Positions 1 to 46,365 of a stretch of 46,365 bases of DNA are shown here, one piece after another; the first letter of the stretch is position 1; the number at the start of each line of letters is the position of its first letter. Source of the DNA: Bacteroidaceae bacterium (GTDB lineage: Bacteria > Bacteroidota > Bacteroidia > Bacteroidales > Bacteroidaceae). The stretch spans positions 1 through 46,365 of the forward strand of contig JAFYPU010000025.1 in assembly GCA_017547385.1 (NCBI GenBank). Direction: 5' to 3'. The notes beneath the pieces are model-generated. The model worked only from the letters and a program-made list of their open reading frames with translations. It searched no databases and had not been told where the DNA came from. Made by a program: the position numbers and the translations under genes.

Positions 1-57
1 GGCCTTGCCACTTTTGTGGTAAGCCGTGCCACAAAAGTGGCAAGGCCTGCCACTTTT
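1..57. repeat. 21-bp-phased palindromic element, family A (copy A1, left-truncated)
   Basis: Word 2 (17 bp, GTGG...CCAC) starts at 16 and word 3 at 37, a spacing of 21 bp. Word 1 is cut by the window start. The last 21 bp (37-57) are identical to the right arms of the copies at 14866-14932 and 42905-42971. It lies downstream of the GH20 gene, beyond that gene's terminator. Confidence 0.8.
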
Positions 58-100
58 CGTGCAACGGGAGGGGAATTTTCAAGAAACAGGACACAAAAAA

Positions 101-120
101 GCCCGCAGCAGTCTGCGGGC
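101..120 (-). terminator. Intrinsic terminator of the GH20 operon
   Basis: GCCCGCAG (101-108) pairs with CTGCGGGC (113-120) around a CAGT loop. Read on the minus strand it is followed by TTTTTTGTGT. It sits 44 bp past the GH20 stop codon. Confidence 0.85.
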
Positions 121-163
121 CTTTTCAGAGGAGTTAAAATAATGTGTAAACCTTTCGGTGGGT

Positions 164-2128
164 TTACTTGATGTAGTTGTAAACCTTCAAGTCGGTGATG
201 CGGCTCTTGAACTTGCCGGCTTGCTTCAAGGGGAACACCAGTGTGGACTGATGATAGAGCTTGGCCTTGCCGTCAAAGCCATAACGCGTCTGAGGCTTGA
301 GTTCGTCGACGAGCTTGCCGTTCACGATGAGACGTGTGAGCTTGTTGGTGCCCTGGATGGTTACGTCGGCAGTTTCGCCACTGCGCGGTGTCCAACGGAA
401 GTTGTAGTGGAAACCATCGCGAGTGTAACCCATCAGACCTGTAACGGGGTCGGCCAGATAGACTGTGGCATTGTCGCCGGCAAAGAGCACTGTGCCGGGA
501 GTTTCCTCGCAACCCTCGACGCGGAAGCTGATGGTGTAGTCGTAACCGATTTCTTCCAGTTCGGTGCGCATGCCGGGCTTCACTTTGTCGAGTGCGAGCA
601 CGCAGCTTTGGGCCTTGCCATGACGTGCCAACTCGTTCACGCCGGGAGCCTCGCTCAGGCCCTTGCGCAGCTGGTTGTATTCGGCATAAGGCAGACGGGT
701 GTGTTGACCTGTCCAGCATTTCACGGCAAGCGTCTGCAAGGCGGGCATGATGCGATGGTGCACGTCCTTGACGCTGATACCGTTGACGTGGTCATTCCAA
801 ACGGCAAACATACCACCGAGGATGTCGGGGTCGTTTTCTTCAAACTGATGACCGCCGATGTTGGCAGGAGTCCAGTGTTCGTAGAGGTACTGGCAGTTGA
901 GATAGTCGTAATAGTAGCCGGCAGCCGGAACAATATAGACAGCGCCATCGGGGATGCTCACGAGCTTGTAGCCCTGCTGCTTCATGTCGACAGGCTGTGC
1001 GTAAGGATTGTGCCAGATGTTCATGATGACATTGTCGCTCTTCACAGGAGTTTCACCCTTTGCGTGAGTGAGCGCACCCCACACCATGGCTTGCTTGCCG
1101 AAGCTCTCGATGTGGCGAATGTAGTGATCGGTGAAAGCACGGAACTTCTCAACCACTTCTTTCTTGGCATTGGAATACTCGTCCGTACCGATGTTCACGC
1201 GCTTGCCGCGGAAAACGGGGTTCGGGCCTTCGAGATATTCCTTGAAGAGAGCGTCGAGGAAAGTGTATGTCTCCGGATTGAAGAGGTCGAGGTGGTCCAT
1301 TCCGTAGTCTTTGCTGGCAATTTCGGGCTTATAATGAGAAAATGCCAACGAGTGAGCCGGCGCATCGATTTCGGGAATGATTTCAACGTAGTGTTGCTCA
1401 GCGTCGATTTGAAAATCGATGAACTGCTGCTTGGTGTAATAGCCATCGCGAGCGGCAAGGCCGGGATAGGTTTCGCACTCCAAGCGGAAAGCGGCTTGTG
1501 TCTTGTTCCAATCATTGTCGAAGTATTGACGGAAGCCGTTGTCATTGAGGTGAACTTGCAAGGTATTCATCTTGTAATAGGCCATGGCTTTCACAAGCTT
1601 GTGCATATACTCGATGGGGAAGAACTTGCGACCTACGTCCAGCATGAAGCCACGCAATTCATATTCGGGTACATCGGTCGTTACGCCGCAAGGGAGCTGA
1701 CGGTTCTCGTTTTGCTCGGAAATCTGCAACAACGTGCGTGTTGCCCAATAGGCACCCTGCGCAGTGGCAGCTTTCACGTGAGCTGTTTGGCCGATGTTGA
1801 GGTTGTAGCCTTCCTTACCCAATGTTGCATCGTTTGAGAGTTCGAACACGAAATCGCCGGGGCGTGCTTCTTTGTTGACAGCCACTTTCAGTTTCTTGCC
1901 AAACATCTCGGCATAATCAGCAACAAAGGCTTTGGCCACGCGCACCAACTCTTGATTTTCGCCTTTCACCACCACACGACCTTCGGGAGCAAAGTGGCCT
2001 TCGCCTCCCTGCCATGTCTTAAGTTCAGGCACCACAAACGGTTTCTTGTTTTCGGCATGAAGTGTTGCCGAAACGACCAACATTATTGCACAGAGGCAAT
2101 AACGCATCAATAATGTGATTTTCTTCAT
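164..2128 (-). CDS. Secreted beta-N-acetylhexosaminidase, GH20
   Basis: A 654-aa glycoside hydrolase family 20 enzyme expected to release terminal GlcNAc or GalNAc by substrate-assisted catalysis. Residues 1-25 form a signal peptide (hydrophobic stretch ending ATLHA), so it acts in the periplasm or at the surface. A GH20b-like N-terminal domain (about 30-150) precedes the (beta/alpha)8 barrel. The Asp-Glu catalytic pair is visible in NIGTDEYSN (near residue 317). The C-terminal ~130 residues look like a beta-sandwich (LamG or carbohydrate-binding type). It is the last gene of a three-gene unit, 28 bp after the MFS permease gene and followed by a terminator. Substrate is not readable from sequence; the neighbours favour peptidoglycan- or glycan-derived amino sugars. 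Family assignment is firm. Confidence 0.92.
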   Translation of the reverse strand: MKKITLLMRYCLCAIMLVVSATLHAENKKPFVVPELKTWQGGEGHFAPEGRVVVKGENQELVRVAKAFVADYAEMFGKKLKVAVNKEARPGDFVFELSNDATLGKEGYNLNIGQTAHVKAATAQGAYWATRTLLQISEQNENRQLPCGVTTDVPEYELRGFMLDVGRKFFPIEYMHKLVKAMAYYKMNTLQVHLNDNGFRQYFDNDWNKTQAAFRLECETYPGLAARDGYYTKQQFIDFQIDAEQHYVEIIPEIDAPAHSLAFSHYKPEIASKDYGMDHLDLFNPETYTFLDALFKEYLEGPNPVFRGKRVNIGTDEYSNAKKEVVEKFRAFTDHYIRHIESFGKQAMVWGALTHAKGETPVKSDNVIMNIWHNPYAQPVDMKQQGYKLVSIPDGAVYIVPAAGYYYDYLNCQYLYEHWTPANIGGHQFEENDPDILGGMFAVWNDHVNGISVKDVHHRIMPALQTLAVKCWTGQHTRLPYAEYNQLRKGLSEAPGVNELARHGKAQSCVLALDKVKPGMRTELEEIGYDYTISFRVEGCEETPGTVLFAGDNATVYLADPVTGLMGYTRDGFHYNFRWTPRSGETADVTIQGTNKLTRLIVNGKLVDELKPQTRYGFDGKAKLYHQSTLVFPLKQAGKFKSRITDLKVYNYIK

Positions 2129-2156
2129 AATAAAAAAAGGTTGTATTTATTTACTG

Positions 2157-3476
2157 TTAATTGCCTTCATCGGCAGACTTCTTTCCAAAATCCTCATCCA
2201 CCTTGATGAGACGTGCCACCAGAAAGGTGAACGGCACAAGCGCCACGACAAGGATGAAGAAGTTGAGGTAGCCCATCTGCTGTTGCAGCCAGCCGGCCAC
2301 CATACCCGGCAGCATCATCGAAAGAGCCATGAAGCCGGTGCAGAAAGCGTAGTGCGCAGTGGACGAAGGGCCTTGCGAAAAATAGATAAGGTAGAGCATA
2401 TAGGCCGTGAAGCCGAAGCCATATCCCAACTGCTCGATAAAGATGCAGGCATTGACCCAGAAGAGATTTTCGGGTTGGAAGTAGGCCAAGAATATATACA
2501 CTATGTTGGGCAGACTGATGCTCACAACCATCGGCCATAGCCACTTGCGAAATCCGCCAACGCTCACAGCCACTCCGCCAAGGATGCCGCCCAGCGTCAG
2601 ACCGATAACCCCCACTGTGCCCTGCACCATTCCGAGTTCGGACGTGGTGAGAGCCAAACCACCGGCCGAGGTCTTGTCTAGCAGGAAAAGCGGACAGATT
2701 TTCACCAACAGGGCTTCGGGCAAACGATAGAGCATCATGAAACAAAGGGCCACGATGATGCCCGGTTTGGAAAAGAACGAAAGGAAAGTGGAACCCATGT
2801 CTGCCAATGGCGAAACCGAATGTGCAATGGAGCGGTCGGCTTTGGGACGAGGGAGTACCAAGAGATGATAAACATAAAGCAACAGGAAAAAGCCCGCCGT
2901 GGCATAGAAAGTAATGGCCCAAGCCTTAGCCGGTTGTCGGGTATACACTTCCATGGCTCCGGCAAACATCACAAGCAATCCCTGACCGGCAATCATGGCA
3001 ATGCGATAGAAGGTGCTGCGAATGCCCACATAGAGGGCTTGCTCCTGCTCGGTAAGGCCCAACATATAGAAGCCGTCGGCAGCAATGTCATGGGTGGCAC
3101 TGCTGAAAGCCATCAACCAGAAAAAGGCAAGCGTCCATTGCACTGCCGAGGGAAGGCCGAGCGTAAACGCCACACCGGCAAGACCGGCTCCCATCACCAA
3201 CTGCATGGTTACGATCCACCAACGCTTGGTGCGGAAAGTGTCGACAATCGGACTCCAGAAAGGCTTGATGACCCATGGCAAATAGAGCCAGGAAGTGTAG
3301 AGAGCGATATCGGTATTCGAAAGGTCCAACCGCTTATACATCACCACGGCGATTTGCATCACAATGACGTAGGGAATTCCTTCGGCCAAGTAAAGAGAAG
3401 GTATCCAGGTCCAAGGGCGGAGTGTGTGCTTGCTGAATTTCATTTCCTGAATTGTGTGTGAATTTTTATCTGCCAA
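2157..3476 (-). CDS. MFS permease, AmpG/PAT-like (candidate muropeptide importer)
   Basis: A 439-aa integral membrane protein with about 12 hydrophobic segments. The N-terminal motif WIPSLYLAEGIPY and a following charged loop are typical of the AmpG/acetyl-CoA transporter (PAT) branch of the major facilitator superfamily. AmpG proteins import anhydro-muropeptides into the cytoplasm. The gene begins 14 bp after the stop of the SpoIID-containing fusion and ends 28 bp before the GH20 gene, so co-transcription is very likely. The start may instead be the Met at 3443 (MKFSKHTLRPW), which is nearer the usual family start. The transporter family is well supported. The muropeptide substrate is inferred from the family and neighbours. 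Confidence 0.85.
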   Translation of the reverse strand: MADKNSHTIQEMKFSKHTLRPWTWIPSLYLAEGIPYVIVMQIAVVMYKRLDLSNTDIALYTSWLYLPWVIKPFWSPIVDTFRTKRWWIVTMQLVMGAGLAGVAFTLGLPSAVQWTLAFFWLMAFSSATHDIAADGFYMLGLTEQEQALYVGIRSTFYRIAMIAGQGLLVMFAGAMEVYTRQPAKAWAITFYATAGFFLLLYVYHLLVLPRPKADRSIAHSVSPLADMGSTFLSFFSKPGIIVALCFMMLYRLPEALLVKICPLFLLDKTSAGGLALTTSELGMVQGTVGVIGLTLGGILGGVAVSVGGFRKWLWPMVVSISLPNIVYIFLAYFQPENLFWVNACIFIEQLGYGFGFTAYMLYLIYFSQGPSSTAHYAFCTGFMALSMMLPGMVAGWLQQQMGYLNFFILVVALVPFTFLVARLIKVDEDFGKKSADEGN

Positions 3477-3490
3477 TCAGATTTACACAT

Positions 3491-6400
3491 TTAATATATA
3501 CGGGTGATTTCAGCCCCACGATAGTAGTGCAGAAGTATGTTGTCAAACGAAAATCCTTGGTCGCTCATCACAGCTGCACCGATTTGGCACATTCCGACAC
3601 CATGTCCCCACCCTGCTCCATGCAACACGAAACGCATGGGAACTCCTTCGCGAACATCCTCCTTATCTACGACGAAAGCCGAGCTATAAAGGTGTGTTTC
3701 TGAAAGAGTGCGGCGAATCTCCAATTCCTTACCAATGGTGAGGGTGCGCTTACTACCTACGATTTTCAATCTCGAGAGATGCCCTCCGGGACCGCGTTCC
3801 ACAGGAATGAGGTCTATGATTTGTCCGAAGTCTTCCTCACGTTTGCGAGACACAAGTTCTGCCAACTGTTCCTGCGAATACTCCACCCGCCAGCGATAGA
3901 AGTCGGGCGTTTCGCGGTCGTAGTCATTAAGCACCTGCAACAGCAGTTCCGATGACGGTTTCTGGCAGAAAGCGGGCGGATTGCTACGTATCCATTGTTC
4001 AGCTTCGGCCTCCGAGGTGATGCGCAAAGGTACTTCGTATCCTCCGGCTGTGTCGCGCACTGCCTGCAAATAACTTTCGTCCTTGTTGTCCCAACAGGTG
4101 GAATACAATTCGGTGATTCCGCCACAGCACTTCGAGAAGCGGGCATCACACAAAGCTTCTCCATCCGTGAGCACCATGCCCGAAGTGGCACGAACGGCCT
4201 CTGCCACAATGGGAGACGTAGCACGGGTGATGCCTTGGTATCGCTGACAATGGTCATCGGCACATACGTCAAACAAGGTGTGGTCCTCACGATCGTACCA
4301 GCGAACAAACTCATCCTCCTTGCGAATGAAAGAGAAGAAACCGCCTCCGCCTTGACCGCCGTTCTCGATGCGACGCTTCATCTGCGCCAGCAGCCAACTG
4401 CGCGAGACAACAGCATGTGCCTTGAGCAATTCAAGCGATGACGTGGCACTCATTTCCGAACTGATGACACTTACCAGATATTCCTCCACGGGAACTTGAT
4501 TGATGACCACCAATTTGTCTTCATCAACCACAATGCGCAACACTCCGGGGAAGGTTTGTGGCTCACGACGGTTCCAATGAAAATCTTTACCGATAGCCAC
4601 ATTCTCCAATCGGAAAGTGGCTCCGGCTTCTTCCGTCGGCACAAAGGTGAGTTCGCTATACAGATTTTCATTCCATAAGATACCACCATCGCGACATTCC
4701 ACGTGTTGACATCCCTCAGCCGTGATTCCTTTGGCCGTATAGGGTACGTTCAAACAGAAATCCACGCACTCTTCGTGCATGATGCCCACATCCACGATAG
4801 GCTCTTTGTCGAGCAGACATTTGCCATCCTCACCGGATGCATTCACACGATTGTCGCGCACACGGTGCAACTTGCGAACAATCTGCATCACCTCCGATTC
4901 GGAGAGCGAAACTTCCTTGAGGATATTCGCAGCCGCTTTGGCCGTGATTCGCTCAAAATCTTCTTCTCTCGGCGTGATGATGAGTCCGCCCATATCAAGG
5001 GCACCGGGACTCACAAGCAGTTGATTTTTGCCTTCGGCATGGTAGCAATCAGGACGATGCTTCTTTCTGGGGAACAACACAAAGATGATGTGATCTTCCT
5101 CAATGGGTCCACCCTCCTGTCGCCAAGCCAAGAGGTTCATATCCGGCTCCTCTTGTCCTTCCTCACGGGGCAGCACATCAATAAGTTTGCGCAGCAGATG
5201 ATAATCGCAATCGGTGCGACAGCCACGCACCACAAAGGCCGGACAAGCATGGTCCTTGAGCAGATATATACCTACGTTGGCATTTACATACCCCAGGTCA
5301 GCCAAATCGGCTTCTTCGGTGGCATTCAGAGGATAAATCTTTTCGAGATTATTTTCATGGAATTTCCAATCGCGCTCAATGGGCACCACTCCTCGCTGAC
5401 CGGCTTGCAAATGTGCATGATCGGGAGCAGAAGCGCCACAACGGGCTCCGTTGTAGAAAACAAGATAGTCTTTCATTTCCCATGCCATACGTCCGAAAGC
5501 CGGCAACAAGGCCGACAACAATTGAGGCCTATGCCGACGTGTGGGGATGGTGAGGTGTCGAGGCAAGATGGGGAAAGGATTTACCAAAATGTGATAATGG
5601 CCTTCGATGCTCCAATCGATTTGTTCGGCCGGACGATTGCGGTCGCAGAGAAAACAAGGACGAGCCTTGAGAGTGCGCTTGTCGATTTTAGCTCCGGTCG
5701 ATACGATGCGACGGGGATTGAACTGCACCACCATTTCATGGTCGCCCACGGGCAAAATGCGCGTGCATATTTTGTCGAGGTCGGCAAAACGTTCTTTGAT
5801 TTCCTCCCAACCATTCAGTTGCTGCTCAAAGAAAGCATCCACTTCCCGGCCGGAAACTTGGCGGTTGCGCAAGCAGTTTATCTCCTTGCGAGCCTCAATT
5901 TCGAGTGTACGCAAGCGGTCTTTGTAAAGATTGTTCTTGTTGATTTTGTCTATGGGAAGTGCAGCATCCGAATTGCCATCCCAACGACGGCAGAGATAGA
6001 GTTCGTCATAAATACGCCCGATGCGGAAATGTCGGGATATGGCCAAGCCAAGGGCATAATCCTCTCCGTAGGACGTATTGGGGAACCCCACTTTCCGCAA
6101 CAGAGCAGTTGAGAAAGCACGCGGTGCTCCCAGTCCGTTGATACGCAAGGCATTGTTACGCCCATTATCGGCCGTCCACTCGCGATGGGCGATGAGACCC
6201 GGCGGCAATGTTTGCAAATCAAAATCAACCATGCGATACGAGCCTATCACCATGGCCGCACGTTGTTTGCGAAAGGCTTCAACAATGCGTTGCAGGGTGT
6301 CGGGACCGCTATACAGGTCGTCGGAATCGAGTTGCACGGCATAGCGGCCGCAACTTTCATTCCGGATGGCATAATCCCAGCAACCACCGATACCCAAATC

Positions 6401-7336
6401 CATGCGCGAAGGTTGCAACAACACCACACGATTATCGCCTAAGGCTTGCACTGCTTCGGGCGTACCATCGGTGGAATGATTATCCACCACGATGACATTA
6501 TAGGCAAAGTCTGCCTCTTGTTGCAATGCACTTTTCACGGCATCGACAATGGTACGCACACGGTTGCGCACCGGAATGATAACACTTGCTTCTACAGGAT
6601 AAGTTTCTGTATCGTTAGGCAAATCATCTATTTCTTCGGGAGCCAACCAAGCTCCGATGCGGCGCAGGTGTTCGGTGCAGGCTCGTTCGTTTTCCAACTG
6701 CACTTCACGATTGGCCGGATTCACATAATCGAATTGCTTTTCGCCGCTTTTGCGCAAGTCGGTCTCAACTTCTGCGTAAAGCAATTCGTTAAGATGGAAG
6801 ATGCTTCCCTCACGGCTAAGGAAGAGGCGCAGGGCATAGGGTGCGGCATAACGATAGCGCGCTGAAACTTCAGAAATCACAAACTGCTGCAAGCTCTCAG
6901 TACGCACCAACCAAAGTCCTCCAAAATCAAAGTCATCGCGCACACTACCCTCCATATAGTCGATTTTCGGCGAAGGCTCTTGCGCATTTCCTTTCACACT
7001 ATAGTGATCGGCATACACCATTTGTGCACCACTGTCGTTGGCACATTGCAACAGACGCTCCATGCAACGATAGCCGGGAGCAAAGTCCGTGTTACGCAAA
7101 AAGAAAGCGGTGTAATAAGAGGAGGCACGCTGAGCTACAGCTCGCAACAACTTGGAATGCCCGAGCGAATCTGCACGAAGCATGTGGCATTTCTCATGCA
7201 ACGAAACATCAATTTCATCTTTGGCTATCAAATGTATTGTTGCCACACACTCGTCGGCAATCAGCGACGCAAGCGTTTCACGCATCACAGCACTATCCTG
7301 CCATGCCAAAAAGATATCTATTTTTCGGTTCTTCAT
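3491..7336 (-). CDS. Multidomain fusion: GT-A / GT2 / DUF4922 (GalT-like) / SpoIID-LytB
   Basis: A 1281-aa protein. Residues 1-230 resemble a degenerate GT-A fold. Residues ~248-480 are a GT2 glycosyltransferase (ASVIIPVRNR at ~250, QLDSDD at ~337). Residues ~500-830 are DUF4922, with a CFLCD zinc-type pair (~560), a histidine-triad-like HAHLQAG (~641) and LVSPGALDMGG, a pattern shared with GalT and GDP-sugar phosphorylases. Residues ~880-1281 are SpoIID/LytB, with SSEMSATSSLELLKAHAV including the catalytic-type Glu (~962) and HGAGWGHGVGMCQ (~1247). SpoIID enzymes are lytic transglycosylases on peptidoglycan, yet no signal peptide is present here. It is the first gene of a unit with an AmpG-like permease and GH20. 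I infer cytoplasmic processing of imported cell-wall sugars. Domains are secure; the joint function is unknown. Confidence 0.88.
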   Translation of the reverse strand: MKNRKIDIFLAWQDSAVMRETLASLIADECVATIHLIAKDEIDVSLHEKCHMLRADSLGHSKLLRAVAQRASSYYTAFFLRNTDFAPGYRCMERLLQCANDSGAQMVYADHYSVKGNAQEPSPKIDYMEGSVRDDFDFGGLWLVRTESLQQFVISEVSARYRYAAPYALRLFLSREGSIFHLNELLYAEVETDLRKSGEKQFDYVNPANREVQLENERACTEHLRRIGAWLAPEEIDDLPNDTETYPVEASVIIPVRNRVRTIVDAVKSALQQEADFAYNVIVVDNHSTDGTPEAVQALGDNRVVLLQPSRMDLGIGGCWDYAIRNESCGRYAVQLDSDDLYSGPDTLQRIVEAFRKQRAAMVIGSYRMVDFDLQTLPPGLIAHREWTADNGRNNALRINGLGAPRAFSTALLRKVGFPNTSYGEDYALGLAISRHFRIGRIYDELYLCRRWDGNSDAALPIDKINKNNLYKDRLRTLEIEARKEINCLRNRQVSGREVDAFFEQQLNGWEEIKERFADLDKICTRILPVGDHEMVVQFNPRRIVSTGAKIDKRTLKARPCFLCDRNRPAEQIDWSIEGHYHILVNPFPILPRHLTIPTRRHRPQLLSALLPAFGRMAWEMKDYLVFYNGARCGASAPDHAHLQAGQRGVVPIERDWKFHENNLEKIYPLNATEEADLADLGYVNANVGIYLLKDHACPAFVVRGCRTDCDYHLLRKLIDVLPREEGQEEPDMNLLAWRQEGGPIEEDHIIFVLFPRKKHRPDCYHAEGKNQLLVSPGALDMGGLIITPREEDFERITAKAAANILKEVSLSESEVMQIVRKLHRVRDNRVNASGEDGKCLLDKEPIVDVGIMHEECVDFCLNVPYTAKGITAEGCQHVECRDGGILWNENLYSELTFVPTEEAGATFRLENVAIGKDFHWNRREPQTFPGVLRIVVDEDKLVVINQVPVEEYLVSVISSEMSATSSLELLKAHAVVSRSWLLAQMKRRIENGGQGGGGFFSFIRKEDEFVRWYDREDHTLFDVCADDHCQRYQGITRATSPIVAEAVRATSGMVLTDGEALCDARFSKCCGGITELYSTCWDNKDESYLQAVRDTAGGYEVPLRITSEAEAEQWIRSNPPAFCQKPSSELLLQVLNDYDRETPDFYRWRVEYSQEQLAELVSRKREEDFGQIIDLIPVERGPGGHLSRLKIVGSKRTLTIGKELEIRRTLSETHLYSSAFVVDKEDVREGVPMRFVLHGAGWGHGVGMCQIGAAVMSDQGFSFDNILLHYYRGAEITRIY

Positions 7337-7481
7337 ATTAAGATCTTTTTAAGGCCGATAAACAAGAAAGGCGGAGGCACAGCAAATTTTCTACACCTCA
7401 CATCCAAACTCACATTTTCATTATTGTTATCGACAAACACACTGCTCATCACTTTGCGCGCCGCCGACACTATTCCGCTAC

Positions 7482-7734
7482 AAAGATAGTGAAAGGTGAG
7501 CGTAAAGTTTGAAAAAGAGTCTGCGAATTTTCTAAAACTTTACCGAGCCGCAGCCTATCTTATCAAAAGATAGTGAAAGGTGAGTGAAAAGGGAATGAAA
7601 GAACATAGTTATTTCAAATTCACTTTTCCGAGCCGCATCCTATCTTATCAAAAAATAGTGAAAGGTGAGCGTAAAGTTTGAAAATGAGTCTGCGAATTTT
7701 CTAAAACTTTACCGAGCCGCAGCCTATCTTATTA
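7482..7734. repeat. Three tandem ~84-bp intergenic repeats
   Basis: Units start at 7482, 7566 and 7651. Each begins with a GATAGTGAAAGGTGAG-like sequence and ends with CCGAGCCGCA(G/T)CCTATCTTAT. Units 1 and 3 are nearly identical; unit 2 has diverged in its middle. Each carries an internal inverted repeat (GTAAAGTTT/AAACTTTAC in units 1 and 3). The first unit contains CAAAGATA (7481-7488), which on the minus strand reads TATCTTTG, a possible -7 box for the fusion gene at 7336. No -33 box is evident. The same frame of motifs recurs at 46122-46365. Confidence 0.85.
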
Positions 7735-7752
7735 AAAAACCACACACAATGT

Positions 7753-7783
7753 TTTGTGTATTCTATGAAACTTTCTACATTTG
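7753..7783 (+). promoter_or_regulatory. Bacteroidetes-consensus promoter for the 7.8-kb RNA
   Basis: TTTG (7753-7756), a 19-nt spacer and TACATTTG (7776-7783) match the Bacteroidetes sigma consensus TTTG-N19-TAnnTTTG. The predicted transcript start is near 7788, about 420 nt ahead of the bspA-like start codon. Confidence 0.75.
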
Positions 7784-7787
7784 TCGC

Positions 7788-8134
7788 ACCTGGTCAGCCT
7801 GCAAGGGCGGGTTGGGTAAAACATTATGGTAAACAGCGACTGCACGAAGCAAGGTGAGTAATCACATTCGTGGAATGCAGAAACTGTTGGAAAGGACGTT
7901 TACGAACGTTATCTTCTACTTTTCAAATCTCGCAAATTTGACTAACCTCTGAAGATACGGCAACGGAACGTCCATGCTGGGTGTATTATACCCTGCCGTG
8001 TGGCCTCATCGGTCATCGGTAGTACTATAATATACTATGGCGTGGGCTGGCTGCGTTGCTTATCCTGAGGTTAGGGCAATGCGAGAGCCTGAAAAGTGGG
8101 ATAAGCGAAAGTAGAAACTCCCACGTCTTTTTTT
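7788..8134 (+). ncRNA. Structured RNA or attenuator leader upstream of the bspA-like gene
   Basis: No ORF covers this stretch. A consensus promoter lies just upstream. Several local helices are visible: CTGCA...TGCAG with inner CACGAA/TTCGTG, capped by GTGA-GTAA-TCAC (7840-7880); ACGTT-TACG-AACGT (7897-7910); CAAAT/ATTTG (7924-7940); GGGTG/TACCC (7979-7993); and TAGTA/TACTA (8020-8037). The 3' end has GTGGGA (8096-8101) pairing with TCCCAC (8119-8124), followed by U7 (8128-8134). CGTGGG (8041-8046) can compete for CCCACG (8120-8125), as in an attenuator. No promoter is seen between 8134 and 8210. It matches no tmRNA, RNase P, SRP or riboswitch core that I know. Confidence 0.6.
8096..8134 (+). 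terminator. Terminator or attenuator hairpin with U7 tract
   Basis: GTGGGA (8096-8101) pairs with TCCCAC (8119-8124) and is followed by GTC and seven T. It lies 75 bp before the bspA-like start. A competing upstream CGTGGG (8041-8046) could form an anti-terminator. Confidence 0.65.
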
Positions 8135-8209
8135 GTAGCCAAAATCCAAACACTAATTATTCACGCCGAGTTCAGGGAGTTGTAGGCAGAACTTAAAACT
8201 ACCATTACT

Positions 8210-11200
8210 ATGAAAAAGAGACTCCTACTTATCTTTCTTCTGATTCTCGCACTGCCCTCTGGTGCATCTGCCTACGATTTTGAGGTTAATGGAATTTATT
8301 ACAATGCAAGTGCTTCTTCTGGAAAAGCAACAGTTACTTATAGAGATGAAAACTATAATAGCTATTCCGGAGAAATTACAATACCTGCCAAGGTTAATTA
8401 TAATGGCGTAAGCTACAGTGTAACGTCTATAGGAGACCATGCTTTCTTTCGTTGCAGCGGCTTAACCTCTATTGAAATACCCAATAGCGTAAAATTAATC
8501 GGAGAGTATGCTTTCGCTGGTTGTACCGGTCTAACCTCCATTGAGATCCCCAATAGCGTAACTTCAATCAAAGTTTGTACTTTCTGTTACACCGGACTGA
8601 CTTCCATTAAAATCCCTAATAGCGTAACAACAATCGGAGACGCTGCTTTCTATGAATGCGCCGACTTGACCTCCATTGAAATTCCCAACAGCGTAACATC
8701 AATCGGAAATAGTACTTTCAATGGATGCACCGGCTTGACTTCCATTGAAATCCCCAACAGCGTAACAGCAATCGAAGACTATACTTTCGTTCGTTGCACC
8801 GGACTGACCTCCATTGAAATCCCTAATAGCGTAACAGCAATCGGAGGTGCTGCTTTCGATGGATGCACCGGCTTGACTTCCATTGAAATCCCCAACAGCG
8901 TAACAGCAATCGGAGACGCTGCTTTCGTTCGTTGCACCGGACTGACCTCCATTGAAATCCCTAATAGCGTAACAGCAATCGGAAACTATACTTTCAATGG
9001 ATGCACCGGCCTGACTTCCATTGAAATCCCCAACAGCGTAACATCAATCGGAGACGATGCTTTCTCTAGTTGCACCGGCTTGACCTCCATTGAAATCCCC
9101 AACAGCGTAACATCTATCGGAGAATATGCTTTCTCTAGTTGCACCGGCTTGACTTCCATTAAAATCCCTAATAGCGTAACATCAATCGAAGACTATACTT
9201 TCTATGTATGCACCGGCTTGACTTCCATTGAAATCCCCAACAGCGTAACATCTATCGGAGAATATGCTTTCTGCAACTGCAGCGAACTGAATTCAATAGT
9301 AATCGGTAATAGCGTAACATCAATCGGAGACTGTGCTTTCTGCAACTGCAGAAACTTAACCTCCATTGAAATTCCCAATAGCGTAACTTCAATCGGGGAC
9401 TATGCTTTCGATGGTTGCAGCGGACTAAAATCTTTAATAATCAAAGACAGAACAACTAAATTGTCGTTGGGTTCGAATGGCAGATCTCCTATGTTTAATG
9501 ATTGCCCACTTGACTCTGTATATATCGGAGGAAACATCACCTATTCAACTACTTATGATGCCGGCTATTCACCGTTCTATTCAAACACCTCTCTCCGTAC
9601 AGTTGTCTTAGGCAATAGCGTAACATCAATTGGAGACTATACTTTCTATGGATGCTCCGGCCTGACTTCCATTGAAATTCCAAACAGCGTAACATCAATC
9701 GGAGACGATGCTTTTATGAATTGCAGCGAACTGAATTCAATAGTAATCGGTAATAGCGTAACATCAATCGGAGACTGTGCTTTCGACAACTGCAGCAACT
9801 TAACCTCCATTGAAATTCCCAATAGCGTAACTTCAATCGGAAAATATGCTTTCAGCTCCTGCAGTGGACTAACCTCCATTGAAATTCCCAACAGCGTAAC
9901 TTCAATCGGAAAATATGCTTTCCAGGATTGCAGCAACTTAACCTCTATTGAAATCCCTAACAGCGTAATATCAATCGAAGAGTTTACTTTCAGTCGTTGC
10001 AGCGGACTAAAATCCTTAATAATCAAAGACAGAACAACTAAATTGTCGTTGGGTTCGAATGGCAGTTCTCCTTTGTTTAATTGTTGCCCACTTGACTCTG
10101 TATATATCGGAGGAAACATCACCTATTCAACTACTTATGATGCCGGCTATTCACCGTTCTATTCAAACACCTCTCTCCGTACAGTTGTCTTAGGCAATAG
10201 CGTAACTTCAATCAGGGAAAATGCTTTCCGCTACTGCAGCAACTTAACCTCTATTGAAATACCCAATAGCGTAACTTCAATCGGGGACTATGCTTTCAAG
10301 GGCTGCAGCGGCCTAAAATCTTTAATAATCAAAGACAGAACAACTGAATTGTCGTTGGGCTCGAATGGCAGTTCTCCTTTGTTTAATGATTGCCCACTCG
10401 ACTCTGTATATATCGGAGGAAACATCACATATTCAACTACTTATGATGACGGCCGTTCACCATTCTATAAAAACACTTATCTCCGTACGGTTGCCTTAGG
10501 CAATAGCGTAACATCAATTGGAGACTATACTTTCTTTAACTGCATCGGTCTTACCTCCATTAAGATAGCAAACAGAGTAAGATCTATCGGGAACTATGCT
10601 TTCGATGGATGCTCCGGCCTAACTTCCATTGAAATCCCCAATAGCGTAACATCAATCGGAGACCATGCTTTTTGTAGTTGCAGCAACTTAACCTCTATTG
10701 AAATCCCTAACAGCGTAACTTCAATCGGAAACTGCGCTTTCCACTTATGCAGCAACTTAACCTCTATTGAAATACCCAACAGCGTAACTTCAATCGGAGA
10801 ATATACTTTCTACCAATGCAGCAGACTGAATTCAATAGTAATCGGTAATAGCGTAACAGCAATTGGGCAGTCTGCTTTCTATGGCTGCTCCGGCCTTAAT
10901 AGAGTTGTGATGGGAAATAGCGTAACTAGTATTGACAACAACGCTTTCTCAGGTTGTATTAAACTCAAAGAAATTAAAGTCTCGAATAAACTATCATCTA
11001 TTGGAGTGAAAGCTTTCTATGATTGTCGAAGTCTTACTTCGATTATTTTTCCGGATTGCCTTAAATCTATTGGAAGCAATGCTTTTGAAAAGTGCATCAG
11101 TTTGACCTCCGTAACATCTCTTAATCCGCAAGCACCTAATATGGTTAATTCATTTGACGAGCGAACTTATACTACTGCCCAACTAAATATACCTATAGGT

Positions 11201-11416
11201 GCAAAAGATAGCTATTGGTTAAACTACGATTGGTATAAATTTAATAATATAAAAGAAATAGACACTTCCGGCATCAGCCATGTGGAGACTAATAGCGGAA
11301 CAGCAAATGGCAAAGCCGTTATCTACACCTTAGATGGCCGAAGAGTGGAAACCGAAGTGCAAAATCTTCCTGCCGGAATATATATCATCAATGGAAAGAA
11401 AGTAATGGTGGAATAA
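8210..11416 (+). CDS. BspA-like leucine-rich repeat surface protein
   Basis: A 1068-aa secreted protein. Residues 1-21 form a signal peptide. From about residue 70 there are 32 units of a 23-aa LRR_5/BspA repeat (consensus [23 protein letters not shown]); unit 3 has 22 residues. Units 15, 21 and 23 carry a 56-aa longer form that includes [10 protein letters not shown] and a [11 protein letters not shown] segment. The C-terminus (YTLDGRRV...[16 protein letters not shown]) resembles a type IX secretion tail. BspA proteins of oral Bacteroidetes bind fibronectin or fibrinogen and mediate coaggregation; the ligand here is unknown. The gene is more AT-rich than its neighbours. It follows a ~420-nt leader with a terminator-like hairpin, so its expression may be attenuated. 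DNA-level identity between units suggests ongoing repeat turnover. Confidence 0.93.
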
Positions 11417-11440
11417 ACACCTCAACATTAGAAATGAACT

Positions 11441-11474
11441 GTAAGCCGCTCCTCAACAGGGTGGCTTACTTTGT
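11441..11474 (+). terminator. Probable terminator of the bspA-like gene
   Basis: GTAAGCC (11441-11447) pairs with GGCTTAC (11463-11469), followed by TTTGT. It lies 25 bp past the stop codon. Confidence 0.6.
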
Positions 11475-11768
11475 AATATCCAAGTTCTGGTATCTAAAAT
11501 ATGAAATAACTGAACAGGATTAGACGACACGATGACATAACTAACGTTGCAAACGTTGCGTCGAATATAATACAGCATTGCTAGGCCTAAAAACATTGAA
11601 ATAAATCGGCTAACCACGCATACCTTGCCCCGTATTCGCATATATACACAGCGAAAAACAGCTTATGCTTCTCCACTCCACATGTTTAATCCTCAGTTTT
11701 ATCTACCACACTGTCACTTTTCATCCTCAGCAATTTGATAATCAATTACTTTGAAAGTGAAAGATGGG
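11475..11768. other. Gap without a recognisable gene
   Basis: AT-rich sequence with no ORF showing family similarity and no obvious promoter or repeat. Confidence 0.6.
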
Positions 11769-11794
11769 GTGACAGATGCAAAATCATCTGTCAC
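11769..11794. other. Perfect 10-bp inverted repeat
   Basis: GTGACAGATG (11769-11778) and CATCTGTCAC (11785-11794) with a 6-nt loop. There is no clear T-tract on either side. It could be a protein-binding palindrome or a weak terminator. Confidence 0.5.
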
Positions 11795-11873
11795 TATTGT
11801 TGGAGATGAACGAGTGCATGCAGATTTCTGATATTGCTACGCCGAGCGTTCGTGCCTGAACGCAGGCATACAA

Positions 11874-11906
11874 AAAGTGTCCCGCAAAACGCTTGCGGGA
11901 CACTTT
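11874..11906 (-). terminator. Intrinsic terminator of ppdK
   Basis: AAAGTGTCCCGCA (11874-11886) pairs perfectly with TGCGGGACACTTT (11894-11906). On the minus strand it continues into TTGTATG. It lies 25 bp past the ppdK stop. Confidence 0.85.
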
Positions 11907-11931
11907 CATATTTGGTTTAATCAGAAGATGA

Positions 11932-14661
11932 TTATGCTTCGTCTTCCATTGCAGCCTGTGCAGCAGCGAGGCGTGCGATGGGCACACGGAACGGAGAGCA
12001 GCTCACGTAGTTGAGGCCTACCTTGTGGCAGAACTTCACAGAGCTGGGTTCACCACCGTGCTCACCGCAGATACCGCACTTCAGGTCGGGACGCTGATGA
12101 CGGCCCTTGTCTACGGCCATCTGCACGAGCTGACCTACACCGTTTTGGTCGAGCACCTGGAAGGGGTCTACCTTCAGAATCTTCTTCTCCAAGTAAACGG
12201 GCAAGAAGTTGGCGATGTCGTCGCGGCTGTAACCGAAGGTCATCTGAGTCAAGTCGTTCGTACCGAATGAGAAGTACTCGGCGCGGCTAGCAATGCGGTC
12301 GGCTGTGAGGGCTGCACGCGGGATTTCGATCATGGTACCTACCTTGAATTCGATTTCCATTTCTTCTTCAGCGAAGAGGGCAGCAGCTTCGTCGCGAATT
12401 ACCTTCTCCTGAGCCTCGAATTCATAAAGGATACCGGTGAGGGGCACCATGATTTCGGGATGAGGATCGTAGCCTTCGCGCTTCAGTTCGATGGCAGCAC
12501 CGAGGATGGCACGGGTTTGCATTTCGGTGATGCAGGGATAAGTGTTTCCGAGACGGCAACCGCGGTGTCCGAGCATGGGGTTGTGTTCGCACAAGCTCTC
12601 AACGCGCTGCTTGATATATTCTACGGTAACGCCCATGGCCTCTGCCATTTCTTTCTGACCCTTTGCATCGTGGGGAACGAACTCGTGGAGAGGAGGATCG
12701 AGCAGACGCACGTTCACGGGATAACCGTCCATGGCCTTGAAGATGCCCTTGAAGTCTTCCTTCTGGATGGGGAGCAACTTGGCAAGTGCTTTCTTACGTC
12801 CTTCAACGTCTTCTGCCAAAATCATTTCGCGCATGGCAACAATCTTGTCAGCATCGAAGAACATGTGCTCTGTGCGGCAGAGACCGATACCCACGGCACC
12901 GAACTTGCGAGCCACTTCGGCATCGTGCGGAGTGTCGGCGTTGGTGCGTACAACAAGCTTGGTGTGCTTCTTGCAGAGGTCCATCAATTCAGCAAAGTCG
13001 CCGGAGAGTTCGGCAGCCTGGGTCTTGATTTCTCCCTTGTAAACGCTACCATTTGTACCATTGAGTGAGATGTAATCACCTTCCTTGAGAACAACGCCAT
13101 CGATTTCGACGGTGCGGTTGTGATAGTCCACATTGATTGCACCTGCACCGCTCACGCAGCACTTACCCATACCGCGGGCCACCACAGCGGCGTGGCTGGT
13201 CATACCACCACGAGCAGTGAGGATACCTTCGGCTTCGGCCATACCGGCGAGGTCTTCGGGAGATGTTTCGATACGAACCATGATCACCTTGTGGCCATCA
13301 GCATGCCATTTCACGGCATCGTCAGCAAAGAAGACGATTTGTCCGCAAGCAGCACCGGGGCTGGCGGGAAGACCACGTGTCAGTTCGGTTGCCTTAGCCA
13401 AAGCTTCCTTGTTGAACACGGGGTGCAAAAGTTCGTCGAGCTTATTGGGTTCGCAGCGGTTGATGGCTGTCTTTTCGTCGATCATGCCCTGACGGAGCAA
13501 GTCCATAGCGATTTTCACCATGGCAGCACCGGTGCGCTTACCGTTACGAGTCTGGAGGAACCAGAGTTTGCCTTCCTGAACGGTGAACTCCATGTCCTGC
13601 ATGTCGCGATAGTGTTCTTCGAGCTTGGTCTGGAGTGCATCGAGTTGCTTGTAGATTTCGGGCATGGCTTCTTCCATTGAAGGATAGTTGGCCTTGCGAT
13701 CTTCTTCGCTGATTCCCTGCAACTCAGCCCAGCGACGGCTTCCTTCGAGTGTGATCTGCTGCGGAGTGCGGATACCTGCCACAACGTCTTCACCCTGAGC
13801 GTTCACGAGCCATTCACCATTGAAGAGGTCTTCACCTGTGGCGGCATCACGGCTGAAGCAAACGCCTGTGGCAGAAGTGTCGCCCATGTTACCGAACACC
13901 ATGGCCTGAACGTTAACGGCTGTACCCCATTCTGCGGGGATGCCTTCCATCTTACGATAGAGGATGGCGCGGTCGTTCATCCAAGAGTCGAACACAGCGC
14001 AGATGGCACCCCACAACTGTTCGTAAGAATCGTTGGGGAAGTCCTTACCGGTCTGGTTCTTAACAGCTTGCTTAAACTTGGCAACGAGTTCCTTCAAGTC
14101 TTCCACTTCCAGTTCGTTGTCCAACTTAACGCCCTTGGCTTCCTTCACCTCTTCGATGATAGCCTCGAACGGGTCGATATCTTCTTTGTTAACGGGCTTC
14201 ATACCGAGAACCACGTCTCCGTACATCTGAACGAAGCGGCGATATGAGTCCCAAGCGAAACGAGCGTTGCCGGTTTTACGCACGATACCTTCCACCACTT
14301 CGTCGTTGAGACCGAGGTTCAGAATGGTATCCATCATACCGGGCATTGAAGCACGGGCACCTGAACGTACAGAAACGAGAAGCGGGTTCTCAACGTCGCC
14401 GAACTTGCTGTTCATCAGCTCTTCCACGTGATGGATAGCCTTTTCAACATCGTCCTTCAACATTGCCACCACTTCCTGCTTGCCAATGGCGTAATAGTCA
14501 TTGCAAGTATCGGTTGTGATTGTAAAACCGGGAGGCACGGGCACTCCGATGAGGTTCATCTCAGCCAAGTTAGCACCTTTACCACCCAGCTCATTGCGCA
14601 TGTCGGCACGGCCTTCAGCCTTGCCTGCACCAAACAAATAAACTCTTTTTTGGTTTGCCAT
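11932..14661 (-). CDS. ppdK: Pyruvate, phosphate dikinase
   Basis: A 909-aa cytoplasmic enzyme that interconverts pyruvate, ATP and Pi with PEP, AMP and PPi, linking glycolysis and gluconeogenesis. The start is taken at MANQKRVYLFGAGKAEG, because the upstream in-frame Met would add 21 atypical residues and would overlap the promoter. The nucleotide-binding domain opens with NELGGKGANLAEM. The phosphohistidine domain has GGMTSHAAVVARGMGK (catalytic His). The PEP/pyruvate barrel ends with CGICGEHGG (Cys at the active-site lid). Length matches the family (about 870-910 aa). It is monocistronic, with a consensus promoter at 14697-14727 and a strong terminator at 11874-11906, and is divergent from uvrB. 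Confidence 0.97.
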   Translation of the reverse strand: MANQKRVYLFGAGKAEGRADMRNELGGKGANLAEMNLIGVPVPPGFTITTDTCNDYYAIGKQEVVAMLKDDVEKAIHHVEELMNSKFGDVENPLLVSVRSGARASMPGMMDTILNLGLNDEVVEGIVRKTGNARFAWDSYRRFVQMYGDVVLGMKPVNKEDIDPFEAIIEEVKEAKGVKLDNELEVEDLKELVAKFKQAVKNQTGKDFPNDSYEQLWGAICAVFDSWMNDRAILYRKMEGIPAEWGTAVNVQAMVFGNMGDTSATGVCFSRDAATGEDLFNGEWLVNAQGEDVVAGIRTPQQITLEGSRRWAELQGISEEDRKANYPSMEEAMPEIYKQLDALQTKLEEHYRDMQDMEFTVQEGKLWFLQTRNGKRTGAAMVKIAMDLLRQGMIDEKTAINRCEPNKLDELLHPVFNKEALAKATELTRGLPASPGAACGQIVFFADDAVKWHADGHKVIMVRIETSPEDLAGMAEAEGILTARGGMTSHAAVVARGMGKCCVSGAGAINVDYHNRTVEIDGVVLKEGDYISLNGTNGSVYKGEIKTQAAELSGDFAELMDLCKKHTKLVVRTNADTPHDAEVARKFGAVGIGLCRTEHMFFDADKIVAMREMILAEDVEGRKKALAKLLPIQKEDFKGIFKAMDGYPVNVRLLDPPLHEFVPHDAKGQKEMAEAMGVTVEYIKQRVESLCEHNPMLGHRGCRLGNTYPCITEMQTRAILGAAIELKREGYDPHPEIMVPLTGILYEFEAQEKVIRDEAAALFAEEEMEIEFKVGTMIEIPRAALTADRIASRAEYFSFGTNDLTQMTFGYSRDDIANFLPVYLEKKILKVDPFQVLDQNGVGQLVQMAVDKGRHQRPDLKCGICGEHGGEPSSVKFCHKVGLNYVSCSPFRVPIARLAAAQAAMEDEA

Positions 14662-14696
14662 AATTGATAGAAAAATTTTACGAATTGAAATATGCG

Positions 14697-14727
14697 CAAA
14701 AATAACATCTTTTTGGAAATTCACAAA
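14697..14727 (-). promoter_or_regulatory. ppdK promoter
   Basis: On the minus strand: TTTG (14727-14724), 19-nt spacer, TATTTTTG (14704-14697). The leader is about 31 nt to the ATG at 14661. Confidence 0.75.
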
Positions 14728-14865
14728 GTATTAGATAATAAATAATAACTTGACACACGTTTTTTTCGTTCCGCACACGAATATCCGAACACGCACTTGC
14801 GAAAAGCCCTACCCTCACGCAGGTTTTCGCGATGCCGATTGACAATTTTCCCAAGGCTTTGCATG

Positions 14866-14932
14866 AAAAGTGGCAGGCCTTGCCACAAAAGTGGCGAGCA
14901 CTGCCAAAAAAGTGGCAAGGCCTGCCACTTTT
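14866..14932. repeat. 21-bp-phased palindromic element, family A (copy A2)
   Basis: A 67-bp element with perfect 21-bp inverted arms (14866-14886 and 14912-14932). Three GTGGC-type palindromic words start at 14870, 14891 and 14912, each exactly 21 bp apart. It lies between the divergent ppdK and uvrB promoters. Confidence 0.9.
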
Positions 14933-14994
14933 GCTCCGAAGCACACAAATCTTTATACATACGCGCACGATTTTTGGAAATTGGGCACGATTGA

Positions 14995-15025
14995 TTTGAC
15001 AGTTGAGGCACAAGCACTAACTTTG
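14995..15025 (+). promoter_or_regulatory. uvrB promoter, leaving almost no 5' leader
   Basis: TTTG (14995-14998), 19-nt spacer, TAACTTTG (15018-15025). The ATG is at 15034, so the expected transcript start is within about 0-6 nt of the start codon. Confidence 0.8.
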
Positions 15026-15033
15026 CCCCTTGT

Positions 15034-17055
15034 ATGAACAAGTTCAAGCTCAAATCAGCCTATCAGCCCACCGGAGATCAACCGGAAGCCATACGACAAC
15101 TCACGGAAGCCGCTCAGGACGGCATTCCGGCACAAACCCTGCTCGGCGTAACGGGTTCGGGAAAGACGTTCACCATTGCCAACGTCATTGCCAACCTGAA
15201 CAAACCGACGCTCGTGCTGAGCCACAACAAAACGCTGGCGGCACAGCTATACGCAGAGTTCAAGGGATTTTTTCCCGAAAACGCTGTGGAGTATTACGTC
15301 TCGTATTATGACTATTATCAACCGGAAGCCTACATCGCTTCAACGGACACTTACATCGAAAAAGACCTGGCCATCAACGAGGAAATCGACAAACTGCGTT
15401 TGGCAGCCACATCGGCACTTCTTTCCGGCAGGAACGACGTGATTGTGGTCTCGTCGGTGTCGTGCATTTACGGCATGGGAAATCCGGCTGCTTTCTATGA
15501 AAATGTAATTGAACTAAAAACAGGAAAACTCCTGGCCATTAACGCTTTATTGAGAAAGCTCGTGGATTGCCTTTACGTGCGAAACGACTTGGCACCACGT
15601 GCCGGCAACTTCCGTGTGAAGGGAGACACGGTGGATGTGTTCCTGGCTTATGCCGACCACATCCTGCGTGTTTGTTTCTGGGGAGACGAGGTGGAAAGCA
15701 TCGAAGAAGTGGACGCAGAGACCGGGGTGCGGTTGGGAAGTTTCGAAGAGTATAAAATCTATCCTGCCAACCTCTTTCTCACTTCCAAAGAGACACAGGA
15801 GGCTGCCATCCGCTCCATTCAGGACGACCTGGTGGAGCAAGTGGCAAAATTCAAAGCCGAGGGCAAAATGCTTGAAGCCAAACGCCTGGAAGAGCGCGTT
15901 ACTTACGACATCGAAATGATTCGCGAGCTGGGGCATTGCAGCGGCATCGAGAACTATTCGCGCTACTTTGACGGACGCGCCCCCGGCACACGTCCTTATT
16001 GTCTGCTCGACTTCTTTCCCAAGGACTTCCTGATGGTTATCGACGAAAGCCACGTCAGCGTGCCGCAAATCGGTGGCATGTATGGCGGCGACAGCTCGCG
16101 CAAAGAAGCCTTGGTGCAATATGGTTTCCGTCTGCCGGCAGCCAAAGACAACCGCCCTTTGCGCTTTGACGAGTTCCGCGAAATGGTGCCCCAGGTCATC
16201 TATGTGAGTGCCACTCCGGCCGATTACGAACTGGCAGAGAGCGGTGGTGTGGTGGTGGAACAGGTGATACGCCCCACCGGATTGCTCGACCCGGTGATCG
16301 AAGTGCGTCCCACGGATTTTCCGGTGGACGACCTGATGGAGGAAATACAATGCACACGCGGCCAGGGCGAACGCACCCTTGTTACGACACTGACCAAACG
16401 AATGGCAGAGGAACTGACCGAATACCTGCTGCGCAACGGAGTCAACACAGCCTACATCCATAGCGATGTCGACACGCTCGAGCGGGTGCGCATCATGGAC
16501 GATCTGCGACGCGGAGTGTATGACGTGCTGGTGGGAGTGAACCTGCTGCGCGAAGGTCTCGACCTGCCGGAAGTGTCGCTCGTGGCCATCCTCGATGCCG
16601 ACAAGGAAGGATTTTTGCGCTCGCATCGTTCGCTCACGCAGACAGCCGGCCGCGCAGCCCGCAATGTGAACGGCCGCGTCATCATGTATGCCAAAAACAT
16701 CACTGCCTCGATGCAACTCACCATCGACGAGACCAACCGACGACGCATCAAGCAGATGAATTACAACATCGAACACGGCATCACGCCCAAACAAGCACAA
16801 AAGCAGGGCGAACTCTCAGGATTGGCAGGCTTGGGCAGAAACACCACAGCCACGGCGCAGCCCTCCGGCAGAAAAGCCTCCCCCACTCCGTCGCTCGCAG
16901 CGGCCGAACCCGTGGTGGCTTACAACGCTGCCTCGAAGGAAGAGCGCATCGCACGCCTCAGAGAGATGATGACACGGGCGGCCGAAGCATTCGATTTCAT
17001 CACGGCGGCACAATTGCGCGACGAACTTCTGGCTCTGGAAAACGCCACTTCATAA
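15034..17055 (+). CDS. uvrB: Excinuclease ABC subunit B
   Basis: A 673-aa nucleotide-excision-repair helicase-like protein. It receives damaged DNA from UvrA2 and recruits UvrC. The N-terminus FKLKSAYQPTGDQPEAI aligns with the family start, confirming the ATG. Visible features are Walker A GVTGSGKTFT, the beta-hairpin tyrosine cluster EYYVSYYDYYQPEAY, DEXX-box VIDESHV, helicase motif NLLREGLDLPEVSLV and QTAGRAARN. A C-terminal UVR domain (about residues 632-672) makes the contact with UvrC. The segment ~605-630 is a low-complexity linker. The promoter lies almost against the start codon. The BASS transporter follows 44 bp downstream and may be read from the same transcript. Confidence 0.98.
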   Translation: MNKFKLKSAYQPTGDQPEAIRQLTEAAQDGIPAQTLLGVTGSGKTFTIANVIANLNKPTLVLSHNKTLAAQLYAEFKGFFPENAVEYYVSYYDYYQPEAYIASTDTYIEKDLAINEEIDKLRLAATSALLSGRNDVIVVSSVSCIYGMGNPAAFYENVIELKTGKLLAINALLRKLVDCLYVRNDLAPRAGNFRVKGDTVDVFLAYADHILRVCFWGDEVESIEEVDAETGVRLGSFEEYKIYPANLFLTSKETQEAAIRSIQDDLVEQVAKFKAEGKMLEAKRLEERVTYDIEMIRELGHCSGIENYSRYFDGRAPGTRPYCLLDFFPKDFLMVIDESHVSVPQIGGMYGGDSSRKEALVQYGFRLPAAKDNRPLRFDEFREMVPQVIYVSATPADYELAESGGVVVEQVIRPTGLLDPVIEVRPTDFPVDDLMEEIQCTRGQGERTLVTTLTKRMAEELTEYLLRNGVNTAYIHSDVDTLERVRIMDDLRRGVYDVLVGVNLLREGLDLPEVSLVAILDADKEGFLRSHRSLTQTAGRAARNVNGRVIMYAKNITASMQLTIDETNRRRIKQMNYNIEHGITPKQAQKQGELSGLAGLGRNTTATAQPSGRKASPTPSLAAAEPVVAYNAASKEERIARLREMMTRAAEAFDFITAAQLRDELLALENATS

Positions 17056-17099
17056 CCCTGCAAGCCATCCGCATTTCCTCACCTATAATATATAAATGT

Positions 17100-18107
17100 A
17101 TGGAGAGCACACCCACAAAACGCTTTACGGAACAGCAACAACGCCTCCGCCTTTTCATCAAACAATGGATGCTCCCCATTGCCATGCTGAGCGGTGCGTC
17201 GGCCTATCTGCTCTATGCACAAATCCCACTGCCCGATGCATGCCGCCGTGCAGTGGGAGACACCATTTCCGTAGTGCAACCGGTGCTCATTTTCGCCATG
17301 CTGTTTGTTACGCTCTGCAAGGTGGATTTGCGCCAACTGCGTCCGCGCCGATGGCACCTGCCGGCACTGTTTTTGCAAGTGCTCCTGTTTGTCGGTTTTG
17401 CCTTTATTCATCAATGGGTGAACCATGCAGCAATTCGCATTGTGCTCGAAGCCGCCATGCTTTGCCTCATTTGCCCCACAGCCACGGCTGCCGCAGTTGT
17501 TACACAGAAGCTGAACGGAGATGCAGCGGCACTCACAGCTTATGTCATGCTGATCAACCTCACCTGCGCCCTGCTTGTACCGGCCACTGTGCCTTTGCTG
17601 CACATCGGCGGTGCGACGGTGCATTTCGGCAGTGCTTTCCTGCAAATACTCATCAAGGTCTTCCCCCTGCTCATTGGTCCGTTGTTGGCTGCCCTGCTGG
17701 TGCGAAAATACTGTCCGCGTCTCCGGGAAGCCATCATCGCACGCCGCGATTTGGCCTTCCACATTTGGGCCGTGGCATTGGCTTTGGCCATCGCCATGAC
17801 GGTGCGCAGCATTGTCAACAGCGAGGTGCCGATTTCCGTTCTGCTTTCCATTGCTCTCGTCTCACTGCTGGCATGCGCTTTGCAGTTTTGGGTGGGACGC
17901 CTCATCGGACGCAAACACGGCAGCACGGTAGCTGCTTCACAGGCCTTGGGACAGAAGAACACGGTCTTGGCCATCTGGTTGGGCTTCACCTTTTTCACCC
18001 CCGTCAGCTCCCTGGCCGGAGGTTTCTACAGCATTTGGCACAACGTGCACAACGCCCGTCAACTTCACCGACACGAAAAGAGAAAAGCAGAGAAGCCGTT
18101 TCCATAA
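17100..18107 (+). CDS. BASS-family (bile acid:sodium symporter-like) transporter
   Basis: A 335-aa membrane protein with about 9-10 hydrophobic segments. The arrangement LICPTATAAAVVTQKLNGD followed by a polar break resembles the crossover motifs of the BASS fold, in which sodium-coupled transporters move organic anions such as bile acids, pantoate or keto acids. The substrate cannot be told from sequence. The C-terminus is basic and cytoplasmic (HRHEKRKAEK). It starts 44 bp after uvrB and is followed by a 21-bp-phased repeat and a strong terminator (18175-18207). Confidence 0.75.
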   Translation: MESTPTKRFTEQQQRLRLFIKQWMLPIAMLSGASAYLLYAQIPLPDACRRAVGDTISVVQPVLIFAMLFVTLCKVDLRQLRPRRWHLPALFLQVLLFVGFAFIHQWVNHAAIRIVLEAAMLCLICPTATAAAVVTQKLNGDAAALTAYVMLINLTCALLVPATVPLLHIGGATVHFGSAFLQILIKVFPLLIGPLLAALLVRKYCPRLREAIIARRDLAFHIWAVALALAIAMTVRSIVNSEVPISVLLSIALVSLLACALQFWVGRLIGRKHGSTVAASQALGQKNTVLAIWLGFTFFTPVSSLAGGFYSIWHNVHNARQLHRHEKRKAEKPFP

Positions 18108-18118
18108 TTCCGTTTCCC

Positions 18119-18172
18119 CTTTGCAAGCATCCACTTCCCTTTTGCAAGTATCGATGCTTCGTTTGCAAAAAT
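18119..18172. repeat. 21-bp-phased element, family D (direct words)
   Basis: TTGCAA words start at 18121, 18142 and 18163, each exactly 21 bp apart. The first two share TTTGCAAG(C/T)ATC; a GATGCTT segment (18153-18159) gives a partial inverted match. The sequence is unrelated to families A and B but has the same phasing. It lies between the BASS gene and its terminator. Confidence 0.7.
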
Positions 18173-18174
18173 CA

Positions 18175-18207
18175 AGGCACCATTCCGTTTCTCACAGAAT
18201 GGTGCCT
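18175..18207 (+). terminator. Terminator after the BASS transporter gene
   Basis: AGGCACCATTC (18175-18185) pairs perfectly with GAATGGTGCCT (18197-18207), followed by CGGTTTTA. Confidence 0.8.
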
Positions 18208-18222
18208 CGGTTTTATCAGGTT

Positions 18223-18243
18223 GCCACAGAAAATCTCTGTGGC
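18223..18243. terminator. Hairpin after DUF1015 gene
   Basis: GCCACAGA (18223-18230) pairs with TCTGTGGC (18236-18243), followed on the plus strand by TGTTTTC. It lies 20 bp past the DUF1015 stop between convergent genes. The T-tract favours plus-strand use. Confidence 0.5.
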
Positions 18244-18263
18244 TGTTTTCAAGTCTCCGTTGC

Positions 18264-19511
18264 TTAGCTGAGTTTGTGGATAACCAATCCGCTACGCAGC
18301 TTAGGCTCGAACCAAGTGGCTTTCGGGGGCATGATGTTTCCGCTGTCGGCGATGTTCATAATCTGCTCCATACTTACGGGATAGAGCGCTAAGGCCAACT
18401 TCATCTCTCCGCTGTCCACACGGCGCTTAAGTTCGCCCAAACCACGCAGACCGCCCACGAAGTCAATGCGCTTGTCGCTGCGCAAATCCGTAATGCCCAA
18501 TTGCTTGTCAAGGATCAGGCGACTGGAGATGTCCACATCCAATACACCGATGGGATCGTTGGGGTTGTAAGTTCCCTCTTTGGCTGTCAGACTGTACCAA
18601 GTGCCTTCCAAATAAAGCGAGAACTCGTGCATGGCTTGCGGACGATATTCGTCTGCGCCCATGTTCTTCACACAGAAATCGGCTTCAAGTGCGGATAAAA
18701 GCTCTTGCGGTGTTTTTCCGTTCAAGTCGGTTACCACACGGTTGTAATCAAGGATGGTGAGTTGCTCTGCCGGGAAACAAACGGCCATATAGAAGTTGTA
18801 TTCCTCTGCACCCGTATTGTTGGGATTTTGTGCGGCTTTCTCAACTCCCACACGGGCAGCAGCGGCCGAGCGGTGGTGTCCGTCGGCAATGTAGAGGGCA
18901 TCCATCTTTCCGAATTCCTCGGTGATCACAGCCTGATCGGCTTTGTCGGCAATCACCCACAGCTGATGGCGGAAGCCGTCTATGGGGGCGATGAAATCGT
19001 ATTCGGGTTGGCCGGCCGCATACTTGTCGATGAGCTGCAAGAGCACCTCGTTGTGCTTGAAGGCCAGGAAGACGGGTTCGATGTTCGCATCAGTCTCGCG
19101 CACATGGCGCATTCTGTCATCTTCCTTGTCGCGACGCGTCAATTCATGCTTCTTGATGACGTTGTTCATATAGTCGTCGGTGTGTGCGCAAAGCACGAGG
19201 CCGTATTGCGTCTTGTCGTTCATGGTTTGGGCATAGAGGTAATAGTTTTCCTCTGCATCCTGCACCAACCAACCTTCGGCTTGGAATTTTGCGAACTGCT
19301 CTGCACCGCTTTTATACACCCGTTCATCGTATTCCGAGCATTCCGGTTCAAAATTGATTTCGGGTTTAATGATGTGATAGAGCGACTTTTCGTTGTCGCC
19401 GGCCTCTGCCCGTGCTTCTTCACTGGAGAGCACATCATAGGGACGGCACTCCACTTGTTCCACCAAGGCTTTCGGCGGACGCACACCGCGGAAAGGTTTT
19501 ACTTTCGGCAT
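18264..19511 (-). CDS. DUF1015 family protein in the serine operon
   Basis: A 415-aa soluble protein of DUF1015. Conserved-looking motifs are RPYDVL (near 23), LCAHTDDY (~107), IADGHHRSAAAARV (~210) and MPPKATWFEPKLRSG near the C-terminus. The DGHHR motif recalls the DGxHR signature of ParB/Srx-fold enzymes, a fold that includes an archaeal ADP-dependent serine kinase. It is the third gene of a serC-serA-DUF1015 unit, 31 bp after serA, which points to serine or phosphoserine metabolism. No serB is present nearby. Catalytic activity is not established; the link to phosphoserine is inference. Confidence 0.85.
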   Translation of the reverse strand: MPKVKPFRGVRPPKALVEQVECRPYDVLSSEEARAEAGDNEKSLYHIIKPEINFEPECSEYDERVYKSGAEQFAKFQAEGWLVQDAEENYYLYAQTMNDKTQYGLVLCAHTDDYMNNVIKKHELTRRDKEDDRMRHVRETDANIEPVFLAFKHNEVLLQLIDKYAAGQPEYDFIAPIDGFRHQLWVIADKADQAVITEEFGKMDALYIADGHHRSAAAARVGVEKAAQNPNNTGAEEYNFYMAVCFPAEQLTILDYNRVVTDLNGKTPQELLSALEADFCVKNMGADEYRPQAMHEFSLYLEGTWYSLTAKEGTYNPNDPIGVLDVDISSRLILDKQLGITDLRSDKRIDFVGGLRGLGELKRRVDSGEMKLALALYPVSMEQIMNIADSGNIMPPKATWFEPKLRSGLVIHKLS

Positions 19512-19542
19512 ATCTAAGTTTTTTTAGTGGCTATACAATTCT

Positions 19543-20463
19543 TTATTTGTTCACTTGGAAACGTGTGCAACCGTCTTTGAAGAAGCCCACAATCTGATTG
19601 GCAGCAGCCAAACCGGCATTGATATTGGCTTCAGCGGTTTGTGCCCCCATTTTCTTGGGAGTGGCAAAATAGCGCTCGCCAAGTTTTTCAACGGCCTCGG
19701 CATGTGCATCCATCATGAGGTCGCTCACATAACGCAAATCGGTGCGCTCTGCCATGGTAGCGATGAGTTCGGCTTCGTTGATAACTTCTTTGCGGGCTGT
19801 GTTCACCAGCACGCCGCCTTTCTTCATGCTGCCGATGTATGCCGCACCAATGCTGCCACGTGTTTCGGGCGTTGCGGGGATGTGCAAACTGATGACGTCG
19901 CACGTCTTGAAGAGTTCGGCTTGGCTGTCCACCACTTCAAAACCTTCGGCACGCACTTTGTCGGCATCGATAAAGGGGTCGTAAGTTGCCACATCCATGC
20001 CAAAACCACGGGCAATGCGGGCCACGTTGCGCGACACGTTTCCGAAAGCGAGAAGACCAAGTTTCTTTCCCAAAAGTTCGGAACCGGCTTTTCCGTTAAA
20101 GCGGTTGCGAATGCTATACACGAGCATGCCAAACACGAGTTCGGCCACGGCATTTGCATTTTGACCCGGTGTGTTCATCACCACCACACCGTGTGCTGTG
20201 GCAGCTTCGAGGTCCACATTGTCATAACCTGCACCGGCTCTCACCACGATTTTCAGTTCCTTGGCAGCGTCGAGCACTTCGGCATCCACTTTGTCAGAAC
20301 GTATAATCAGCGCGTTGGCATCGGCCACTGCGGCGAGGAGTTCTGCCTTTTCTGTGTATTTTTCCAAGAGTGCACATTCGTGTCCTGCGCCTTCGACGAT
20401 TTCTTTTATTCCGTTCACGGCGGCAGCTGCAAACGGTTTTTCGGTAGCTACTAATACTTTCAT
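19543..20463 (-). CDS. serA: D-3-phosphoglycerate dehydrogenase, short form
   Basis: A 306-aa NAD-dependent 2-hydroxyacid dehydrogenase that oxidises 3-phosphoglycerate, the first step of serine synthesis. The start is at MKVLVATEKPF; the longer in-frame start at 20550 adds 29 residues without family resemblance. The nucleotide-binding domain has LLAFGNVSRNVARIARGFGM. The substrate Arg and catalytic Glu regions are in HIPATPETRG and ARKEVINEAEL. There is no C-terminal ACT domain, so feedback control by serine is probably absent. The position of the catalytic His (usually TPHxG) reads TPKKMGAQT. It lies between serC (130 bp upstream) and DUF1015 (31 bp downstream). Confidence 0.93.
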   Translation of the reverse strand: MKVLVATEKPFAAAAVNGIKEIVEGAGHECALLEKYTEKAELLAAVADANALIIRSDKVDAEVLDAAKELKIVVRAGAGYDNVDLEAATAHGVVVMNTPGQNANAVAELVFGMLVYSIRNRFNGKAGSELLGKKLGLLAFGNVSRNVARIARGFGMDVATYDPFIDADKVRAEGFEVVDSQAELFKTCDVISLHIPATPETRGSIGAAYIGSMKKGGVLVNTARKEVINEAELIATMAERTDLRYVSDLMMDAHAEAVEKLGERYFATPKKMGAQTAEANINAGLAAANQIVGFFKDGCTRFQVNK

Positions 20464-20593
20464 GTTTTTCAGATAAGGTTTGTTGTGAATGTTTGATTGA
20501 AAAAAGGAGGGCACGACATGAGCCTTCGGTTCTGAAAGTGCCGTGTTCACATCATTGCTCTCCTTTCTATTTCATCCGTTTCCGGTTTATTTT

Positions 20594-21661
20594 TTAGTGC
20601 TGTGCTTCAAATTCCTGCATGCATGCCACGAGTGCTTTCACACCTTCGAGCGGCATGGCATTGTAGCAGCTGGCACGGAATCCGCCCACATCGCGGTGGC
20701 CCTTGATACCCACCATGCCTTTTTCTTGTGCGAAGGCCAGGAATTCCTTTTCAAGGTCTTTGTATTCGTCGGCCATAACGAAGCAGATGTTCATCAGTGA
20801 ACGGCTGTCCTTGCAGGCTGTTCCGCGGAACATTTTGTTGCGATCGATTTCGGCATAGAGAAGTTCGGCACGTTCGATGGCTCTGCGCTCCATTTCCTTC
20901 ACACCGCCTTGCGCCTTGATCCATTTCAGCGTTTGCAAAGCGCAATAGATGGGAATCACGGGAGGCGTGTTGAACATGCTGCCTTTGGAGGCGTGTGTGC
21001 GATAGTCGAGCATGGTAGGAATGGGTCGGCTCACCTTGCCCAGAATTTCGTCTTTCACAATCACAAACGTTACGCCGGCCATTGAGAGGTTCTTCTGCGC
21101 ACCGCCATAAATGAGGGCATATTTGCTCACATCGACGGGACGACTGAAGATGTCGCTCGACATGTCTGCCACGAGGGGCACGGGGCTGTCGAGGTCCTCG
21201 CGGAGTTCCGTACCATAGATGGTGTTATTTGTGGTGATATGGAAATAATCTGCATCTGCCGGAACGGTGTATTCACGCGGAATGTAGGTAAAGTTGTCGG
21301 CTGCGGACGATGCCACTTCCACCACTTCGCCAAACAGTTTGGCTTCCTTCAAAGCTTTCTTCGCCCACACACCGGTGTTGAGATAGGCTGCTTTTTTCTC
21401 AAGCAGGTTGTAGGGAACCATGCAAAACTCCAGGCTGGCTCCGCCTCCCACAAAGAGGACGCTGTATCCCTCGGGAATTCCGAGCAATTCTTTGAACAAA
21501 TCCTGTGCTTCGTCCATCACGGCTTGGAAATCCTTGGTGCGATGGCTCATTTCCATGAGCGAAAGTCCCAAACCATTGTAGTCAACACAAGCGTCGGCTG
21601 TTGCTTTCATCACTTCGGGGGGCAGGATGGAAGGACCTGCGCCAAAATTCCATTTCTTCAT
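20594..21661 (-). CDS. serC: Phosphoserine aminotransferase
   Basis: A 355-aa PLP-dependent enzyme converting 3-phosphohydroxypyruvate and glutamate to phosphoserine; it also serves pyridoxal phosphate synthesis in some bacteria. The start is at [17 protein letters not shown]; the in-frame upstream start would run through the promoter. Visible are GPSILP at the N-terminus, the PLP Lys in [11 protein letters not shown], the Asp region [11 protein letters not shown], and the C-terminal [15 protein letters not shown] that binds substrate phosphate. Length fits the family. First gene of the serC-serA-DUF1015 operon. Confidence 0.97.
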
Positions 21662-21699
21662 GATTAAAATATTATAAGGTTGTTTTAAGGTTGTCCTTG

Positions 21700-21730
21700 C
21701 AAACTTAGGAGAAATTATTAAGGTTGCAAA
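21700..21730 (-). promoter_or_regulatory. Promoter of the serC-serA-DUF1015 operon
   Basis: On the minus strand: TTTG (21730-21727), 19-nt spacer, TAAGTTTG (21707-21700). The leader to the serC ATG is about 34 nt. Confidence 0.8.
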
Positions 21731-21836
21731 ACAAACCGGAAGTTTTTTCGCAGAAACATTCCGAGCCTCGGCATTTCCATGGGAAGCACCATGAAAATAC
21801 GCAAAAGAATGGCGCAACATCGTGCACCCATTGCCG

Positions 21837-21905
21837 AAAAATCTGCAGTGCTTGCAGAATTTTCCGCAGTGCTCGCAGAAAATTCTGCAAGCACTGTAAA
21901 TTTTT
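21837..21905. repeat. 21-bp-phased palindromic element, family B (copy B1)
   Basis: Three 15-bp words, CTGCAGTGCTTGCAG-like, start at 21843, 21864 and 21885, exactly 21 bp apart. The outer arms (21837-21857 and 21885-21905) are inverted repeats matching at 19 of 21 positions. It lies between divergent serC and ispE. Confidence 0.85.
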
Positions 21906-22039
21906 GCTCACCCAAGGCCCGTTTTTTGAGCAAAGTGTAAGTAAGAGGCGGGAGGGTATGCAAAATATCGAAACGGCTAACACCACAATCGGGAGAAAGA
22001 CGTAAATTAGCCTCGAAAATAACCACAAATTTCTGCAAC

Positions 22040-22867
22040 ATGCTGACACTTCCTTGCGCCAAAATCAACATCGGTCTATATATCACGGCCAAACGTCCGG
22101 ATGGTTACCACGACCTGGAAACCGTCTTCTATCCCATTCCGCTGCGCGATCAGCTTGAGATCACACGGCTCAAAGATCCGACAGACGCCTACACGCTGCG
22201 CATGAGCGGCAACCAAATTGAATGCCATAGCGAGGACAACCTCGTTACGCGCGTTTATCGCAGCTTGCAAAAGGAGTTTGAATTGCCACCCGTGGATGTG
22301 TTTCTGCGCAAGAACATTCCCACTGGAGCCGGATTGGGAGGCGGCAGCAGTGATGCCGCATTCATGATGCGAGCACTCAATGAGGAATTTCACCTGGAAC
22401 TTTCGGAGGAAGAAATGGAGCGACGCATGGCCGGCTTCGGAGCCGACTGCGCCTTCTTCATCAAGTGCCGGCCTGCCTATGCCACAGGCATCGGCGATGT
22501 GCTCACACCGTTTCACCTCTCACTGCGCGGTTATCACCTCCTGCTCGTGAAGCCAGATGATTTTGTCTTGACGCGCGAGGCTTATGCCGGCGTGTGCCCT
22601 GCCACACCGAGCTTTGACCTGCGCCAAGCATTGAGCCAACCGATTGAAACATGGAGAGAGACCGTTGGCAACGACTTTGAGAAAAGTGTGTTTCTGACAC
22701 ACCCCAACATCGCAGCCATCAAGGCAACGCTCTACGACATGGGGGCGGTCTATGCCTGCATGTCGGGCAGTGGCAGCACTGTGTTCGGAATTTTCAGAAA
22801 CCCCATTGAAAATGCGCACAAGGTGTTTGAAAACTGCTTTGTCTTTACCCAACAGCTCTGCTTATGA
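22040..22867 (+). CDS. ispE: 4-diphosphocytidyl-2-C-methyl-D-erythritol kinase
   Basis: A 275-aa GHMP-family kinase of the MEP isoprenoid pathway, phosphorylating CDP-ME at the 2-position. It shows the N-terminal AKINIGLYITAKRPDGYHDL, the ATP-binding glycine loop PTGAGLGGGSSDAA (near 95-108) and the third GHMP motif MSGSGSTVFGIF (near 240). Length and start are typical. Its stop overlaps the ATG of the next gene by 4 bp (ATGA), so the two are translationally coupled. No clear consensus promoter was found upstream. Confidence 0.96.
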   Translation: MLTLPCAKINIGLYITAKRPDGYHDLETVFYPIPLRDQLEITRLKDPTDAYTLRMSGNQIECHSEDNLVTRVYRSLQKEFELPPVDVFLRKNIPTGAGLGGGSSDAAFMMRALNEEFHLELSEEEMERRMAGFGADCAFFIKCRPAYATGIGDVLTPFHLSLRGYHLLLVKPDDFVLTREAYAGVCPATPSFDLRQALSQPIETWRETVGNDFEKSVFLTHPNIAAIKATLYDMGAVYACMSGSGSTVFGIFRNPIENAHKVFENCFVFTQQLCL

Positions 22868-23643
22868 TTTATTATTTCTCGGGAACGGGCAACAGCCTTG
22901 CCGTGGCACAAAGCATTGCAGAAGGAACAGGGCAGGAAATTTCAAACCACCTCATCGCCACACCGAAAGGTAGCGACAATGAGGTGGTGGGCTTCGTTTG
23001 TCCGGTATATGCCTGGGGCATTCCTCGACACTTCAAGGAGATGGTCAGACAATGGGTGCGCATAACAAAAGCAAAGGAAATCGCCGCCCCCGACTACATC
23101 TTCATGGTGCTCACCTGCGGTGATGACATCGGCATGACCGACCGCGAAATGGAGCAACTGCTGAAAGAGGGCGGACACAAGCCGGACGCATGTTTTTCAG
23201 TCGCGATGCCCAACACCTATGTTTGCCTGCCGGGGTTTGACATAGACCCTGCCGACTTGCAAAAGCACAAACTGCAAGCTGCCAAGGGGCGCATCCGCGA
23301 AATCATTGCACACATCAACCAACGAAAGCGCGGACTGACGGACGTGGTGCGCGGCTCTGTGCCTCGCCTCAAAAGTTACGTGCTGCGCCCTTTGTTCAAC
23401 AAATTCCTGACCGGCGACAAGCGTTTCTTCGCCACCGACGATTGCATCGGTTGCGGCCTTTGTCAACGCATTTGTCCCTTGCAAAACATCACAGGCTCCT
23501 CAACCGGCCAACCGCAATGGAACGGCAAATGTGCCGACTGCCTGCGCTGCTATCACATGTGCCCCAAGCACGCCATACACTACGCCGGACGCACTCGCAA
23601 CAAGGGGCAATATCATCACAAGGTGCTTCACGAAAAACCGTAA
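22864..23643 (+). CDS. EFR1-type flavodoxin-ferredoxin protein
   Basis: A 259-aa cytoplasmic redox protein. Residues 1-~150 form a flavodoxin-like domain with the FMN phosphate loop YFSGTGNSLAVAQ. The C-terminal part has two 4Fe-4S motifs, DDCIGCGLCQRICPL and CADCLRCYHMCPKHAI. This layout defines the EFR1 family, which is thought to carry electrons in anaerobes. Partner enzymes are unknown. Overlap with ispE is notable because the later MEP enzymes IspG and IspH need reduced ferredoxin or flavodoxin, so supply of electrons to that pathway is a reasonable guess. A strong hairpin follows. Confidence 0.9.
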   Translation: MIYYFSGTGNSLAVAQSIAEGTGQEISNHLIATPKGSDNEVVGFVCPVYAWGIPRHFKEMVRQWVRITKAKEIAAPDYIFMVLTCGDDIGMTDREMEQLLKEGGHKPDACFSVAMPNTYVCLPGFDIDPADLQKHKLQAAKGRIREIIAHINQRKRGLTDVVRGSVPRLKSYVLRPLFNKFLTGDKRFFATDDCIGCGLCQRICPLQNITGSSTGQPQWNGKCADCLRCYHMCPKHAIHYAGRTRNKGQYHHKVLHEKP

Positions 23644-23673
23644 AGCACTGCCCGATAAATCACAAACAAAAAT

Positions 23674-23713
23674 GAGCCGACCTCGTTACGTCGCAACATA
23701 ACGAGGTCGGCTC
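23674..23713. terminator. Bidirectional terminator between EFR1 and GH25 genes
   Basis: GAGCCGACCTCGTTA (23674-23688) pairs perfectly with TAACGAGGTCGGCTC (23699-23713), between convergent genes. T-rich sequence lies on the right (TCATATTTTATT) and A-rich sequence on the left. Confidence 0.85.
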
Positions 23714-23794
23714 TCATATTTTATTAACCTTGATTTTCTGTTTTCTTAGTGCGTCAGAACATTCGCACAAGGGAGTTTCCTTTTTCCCACCGCC

Positions 23795-24607
23795 TTACAT
23801 CTGCACCTGACCCAAGTGGAAACCATTCATAATTCGGCTTCGGTCAACATCACCTTTCACTCCCGGAATGCTTCCTTTGCAGGTGTATTGCCACATGATG
23901 TAGTCTGTGCCATCGTTAAGCGTGGGCTGATCTTCTCTGTAGCGAGCAATCATCCAATGATAGCCCTTGAAATTTCCGATGAGATAGTCGTTGTAGAAGT
24001 TGTGATAGGTGTAGAGCAACGGCTTCTTGCCATAGTGTTTTGCCACTGCCTTGATGAAATTCCGAAGGTCGGAGATGAATTTTTCATGACTCACTTTACC
24101 TCTTGTCTCAATGTCGATGATAGGCACCAAGTCCTGCTCCTCTTTTTTGACGTTGGTTATGAGATTATCAAATTGCACACGCCAATCGATGTTGGGCCTA
24201 TAGAAATGATAGCTGCCCACACTCAATCCCACACGACGTGCTTCGCTGAGGTTGCGCGTATAGGTGCGGTCCACGTAAGAGGCTCCCTCAGTTGCCTTGA
24301 GGTAGGCATAAGAAATGCGGTCCGAACCTGCCACTTGCTCCCAGTCGATGTCGCCTTGATAGTGCGAGACATCAATTCCCTCGCGGTGCTTCGTGTTGAT
24401 GAAACCTTTGTCAAGCACAGCACCCGTGGGACGTGCACAATGGCTGTCGCGCTCCATGCGCATGGGCATCGCATCGGGTTCGGTTACCAAAAAGGTGGCA
24501 CCCGAATTGTGCAAGCCTTTGTTTTTCCGTCGGTCGGAGGCATTTGCCGGAACGGTCAACAGTAAAGACAACATAAGGAGCAGAACTTTGGCCAAGGTGT
24601 GGGTCAT
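23795..24607 (-). CDS. Secreted GH25 muramidase (lysozyme)
   Basis: A 270-aa protein from the Met at 24607, chosen because it gives a standard signal peptide (LLLMLSLLLTVPANA); a longer in-frame start at 24673 exists. The GH25 domain begins at EGIDVSHYQGDIDW (near residue 75) and has the catalytic Asp-x-Glu in PIIDIETRG, plus YTYHNFYNDYL and MWQYT near the end. GH25 enzymes cleave the MurNAc-beta-1,4-GlcNAc bond of peptidoglycan. It lies 131 bp after the M23/LysM gene on the same strand, making a pair of secreted wall hydrolases. Confidence 0.93.
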   Translation of the reverse strand: MTHTLAKVLLLMLSLLLTVPANASDRRKNKGLHNSGATFLVTEPDAMPMRMERDSHCARPTGAVLDKGFINTKHREGIDVSHYQGDIDWEQVAGSDRISYAYLKATEGASYVDRTYTRNLSEARRVGLSVGSYHFYRPNIDWRVQFDNLITNVKKEEQDLVPIIDIETRGKVSHEKFISDLRNFIKAVAKHYGKKPLLYTYHNFYNDYLIGNFKGYHWMIARYREDQPTLNDGTDYIMWQYTCKGSIPGVKGDVDRSRIMNGFHLGQVQM

Positions 24608-24738
24608 GCTGATGTGTGTGTTTATGTTTCTTGATATTGGATGTTTCTTTTCGAAAATGCGAGAACGACCCATGCCCGAACATCAGACAATCGCCGCCAT
24701 CGCCAAGAGAAAATTGGGGATCAGGAAGAAAAGATGGC

Positions 24739-25659
24739 TCAATACTTCAAAATCTGCCCCGGACGCAAACTTGATTTTTTGCTCAAGCGATTGGTGCTTT
24801 GCAAGTGCTGCACACTGGTGCCCAACTTGCGAGCAATGGCCGAAAGAGAGTCGCCACGCTTCACTTTATAGTAGTGACTGCCACCGGCAGTGGGTCTGAC
24901 TTCCGGCGTTCCCGATGAAGCGGGTTTTACATCGACTGAAGCCAAGGCCTGCCCTGCGGAAGAGCTACTGCTGCGGCTTTTCTTGAAAACGTAGAAATCG
25001 CCGGTAACATCTTGCTTTGCAAAATCAAACAACAAAGCCGGGTCGATAGGTTCGCCGCAAATGCGTGTTTCGAAATGCAGATGCGATCCGAAAGAACGAC
25101 CGGTGTTGCCTCCCAATCCGATGGGCTGTCCCGATTTCACCACATCATTCACGCGAACCAAATGCTTCGAAAGATGACCATAAATGGTCTCAAGTCCGTT
25201 GTTATGACGAATGACTACATAATTGCCATAACCGTTTGCCTCGTATTTCACAACGCGAATTTTACCCTCAAAAGCAGCATAAATCGTATCACCGGTATAC
25301 ACCTTGACATCGAGACCTTTATGCACACGTTTGAAGCGAGGACGGTAACCAAAAAGACTTGTAACTTTTCGACTTGTGGTGGGCATGCTGAAGCCCCTCA
25401 AATCGATCTTGAATTTTTCGGGCACAGAAGACGAGGGATAACAATGTGCTCTGTCGGTATCCCAAATGGAGTATAAGTCTGATGTACGCATCACAACGTC
25501 CTCTCTTTCAAGGATTCGTTCCAACGTGATGGAATCGACCGATTTCATGCGACGATCCACAGGCGACTGGCGTGCCATCAAATCCTGCGCAACCATAGTG
25601 GCCGAGCCAATGCATACAAACAAGCTAAGAACAAACGTTCTGATATGTAAATGTTCCAT
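24739..25659 (-). CDS. Secreted M23 peptidase with C-terminal LysM
   Basis: A 306-aa protein with a signal peptide (LSLFVCIGSATMVAQ). The M23/LytM domain (about 110-215) has complete zinc ligands, RVHKGLDV and SHLHFETR, with IYGHLSKH between them, so it should be an active endopeptidase on peptide cross-links. A Ser-rich linker (RSSSSSAGQ) leads to a LysM domain (YYKVKRGDSLSAIARKLG) that binds GlcNAc polymers. It has its own promoter at 25681-25712 and precedes the GH25 gene. Related Bacteroidetes proteins act in cell separation or envelope remodelling; the role here is inferred. Confidence 0.93.
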   Translation of the reverse strand: MEHLHIRTFVLSLFVCIGSATMVAQDLMARQSPVDRRMKSVDSITLERILEREDVVMRTSDLYSIWDTDRAHCYPSSSVPEKFKIDLRGFSMPTTSRKVTSLFGYRPRFKRVHKGLDVKVYTGDTIYAAFEGKIRVVKYEANGYGNYVVIRHNNGLETIYGHLSKHLVRVNDVVKSGQPIGLGGNTGRSFGSHLHFETRICGEPIDPALLFDFAKQDVTGDFYVFKKSRSSSSSAGQALASVDVKPASSGTPEVRPTAGGSHYYKVKRGDSLSAIARKLGTSVQHLQSTNRLSKKSSLRPGQILKY

Positions 25660-25680
25660 GGGTTCGTGTTTTTACGGCTG

Positions 25681-25712
25681 CAAAGTTACTAAATTATAAT
25701 GCATTGTGCAAA
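25681..25712 (-). promoter_or_regulatory. Promoter of the M23/LysM gene
   Basis: On the minus strand: TTTG (25712-25709), 20-nt spacer, TAACTTTG (25688-25681). The expected leader is under 20 nt. Confidence 0.7.
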
Positions 25713-26051
25713 CCTGCAAGCCCCCTTTAACCTTCAAAAAAACTTAACGAAAATATCCTAAACTTAAATCAGGCTTATAATAAAAGTTTAACAACAATTC
25801 TTATCACACTGAAAAATAATGCTTAACCATCAAAATAACAATGAAAAGTTGTCTGGTAAATTTCACAACCGATATTATGTTTATGAAAATTCGGCTTTCA
25901 ATACAAGAAAAGCTTTCTGAGAATCCCGACAACCAATCCATTCGGCATACACACGCCCTATACAAATTCAATACTTCGGGCAAAACATGAAAAAAGAAGC
26001 ATCTGTTTACCCCGGCAATCCTTGACAAACATCATGGCCCGGCATGGGCAA
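25713..26051. other. Gene-poor AT-rich gap
   Basis: Upstream of the M23 promoter. No ORF with recognisable similarity and no further promoter match. The sequence up to the family B element at 26052 holds nothing I can name. Confidence 0.55.
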
Positions 26052-26116
26052 AAATCTGCAAGGCGTTTAGAAATTTCTACAAGCACTGCAGAATTTTCTA
26101 AACGCCTTGCAGATTT
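26052..26116. repeat. 21-bp-phased palindromic element, family B (copy B2)
   Basis: Perfect 22-bp inverted arms (26052-26073 and 26095-26116). Words CTGCAAGGCGTTTAG, CTACAAGCACTGCAG and CTAAACGCCTTGCAG start at 26056, 26077 and 26098, exactly 21 bp apart. It lies 60 bp past the MarR-family gene. Confidence 0.9.
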
Positions 26117-26176
26117 GCATCCCTCAAAGGGGGAAAAATACCCCCTGCAAATGCAACTCATTCTCGGGATGACACA

Positions 26177-26629
26177 TCACCCCTTAGCATGGATGATATT
26201 ACTGAAAATTTGGCGCAAAACTTCTTGCGAAGTACAAATATCTTCGTATTTCAAGCCTTTCAACGACTCTTTCAAGGTTAGCAGCGCAATGCGTTGGGCC
26301 TGATCTTTCAAATCGCGCCCCGTGTGCGTGAGATGCACCGTATTGCTGCGGCGATCGTCGCGCCCCTTGATGCGCATCACAAGATGCAAACGCTCCATGC
26401 CACCCAACAAACGGGTCATGGAGGGTTTGTCCTTGTAGGTGGCAGTGCAAAGTTGCTGCTGCGTTACCCCGTCATGTTCGGAGAGATGCATCAGGATGAT
26501 GTATTGCTCGGGGGTAATGTTAAGTCCGCCGGCACGAAAATTACGCGCCAGATTATGATTGATGGCCGCCGACACTTTTCCATTCAAAATGGCGAAAATC
26601 AAACGAATATCTATGTTCAAATTTTCCAT
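26177..26629 (-). CDS. MarR-family transcriptional regulator
   Basis: A 150-aa winged-helix DNA-binding protein. The recognition helix region ITPEQYIILMHLSEHDGVTQ and the following TATYKDKPSMTRLLGGME, with the wing RIKGRDDRRSNTVHLT, are typical of MarR. Such proteins repress efflux, stress or catabolic genes and respond to small phenolic or oxidising ligands. There is no divergently transcribed partner directly against it; dapA lies 577 bp away, so its target is unclear. No Cys pair for redox sensing stands out. Confidence 0.9.
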   Translation of the reverse strand: MENLNIDIRLIFAILNGKVSAAINHNLARNFRAGGLNITPEQYIILMHLSEHDGVTQQQLCTATYKDKPSMTRLLGGMERLHLVMRIKGRDDRRSNTVHLTHTGRDLKDQAQRIALLTLKESLKGLKYEDICTSQEVLRQIFSNIIHAKG

Positions 26630-27172
26630 GAAAACGTTTCAAATCTGTTTGTCGTGGCGAAAATAAGCAAAAAGGTGTGTGCCAACAAATAAAAAATGAA
26701 GAGACTTCCACAAAAAGCACACACAAACACAGTTAAAACATCCTCAGACATTCACAAAGAATGCCGCCGTTCCCATATTTGGATGCCGCCGCTTGATGCA
26801 GCATTTAAGCAAAAACAAACTAAACTTCAATGATTTACAATACATTCTATCACCCCTGCAGTTTACGCCACAAATGGTAGCAAAACAAGGCCACTGCCAC
26901 ACCTTCTGCACTCATTTTGCTCCCTGATACCCAAAAGAACAAACGTAGGGCATGGCAGCATGGCAAGATTTTCAAAAAAATCGCCCGGCGAGCGAACGCG
27001 TGTATGAAAGGCTTACCCACATCTCTTTTCTGATAGTAATAACAGATTTCAACAACTTCCAAATCATCCCTCCACCCTACCAATTGACAAGTACACCATG
27101 TTTTTTATCACGAAAAGTAACGCTTTTATGATAAATTTAGAATAAAAACATCGCGCAGCCTACATTCTTTCT
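26630..27172. other. Long gap between marR-type gene and dapA
   Basis: About 540 bp. Only weak, low-complexity ORFs are present, none with family features. A short direct repeat ATGCCGCCG occurs at about 26761 and 26783. No confident hairpin or consensus promoter was found. Confidence 0.55.
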
Positions 27173-27180
27173 TACCTTTG
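27173..27180 (+). promoter_or_regulatory. Possible dapA -7 box
   Basis: TACCTTTG lies 27 bp upstream of the dapA ATG. No TTTG is found at 19-21 nt upstream, so only half the promoter is supported. Confidence 0.45.
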
Positions 27181-27206
27181 CGCGTTGAAAAATAGTAGCA
27201 GACATT

Positions 27207-28112
27207 ATGCAACGTACCAACATCTTTCGAGGAATGGGCATTGCCCTCGTAACTCCTTTCAAATCGAACGGCTCCATCGACTGGGAAGCCCTTGAAACTC
27301 TGGCTGCCGCACAAATCAATAGCGGTGCCGACTTCCTCTGCGTGTTAGGCACCACAGCTGAAACCCCTTGCCTTTCGAGCGAAGAAAAAGCCGAAGTGAT
27401 GCAACGCGTCAAGCGAGTGGCAGCCGGACGTGTACCCTTGCTGTTGGGTTGCGGCGGCAACAACACACGTGCCGTTTGCGACTATCTGCGCACTGCCGAC
27501 CTTACCGGTTTTTCCGGTGTGCTCATCGTATGCCCCTACTACAACAAGCCCTCACAAGAAGGCCTTTACCGCCACTTCCGCGCAGTGGCCGATGCTTCTC
27601 CCCTACCCATTGTGCTATACAACGTGCCGGGGCGCACCGGTGTCAACTTGGAAGCCGATACCACATTGCGCATAGCTGCCGCCAGCAAAAAGGTGGTAGC
27701 CATCAAGGAAGCCTCCGGACGTGTGGAACAAATCAGCCACATCATTCGCCAAGCACCGGACGGTTTCGAAGTGCTCAGCGGTGATGACGGACTGACCCTT
27801 GACCTCATGCAGAGAGGCGGTGTGGGAGTAATCTCAGTGATTGGAAATGCATATCCCAGAGGATATAGCGACATGGTGCATGCGGCAGCCGAAGGCGATT
27901 ACGCCACCGCCAAACAAATAAACACAGCACTGCAAGACATGTATAAACTGATGATGGTGGACGGAAACCCTGCCGGCATCAAAGCCCTGCTTTCCGCACA
28001 ACATCGCATCAACGACGAACTTCGCCTCCCCCTTGTGCCGGCAAGAGTGGAAACCCACGACGAAATCAACGAAGCACGCCGCAAACTCGTGGGAGTTGTG
28101 ACAGATTTCTGA
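27207..28112 (+). CDS. dapA: 4-hydroxy-tetrahydrodipicolinate synthase
   Basis: A 301-aa (beta/alpha)8 lyase condensing pyruvate with aspartate semialdehyde, the first committed step to diaminopimelate and lysine. Visible are the N-terminal GMGIALVTPF, the GTTAETPCLS phosphate/triad loop (Thr-Thr pair), the YNVPGRTGVNL segment with the catalytic Tyr and the substrate Arg, and the Schiff-base Lys in VAIKEASG (near 165). It stands alone, with a -7-like box at 27173 and a strong terminator at 28176-28209. Confidence 0.97.
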   Translation: MQRTNIFRGMGIALVTPFKSNGSIDWEALETLAAAQINSGADFLCVLGTTAETPCLSSEEKAEVMQRVKRVAAGRVPLLLGCGGNNTRAVCDYLRTADLTGFSGVLIVCPYYNKPSQEGLYRHFRAVADASPLPIVLYNVPGRTGVNLEADTTLRIAAASKKVVAIKEASGRVEQISHIIRQAPDGFEVLSGDDGLTLDLMQRGGVGVISVIGNAYPRGYSDMVHAAAEGDYATAKQINTALQDMYKLMMVDGNPAGIKALLSAQHRINDELRLPLVPARVETHDEINEARRKLVGVVTDF

Positions 28113-28175
28113 GGTTTCATCTCGTAAACTTCACATCAATACTGATTAAAGGAAGATACATCAAAACATATAATA

Positions 28176-28209
28176 GACCCCAAAAGCATTTTTCCAAGCT
28201 TTTGGGGTC
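28176..28209 (+). terminator. dapA terminator
   Basis: GACCCCAAAAGC (28176-28187) pairs perfectly with GCTTTTGGGGTC (28198-28209), followed by AAATTATTTA. A strong stem, though its T-tract is poor. Confidence 0.75.
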
Positions 28210-28266
28210 AAATTATTTATATATGGACTATCCTCTTCTATACTTCAATCATTAATTAAGGTATAC

Positions 28267-28356
28267 CTATAAATTATCAACAAATGCCTCTAAAGTAATA
28301 TCTACTACTTCATCATGTTCATAGACAAATGCTCCGCCAGCCCAAGAACTGACCAT
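28267..28356 (-). pseudogene. Possible C-terminal remnant of a lost gene
   Basis: A 29-codon frame (MVSSWAGGAFVYEHDEVVDI at its start, ending VDNL) has protein-like composition. It is preceded in frame by a stop two codons before the Met. It looks like the tail of a larger acidic protein, but it is too short to assign and may be chance. Confidence 0.25.
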
Positions 28357-28379
28357 TTAATCAAAAAAGAGCATTTTCT

Positions 28380-28607
28380 ATGATTCAAAGAGTTTTTACG
28401 CTCACTTTTAACACTTCTAAGAATGACTGTGTCGCAGTTTGTCACAATGCGGCCGCACTTTTGCAACATGAAAAGTGCTTGTTGATGATTTCATCGGGTG
28501 TTGGATGCATTTCCGAGGTAATGGAAGACGTTATGCTTCTATACGGAGATTTCACACTTTGCCGCTGGGAAGATGGGCACACGAAACAGAACATTATTCA
28601 TCATTAA
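28380..28607 (+). CDS. Small hypothetical protein, doubtful
   Basis: A 75-aa frame with a plausible composition (central LLMISSGVGCISEVMEDVML, tail WEDGHTKQNIIHH). I recognise no family. No promoter or terminator is clearly tied to it. It sits in a gene-poor stretch next to another protein-like fragment at 28267-28356, so it may be a remnant too. Confidence 0.25.
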   Translation: MIQRVFTLTFNTSKNDCVAVCHNAAALLQHEKCLLMISSGVGCISEVMEDVMLLYGDFTLCRWEDGHTKQNIIHH

Positions 28608-28640
28608 AGAACGGAAAGGAGAACTGTATGTTTGGATTTT

Positions 28641-28921
28641 TCGTCGCTATTTGGATTGTGGCATCCTGTTTTAAGGAATTGACCAACGGTAACGGATTTG
28701 ACGACCTTTATTAACCAAGTTCTTATCTCCGTTACGTGAGATAACGGAAGGCGGTTGCCGAAACCGACCGTGATTTACCACTTTTTCATGTGAAAGGATG
28801 CTCAGAGCAGACGCCTTTCACTTTTCTCCGCAGGGGTGCTGCACTTCTTGGCTTTTGACACACAGAACTTATTACCCAATAAGACAAAAGCAGGAATGCA
28901 CCGCACCCCTGCTTTTTTGTT
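28641..28921 (+). ncRNA. Candidate structured RNA region
   Basis: Successive stems on the plus strand: TTATCTC/GAGATAA (28723-28744) competing with CCGTTA/TAACGG (28729-28747); CGGTT/AACCG near 28752-28767; GTGAAAGG/CCTTTCAC (28790-28821) followed by TTTTC; and GCAGGGGTGC/GCACCCCTGC (28830-28912) followed by T6. A -7-like TATGTTTG is at 28627-28634, without a good -33. No convincing ORF is present. It may be a small RNA, or only a cluster of terminators between dapA and the convergent acyltransferase gene. Confidence 0.35.
28830..28918 (+). terminator. Terminator-like hairpin with T6
   Basis: The 10-bp arms 28830-28839 and 28903-28912 are perfect complements; a shorter stem GCAGG/CCTGC (28890-28894 and 28908-28912) is an alternative. 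TTTTTT follows at 28913-28918. Confidence 0.5.
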
Positions 28922-28967
28922 TTCTGAAAGATTTGCTTCTTGATTTTTCTTTGCGAAAAGGCTTGTT

Positions 28968-30128
28968 CTATTTCCAACTCCGGGCAAGCCAACGGCGAAC
29001 CGGCTCATCATAAAATTTCAGACAAACGTACGCCAACAGAACATTGAGGGCACAAACTCCAATGACCACCGGCCAGGTTTCGGACAAGGTGTAGAGTTTA
29101 TTGTCGATGAGCCAGGCATAAAACAGATACATCACAGGATAGTGAACAATGTAGAGCGGATATGAGAGATTGCCCAACCAACGACACAGACCGGTTGAAA
29201 CTTTATCTGTCGTTGCTCCTGAAGCTGCCAACCACACAATGCAGGGAAAGACAAGCACTATGCACACCATTTCATATACACCATTGAGATGCACGCCTCC
29301 CACTACCGGAAGATAAGGTACGGAGAAGAGCAGAAAGAGCAAGCCGGTTGCTATCCAAAAGATGCCGCACACTTTTGTCGGTCTGAAATGGCGTGCCATA
29401 AACATGCCCAACGTAAACGGGAAGAACATGCGCAAAAGTCCGCCACCGAAATTCGCCGCATTGAGTGTCCAGCCCACACCCACCATGCCATAACCCGAGA
29501 CATCGGTCACGGCATAATAAATCCATGCCAAGCCCGTAACAGACACCACGACTCCAAGTGCACGAGAAGAAAGCCGCCGCAAGAAAATTGCATACAGTAT
29601 ATTTCCTATATATTCAAAGAAGAGCGACCATGCCGGACCATTGAGCGGAAACATCTCGCCATTGCCACGCACTTCGCAAGTGGCTCCCGGCCACATCGGG
29701 ACGAAGCATATTGCCATAATCCATGCTGCAAGCACTTGCCATAAAGGCACTTCACTCCCATCCCAACGCTCACAGCCTTGCAGGCAATAGGTTATCACAC
29801 CGATGGTGGCTCCCATTATCAACATGGGGTGCAAACGAATGAGACGGCGACGGAAGAAGGATTTCAAATCAAGCCTTGCAGAACTAGCGGAATGCCAACG
29901 GCTATCGTAAGCATAACTGATCACAAATCCGGAAAGCATGAAAAAGAAATCCACTGCCAAATAGCCATGATTAAATACTTCAATGGAGCCTCCGCCGGCA
30001 AAGGCAAACCCCTCGAACACGTGATACCACACCACCATCAGGGCTGCCATGCCACGCAATCCATCCAACAAGACATAATGAGGCTTGGAGTCAGAGAAAA
30101 TTGTTGAGCCGATTGTTTTTTGAGGCAT
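28968..30128 (-). CDS. Acyltransferase family 3 membrane protein
   Basis: A 386-aa protein with about 10 transmembrane segments. The start of the family domain, VLLDGLRGMAALMVVWYHVFEGF, carries the conserved Arg and catalytic-type His, and RRLIRLHPMLIMG has the second conserved Arg. These enzymes O-acylate sugars of envelope polysaccharides, lipopolysaccharide or peptidoglycan from cytoplasmic acyl-CoA. The substrate cannot be inferred: no polysaccharide cluster is adjacent. No clear promoter was seen upstream. Confidence 0.9.
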   Translation of the reverse strand: MPQKTIGSTIFSDSKPHYVLLDGLRGMAALMVVWYHVFEGFAFAGGGSIEVFNHGYLAVDFFFMLSGFVISYAYDSRWHSASSARLDLKSFFRRRLIRLHPMLIMGATIGVITYCLQGCERWDGSEVPLWQVLAAWIMAICFVPMWPGATCEVRGNGEMFPLNGPAWSLFFEYIGNILYAIFLRRLSSRALGVVVSVTGLAWIYYAVTDVSGYGMVGVGWTLNAANFGGGLLRMFFPFTLGMFMARHFRPTKVCGIFWIATGLLFLLFSVPYLPVVGGVHLNGVYEMVCIVLVFPCIVWLAASGATTDKVSTGLCRWLGNLSYPLYIVHYPVMYLFYAWLIDNKLYTLSETWPVVIGVCALNVLLAYVCLKFYDEPVRRWLARSWK

Positions 30129-30215
30129 TTGTATTTTTTATTTTCGAGGATTGTATTGCTAACTTAGGATTTTCATTCCGATACGCTTTTTGAAGATTAC
30201 TTATCTCCCAACGAA

Positions 30216-30249
30216 AACATCGCCCCTTCAATTTCAAAGAGGCGATGTT
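30216..30249 (-). terminator. Terminator of the secreted esterase gene
   Basis: AACATCGCC (30216-30224) pairs with GGCGATGTT (30241-30249), extended inward by CCTT/AAGA-type pairs. On the minus strand it is followed by TTCGTTGGG. It lies 15 bp past the stop. Confidence 0.65.
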
Positions 30250-30263
30250 CGCGTGTAGAGTTA

Positions 30264-31772
30264 TCAGAACAGCACTTTCTTACCGGTGGAACTGATGTGT
30301 ACCCCTTTTTGAGGAGCGACCACCGGTTTCCCCGAAAGGTCATAGAATTGCTCATCTCCGGTTTCAACAACGGTTGTTTCGATGCCTGTGATTTCCGGGG
30401 CTGTCATATCAATCAGCACTGACGCCGGGAAAATACGCTCGGGGTCATAGAAAGTTGCCAAACTGTTGGCCATATCCTGCAAGGTGGGTTGCACCATTCC
30501 CTGAAAAAGGAGTTTTCCATTAGCCTTTACTGTAACAGGCTTAGTGAGATCCACCAATTCGCTGTTCAAATAAATACGCACCTTTCCCTTATTCAATTCT
30601 GTGTAAGACTTCTTGAAAGCCATTTCAATGCCATCTTGCGATTCTGTGCATCGATAGCTGGTTCTTTTCACACTTAAATCTATATTATTTCCCTCAATGT
30701 CCATCACATAGTAAACGCGATAAGAAACAAGGCCGCGTGGGTCTTCCTCAACATAAAGATTATAGAAACCTTTTCTGCGTATACCATCCATGTCATAACA
30801 TTCCCACATCACATGCTTGGGGTGCGGATTGCGAGTATACTCAGCCAACCAAGGTGTGGTTTGTGTGTAATCAATGCTATGTCCATAGCCAGGAATCAAT
30901 TCGATGTGATGCACAAAACCATCGGGATGCTGACTCTGCAAAGATGCAAAAGCATCAGCTGTATATTGTGTCAGGGTGTTGCGAAAGAAGCCTGTATCAT
31001 TAGCACCGGTTCGGAAGTTAAAAGCAATGTTGCGACAGTTTTCAACCGGTGCATTCTTCAGAGGTTCGCCTCCTGCCATCGGACCGGCACCGGCCAAATA
31101 GTCGGCATAGAAAGAAGCCAAACGCTGACTGCCATATCCACCTTCGGAAATACCAAAGAAATACACTCTGTTGGGATCGACATCTTCGTTCAAATAAGCC
31201 TGACGCAGGAGTTTCTCCCATGCCCATTGCTTTGACTTCTGCCACCAACGATAGTAGTCACCGGTGTTTGGTATTTGGGGAACGAAATATACCGACGGTC
31301 CGTCTTCGAAAGTGGTGGCAAATCTATACCCATTGGACCATTCGTTATCCCTACTGCCGGAACCATGCAGATAAACAAACAAGGGATAACCATTGTCGGG
31401 ACGATCGCCTTTCTTTCCATAGTAATAATTCATCACAGCATCAGGCTCAAGTTCGGAAGGCAAGGTCCAGCTGCCGCTTTTCTTTTTGGAAAGATTTTCC
31501 AACGGAATCAACACTTCTTCTTCCAAACCCTCATTGGCTTTCACCCATGCTTGCCACACGTTGGCCTGCTGTGCTTCTATTTCATCCAGTTCCAAAGGTA
31601 CATTCTCAGCAAAGGTTTCTTCGTCTCCGGCCAAACGCGTCGAGAAGAAATTTCTCAAGGTTTCATTCATATCTTGCGCCAACACATTCGTTGTGGCAGC
31701 ACAAAAAAGACAGGCTACAATGGCATATCGCCCGGCCAATCTCAGTTTCAGACTTTGAACAGATTGTTTCAT
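30264..31772 (-). CDS. Secreted alpha/beta-hydrolase (PHB-depolymerase/esterase-like) with T9SS-like tail
   Basis: A 502-aa protein. An N-terminal signal peptide ends near NVLAQ (residue ~33). The hydrolase core has the oxyanion segment PLFVYLHGSGSRD (~145), the nucleophile elbow FFGISEGGYGS (Ser ~214) and the His-containing ELIPGYGHSID (~300). The last 27 residues (FYDLSGKPVVAPQKGVHISS, then TGKKVLF) have the shape of a short type IX secretion or sorting tail. Such hydrolases act on ester-linked groups of polysaccharides or on peptides; the substrate is unknown. A -7-like TATATTTG lies at 31888-31881 on the minus strand. Confidence 0.85.
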   Translation of the reverse strand: MKQSVQSLKLRLAGRYAIVACLFCAATTNVLAQDMNETLRNFFSTRLAGDEETFAENVPLELDEIEAQQANVWQAWVKANEGLEEEVLIPLENLSKKKSGSWTLPSELEPDAVMNYYYGKKGDRPDNGYPLFVYLHGSGSRDNEWSNGYRFATTFEDGPSVYFVPQIPNTGDYYRWWQKSKQWAWEKLLRQAYLNEDVDPNRVYFFGISEGGYGSQRLASFYADYLAGAGPMAGGEPLKNAPVENCRNIAFNFRTGANDTGFFRNTLTQYTADAFASLQSQHPDGFVHHIELIPGYGHSIDYTQTTPWLAEYTRNPHPKHVMWECYDMDGIRRKGFYNLYVEEDPRGLVSYRVYYVMDIEGNNIDLSVKRTSYRCTESQDGIEMAFKKSYTELNKGKVRIYLNSELVDLTKPVTVKANGKLLFQGMVQPTLQDMANSLATFYDPERIFPASVLIDMTAPEITGIETTVVETGDEQFYDLSGKPVVAPQKGVHISSTGKKVLF

Positions 31773-32063
31773 AAACTTTGGTATCTTATTTATTTTTTGT
31801 TTTCAATTATTAGGAAAGGACAGGGCGTATCAATATGCTCATTCCCGACCCATCCATCGGCTGTCTTTTGTGTTTCGCGGCAAATATATAATGATATTTT
31901 CTAATGATTATCATCCGTACAAAGATTTCACACTTTCGTTCCACCACAATTAGGATTTCCGGCTAATATTCTGCGAGTTCCGGCTGCGGTTTCCGCAAAA
32001 GATGAAAGAATCTTTCGGAATTAGGAATTTGAAACAGAAAGCGGGAAAGGGTTAAAAGAAATT
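31773..32063. other. Gap upstream of the esterase gene
   Basis: AT-rich upstream region with a possible minus-strand -7 box (TATATTTG, 31888-31881) but no matching -33. No gene recognised. Confidence 0.5.
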
Positions 32064-32143
32064 TCTCAAGGCTCAAAAGAGCCAACATCAAGGCCCAAGA
32101 AAAAAATATCAAGCCTTGAAAATGTATAAATGAAGCCTCGAAA
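32064..32143. repeat. Phased repeat, family C (four words at 21-22 bp)
   Basis: Related words TCAAGGCTC, TCAAGGCCC, TCAAGCCTTGA and TGAAGCCTCGA start at 32066, 32088, 32109 and 32131, spacing 22, 21 and 22 bp. The first and third are inverted relative to each other (TCTCAAGGCT and AGCCTTGAAA). Looser than families A and B. Confidence 0.55.
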
Positions 32144-32233
32144 AAACGTAAAAAACACGCTTTTTTAGAAAAACTCCACCTTTGTTTCCACCCCGACATT
32201 AGCACTATGTTATGAGTTATGGCTTGTACGAAA

Positions 32234-32294
32234 TTCTACACGGCGTTTAGAATTTCACGAAAGGCGTGCAGAAAATTCTAAACGCCTTGCAGAA
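32234..32294. repeat. 21-bp-phased palindromic element, family B (copy B3)
   Basis: Outer arms 32234-32255 and 32273-32294 are inverted repeats with two mismatches in 22. Words start at 32236, 32257 and 32278, exactly 21 bp apart. It lies 100 bp past the EEP-family gene. Confidence 0.8.
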
Positions 32295-32395
32295 AAAGTC
32301 CCCATCGAAGCAGAAAAGAACAGAGCGTTTCCCAAAGATTTCGCTTCGTGTTTATTGAGGCATCCGAAACGAGTTGCGAAAAGGGAAATGGTTTT

Positions 32396-33481
32396 TTAAT
32401 AAAAGAAATCAAGCACCAGCGGAAGATGGTCGCTCACACCGCCTCGGTAAACCGGCCCTTGAAAAGTGCGCCTCGGCTTTACAGCCTCTCCCACTCCGCT
32501 CTGCTCGACCAACATCGGGAGTGCCAAAACACGTGCTGAGGAAGGAATGGCACGCAGTGGCGACACTGCATTCAGCAGTGTGCCCGAGACGATGATATGG
32601 TCCAACCTGTTCCATTTGCCACGAAACATGTATGTGCCTTCCACCCCACCCGTTTCTTTCACATCGGCCGTAAGATTGAAGAGTTGCAAGGAAGATGGTG
32701 TACGGGCTATATCGGACGCATTCCGGTTTCTTTCCCCTTTTTTATCATTTGCATGCTGAAAATTCTTTGCCCGAAGATCGTTCTTCAGCGAAACATCATC
32801 GGGTTCGTCATTCATATCGCCCATCACCAACACCAGGGGTAGTTTTCGCACAGTCGCCAGACTGTCCACCGAGGCCCTTATGAGACGGCAAGCCCTGCGG
32901 CGATAATCTTTCGTAAGCATGGCCCCACCGCGACGACTGGGAAGATGACAAACAAAAACATCCAACGTGTCTCCTGTCGGCAAAAGTCCGGACACATATA
33001 ATATATCGCGCGTAGGACGCTCCTCATCGGGGAAATATGGCACGCAAAGCGAATTAACCATCAAGGGCTTGAAACGCATAGGCTGATAGAGCAGAGCAAC
33101 ATCCAGACCACGCCTGTCTGCGCTACGGGTCATAACAAAATCATAACCCAAACGATGTAACAACGTGCGTCGCACGAGGTGATGCACCACCGTTTCGTTT
33201 TCGACCTCACACAAGCCCACCAAATCAGCCGGAGCCTCTCCACCGGCCGCCGTGATGACACGACACAACCGACCCAACTTCCCCCAATAACGGGCGGCAT
33301 TCCAAGCACGCTCGCCATCGGGCAGAAATTCGCCATCATCAAAACCCGCATCATGCAATGTGTCGAAAAGATTTTCCACGTTGTATTCCACCACGCGAAA
33401 ACGCCGCTGAGCGTCAGCGGACACACTTACAGCAATGAGCGAGATGATTATAAATAACTTACTGATGATGATACGGTTCAC
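32396..33481 (-). CDS. Secreted endonuclease/exonuclease/phosphatase family protein
   Basis: A 361-aa protein with an N-terminal signal peptide (LFIIISLIAVSVSADAQ). The EEP fold is shown by RVVEYNVENLFDT (Asn and Asp metal site), LCEVENE (metal Glu), VFVCHLPSRRGG, VMGDMNDEPDD and GVSDHLPLVLDF (catalytic His). These residues form a complete active site for phosphodiester or phosphomonoester cleavage. DNA, lipid or nucleotide substrates are all possible. Its start lies inside the 3' end of rlmH (23-bp overlap), so the two are probably co-transcribed. Confidence 0.9.
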   Translation of the reverse strand: MNRIIISKLFIIISLIAVSVSADAQRRFRVVEYNVENLFDTLHDAGFDDGEFLPDGERAWNAARYWGKLGRLCRVITAAGGEAPADLVGLCEVENETVVHHLVRRTLLHRLGYDFVMTRSADRRGLDVALLYQPMRFKPLMVNSLCVPYFPDEERPTRDILYVSGLLPTGDTLDVFVCHLPSRRGGAMLTKDYRRRACRLIRASVDSLATVRKLPLVLVMGDMNDEPDDVSLKNDLRAKNFQHANDKKGERNRNASDIARTPSSLQLFNLTADVKETGGVEGTYMFRGKWNRLDHIIVSGTLLNAVSPLRAIPSSARVLALPMLVEQSGVGEAVKPRRTFQGPVYRGGVSDHLPLVLDFFY

Positions 33482-33932
33482 CGCGAAGAATCGTCATTGC
33501 CCGATAGAGCTGTTCCACAAAAAACAGACGCACCATTTGATGCGAAAAAGTCATGCGAGAAAGTGAGACTTTCTCACGTGCCAAAGCGTAGACATCGGCC
33601 GAAAAACCGTATGGCCCACCCACCACAAACACCATGCGACGAGCCACCGTGTGCTGCCGTTGTTCGAGGTAAGCAGCAAAATCCACAGACGTAAACTCCC
33701 GCCCCCCTTCGTCGAGCAGCACCACATAATCATCGGGCTTCAGAGCTTTGAGTATCAACTCGCCTTCGCGTTCTTTCTGTTGCTCAAACGAGAGAGCTTT
33801 TGTGTTTTTTAAATCGGGAATGACCTCCATGGTGAAAGGCACATAATGCTTCACACGCTCGGCATACTCATCGACCAGCGACACAAGACGCTTGTCAACC
33901 GTTTTTCCTACTACCAAAAACATTACTTTCAT
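33459..33932 (-). CDS. rlmH: 23S rRNA (pseudouridine1915-N3)-methyltransferase
   Basis: A 157-aa SPOUT methyltransferase that modifies m3-psi1915 in helix 69 of 23S rRNA using SAM. The start MKVMFLVVGKT fits the family; the in-frame Met 10 codons earlier is not needed. The SAM-binding knot has FVVGGPYGFS, and the C-terminus ends RAMTILRGEPYHHQ, the conserved tail that contributes to binding. The full length matches E. coli RlmH. It overlaps the following EEP gene by 23 bp. Confidence 0.96.
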   Translation of the reverse strand: MKVMFLVVGKTVDKRLVSLVDEYAERVKHYVPFTMEVIPDLKNTKALSFEQQKEREGELILKALKPDDYVVLLDEGGREFTSVDFAAYLEQRQHTVARRMVFVVGGPYGFSADVYALAREKVSLSRMTFSHQMVRLFFVEQLYRAMTILRGEPYHHQ

Positions 33933-33986
33933 GCGGCGAAGATAGCAAATTCGCACCAACAAGCGTCATATATGCACAAAAAGCAT

Positions 33987-33994
33987 TATATTTG
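33987..33994 (+). promoter_or_regulatory. Possible nadC -7 box
   Basis: TATATTTG, 77 bp upstream of the nadC ATG. No TTTG at the expected -33 position, so support is partial. Confidence 0.4.
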
Positions 33995-34071
33995 CTTCGC
34001 AAAGCATGTGCGCAAGGAGCGATAAACTCATGAGCACACTCCTCATTTTCGAAACTCTAAAATCTTGAATT

Positions 34072-34920
34072 ATGTATACAGTAGACGAACTCAACGAAAA
34101 ACTGATTGACCTTTCTTTCTCTGAAGATATCGGTGATGGCGACCACACCACACTTTGCTGCATACCTGAAGATGCCATGGGCAAATCAAAGTTGCTCATC
34201 AAAGAAGCCGGCATTCTGGCCGGCATCCGCATTGCCAAAGAAGTGTTCCACCGTTTCGACCCCGAAATGCAAGTGGAGGTATTCATCGAAGACGGAACAC
34301 ACGTGCAACCCGGCGATGTAGCCATGGTGGTAACAGGCCGTGTGCGCAGTTTGCTGCAAACCGAACGCCTGATGCTCAACATCATGCAACGCATGAGCGG
34401 TATCGCCACAATGACAGCTCGCTATGTGAAGCAACTTGAAGGCACCAACACTCGCGTGCTCGACACTCGCAAAACCACTCCCGGCATGCGTATGTTGGAA
34501 AAAGAAGCTGTGAAAATCGGTGGCGGTGTAAACCATCGCATCGGCTTGTTCGACATGATTTTGCTCAAAGACAACCACGTTGACTTTTGCGGTGGCATCC
34601 GTCAAGCCCTTGACCGTTGTGCTGCCTACCAAAAGGAAAAAGGTCTTTCCCTGAAGGTAGAAATCGAAGTACGCACTTTCGACGAAATTCTTCAAGTGAT
34701 GGAACATGGCGGAGCCGACCGCATCATGCTCGACAATTTCTCCGTGGCTGATACGCGCAAGGCTGTTGAGATGATTGGCGGAAAATTTGAAACGGAAAGT
34801 AGCGGCGGTATTACATTCGACACGCTCAGAAGCTATGCAGAATGTGGTGTTGACTACATCTCAGTGGGCGCACTCACTCACTCGGTGAAAGGTCTCGACA
34901 TGTCGTTTAAGGCATGCTGA
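34072..34920 (+). CDS. nadC: Nicotinate-nucleotide pyrophosphorylase (carboxylating)
   Basis: A 282-aa type II phosphoribosyltransferase converting quinolinate and PRPP to nicotinate mononucleotide in de novo NAD synthesis. Motifs are EDIGDGDHTT near the N-terminus, NIMQRMSGIAT, the substrate-binding LDTRKTTPGMRMLEK, GGGVNHRIGL, and IMLDNFS with ESSGGITFDTL near the end. It is complete and of usual length. nadA and nadB are not in the window. The C69 dipeptidase gene follows after 37 bp and may be co-transcribed. Confidence 0.97.
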   Translation: MYTVDELNEKLIDLSFSEDIGDGDHTTLCCIPEDAMGKSKLLIKEAGILAGIRIAKEVFHRFDPEMQVEVFIEDGTHVQPGDVAMVVTGRVRSLLQTERLMLNIMQRMSGIATMTARYVKQLEGTNTRVLDTRKTTPGMRMLEKEAVKIGGGVNHRIGLFDMILLKDNHVDFCGGIRQALDRCAAYQKEKGLSLKVEIEVRTFDEILQVMEHGGADRIMLDNFSVADTRKAVEMIGGKFETESSGGITFDTLRSYAECGVDYISVGALTHSVKGLDMSFKAC

Positions 34921-34957
34921 ACCACACTTCACAATTACTAAATTAAGACATAAGAAA

Positions 34958-36604
34958 ATGAAACACATATTCTTACTTCTTGCCGTGCTTCTCGGAGCAT
35001 GGATAAAAGCAGATGCCTGCACCAGCATTCTGGTGGGAAAAAAGGCATCAACCGACGGCTCGGCCTTTATCACCTATAGCGCCGATAGTTATGGCATGTA
35101 CGGACGTCTGTTGCACTTTCCCGCAGCTCGCCACCCCAAAGGAACACTGCGCCGAATTGTTGACGGCGACACCAATCACTACCTGGGCACCATTGCTGAG
35201 GCTGAAGAGACCTACAGCGTCATCGGACAAATCAATGAATACCAAGTGGCTATCACCGAAACCACTTTCGGCGGACGCGAAGAGTTGATTGACACGGCCG
35301 GAATCATTGACTACGTAAGCCTTATGACTTTGGGACTGCAACGCGCCAAGACTGCACGCGAAGCCATCAAGGTGATGACATCGCTCGTCGAAGAATACGG
35401 ATATGCCAGCAGCGGTGAGAGTTTTTCGATTGCCGATCCCAATGAAGTGTGGATTATGGAGATGATCGGAAAAGGCTCAGGCAACAAAGGAGCCGTGTGG
35501 GTGGCTGTGCGCATTCCCGACGATTGCATCGCAGCTCACGCCAACCACAGCCGCATCCACCAATTTGACTTGCGCGACAAGGAGAACGTGATGTACAGCA
35601 AGGAGGTTATCAGTTTTGCACGCAAAAAAGGATATTTCAACGGCAAGGACCGCGATTTCTCTTTTTCTGCAGCTTATGCTCCGGCCGATTTCTCAGCCAT
35701 TCGCTTCTGCGAAACACGCGTTTGGAGTTTCTTCAACCGATGGGTGGAAGGTATGGACCAATATCTTGACTACGCCGACGGACATCACATCGGCAAGGCT
35801 CAACCCATGCCGCTCTATCTGAAACCTAAGCAGAAGCTTTCGTTGCATGATGTTATGCACTCCATGCGCGACCACTACGAAGGTACACCTTTCGATATTA
35901 CCAATGACGAAGGTGCCGGCCTCTATGATGCGCCTTACAGACCCTCTCCGCTGACATGGGAGCACGATGGCAAAACATATTTCAACGAACGTCCCATCTC
36001 CACCCAGCAAGCCGGTTTCACTGTGGTGGCACAAGTGCGTTCGGGAATGCCCGACGCCATCGGCGGTGTGCTATGGTTTGGCAACGACGACCCCAACATG
36101 GTGGCTTATACCCCCGTGTATTGCTGCACACAAAACGTTCCGGAATGTTATGCAGAGGGAACGGCAGACGATGTAACCTTCTCATGGAATTCGGCGTTCT
36201 GGGTATGCAATTGGGTGGCGAATATGACTTATCCTCGATACAGCCAATTGTTCCCCTCCGTGCGTGAAGTGCGCGACAAACTGGAGGGAGAATATCTCAT
36301 GAAGCAGGCCGACATCGAACACGCTGCACAGATGCTTTTTGATGAGAACCCCGCAAAAGCCAAGGAAATGCTCGACCAATACAGCAATCAATGCGCTGCA
36401 TCCATGATAACAACATGGAAAAAGCTGGGAGAGTATCTCATTGTGAAATACAACGACATGGTGGTTAAAAAGGAGCGTAACGGAAAATTCACCCTCACTC
36501 CCGATGGATTGGCTGAGCCTCCCACACGTCCGGGATTTGGCCCTCAACAACGCCAACGCATTGCCACCGAAACCGGAAACCGCTATCTCGTTCCTGCCAA
36601 CTAA
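34958..36604 (+). CDS. Secreted C69-family dipeptidase
   Basis: A 548-aa Ntn-hydrolase peptidase. The signal peptide ends at ...IKADA, and the next residue is the Cys of CTSILVGKKASTDGS. Cleavage would therefore expose the N-terminal nucleophile that peptidase family C69 requires. Further family segments are TYSADSYG, SGESFSIADPNEVWIMEMIG and FSWNSAFWVCNWVANM. These enzymes split dipeptides, which suits the protein-fermenting metabolism of many Bacteroidales. It starts 37 bp after nadC and is followed after 8 bp by the MBL hydrolase gene. Confidence 0.93.
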   Translation: MKHIFLLLAVLLGAWIKADACTSILVGKKASTDGSAFITYSADSYGMYGRLLHFPAARHPKGTLRRIVDGDTNHYLGTIAEAEETYSVIGQINEYQVAITETTFGGREELIDTAGIIDYVSLMTLGLQRAKTAREAIKVMTSLVEEYGYASSGESFSIADPNEVWIMEMIGKGSGNKGAVWVAVRIPDDCIAAHANHSRIHQFDLRDKENVMYSKEVISFARKKGYFNGKDRDFSFSAAYAPADFSAIRFCETRVWSFFNRWVEGMDQYLDYADGHHIGKAQPMPLYLKPKQKLSLHDVMHSMRDHYEGTPFDITNDEGAGLYDAPYRPSPLTWEHDGKTYFNERPISTQQAGFTVVAQVRSGMPDAIGGVLWFGNDDPNMVAYTPVYCCTQNVPECYAEGTADDVTFSWNSAFWVCNWVANMTYPRYSQLFPSVREVRDKLEGEYLMKQADIEHAAQMLFDENPAKAKEMLDQYSNQCAASMITTWKKLGEYLIVKYNDMVVKKERNGKFTLTPDGLAEPPTRPGFGPQQRQRIATETGNRYLVPAN

Positions 36605-36612
36605 TCACAATT

Positions 36613-37410
36613 ATGACACAGTTCATTTGTTTCGGCAGCGGCAGTAGCGGAAATTGCTATTACCTGTGCCATGATGGGCATGGTCTTGTGATAGACTTGG
36701 GTATCGGTATCAGGCATTTCAAAAAGCATTTCAGCGATTACGGCTTGTCCTTGGCAAAAATCGATGCCATCCTTGTTACGCATGACCATACAGACCATGT
36801 GAAAGCCGTTGGTGTGCTCTCCAACGAATTTCACCTACCAGTGTATGCATCGGAAGCCGTGCACAACGGGATGCAACGCAACCATTTCATGTCAAAAAAG
36901 GTGAAGACGGAAGACAAGCGCTTCACCGAAGCCGACAAAGGCTTCGAAATCGGTCCGTTTCATATCGTCCCGTTTGATGTTCCCCATGACAGTTCTGCCA
37001 ACTCAGGTTACTTCATCACTGTCGGCGACTTGAAATTCTGCCTCATCACGGACGCCGGACATGTTACGGAAAACATGAAAAAGCACCTCAGAGAAGCCAC
37101 TCACATCGTGCTTGAAGCCAACTACGATGAAGCGATGCTGGCCACCGGCCCCTATCCTGCTTACCTCAAAAAGCGTATCATGAGCGAACGGGGACATCTT
37201 AGTAACATAGAATGTGCTGAGACGCTTGCCACCTGCCTGCATCCGGAAGTCCAACAAATATGGCTTTGCCACCTCAGTGAGGAGAACAATCACCCGGAAT
37301 TGGCTCGAAAAACCATTTCGGCAGCTGTTGAAAAAGCCGGCATCGACTGGGAAAGAACGCAACTAAACGTACTACGACGCACTGTGCCATCAGCACTTCA
37401 CGAACTCTAA
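36613..37410 (+). CDS. MBL-fold metallo-hydrolase (YycJ/WalJ-like)
   Basis: A 265-aa metallo-beta-lactamase-fold protein. N-terminal FGSGSSGNCYYL and the metal site VTHDHTDHV define the YycJ/WalJ subgroup, along with ITDAGHVTENM and ECAETLATCLH. YycJ proteins are proposed to act as 5'-3' exonucleases in DNA repair; others in the fold differ. Start is 8 bp after the C69 peptidase gene, and the next small gene starts 4 bp past its stop, so the genes form one unit. Confidence 0.9.
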   Translation: MTQFICFGSGSSGNCYYLCHDGHGLVIDLGIGIRHFKKHFSDYGLSLAKIDAILVTHDHTDHVKAVGVLSNEFHLPVYASEAVHNGMQRNHFMSKKVKTEDKRFTEADKGFEIGPFHIVPFDVPHDSSANSGYFITVGDLKFCLITDAGHVTENMKKHLREATHIVLEANYDEAMLATGPYPAYLKKRIMSERGHLSNIECAETLATCLHPEVQQIWLCHLSEENNHPELARKTISAAVEKAGIDWERTQLNVLRRTVPSALHEL

Positions 37411-37414
37411 GCCC

Positions 37415-37585
37415 ATGACACAAACCATCATCACCGCCATTATCGTTGCCATCGCCACTCTATATGTAGGGCGCCGCATTTTTCTGCGTTTATACTCAAA
37501 AAACAGCAAAATCTCTGATTGCGGCTGCGGATGTAGCGGAAATTGTAGCGAATGCAGCGGAACAACAGCAAAAAAAGAGGACTAA
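37415..37585 (+). CDS. Cys-rich single-pass membrane mini-protein
   Basis: A 56-aa protein starting 4 bp after the MBL gene. Residues 4-18 form one hydrophobic helix. A basic stretch (GRRIFLRLYSKN) follows, then a cluster of six Cys in DCGCGCSGNCSECSG, and a charged tail. The layout is like the FeoB-associated Cys-rich membrane proteins, thought to bind metal, but no feoAB genes are nearby. It is immediately followed by the tRNA-Cys promoter. I am fairly sure it is real because of position and composition. Confidence 0.7.
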   Translation: MTQTIITAIIVAIATLYVGRRIFLRLYSKNSKISDCGCGCSGNCSECSGTTAKKED

Positions 37586-37587
37586 AA

Positions 37588-37618
37588 TTTGGAAGTTCCA
37601 TTTTTTGTCGTACCTTTG
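37588..37618 (+). promoter_or_regulatory. tRNA-Cys promoter
   Basis: TTTG (37588-37591), 19-nt spacer, TACCTTTG (37611-37618), ending 15 bp before the tRNA. Confidence 0.8.
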
Positions 37619-37633
37619 CATGCGAAACAAAAC

Positions 37634-37704
37634 GGTACCCTGACCGAGTGGCTAGGTAGCGGTCTGCAAAACCGTGTACAGCAGTTCGAATCTGCTGGGT
37701 ACCT
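37634..37704 (+). tRNA. tRNA-Cys (GCA)
   Basis: 71 nt. Acceptor GGTACCC pairs with GGGTACC; the anticodon loop CTGCAAA sits in the stem GCGGT/ACCGT; the T arm is AGCAG-TTCGAAT-CTGCT. The discriminator is U, as cysteinyl-tRNA synthetase expects. CCA is not encoded. Confidence 0.95.
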
Positions 37705-37715
37705 CTTCCAAAAAC

Positions 37716-37755
37716 GAGGCGTGATGCAACACTGCACCACGCCTCATTTCTTTTT
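37716..37755 (+). terminator. tRNA-Cys terminator
   Basis: GAGGCGTG (37716-37723) pairs with CACGCCTC (37738-37745), followed by ATTTCTTTTT. Confidence 0.8.
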
Positions 37756-37897
37756 CTAAGAATTGGCCACAAAGATTTCGGTCTCCCATATCTTGTGGTT
37801 GGCCACCTTAAAAAAATAAATCAAGCTCAGTAGATATTTAGCGAGAATGCTTCTCCAATCCACTGAGCCTAATTTTCTTTCCTTTTGCATTACGTTT

Positions 37898-38704
37898 TCA
37901 ATCCATATACTCCACTTCCACTTTTACGTCAAAGTCGTCCTCTCCCGTAAAACTCACTCCTCGCATTCGAATACGCCGGACATAATCACGCTCATCAAAC
38001 TTATAGGAAAACGAAACGCGGGCATTTTCATCGACCGCAGAGATGGGTAACCTGGCACCGGAAATCCAATTCATTAAGAGATTGTTCAACACTTGCGGAA
38101 CAGCATACAAAGAAGTTCCACCCACAAACCCCACCGTTGCAAATTGAATCAAATCTATGGTGCAAAGCGGAGACTGTTTACCACCATACTTCCATTGAAC
38201 TTCTTTGCGCCCATCACGCACATTCATAAGGCAATTACGAACATACTTGAACCTGTGCGTTTCTGTTGTCTCCACATCCACACTATTAACACAGGTCCGC
38301 CAGCGGCACGAAAGCTTTGCCGCACCCTCCGGAGTGTTTTCCACGAGATATTCATCCGTATAATCATCTCCCAAAGGGTCGGAATAAGTGAACGCCCAAC
38401 GTCCCAAACGATAACGAAGCGTATCCACAACTCCGCTATGATGGATTGTAACAACCGGAGAGGCTGTGTGCGAACTATCACCATACACTATCTGTGTTTC
38501 AGACGAGCCATAAGGAGTTACGCACGTAATAGATGTAACAAGCGGAGTCTGCGCATCTTTGTATTGAAACACATAACGATTTTCCCCCACGGTTATCGAT
38601 TTCACAAAACGCGGCGATAAATTCTGCAGAGTCGACCATGAATATTGCGCCATGGAAGGAATCATAGAGACACAACAGAAAAGAAAAATGAAAAGGCTTC
38701 TCAT
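37898..38704 (-). CDS. Secreted hypothetical protein, DUF4595-like
   Basis: A 268-aa protein from the Met at 38704, chosen because it gives a clean signal peptide (LFIFLFCCVSMIPSMAQ). The mature part is rich in beta-strand-like segments with YD/RHS-like wording (RYVFQYKDAQTPLVTSI, DEYLVENTPEG, KYVRNCLMNVRDG), resembling the DUF4595 group of Bacteroidales surface proteins. No catalytic motif is visible. A -7-like TAATTTTG lies on the minus strand at 38765-38758. Function is unknown. Confidence 0.75.
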   Translation of the reverse strand: MRSLFIFLFCCVSMIPSMAQYSWSTLQNLSPRFVKSITVGENRYVFQYKDAQTPLVTSITCVTPYGSSETQIVYGDSSHTASPVVTIHHSGVVDTLRYRLGRWAFTYSDPLGDDYTDEYLVENTPEGAAKLSCRWRTCVNSVDVETTETHRFKYVRNCLMNVRDGRKEVQWKYGGKQSPLCTIDLIQFATVGFVGGTSLYAVPQVLNNLLMNWISGARLPISAVDENARVSFSYKFDERDYVRRIRMRGVSFTGEDDFDVKVEVEYMD

Positions 38705-38773
38705 ATTATATATATAGGACGTGAAAGTTTCCATTTGCAAAGTAAATGTTTCTATCGCAAAATTACAGAAAAG

Positions 38774-38856
38774 AAAACCGGTTTGTCAACATGTTGCATT
38801 AAGTTTCGGAAGGTCCCGACACCACGCCGACATATTGGCAAACCGGTTTTGTTTTT
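38774..38856. terminator. Long-loop hairpin downstream of DUF4270 gene
   Basis: AAAACCGGTTTG (38774-38785) is a perfect complement of CAAACCGGTTTT (38839-38850), with a 53-nt loop. T-rich sequence flanks it on both strands (minus side TTTTCTTTTC). It could end the DUF4270 transcript. Confidence 0.5.
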
Positions 38857-38869
38857 TATGAAAGGGAAC

Positions 38870-40363
38870 TTATTTGCTAAAGCGCGAATATATCACATCC
38901 AAATCAAAGCCGGCAGAACCTCCTTCAAGTTTGACACTGTAAAGTCCCATTTCGTTTTTCACACCTAACAATGTTTTGGTGCTGTAACCGTATGAATTGG
39001 TTGATGTGCTGTAGTTGGTAGTTACCGGCACAAGCATCACCTTATTCCAGTCGGGATGCTCAGCTTCCCATTTGCGCCATTTTGCAACGCGGACAGCCTC
39101 CGAATCTGTATCCGACACACCGGCACCCTCGTTACGCTCGGCTCTAATCAAAGCAATCAGTGCTGCAATGTTTTCAAAGGTATATGCCCCGTAAGTTTCG
39201 TTGAATGTGGAAATATACGAATCCTTACTATTGGAGAGTCGCTCACGTTCAAAGAATGTAAACAGTTCAGCCGAACGAACCATCAACAAACTGGGCGGTG
39301 CCTTCAAGCTGTATGTACTATTGCTAAGGTTGTTGTAACGACGCAACGAAAGCGAAGCACAATTGATGGAGTCGGAATAGTGTTCTCCTCCCACGATGTC
39401 ATCGATGGGCAAAGTCAATTCCGTAAAAATGCCGGTCGGGGTTTTCACATACGTATATCCATTGTCGCTGTCCAGCATCTCGGCAGGCAATACGTTCTCC
39501 ACGCGAGTGTTTTGTATCACCTCAGCCGTGGCAGCCATGCGTTGCATTCCGTTCACAATCGTATCGTTTCCGGCCGTTGTCTTGCTGTGATATTTGAAAT
39601 ACACATTCAGTGCCGAAACATGCACTTTCAACATAGAACCGACGCCACCGGATGTTTTGAAATAGAACCCGGGACACACATGATGAATAAACTGATAGGA
39701 GTTCTTAAAATACTCCGGACTTTCGTAGAACTTGTTGATGATATACGTTCCGTAGCTTGCCGGCAGACGCACCACAACACTTCGATAATACGCAGAGGAG
39801 TTACCACCATCTTCACGTGTCAGATCACTAACGGCATAGGTCAGGCTTTTTCGCACATCAGATGTAGGACTTACATAATCCTCCGGTGAAAGATTGGTAT
39901 AGTATAAACGCAATTCCTCCATCACACGATTGGTGTCCAACTCCTGAACAAAGAGTTTCATTGTGGCCAAAGAGTCGCCATAATACTCATCGAAGTAGAT
40001 ACGGATGTCGCACGAGTCAGCCACAATCCGGCCATGCTCATCTTTCACCATCACCTCCTCTTTCGGGAAGAGATAACTGTCCATCACATGAAATTGAGCC
40101 AGAAAATCGCATGTAGTACGCGCCCGAGTTTCCGGATCAATCACGCTTCCCAGATAGCACTCATTGGTATTGGCCAAAACAGAGTCGATTTTCACAGAGC
40201 GACTCAGCACACGATATGTGGCTTGCGAAGCTGATATATTATCCTGTGAAGGCATAATTTCAATACCGATGGTGGAGGTATCTTCCGTACACGAAGAAAC
40301 CACAAATGCCATCAAAGCAACAGCCATCAAATGCAGAGACTTGTAAAAAGGAATGCGTCTCAC
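38870..40363 (-). CDS. DUF4270 family lipoprotein
   Basis: A 497-aa protein with a lipoprotein signal: hydrophobic MAVALMAFVVSSC with the lipobox Cys near residue 25, followed by acidic residues. The remainder is typical DUF4270, an outer-membrane-associated family of Bacteroidetes with unknown role (features: DTSTIGIEIMPSQDN, AEMLDSDNGYTYVKTPTGIF, then VPVTTNYS near the end). It starts 58 bp after the half-length glycogen synthase gene on the same strand. DUF4270, this synthase and panC/panD are neighbours in related genomes as well, as far as I recall. Confidence 0.87.
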   Translation of the reverse strand: MRRIPFYKSLHLMAVALMAFVVSSCTEDTSTIGIEIMPSQDNISASQATYRVLSRSVKIDSVLANTNECYLGSVIDPETRARTTCDFLAQFHVMDSYLFPKEEVMVKDEHGRIVADSCDIRIYFDEYYGDSLATMKLFVQELDTNRVMEELRLYYTNLSPEDYVSPTSDVRKSLTYAVSDLTREDGGNSSAYYRSVVVRLPASYGTYIINKFYESPEYFKNSYQFIHHVCPGFYFKTSGGVGSMLKVHVSALNVYFKYHSKTTAGNDTIVNGMQRMAATAEVIQNTRVENVLPAEMLDSDNGYTYVKTPTGIFTELTLPIDDIVGGEHYSDSINCASLSLRRYNNLSNSTYSLKAPPSLLMVRSAELFTFFERERLSNSKDSYISTFNETYGAYTFENIAALIALIRAERNEGAGVSDTDSEAVRVAKWRKWEAEHPDWNKVMLVPVTTNYSTSTNSYGYSTKTLLGVKNEMGLYSVKLEGGSAGFDLDVIYSRFSK

Positions 40364-40421
40364 GATCTTAGTATTTTCAAGTTAGTTCTTGTCTGTTTGC
40401 TTTTACGGATTAAGCCTACGC

Positions 40422-41258
40422 TTATTCCTCATCGCCGGCCACTTTTCCATAAAAGTCAACCAAAACTTCTCCCGTCCCAGTTTCACCCGGCACCACGCAA
40501 TCCATGGTGGGAAGTCCTCGTTCCTGCGCCAAAGCCATCAAAGCTGCATCTGCACCGGCCTCTCCCGGAATATAGCCATCGGAGAATGCCAATGCCAAAC
40601 GGGCAAGAGCATCCGGCTGTGTCAGGTCCACACCGGCGCTCTTAAGCAATTCGGCATCTGCCTCACGGAATTTCACACAATCGGCAAAGTTTGCCTGAGG
40701 AGCAGTCTGCGGCATTTCATTATAAGCAGAGAACACCACTTTTGCGTTCACAAAGGGGGGATCTTCGCGATAGGCACTCTTGATATATAGGGGAGCCAAA
40801 GCCGAAATCCAACCATGACAATGAATAATATCCGGACACCAACGAAGTTTCTTCACGGTTTCCAGCACACCACGTGCAAAGAACACAGCGCGTTCTGCAT
40901 TGTCTGCATACTCTTCCCCTTTGTCATCACACAGCATCTTGCGGCGATGGAAATAATCGTCATTATCGATGAAATAAACCTGCATGCGAGCTGCGGGAAT
41001 GGAGGCCACTTTGATAATCAGCGGATGGTCGGTATCGTCTATAATCAAATTCATTCCGGAAAGACGAATCACCTCATGAAGCTGATTGCGACGCTCATTG
41101 ATACCGCCCCAACGCGGCATGAATGTTCGGATCTCACATCCTTGTTCCTGCACAGCCTGGGGAAGTTTTCTTCCGGCAACAGACATAACCGTCTCAGGAA
41201 CATAGGGAATTATCTCCTGTGTAATAAAAAGTACTTTCTTTGCAGTTTTCTTTGCCAT
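40422..41258 (-). CDS. Half-length glycogen/starch synthase-like protein (GT5 N-terminal domain)
   Basis: A 278-aa protein from MAKKTAKKVLFITQEIIPYV. It matches only the N-terminal half of glycogen synthase (GlgA, about 480 aa): VSAYNEMPQ-type, PDIIHCHGWISALAPLYIK and FFARGVLE segments are present. The second Rossmann domain, with the catalytic Glu and most ADP-glucose contacts, is missing. The usual KxGGLxDV nucleotide loop reads PETVMSVAGRKLP. No frameshift is seen at its end; it stops cleanly 58 bp before DUF4270. It may be a glycan-binding or regulatory protein rather than an active synthase. It is divergent from panC. Confidence 0.85.
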   Translation of the reverse strand: MAKKTAKKVLFITQEIIPYVPETVMSVAGRKLPQAVQEQGCEIRTFMPRWGGINERRNQLHEVIRLSGMNLIIDDTDHPLIIKVASIPAARMQVYFIDNDDYFHRRKMLCDDKGEEYADNAERAVFFARGVLETVKKLRWCPDIIHCHGWISALAPLYIKSAYREDPPFVNAKVVFSAYNEMPQTAPQANFADCVKFREADAELLKSAGVDLTQPDALARLALAFSDGYIPGEAGADAALMALAQERGLPTMDCVVPGETGTGEVLVDFYGKVAGDEE

Positions 41259-41278
41259 TTTTCTTTCTAATTGCACGG

Positions 41279-41286
41279 CAAAGGTA
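41279..41286 (-). promoter_or_regulatory. Possible -7 box of the GT5/DUF4270 unit
   Basis: TACCTTTG on the minus strand, 20 bp upstream of the ATG at 41258. The -33 box is not recognisable. Confidence 0.45.
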
Positions 41287-41450
41287 CAAAAAAAATCGAT
41301 TGTCGCGCACTGCTAACCGCCCGAAAGCGACACATTTTGTTAAAAATAGCACGTTTCCTTTACACAATGTTTCGCCGTTTGCATGGAATTTGGTTATTTT
41401 GCACCCCAATTCGACGAGAAAATTCTCGCCATCGAAATGTATATCTGAAT

Positions 41451-42305
41451 ATGGAAGTCATAAAAACCGCCCAACAGCTCGACACACAGCTGAATGCACT
41501 TCGCAACAAGGGGAAGCGCATCGGATTTGTCCCCACGATGGGAGCTTTGCATCAGGGACACGCCTCATTGGTGGAACGCAGCGTGCAGGAAAACGACATC
41601 ACCGTGGTCAGCGTTTTTGTCAATCCCACCCAATTCAACGACCCCAAGGATCTGGAAAATTATCCACGCACCCTTGAAGCCGATTGTGCTTTGCTTGAAA
41701 ACATGAAAGTGGATTTCGTATTTGCGCCGACCGCCGCAGAGATGTATCCCGAACCCGACACTCGCACATTCTCCTACCCTCCCATCGACAGCGTCATGGA
41801 AGGACCGCGCCGTCCGGGCCACTTCAACGGTGTGTGCCAAGTGGTGAGCAAATTGTTCGACATGGTTCGCCCTCATCGCGCTTATTTTGGAGAAAAGGAC
41901 TTCCAACAAATCGCCGTCATCCGCGCCATGGTGGACGATTTGAAGTGCGACGTTGAAATTTGCCCCTGCCCCATCATTCGCGAAGAAAGCGGTTTGGCCC
42001 TCAGTTCGCGCAACACGCTGCTCACCCCCGAGGAGCGCAAAACGGCTGTCAGCATCTCGCAGACCCTCTTCAGCAGTTTGGATTTTGCCCAACAGTACTC
42101 CGTCAGCGAGACCCACGACCACGTTGTCAGCACCCTCAATGCCATCCCCGGGCTTGAGGTGGAATACTTCGAAATTGTGAACGGCAAAACGCTGCAACCC
42201 GTCTCCGGTTGGGAAGACACCGACCACATCGTCGGCTGCATCACCGTTTATTGCGGCCATCGCCCCGTACGCCTCATCGACAACATTACATACAAAAGAG
42301 CTTAA
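41451..42305 (+). CDS. panC: Pantothenate synthetase
   Basis: A 284-aa enzyme joining pantoate and beta-alanine with ATP to make pantothenate (vitamin B5, coenzyme A pathway). The start is at [11 protein letters not shown]; the in-frame upstream extension of 60 residues has no resemblance to the family. The adenylate-forming motifs are visible: [16 protein letters not shown] (HxGH), [31 protein letters not shown] and [13 protein letters not shown] (KMSKS-like). panD follows after 3 bp. Confidence 0.97.
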
Positions 42306-42308
42306 GAC

Positions 42309-42659
42309 ATGCAACTCAGTCTATTGAAATCAAAAATACACTGCGCCCACGTAACGGAAGCCAACCTCCACTACATGGGCAGCATCACCATCGATGAAAA
42401 CCTGATGGAGGCCACCGGACTTTTGGCCGGCGAACATGTGCACGTGGTCAACAATTGCAACGGAGAGCGCATCGAGACTTACGTCATCCGGGGTGAGCGC
42501 GGCAGCGGCTGCATCTGTCTCAACGGTGCCGCTGCCCGAAAATTCCAAGTGGGCGACGAAATCATCATCATGGCCTATGCCCTCATGACGCCCGAAGAGG
42601 CAAGCACGCACAAGCCCAAAGTGGTTTTCCCCGACGAAAACAACGCTCTGCCGGAGTAA
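42309..42659 (+). CDS. panD: Aspartate 1-decarboxylase (pyruvoyl type)
   Basis: A 116-aa proenzyme that makes beta-alanine from aspartate for pantothenate synthesis. The self-cleavage site is the Gly-Ser of YMGSITID (near residue 24), where Ser becomes the pyruvoyl group. [32 protein letters not shown] and [10 protein letters not shown] follow as in E. coli PanD. It is 3 bp after panC, whose product uses the beta-alanine. Confidence 0.97.
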
Positions 42660-42745
42660 CACCCCACCGGCAGCACCCGACAAAGCCGCGAGCGAAAGCC
42701 ATCCTCGGCACAGCCTCCCTCGCTATTGTTCCGAGACATACAGAA

Positions 42746-42784
42746 GAGGACGTACAAATTCCAAGTACGCCCTCTTCTTCTTTT
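42746..42784 (+). terminator. panCD terminator
   Basis: GAGGACGTAC (42746-42755) pairs with GTACGCCCTC (42765-42774) with one mismatch, followed by TTCTTCTTTT. Confidence 0.75.
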
Positions 42785-42904
42785 ATCCCCCTATGCCATT
42801 CTCGCTAAGCCCGAAAAGCAACGGCCGTGCGCCGTTAACAGAACATTAACACCCATGCTTATCTTTTATCAAGGCTAACGCTAAAATTCATACCCCGTCT
42901 CAGC

Positions 42905-42971
42905 AAAAGTGGCAGGCCTTGCCACTTTTGTGGCTGTGCTCGCCACTTTAGTGGCAAGGCCTGCCACTTTT
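42905..42971. repeat. 21-bp-phased palindromic element, family A (copy A3)
   Basis: 67 bp. The 21-bp arms are identical to those of the copy at 14866-14932, but the 25-bp centre is in the opposite orientation. Words start at 42909, 42930 and 42951. It lies between convergent panD and the TonB receptor gene. Confidence 0.9.
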
Positions 42972-42996
42972 TGTCCGACGGGAGAAGAAAAAACAA

Positions 42997-43028
42997 CAGG
43001 CGCACCGGAAATATGGCCGGTGCGCCTG
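42997..43028 (-). terminator. Terminator of the TonB receptor gene
   Basis: CAGGCGCACCGG (42997-43008) pairs perfectly with CCGGTGCGCCTG (43017-43028). On the minus strand it is followed by TTGTTTTTTCTTC. It is 99 bp past the stop. Confidence 0.8.
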
Positions 43029-43126
43029 CTTATTGGTTCTGCCCATGGAGCTACATTTCTCAGCACTGCCGCATGTGCCGATTTCGCACACCGGAAGTTG
43101 CCCCATGGATGCATATTCTCCTAAAA

Positions 43127-45358
43127 TCAGTGATGATGATGCTTGTGCGGCAGATTGAAACGCAGACCTGCATAAATCTTAAATCCATGCACCGGTGCAT
43201 AAACCATGGTCGGGTCGAAATTGTCGCCCCAGGGATTGCCGGCATCGATAATCGGCATTTTCTGCTTGTAATTGGTCAGGTTTTCGCCTCCCACATACAC
43301 CGTGAATTGTCCGAACTTGCGCGACACCTGTGCCGAAAGTTGCGGAAAGGCATCATAACGGCGTTCCCATGAAAGCGAACCGTCGGCCATCGTGTAAGGG
43401 TCGGGCATACGGCCACCGCCATTGAGCTGCAACGTTGCGTCCATCTGCCACAGATTGTTCGGTGTCTTGTAGGAAGCTGTGAAGAGGGCCTTGTATCTGC
43501 TTGTGAGCGGCTTTTCGCGCAAGCTGCCATCGATGGTGCATTTCGCATCGGTGTATCTGTAAGCAGCCGTCAGCTCCAGCCCGTCGACCACCATCATTGT
43601 GGCTTCGGCCTGCAACACGTGCGAATAACTGCGTCCGTCGAGGTTATAGAAGCGCACGGCATGTGCATCAGCGTCCATATCGGTTACGACTTGCTCAACG
43701 AAGTGCGTGTAATAATACTCCAAATTCAAGTTCAGCAAACGGTCGCCCAAGGGAATTTTGAACTGCGCATTGGCTCCGGTGTTCCAAGCCTCCTCCTGCT
43801 TCAAGTCGGGAGCTATCTCCACACGACGACTGCCGGCAAACAGATAATTCTGTTCGTCCATCGGGCGTGCCGTGCGATAACCCTTACCGGCCGACAAGCG
43901 GAAGTTCACAAAGTCGTTGGGCGTATACTTAAGATGTGCACGGGGCGTTACGAAGAACTTGTGCAAATCGCTATAGTCTCCGCGCAGTCCGGCCATGAGC
44001 ACAAATTTGTCGTGCAGGTTCATGGTGTATTGCACATAGGCTCCGCCCACATTCTCGTGCTCTTTGTTGTTTTCAAGAGGCAATGACGCATTGTGTTCAA
44101 GGCGATAATGACGACGAAAACCGTCGTGATTGAAGCTCAAGCCTGCCGACAAACTGTGGTGATGGTCAAACTGAGTTTCGAAGAGCAGTGAAGCATAAGT
44201 GTTCTGTTGCTTCACGTCAAAGATGCGAGCACCATAGAGCGCATCCTGGTCGTGCCACGATGCCGAGAGAATGAGTGCCATGTTTGTGCCATGTTCGTGA
44301 TCGAACGTGTAAGCATTCTTTGTAAATGCCTCATAACGACGTGTATCGATGTTAATGCCATAGGGATTTTGCAACGGCATTCCGTCGTGCGCCACTTGCC
44401 CGCTTTCGCGCGTTTCGCCCAACACTTTCACACCGGCCATGAAGGCATAGCGTTCCCCCTGGTAGTTCCAGCGGTTCATGAAGTTGTATTGTTCCGTCTT
44501 GGGCATGTCGGCAAATCCATCATCGTTGTCATCGTGCATCTTCAACGACTTGTCATAGTGTGCCAACAAGGTCGTCCCCCAACGCTCACCGATGTGGAAG
44601 GTTGCATCGGCATTGCCTTCCAGGCGGGTATCACTGTCGCCATACAGGTTGAGGAAGAGCAAATCCGGCTCGTGCTGCTGCGGTTTCTTATACTCCACGT
44701 TGATTTGTCCCGTCATGGCTTCATAACCATTCTTCACCGAGGAGATACCCTTGGAAATCTGAATGCCTTCCATCCAAGTGCCGGGAATATATCCCAAACC
44801 ATAGGGCGCAGCCACGCCGCGGAAGTTGGGAATGTTCTCCGTCAGCATCTGCACATAGCTGCCCGAGAGGCCCAACAACTTGATCTGCTTGGCACCGGTG
44901 GCCGCATCGCTATAACTCACATCTACAGAGGGATTACTCTGAAAACTCTCGCCCAGGTTGCAGCACGCATCGCGATAGAGACCGGCACGGGTGATGGTTT
45001 CGCGATTTTCCAGACTGCTGAAAGTGCGCAAAGTGTGCGCTCTGCGTCCCACCACTTGGGCCTCACCCAAATCGGTTTCGAGTTCGTGCAACACAAAGTG
45101 CAGGCTGTCGCCCGTAACCTCAAGCGTGTCGGGCGAGAGTCCCACGAAAGTGGCCACCATCTTGGCGCCCTTGGCCGCATGTTCCACTTTGAAATGTCCG
45201 TGAGCATCAGTCGTGGCGGAATGACCGCACGACAAGCTGCGCACCACAGCTCCCGGCAAATACATGCCATGCGCATCACGCACCGTGCCCACCACCTGTG
45301 CTTGCAGCACGGGGACACAAAGCAGAGAAAAGAGGATTGAAACAAATATATTTTTCAT
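43127..45358 (-). CDS. TonB-dependent receptor with C-terminal His tail (candidate metal receptor)
   Basis: A 743-aa outer-membrane protein. The signal peptide ends at VLQAQ. A carboxypeptidase-regulatory-like beta-sandwich follows (VVGTVRDAHGMYLPGAVV, ~20-100), then a plug domain (~115-230, with QIKLLGLSGSYVQMLTENIP and GYEAMTGQINVEYKK) and a 22-strand-type barrel. The barrel ends YAGLRFNLP and is followed by HKHHHH and the stop, giving five His in the last six residues. Such tails and the upstream His/Cys-rich protein suggest copper, zinc or another metal ion or its chelate as substrate. Substrate is inference; the family is certain. Confidence 0.93.
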   Translation of the reverse strand: MKNIFVSILFSLLCVPVLQAQVVGTVRDAHGMYLPGAVVRSLSCGHSATTDAHGHFKVEHAAKGAKMVATFVGLSPDTLEVTGDSLHFVLHELETDLGEAQVVGRRAHTLRTFSSLENRETITRAGLYRDACCNLGESFQSNPSVDVSYSDAATGAKQIKLLGLSGSYVQMLTENIPNFRGVAAPYGLGYIPGTWMEGIQISKGISSVKNGYEAMTGQINVEYKKPQQHEPDLLFLNLYGDSDTRLEGNADATFHIGERWGTTLLAHYDKSLKMHDDNDDGFADMPKTEQYNFMNRWNYQGERYAFMAGVKVLGETRESGQVAHDGMPLQNPYGINIDTRRYEAFTKNAYTFDHEHGTNMALILSASWHDQDALYGARIFDVKQQNTYASLLFETQFDHHHSLSAGLSFNHDGFRRHYRLEHNASLPLENNKEHENVGGAYVQYTMNLHDKFVLMAGLRGDYSDLHKFFVTPRAHLKYTPNDFVNFRLSAGKGYRTARPMDEQNYLFAGSRRVEIAPDLKQEEAWNTGANAQFKIPLGDRLLNLNLEYYYTHFVEQVVTDMDADAHAVRFYNLDGRSYSHVLQAEATMMVVDGLELTAAYRYTDAKCTIDGSLREKPLTSRYKALFTASYKTPNNLWQMDATLQLNGGGRMPDPYTMADGSLSWERRYDAFPQLSAQVSRKFGQFTVYVGGENLTNYKQKMPIIDAGNPWGDNFDPTMVYAPVHGFKIYAGLRFNLPHKHHHH

Positions 45359-45547
45359 GAAAATTTTTCTTTACTTTTTACTTTTATCAATCTTTGCATC
45401 TTTCTGACTGTACGGAGATTGCACAATCATCTAAATGCATAAACAAATTCACTGAAAGCATTCCCAAACAAAATGAGAAGGCCTGCAAAAATGTCCGACA
45501 TGCGGTCCTCCGTGCACCACACCAAGGCCGATGCCGCAAAAGCAAAG

Positions 45548-45940
45548 TCAAATCCTCAAAACACAAAACAAGGCCAACCGTTCTCCCACTTTGCAATATG
45601 AGAAAGCGTCAGCAAAAGACAAAACCAACGTCTTCGCCCTTTCACAACTTAACGACAAACATGAAAAGGGCAAAACGGGTACTAACGACGGAGAAGCAAT
45701 GCGCTCGAAAGTGGTACGCAAAACTTTTCCCTGAAACAGCAACACACGCGCTTCCGCCGACCGGCAACAGCCAACGGGGTTATGACCTGTCTGACAGGCA
45801 GAAGTGCAAACAGCCTCACTCTCCATGTGAATATGGTGCACTTCGGCATCACAACAATGGTGCGCCACCACAACGCCCGCTCCGACCTGAACGACCAGAA
45901 CGCACAACAGAAGTGCCAATATGCGGTGTTGTAAATTCAT
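45548..45940 (-). CDS. Small secreted His/Cys-rich protein upstream of the TonB receptor
   Basis: A 130-aa protein with a signal peptide (LLLCVLVVQVGAGVVVA). The mature N-terminus is dense in possible metal ligands: HHCCDAEVHHIHMESEAVC followed by CTSACQTGHNPVGCC. The rest is basic to neutral with a later CLSLSC. Similar small proteins with HxC and CC motifs sit beside TonB receptors for metals in other Bacteroidetes. It lies 189 bp ahead of the receptor on the same strand. A -7-like TACTTTTG is at 45968-45961 on the minus strand. Role as a metal-binding partner is inferred. Confidence 0.75.
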   Translation of the reverse strand: MNLQHRILALLLCVLVVQVGAGVVVAHHCCDAEVHHIHMESEAVCTSACQTGHNPVGCCRSAEARVLLFQGKVLRTTFERIASPSLVPVLPFSCLSLSCERAKTLVLSFADAFSYCKVGERLALFCVLRI

Positions 45941-45960
45941 AAGTTTTTCAAAAAACCGTG

Positions 45961-45968
45961 CAAAAGTA
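45961..45968 (-). promoter_or_regulatory. Possible -7 box of the His/Cys-rich protein gene
   Basis: TACTTTTG on the minus strand, 20 bp upstream of the ATG at 45940; no -33 match. Confidence 0.4.
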
Positions 45969-46082
45969 GTGATTTCAAATCAAAACGGCTCATTTCCATT
46001 CGTTAATAAAACTCAAGCTCACAAAAGACGGATTCCCGAAATTGCACAAAGACCCACAAAAACCAATGTCTGCATCCACGAA

Positions 46083-46142
46083 AATCTGCAGTGCTTGCAG
46101 ATTTTTCCGCAGTGCTTGTAGAAAATTCTGCAAGGCGAGCGC
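46083..46142. repeat. 21-bp-phased palindromic element, family B (copy B4), fused to the 85-bp repeat
   Basis: Words start at 46086, 46107 and 46128, exactly 21 bp apart. The third word (CTGCAAGGCGAGCGCAG) is also the start of the first 85-bp tandem unit, so the two repeat classes overlap here. Confidence 0.8.
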
Positions 46143-46365
46143 AGAATCGGGAGAAGCCCATAGGGATTTTCACGTTATGCCGAGCCGCAGCTGAATTTGG
46201 CGAAGCAAAATTCTGCAAGGCGAGCGCAGAATCGGGAGAAGCCCACAGGGATTTTCACGTTATGCCGAGCCGCAGCTGAATTTGGCGAAGCAAAATTCTG
46301 CAAGGCGAGCGCAGAATCGGGAGAAGCCCACAGGGATTTTCACGTTATGCCGAGCCGCAGCTGAA
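46122..46365. repeat. 85-bp tandem repeats at the window edge
   Basis: Units at 46122-46206, 46207-46291 and 46292-46365 (74 bp visible, running off the window). Units 1 and 2 differ by one base (T/C at the CCCATAGGG or CCCACAGGG site). Each has AAGGCGAGCG near the start and CCGAGCCGCAGC near the end, the same frame as the units at 7482-7734. Confidence 0.92.

Follow-up and report, generated by a model that had tools for sequence, protein, structure and literature searches.

Intergenic palindrome arrays with species-specific words, a two-turn phase and near-regular chromosomal spacing in a Bacteroidaceae genus

Dispersed extragenic palindromes are a known, broad kind of sequence element. Sites scattered over the chromosome include matS, which is grouped with the Noc-binding and SlmA sites, and uptake sequences, which are single short words, evenly spread. 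For Noc, about 70 binding sites (NBSs) are described around most of the chromosome (PMC4331003); the REPs of BIMEs are described as regularly spaced, with alternating orientation (PMC2817692; PMC3116915); and the BrickBuilt MITE of Porphyromonas gingivalis is reported as 23-nt direct repeats in 1 to 22.8 units, with a leader and a tail, in 19 copies (PMC4596501). Here we analyse palindromic elements found in a 46,365-bp contig of a Bacteroidaceae bacterium (hereafter the window), which belongs to a 2.35-Mb draft genome of 34 contigs that is 86.5% complete (G000), and compare them with those of a sister species (G008) and of other species of the genus.

The initial annotation of the window described eight loci, each with three palindromic words starting exactly 21 bp, or two helix turns, apart. 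The phasing is borne out, as lag 21 gave the highest direct self-identity (0.57–0.72, lags 15–30 compared) at all eight loci (Table 1). Seven of them are indeed palindrome triplets, in which each word spans 17 bp (a 7-bp core between two 5-bp arms) and A/T spacers of 4 bp separate the words; the eighth, labelled D (18119–18172), is the single direct-repeat case and forms no palindrome triplet, and its triplet is absent from the orthologous place in G008. The further proposal of three unrelated word families has to be given up: the same middle-unit core type is present in 63 of 64 scored elements of types A, B and C, in either orientation (32:31), so these types are related; the loci at 26052 and 32234 belong to a third related type, C; and D stands by itself. 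The element at 14866–14932, for example, consists of three 17-bp words of the GTGGC-N7-GCCAC type, 21 bp apart and separated by four A/T bases, and is as a whole an inverted repeat, with an orthologue in G008 that is also A-type. Whole-element inverted repeats were scored in five of the seven triplets (14866, 21837, 26052, 32234 and 42905), with the one at 46083 below the threshold and the one at 1–57 cut short.

Table 1. Positions of the arrays and associated features in the window (a point in the strand column marks features without a strand).
Feature	Position	Strand	Remark
A-type triplet	1..57	.	Truncated at contig end; A element at the matching G008 place, C3 22230-22296
A-type triplet	14866..14932	.	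Gap between divergent ppdK-like and uvrB genes
Units of the 14866..14932 triplet	14870-14886, 14891-14907, 14912-14928		Counted from sequence
"D" array	18119..18172	+	Three direct copies of TTTGCAA, 21 bp apart, beginning at 18120, 18141 and 18162
Ordinary terminator-like hairpin	18173-18209		Adjoins the "D" array 18119..18172
B-type triplet	21837..21905	.	Gap between divergent serC and ispE genes
Side motif CAAAGTGTAAG	21931..21941	+	AAAGTGT starts 27 bases past the blastn core end
C-type triplet	26051..26116	.	G008 has the middle unit in opposite orientation
C-type triplet	32231..32294	.	
A-type triplet	42905..42971	.	
B-type triplet	46081..46142	.	Third word imperfect, runs into an 85-bp tandem repeat

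Several other repeats lie in the window. The 85-bp tandem repeat at 46122–46365, whose copies are 99% identical, starts inside a B-type element and reaches the contig end; an 84–85 bp tandem repeat with four copies at 7453–7760 has GAGCCGCAGC in common with it and contains the inverted word CTATCTT...AAGATAG; and 69-bp repeats at 8210–11416 encode a BspA-type leucine-rich repeat protein. A tRNA was the sole Rfam match in the window at gathering scores.

Beyond the window, we examined a 443-kb sample of the genome (about 19% of it: the window, contig C9 and 140 kb of contig C26), in which the distances between palindromes have peaks at 21 and 42 bp. Perfect 5-7-5 palindrome pairs number 5 at 21 bp, 4 at 22 bp and 11 at 42 bp, whereas a single Markov-1 resample has 1, 0 and 0. 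Triple palindromes at spacing 21 count 13.0 against a mean of 0.0 in three resamples, which is the excess that the initial annotation had proposed to look for. The outer units are mirror-oriented in 54 of the 64 scored elements, as tallied by hand from the scored list and with the elements centred on the best whole palindrome, a step that somewhat favours mirror orientation. The profile of B and C, built from both strands, carries a weak A-tract trace one unit past the core. An extension of the stem by the flanks was considered and rejected, as pairing of flanks within versus between elements was 0.335 versus 0.353 for B and C and 0.343 versus 0.404 for A.

A blastn search of the sample with family consensi placed 73 arrays (8 A, 25 B, 34 C and 6 with other words); scaling from the 67 A, B and C elements gives roughly 350 copies per genome; dispersal was followed by blast through the entire genome for types A and B and in stretches for the remaining types. 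The elements of G000 are dispersed extragenic palindromes in inverted pairs and in high copy. They lie between genes, as had been annotated, and in every gene arrangement: 66 placed arrays divide into 16 divergent, 12 convergent and 38 co-directional gaps, against 35, 37 and 113 among 185 gaps, with no significant bias (genes were called by a custom ORF script, which may add or miss small ones). The absence of such a bias argues against terminators and agrees with the initial view that these are not ordinary terminators. Pooled over seven species, gene context does not depart significantly from gap shares (p = 0.23), nor does it in six of them taken singly; divergent gaps are over-used in G002 (7 of 12 arrays, p = 0.037) and perhaps favoured in G005 (6 of 12, p = 0.064).

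It is conceivable that the elements act in RNA, as bidirectional terminators or RNA-stability elements. The folds predicted for four window elements are very stable inverted-repeat hairpins (−37 to −53 kcal/mol), and both strands read as A-tract, strong stem and T-tract, as this explanation would have it. However, the 16 of 66 arrays in divergent gaps stand near the gap share of 35 of 185, G002 even prefers such gaps, and ordinary terminator-like hairpins exist apart from the arrays. At one site (C26p 4647), a plain hairpin had appeared to be the stand-in of G008 for an element of G000; this was rejected when the hairpin proved to be present in both species, beside the G000-only element, which weakens the transcript reading further. 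A role in RNA, moreover, requires neither a 21/22-bp phase nor even spacing, and we regard it as very unlikely.

Comparison with the sister species, whose syntenic blocks are about 80–92% identical to those of G000, shows how single elements evolve. At 22 of the 25 G000 elements with mapped flanks, G008 has an element at the same place. The 67-bp blocks centred on the dyads align without gaps with 48–63 of 67 identities, so that the element is conserved as a block: ungapped identity is 0.75–0.89 inside it and drops to 0.47–0.61 in 10-bp bins of the flanks, the bin at the right edge excepted (0.70). Within this frame the middle unit is inverted in 7 of the 22 orthologous pairs, so direction seems irrelevant, and at some sites outer units are of type B in one species and of type C in the other. 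Positions that face each other across the mirror have both changed in 43 cases, where 17.1 would be expected; pairing is retained in 13 of these, and in 28 the two positions are unpaired in G000 as well as in G008. These two-arm changes, together with the flips, partly fit template switching at hairpins, and the elements could be passive products of replication errors, in which tandem slippage is followed by template-switch correction of imperfect palindromes. Such errors might keep up symmetry, but they leave the hundreds of copies, the 21/22-bp phase in unrelated words and the evenness unexplained, and we consider this origin improbable.

The three elements missing from G008 sit at crowded sites, ranking 5th, 1st and 2nd in crowding among 21 (P = 0.004 by summed intervals, 0.017 by nearest neighbour). 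The G008 sequence falls short of that of G000 by about 102 and 166 bp at two of these G000-only sites; at the third (C26p 10636), the counterpart C2 27874–28059 has an equal span, other sequence and an unrelated perfect hairpin. A clean, element-sized empty site was seen in G008 at none of the three.

Across the genus the words themselves are replaced. The B word occurs in bulk only in G008 (74 matches, versus 95 in G000); of the remaining relatives searched, G006 has one match and 38 have none. Nonetheless, intergenic 7-mer repeats in the genus peak at 21/22 bp, with words unrelated between species. Counts of distinct places at lag 21/lag 22, set beside the average over 19 other lags, were 66/12 versus 6.2 in G000, 33/6 versus 2.8 in G008, 14/3 versus 2.0 in G016, 12/4 versus 1.9 in G005, 5/28 versus 2.0 in G007, 12/13 versus 3.7 in G010 and 13/2 versus 0.6 in G002 (p < 0.001 in each), with weaker signals in G044 (p = 0.001), G013 (0.02) and G011 (0.04). 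In G009 and G022 the counts do not reach significance (p = 0.13 and 0.2, respectively), although arrays are visible by eye, with a single one in G022. By eye, arrays are present in 12 of the 20 same-genus genomes that were sampled, namely the ten above, G009 and G022, with words such as TTTCAC-N3-GTGAAA (G002), CTATCG-N3-CGATAG (G016) and AACCCTAGGGTT (G007). No palindrome arrays were readable in 120 kb each of G017, G004 and G015, and the genus can therefore do without them; G019, G012, G023, G018 and G021, at 5–40 kb each, offer too little for a verdict, and four genomes of other families (20 kb each) had none. Two signals were set aside: six lag-21 places in G015 (p = 2e-4) came without palindrome triplets in that text, so that this genome was scored negative, and the lag-21 signal of G023 is a simple repeat.

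Each word keeps a phase of 21 or 22 bp when neighbouring word pairs 12–70 bp apart are considered. Pairs stand at 21 bp in 24 of 24 cases in G002, 6 of 7 in G016, 10 of 11 in G005 and 4 of 4 in G011 (another word of G011 formed no pairs), and at 22 bp in 68 of 71 in G007, 9 of 9 in G013 and 1 of 2 in G009. In G010, one word has 8 of 8 pairs at 22 bp, and the ACTAGT word 5 of 7 at 21 bp. With looser patterns, which include chance matches, 21 bp accounts for 15 of 30 A and 78 of 102 B pairs in G000 and for 9 of 10 and 29 of 51 in G008. The F word stands at 22 bp in 4 of 5 pairs in G000 and 3 of 3 in G008. In the control G017, 0 of 5 pairs of the B word were in phase and the G002 word had no pairs. 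Exactly three units are present in 12 of 12 G002 arrays, and unit number is variable in G007. The claim of conserved spacing with changing sequence thus extends to the genus, where the change is far stronger than is visible in the window alone: unrelated words each keep 21 or 22 bp across species, and neither result that the initial annotation would have counted as a refutation, no excess at 21 bp or freely varying spacing, appeared. A rule that odd words take 21 bp and even words 22 bp fits most cases and is broken by the even ACTAGT word. An apparent conservation of array positions across distant species (odds ratio 2.8, p = 0.005) was likewise discarded, because control for gap length removed it (1.4, 1.0 and 0.4 with gaps of at least 50, 100 and 150 bp).

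Some individual loci merit separate mention. Two F-word arrays, at C9 127338 in G000 and C3 147369 in G008, apparently lie at different loci; both are at 22 bp, with TTATC/GATAA half-sites and spacer alike and a different centre. A record of Bacteroidaceae bacterium RGIG4240 (roe deer colon) contains the same B element and is 84.6% identical to G000 over 5.8 kb, and another titled Ruminococcus sp. RGIG4258, with a B-type element, is probably a mis-binned contig. A 37-kb stretch of G000 (C9 219900–256944) has a GC content of 47% versus 52% and two other-word arrays, with no A, B or C element; its type I restriction, Fic and HipA-like genes make it look like an acquired island.

The arrays are also spread along the chromosome more evenly than random intergenic gaps in all seven species tested, a feature that is new relative to the initial annotation. 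Coefficients of variation (CV) of the intervals were 0.51 in G000 (n = 71, mean interval 6.4 kb), 0.63 in G008 (35, 7.2 kb), 0.54 in G002 (12, 13.0 kb), 0.50 in G016 (17, 8.2 kb), 0.39 in G007 (22, 9.7 kb), 0.43 in G005 (12, 11.6 kb) and 0.31 in G010 (5 arrays, 14.6 kb), whereas null sets of gaps of at least 60 bp, of at least 150 bp, or weighted by length had mean CVs of 0.74–1.01. Because G000 and G008 have sites in common, these amount to six independent lineages. Such evenness was reached in 0 of 2000 draws under all three nulls in G000 and G007 and is weakest in G002 (p about 0.05); it is weak as well in G010, with its 5 arrays. The G000 set takes in six other-word arrays, and two weak partial elements, C9 61315 (38.9 bits) and C9 178914 (46.7 bits), were left out before testing. 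Intervals below 3 kb are rare in G000 (6 of 68, 21.2 expected), G008 (1 of 33, 9.1 expected) and G007 (0 of 20, 3.7 expected), and not significantly so in G016 (2 of 16, 2.9 expected), G002, G005 and G010. Four other-word arrays within A/B/C territory also keep a greater distance from A, B and C elements than the remaining gaps (p = 0.02).

Directionless symmetry, a two-turn phase independent of sequence, block conservation and even spacing in every kind of gene context would together be best met by cooperative dimers that serve the chromosome and not a gene. Our main reading, to which we assign a probability of about 40%, is that the elements are symmetric docking platforms for a candidate architectural protein and are held apart by selection. 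A predicted dimeric DNA-binding protein would dock on each element, its dimers sitting on adjacent palindromes two helix turns apart on the same face of the DNA and binding cooperatively. Platforms several kilobases apart would then probably contribute to chromosome organisation, as anchors, bridges or domain boundaries, and protein and word would change together by lineage, such that layout and spacing persist as the sequence turns over. We infer the protein, its cooperative binding, its chromosomal role and the selection on spacing from these patterns of sequence. Species-specific, dispersed and evenly spaced elements could also label DNA as "self" in uptake or recombination; yet uptake words are single and short, whereas the elements keep their symmetry, phasing and triplet form, and this use of them seems to us very improbable.

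One feature breaks the symmetry. The motif AAAGTGT, read outward, occurs within 90 bp in 22 of 130 flanks of 65 G000 elements, 19 of them at exactly 27 bases, compared with 29 of 1098 random intergenic 90-bp windows; within 30 bases it accompanies 26 of 96 elements of G000 and G008 pooled. Conservation of this flank ends sharply after CAAAGTGTMAGC, and in 23 flanks with the motif at offset 27 the next gene points away in 14 and toward in 9. The motif renders the extended element asymmetric and, being one-sided and sharp-ended, is the strongest hint of mobile ancestry.

The main rival to docking platforms is a selfish, REPIN- or MITE-like repeat, in which an enzyme with species-specific recognition copies a hairpin of three phased palindromes, and evenness follows from target immunity or from purging of close copies; the initial annotation had raised the related idea that an amplification mechanism may copy the architecture. 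Besides the side motif, the high copy number, intergenic placement, species specificity and inverted-repeat hairpins, all as for REPINs (PMC3116915), speak for a selfish repeat, as do the several word families per genome and the reduced length of G008 at two of the three places where it lacks an element. Against it, G008 has a clean, element-sized empty site at none of these places, turnover is low (22 of 25 elements in common with G008), and the sole Y1_Tnp transposase of G000 has no element in its 3.3-kb locus; 6 of the 12 species with arrays, whose genomes are incomplete, gave no Y1 match. As these searches found no linked Y1 gene, RAYT/IS200 was rejected as the mover. Nor does it explain even spacing; REPIN doublets are reported to be randomly distributed (PMC3116915), and presence/absence differences fall at crowded sites, opposite to immunity, a result on 3 elements that disfavours target immunity as the source of evenness. 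On balance we hold a selfish repeat to be possible, if somewhat unlikely.

The docking platforms, for their part, lack a cognate protein among the candidates considered, as neither RAYT nor Noc-type proteins fitted. No second distinct strong ParB_N gene (Noc-type) was present in 14 genomes searched, 12 of which had one match or none (G002 and G017 none) and one of which, G009, had a second weak match; ParB/Noc is thus not distinctive among them and was rejected. Two ParB matches of equal score in G000 (C10:37282 and C31:14778) are accompanied by element matches that also score alike (C31:24916 and C10:27364), and a duplicated stretch in the draft probably explains the pair. Also counted against platforms are the absence of readable arrays from 120 kb each of G017, G004 and G015, the lack of position conservation between distant species, the weak evenness in G002 and G010, the short intervals that are not significantly rare in four species, the non-uniform gene context and the one-sided motif. 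An extended form, which we put forward as a doubtful possibility, is a chromosome-wide ruler: platforms of helically phased palindromes, maintained across the genus at near-regular distances (6–15 kb on average, depending on species), would be read by a predicted architectural protein whose specificity and hundreds of sites are replaced lineage by lineage.

If the ruler were true, form and spacing would be inherited and sequence would not; if spacing is under selection, intervals of several kilobases are marked in the sequence, and a role as domain boundaries becomes testable by deletion. Related species with different words are natural replicates in which sequence is separable from geometry. 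If the elements are instead selfish, they would be a new class of extragenic repeat, with a mover and a scarcity of close copies to be explained. Under either reading, it has to be explained how a word can be exchanged at many sites while its geometry is kept. Among titles and abstract openings, a scope that leaves aside all bioRxiv preprints and most subscription journals, we found no report of a two-turn phase with genus-wide word turnover and even kilobase spacing.

Compared with known systems, the elements differ from intrinsic terminators in also lying between divergent starts (16 of 66 in G000). They resemble Noc-binding and SlmA sites as palindromes dispersed over the chromosome (PMC4331003), where one protein is described as binding and here binding is predicted; unlike Noc sites, they form two-turn triplets in an estimated several hundred copies with species-specific words, and no extra strong ParB-family gene accompanies them. 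With REPINs and BIMEs and their RAYT they have in common high copy number, intergenic position, palindromes, species specificity and inverted pairing (PMC2817692; PMC3116915), yet they are found without a linked RAYT, and CGTC occurs in 0 of 65 and GTAG in 27 of 65 elements (counted anywhere in the element, not at the palindrome foot). They differ from REPINs in their fixed 21/22-bp phase and in even spacing, as opposed to the random distribution reported for REPIN doublets (PMC3116915). BrickBuilt, finally, as described (PMC4596501), is similar in being an intergenic Bacteroidales repeat with a tandem unit of similar length, whereas the elements here are made of mostly palindromic units, at 21 or 22 bp and in triplets.
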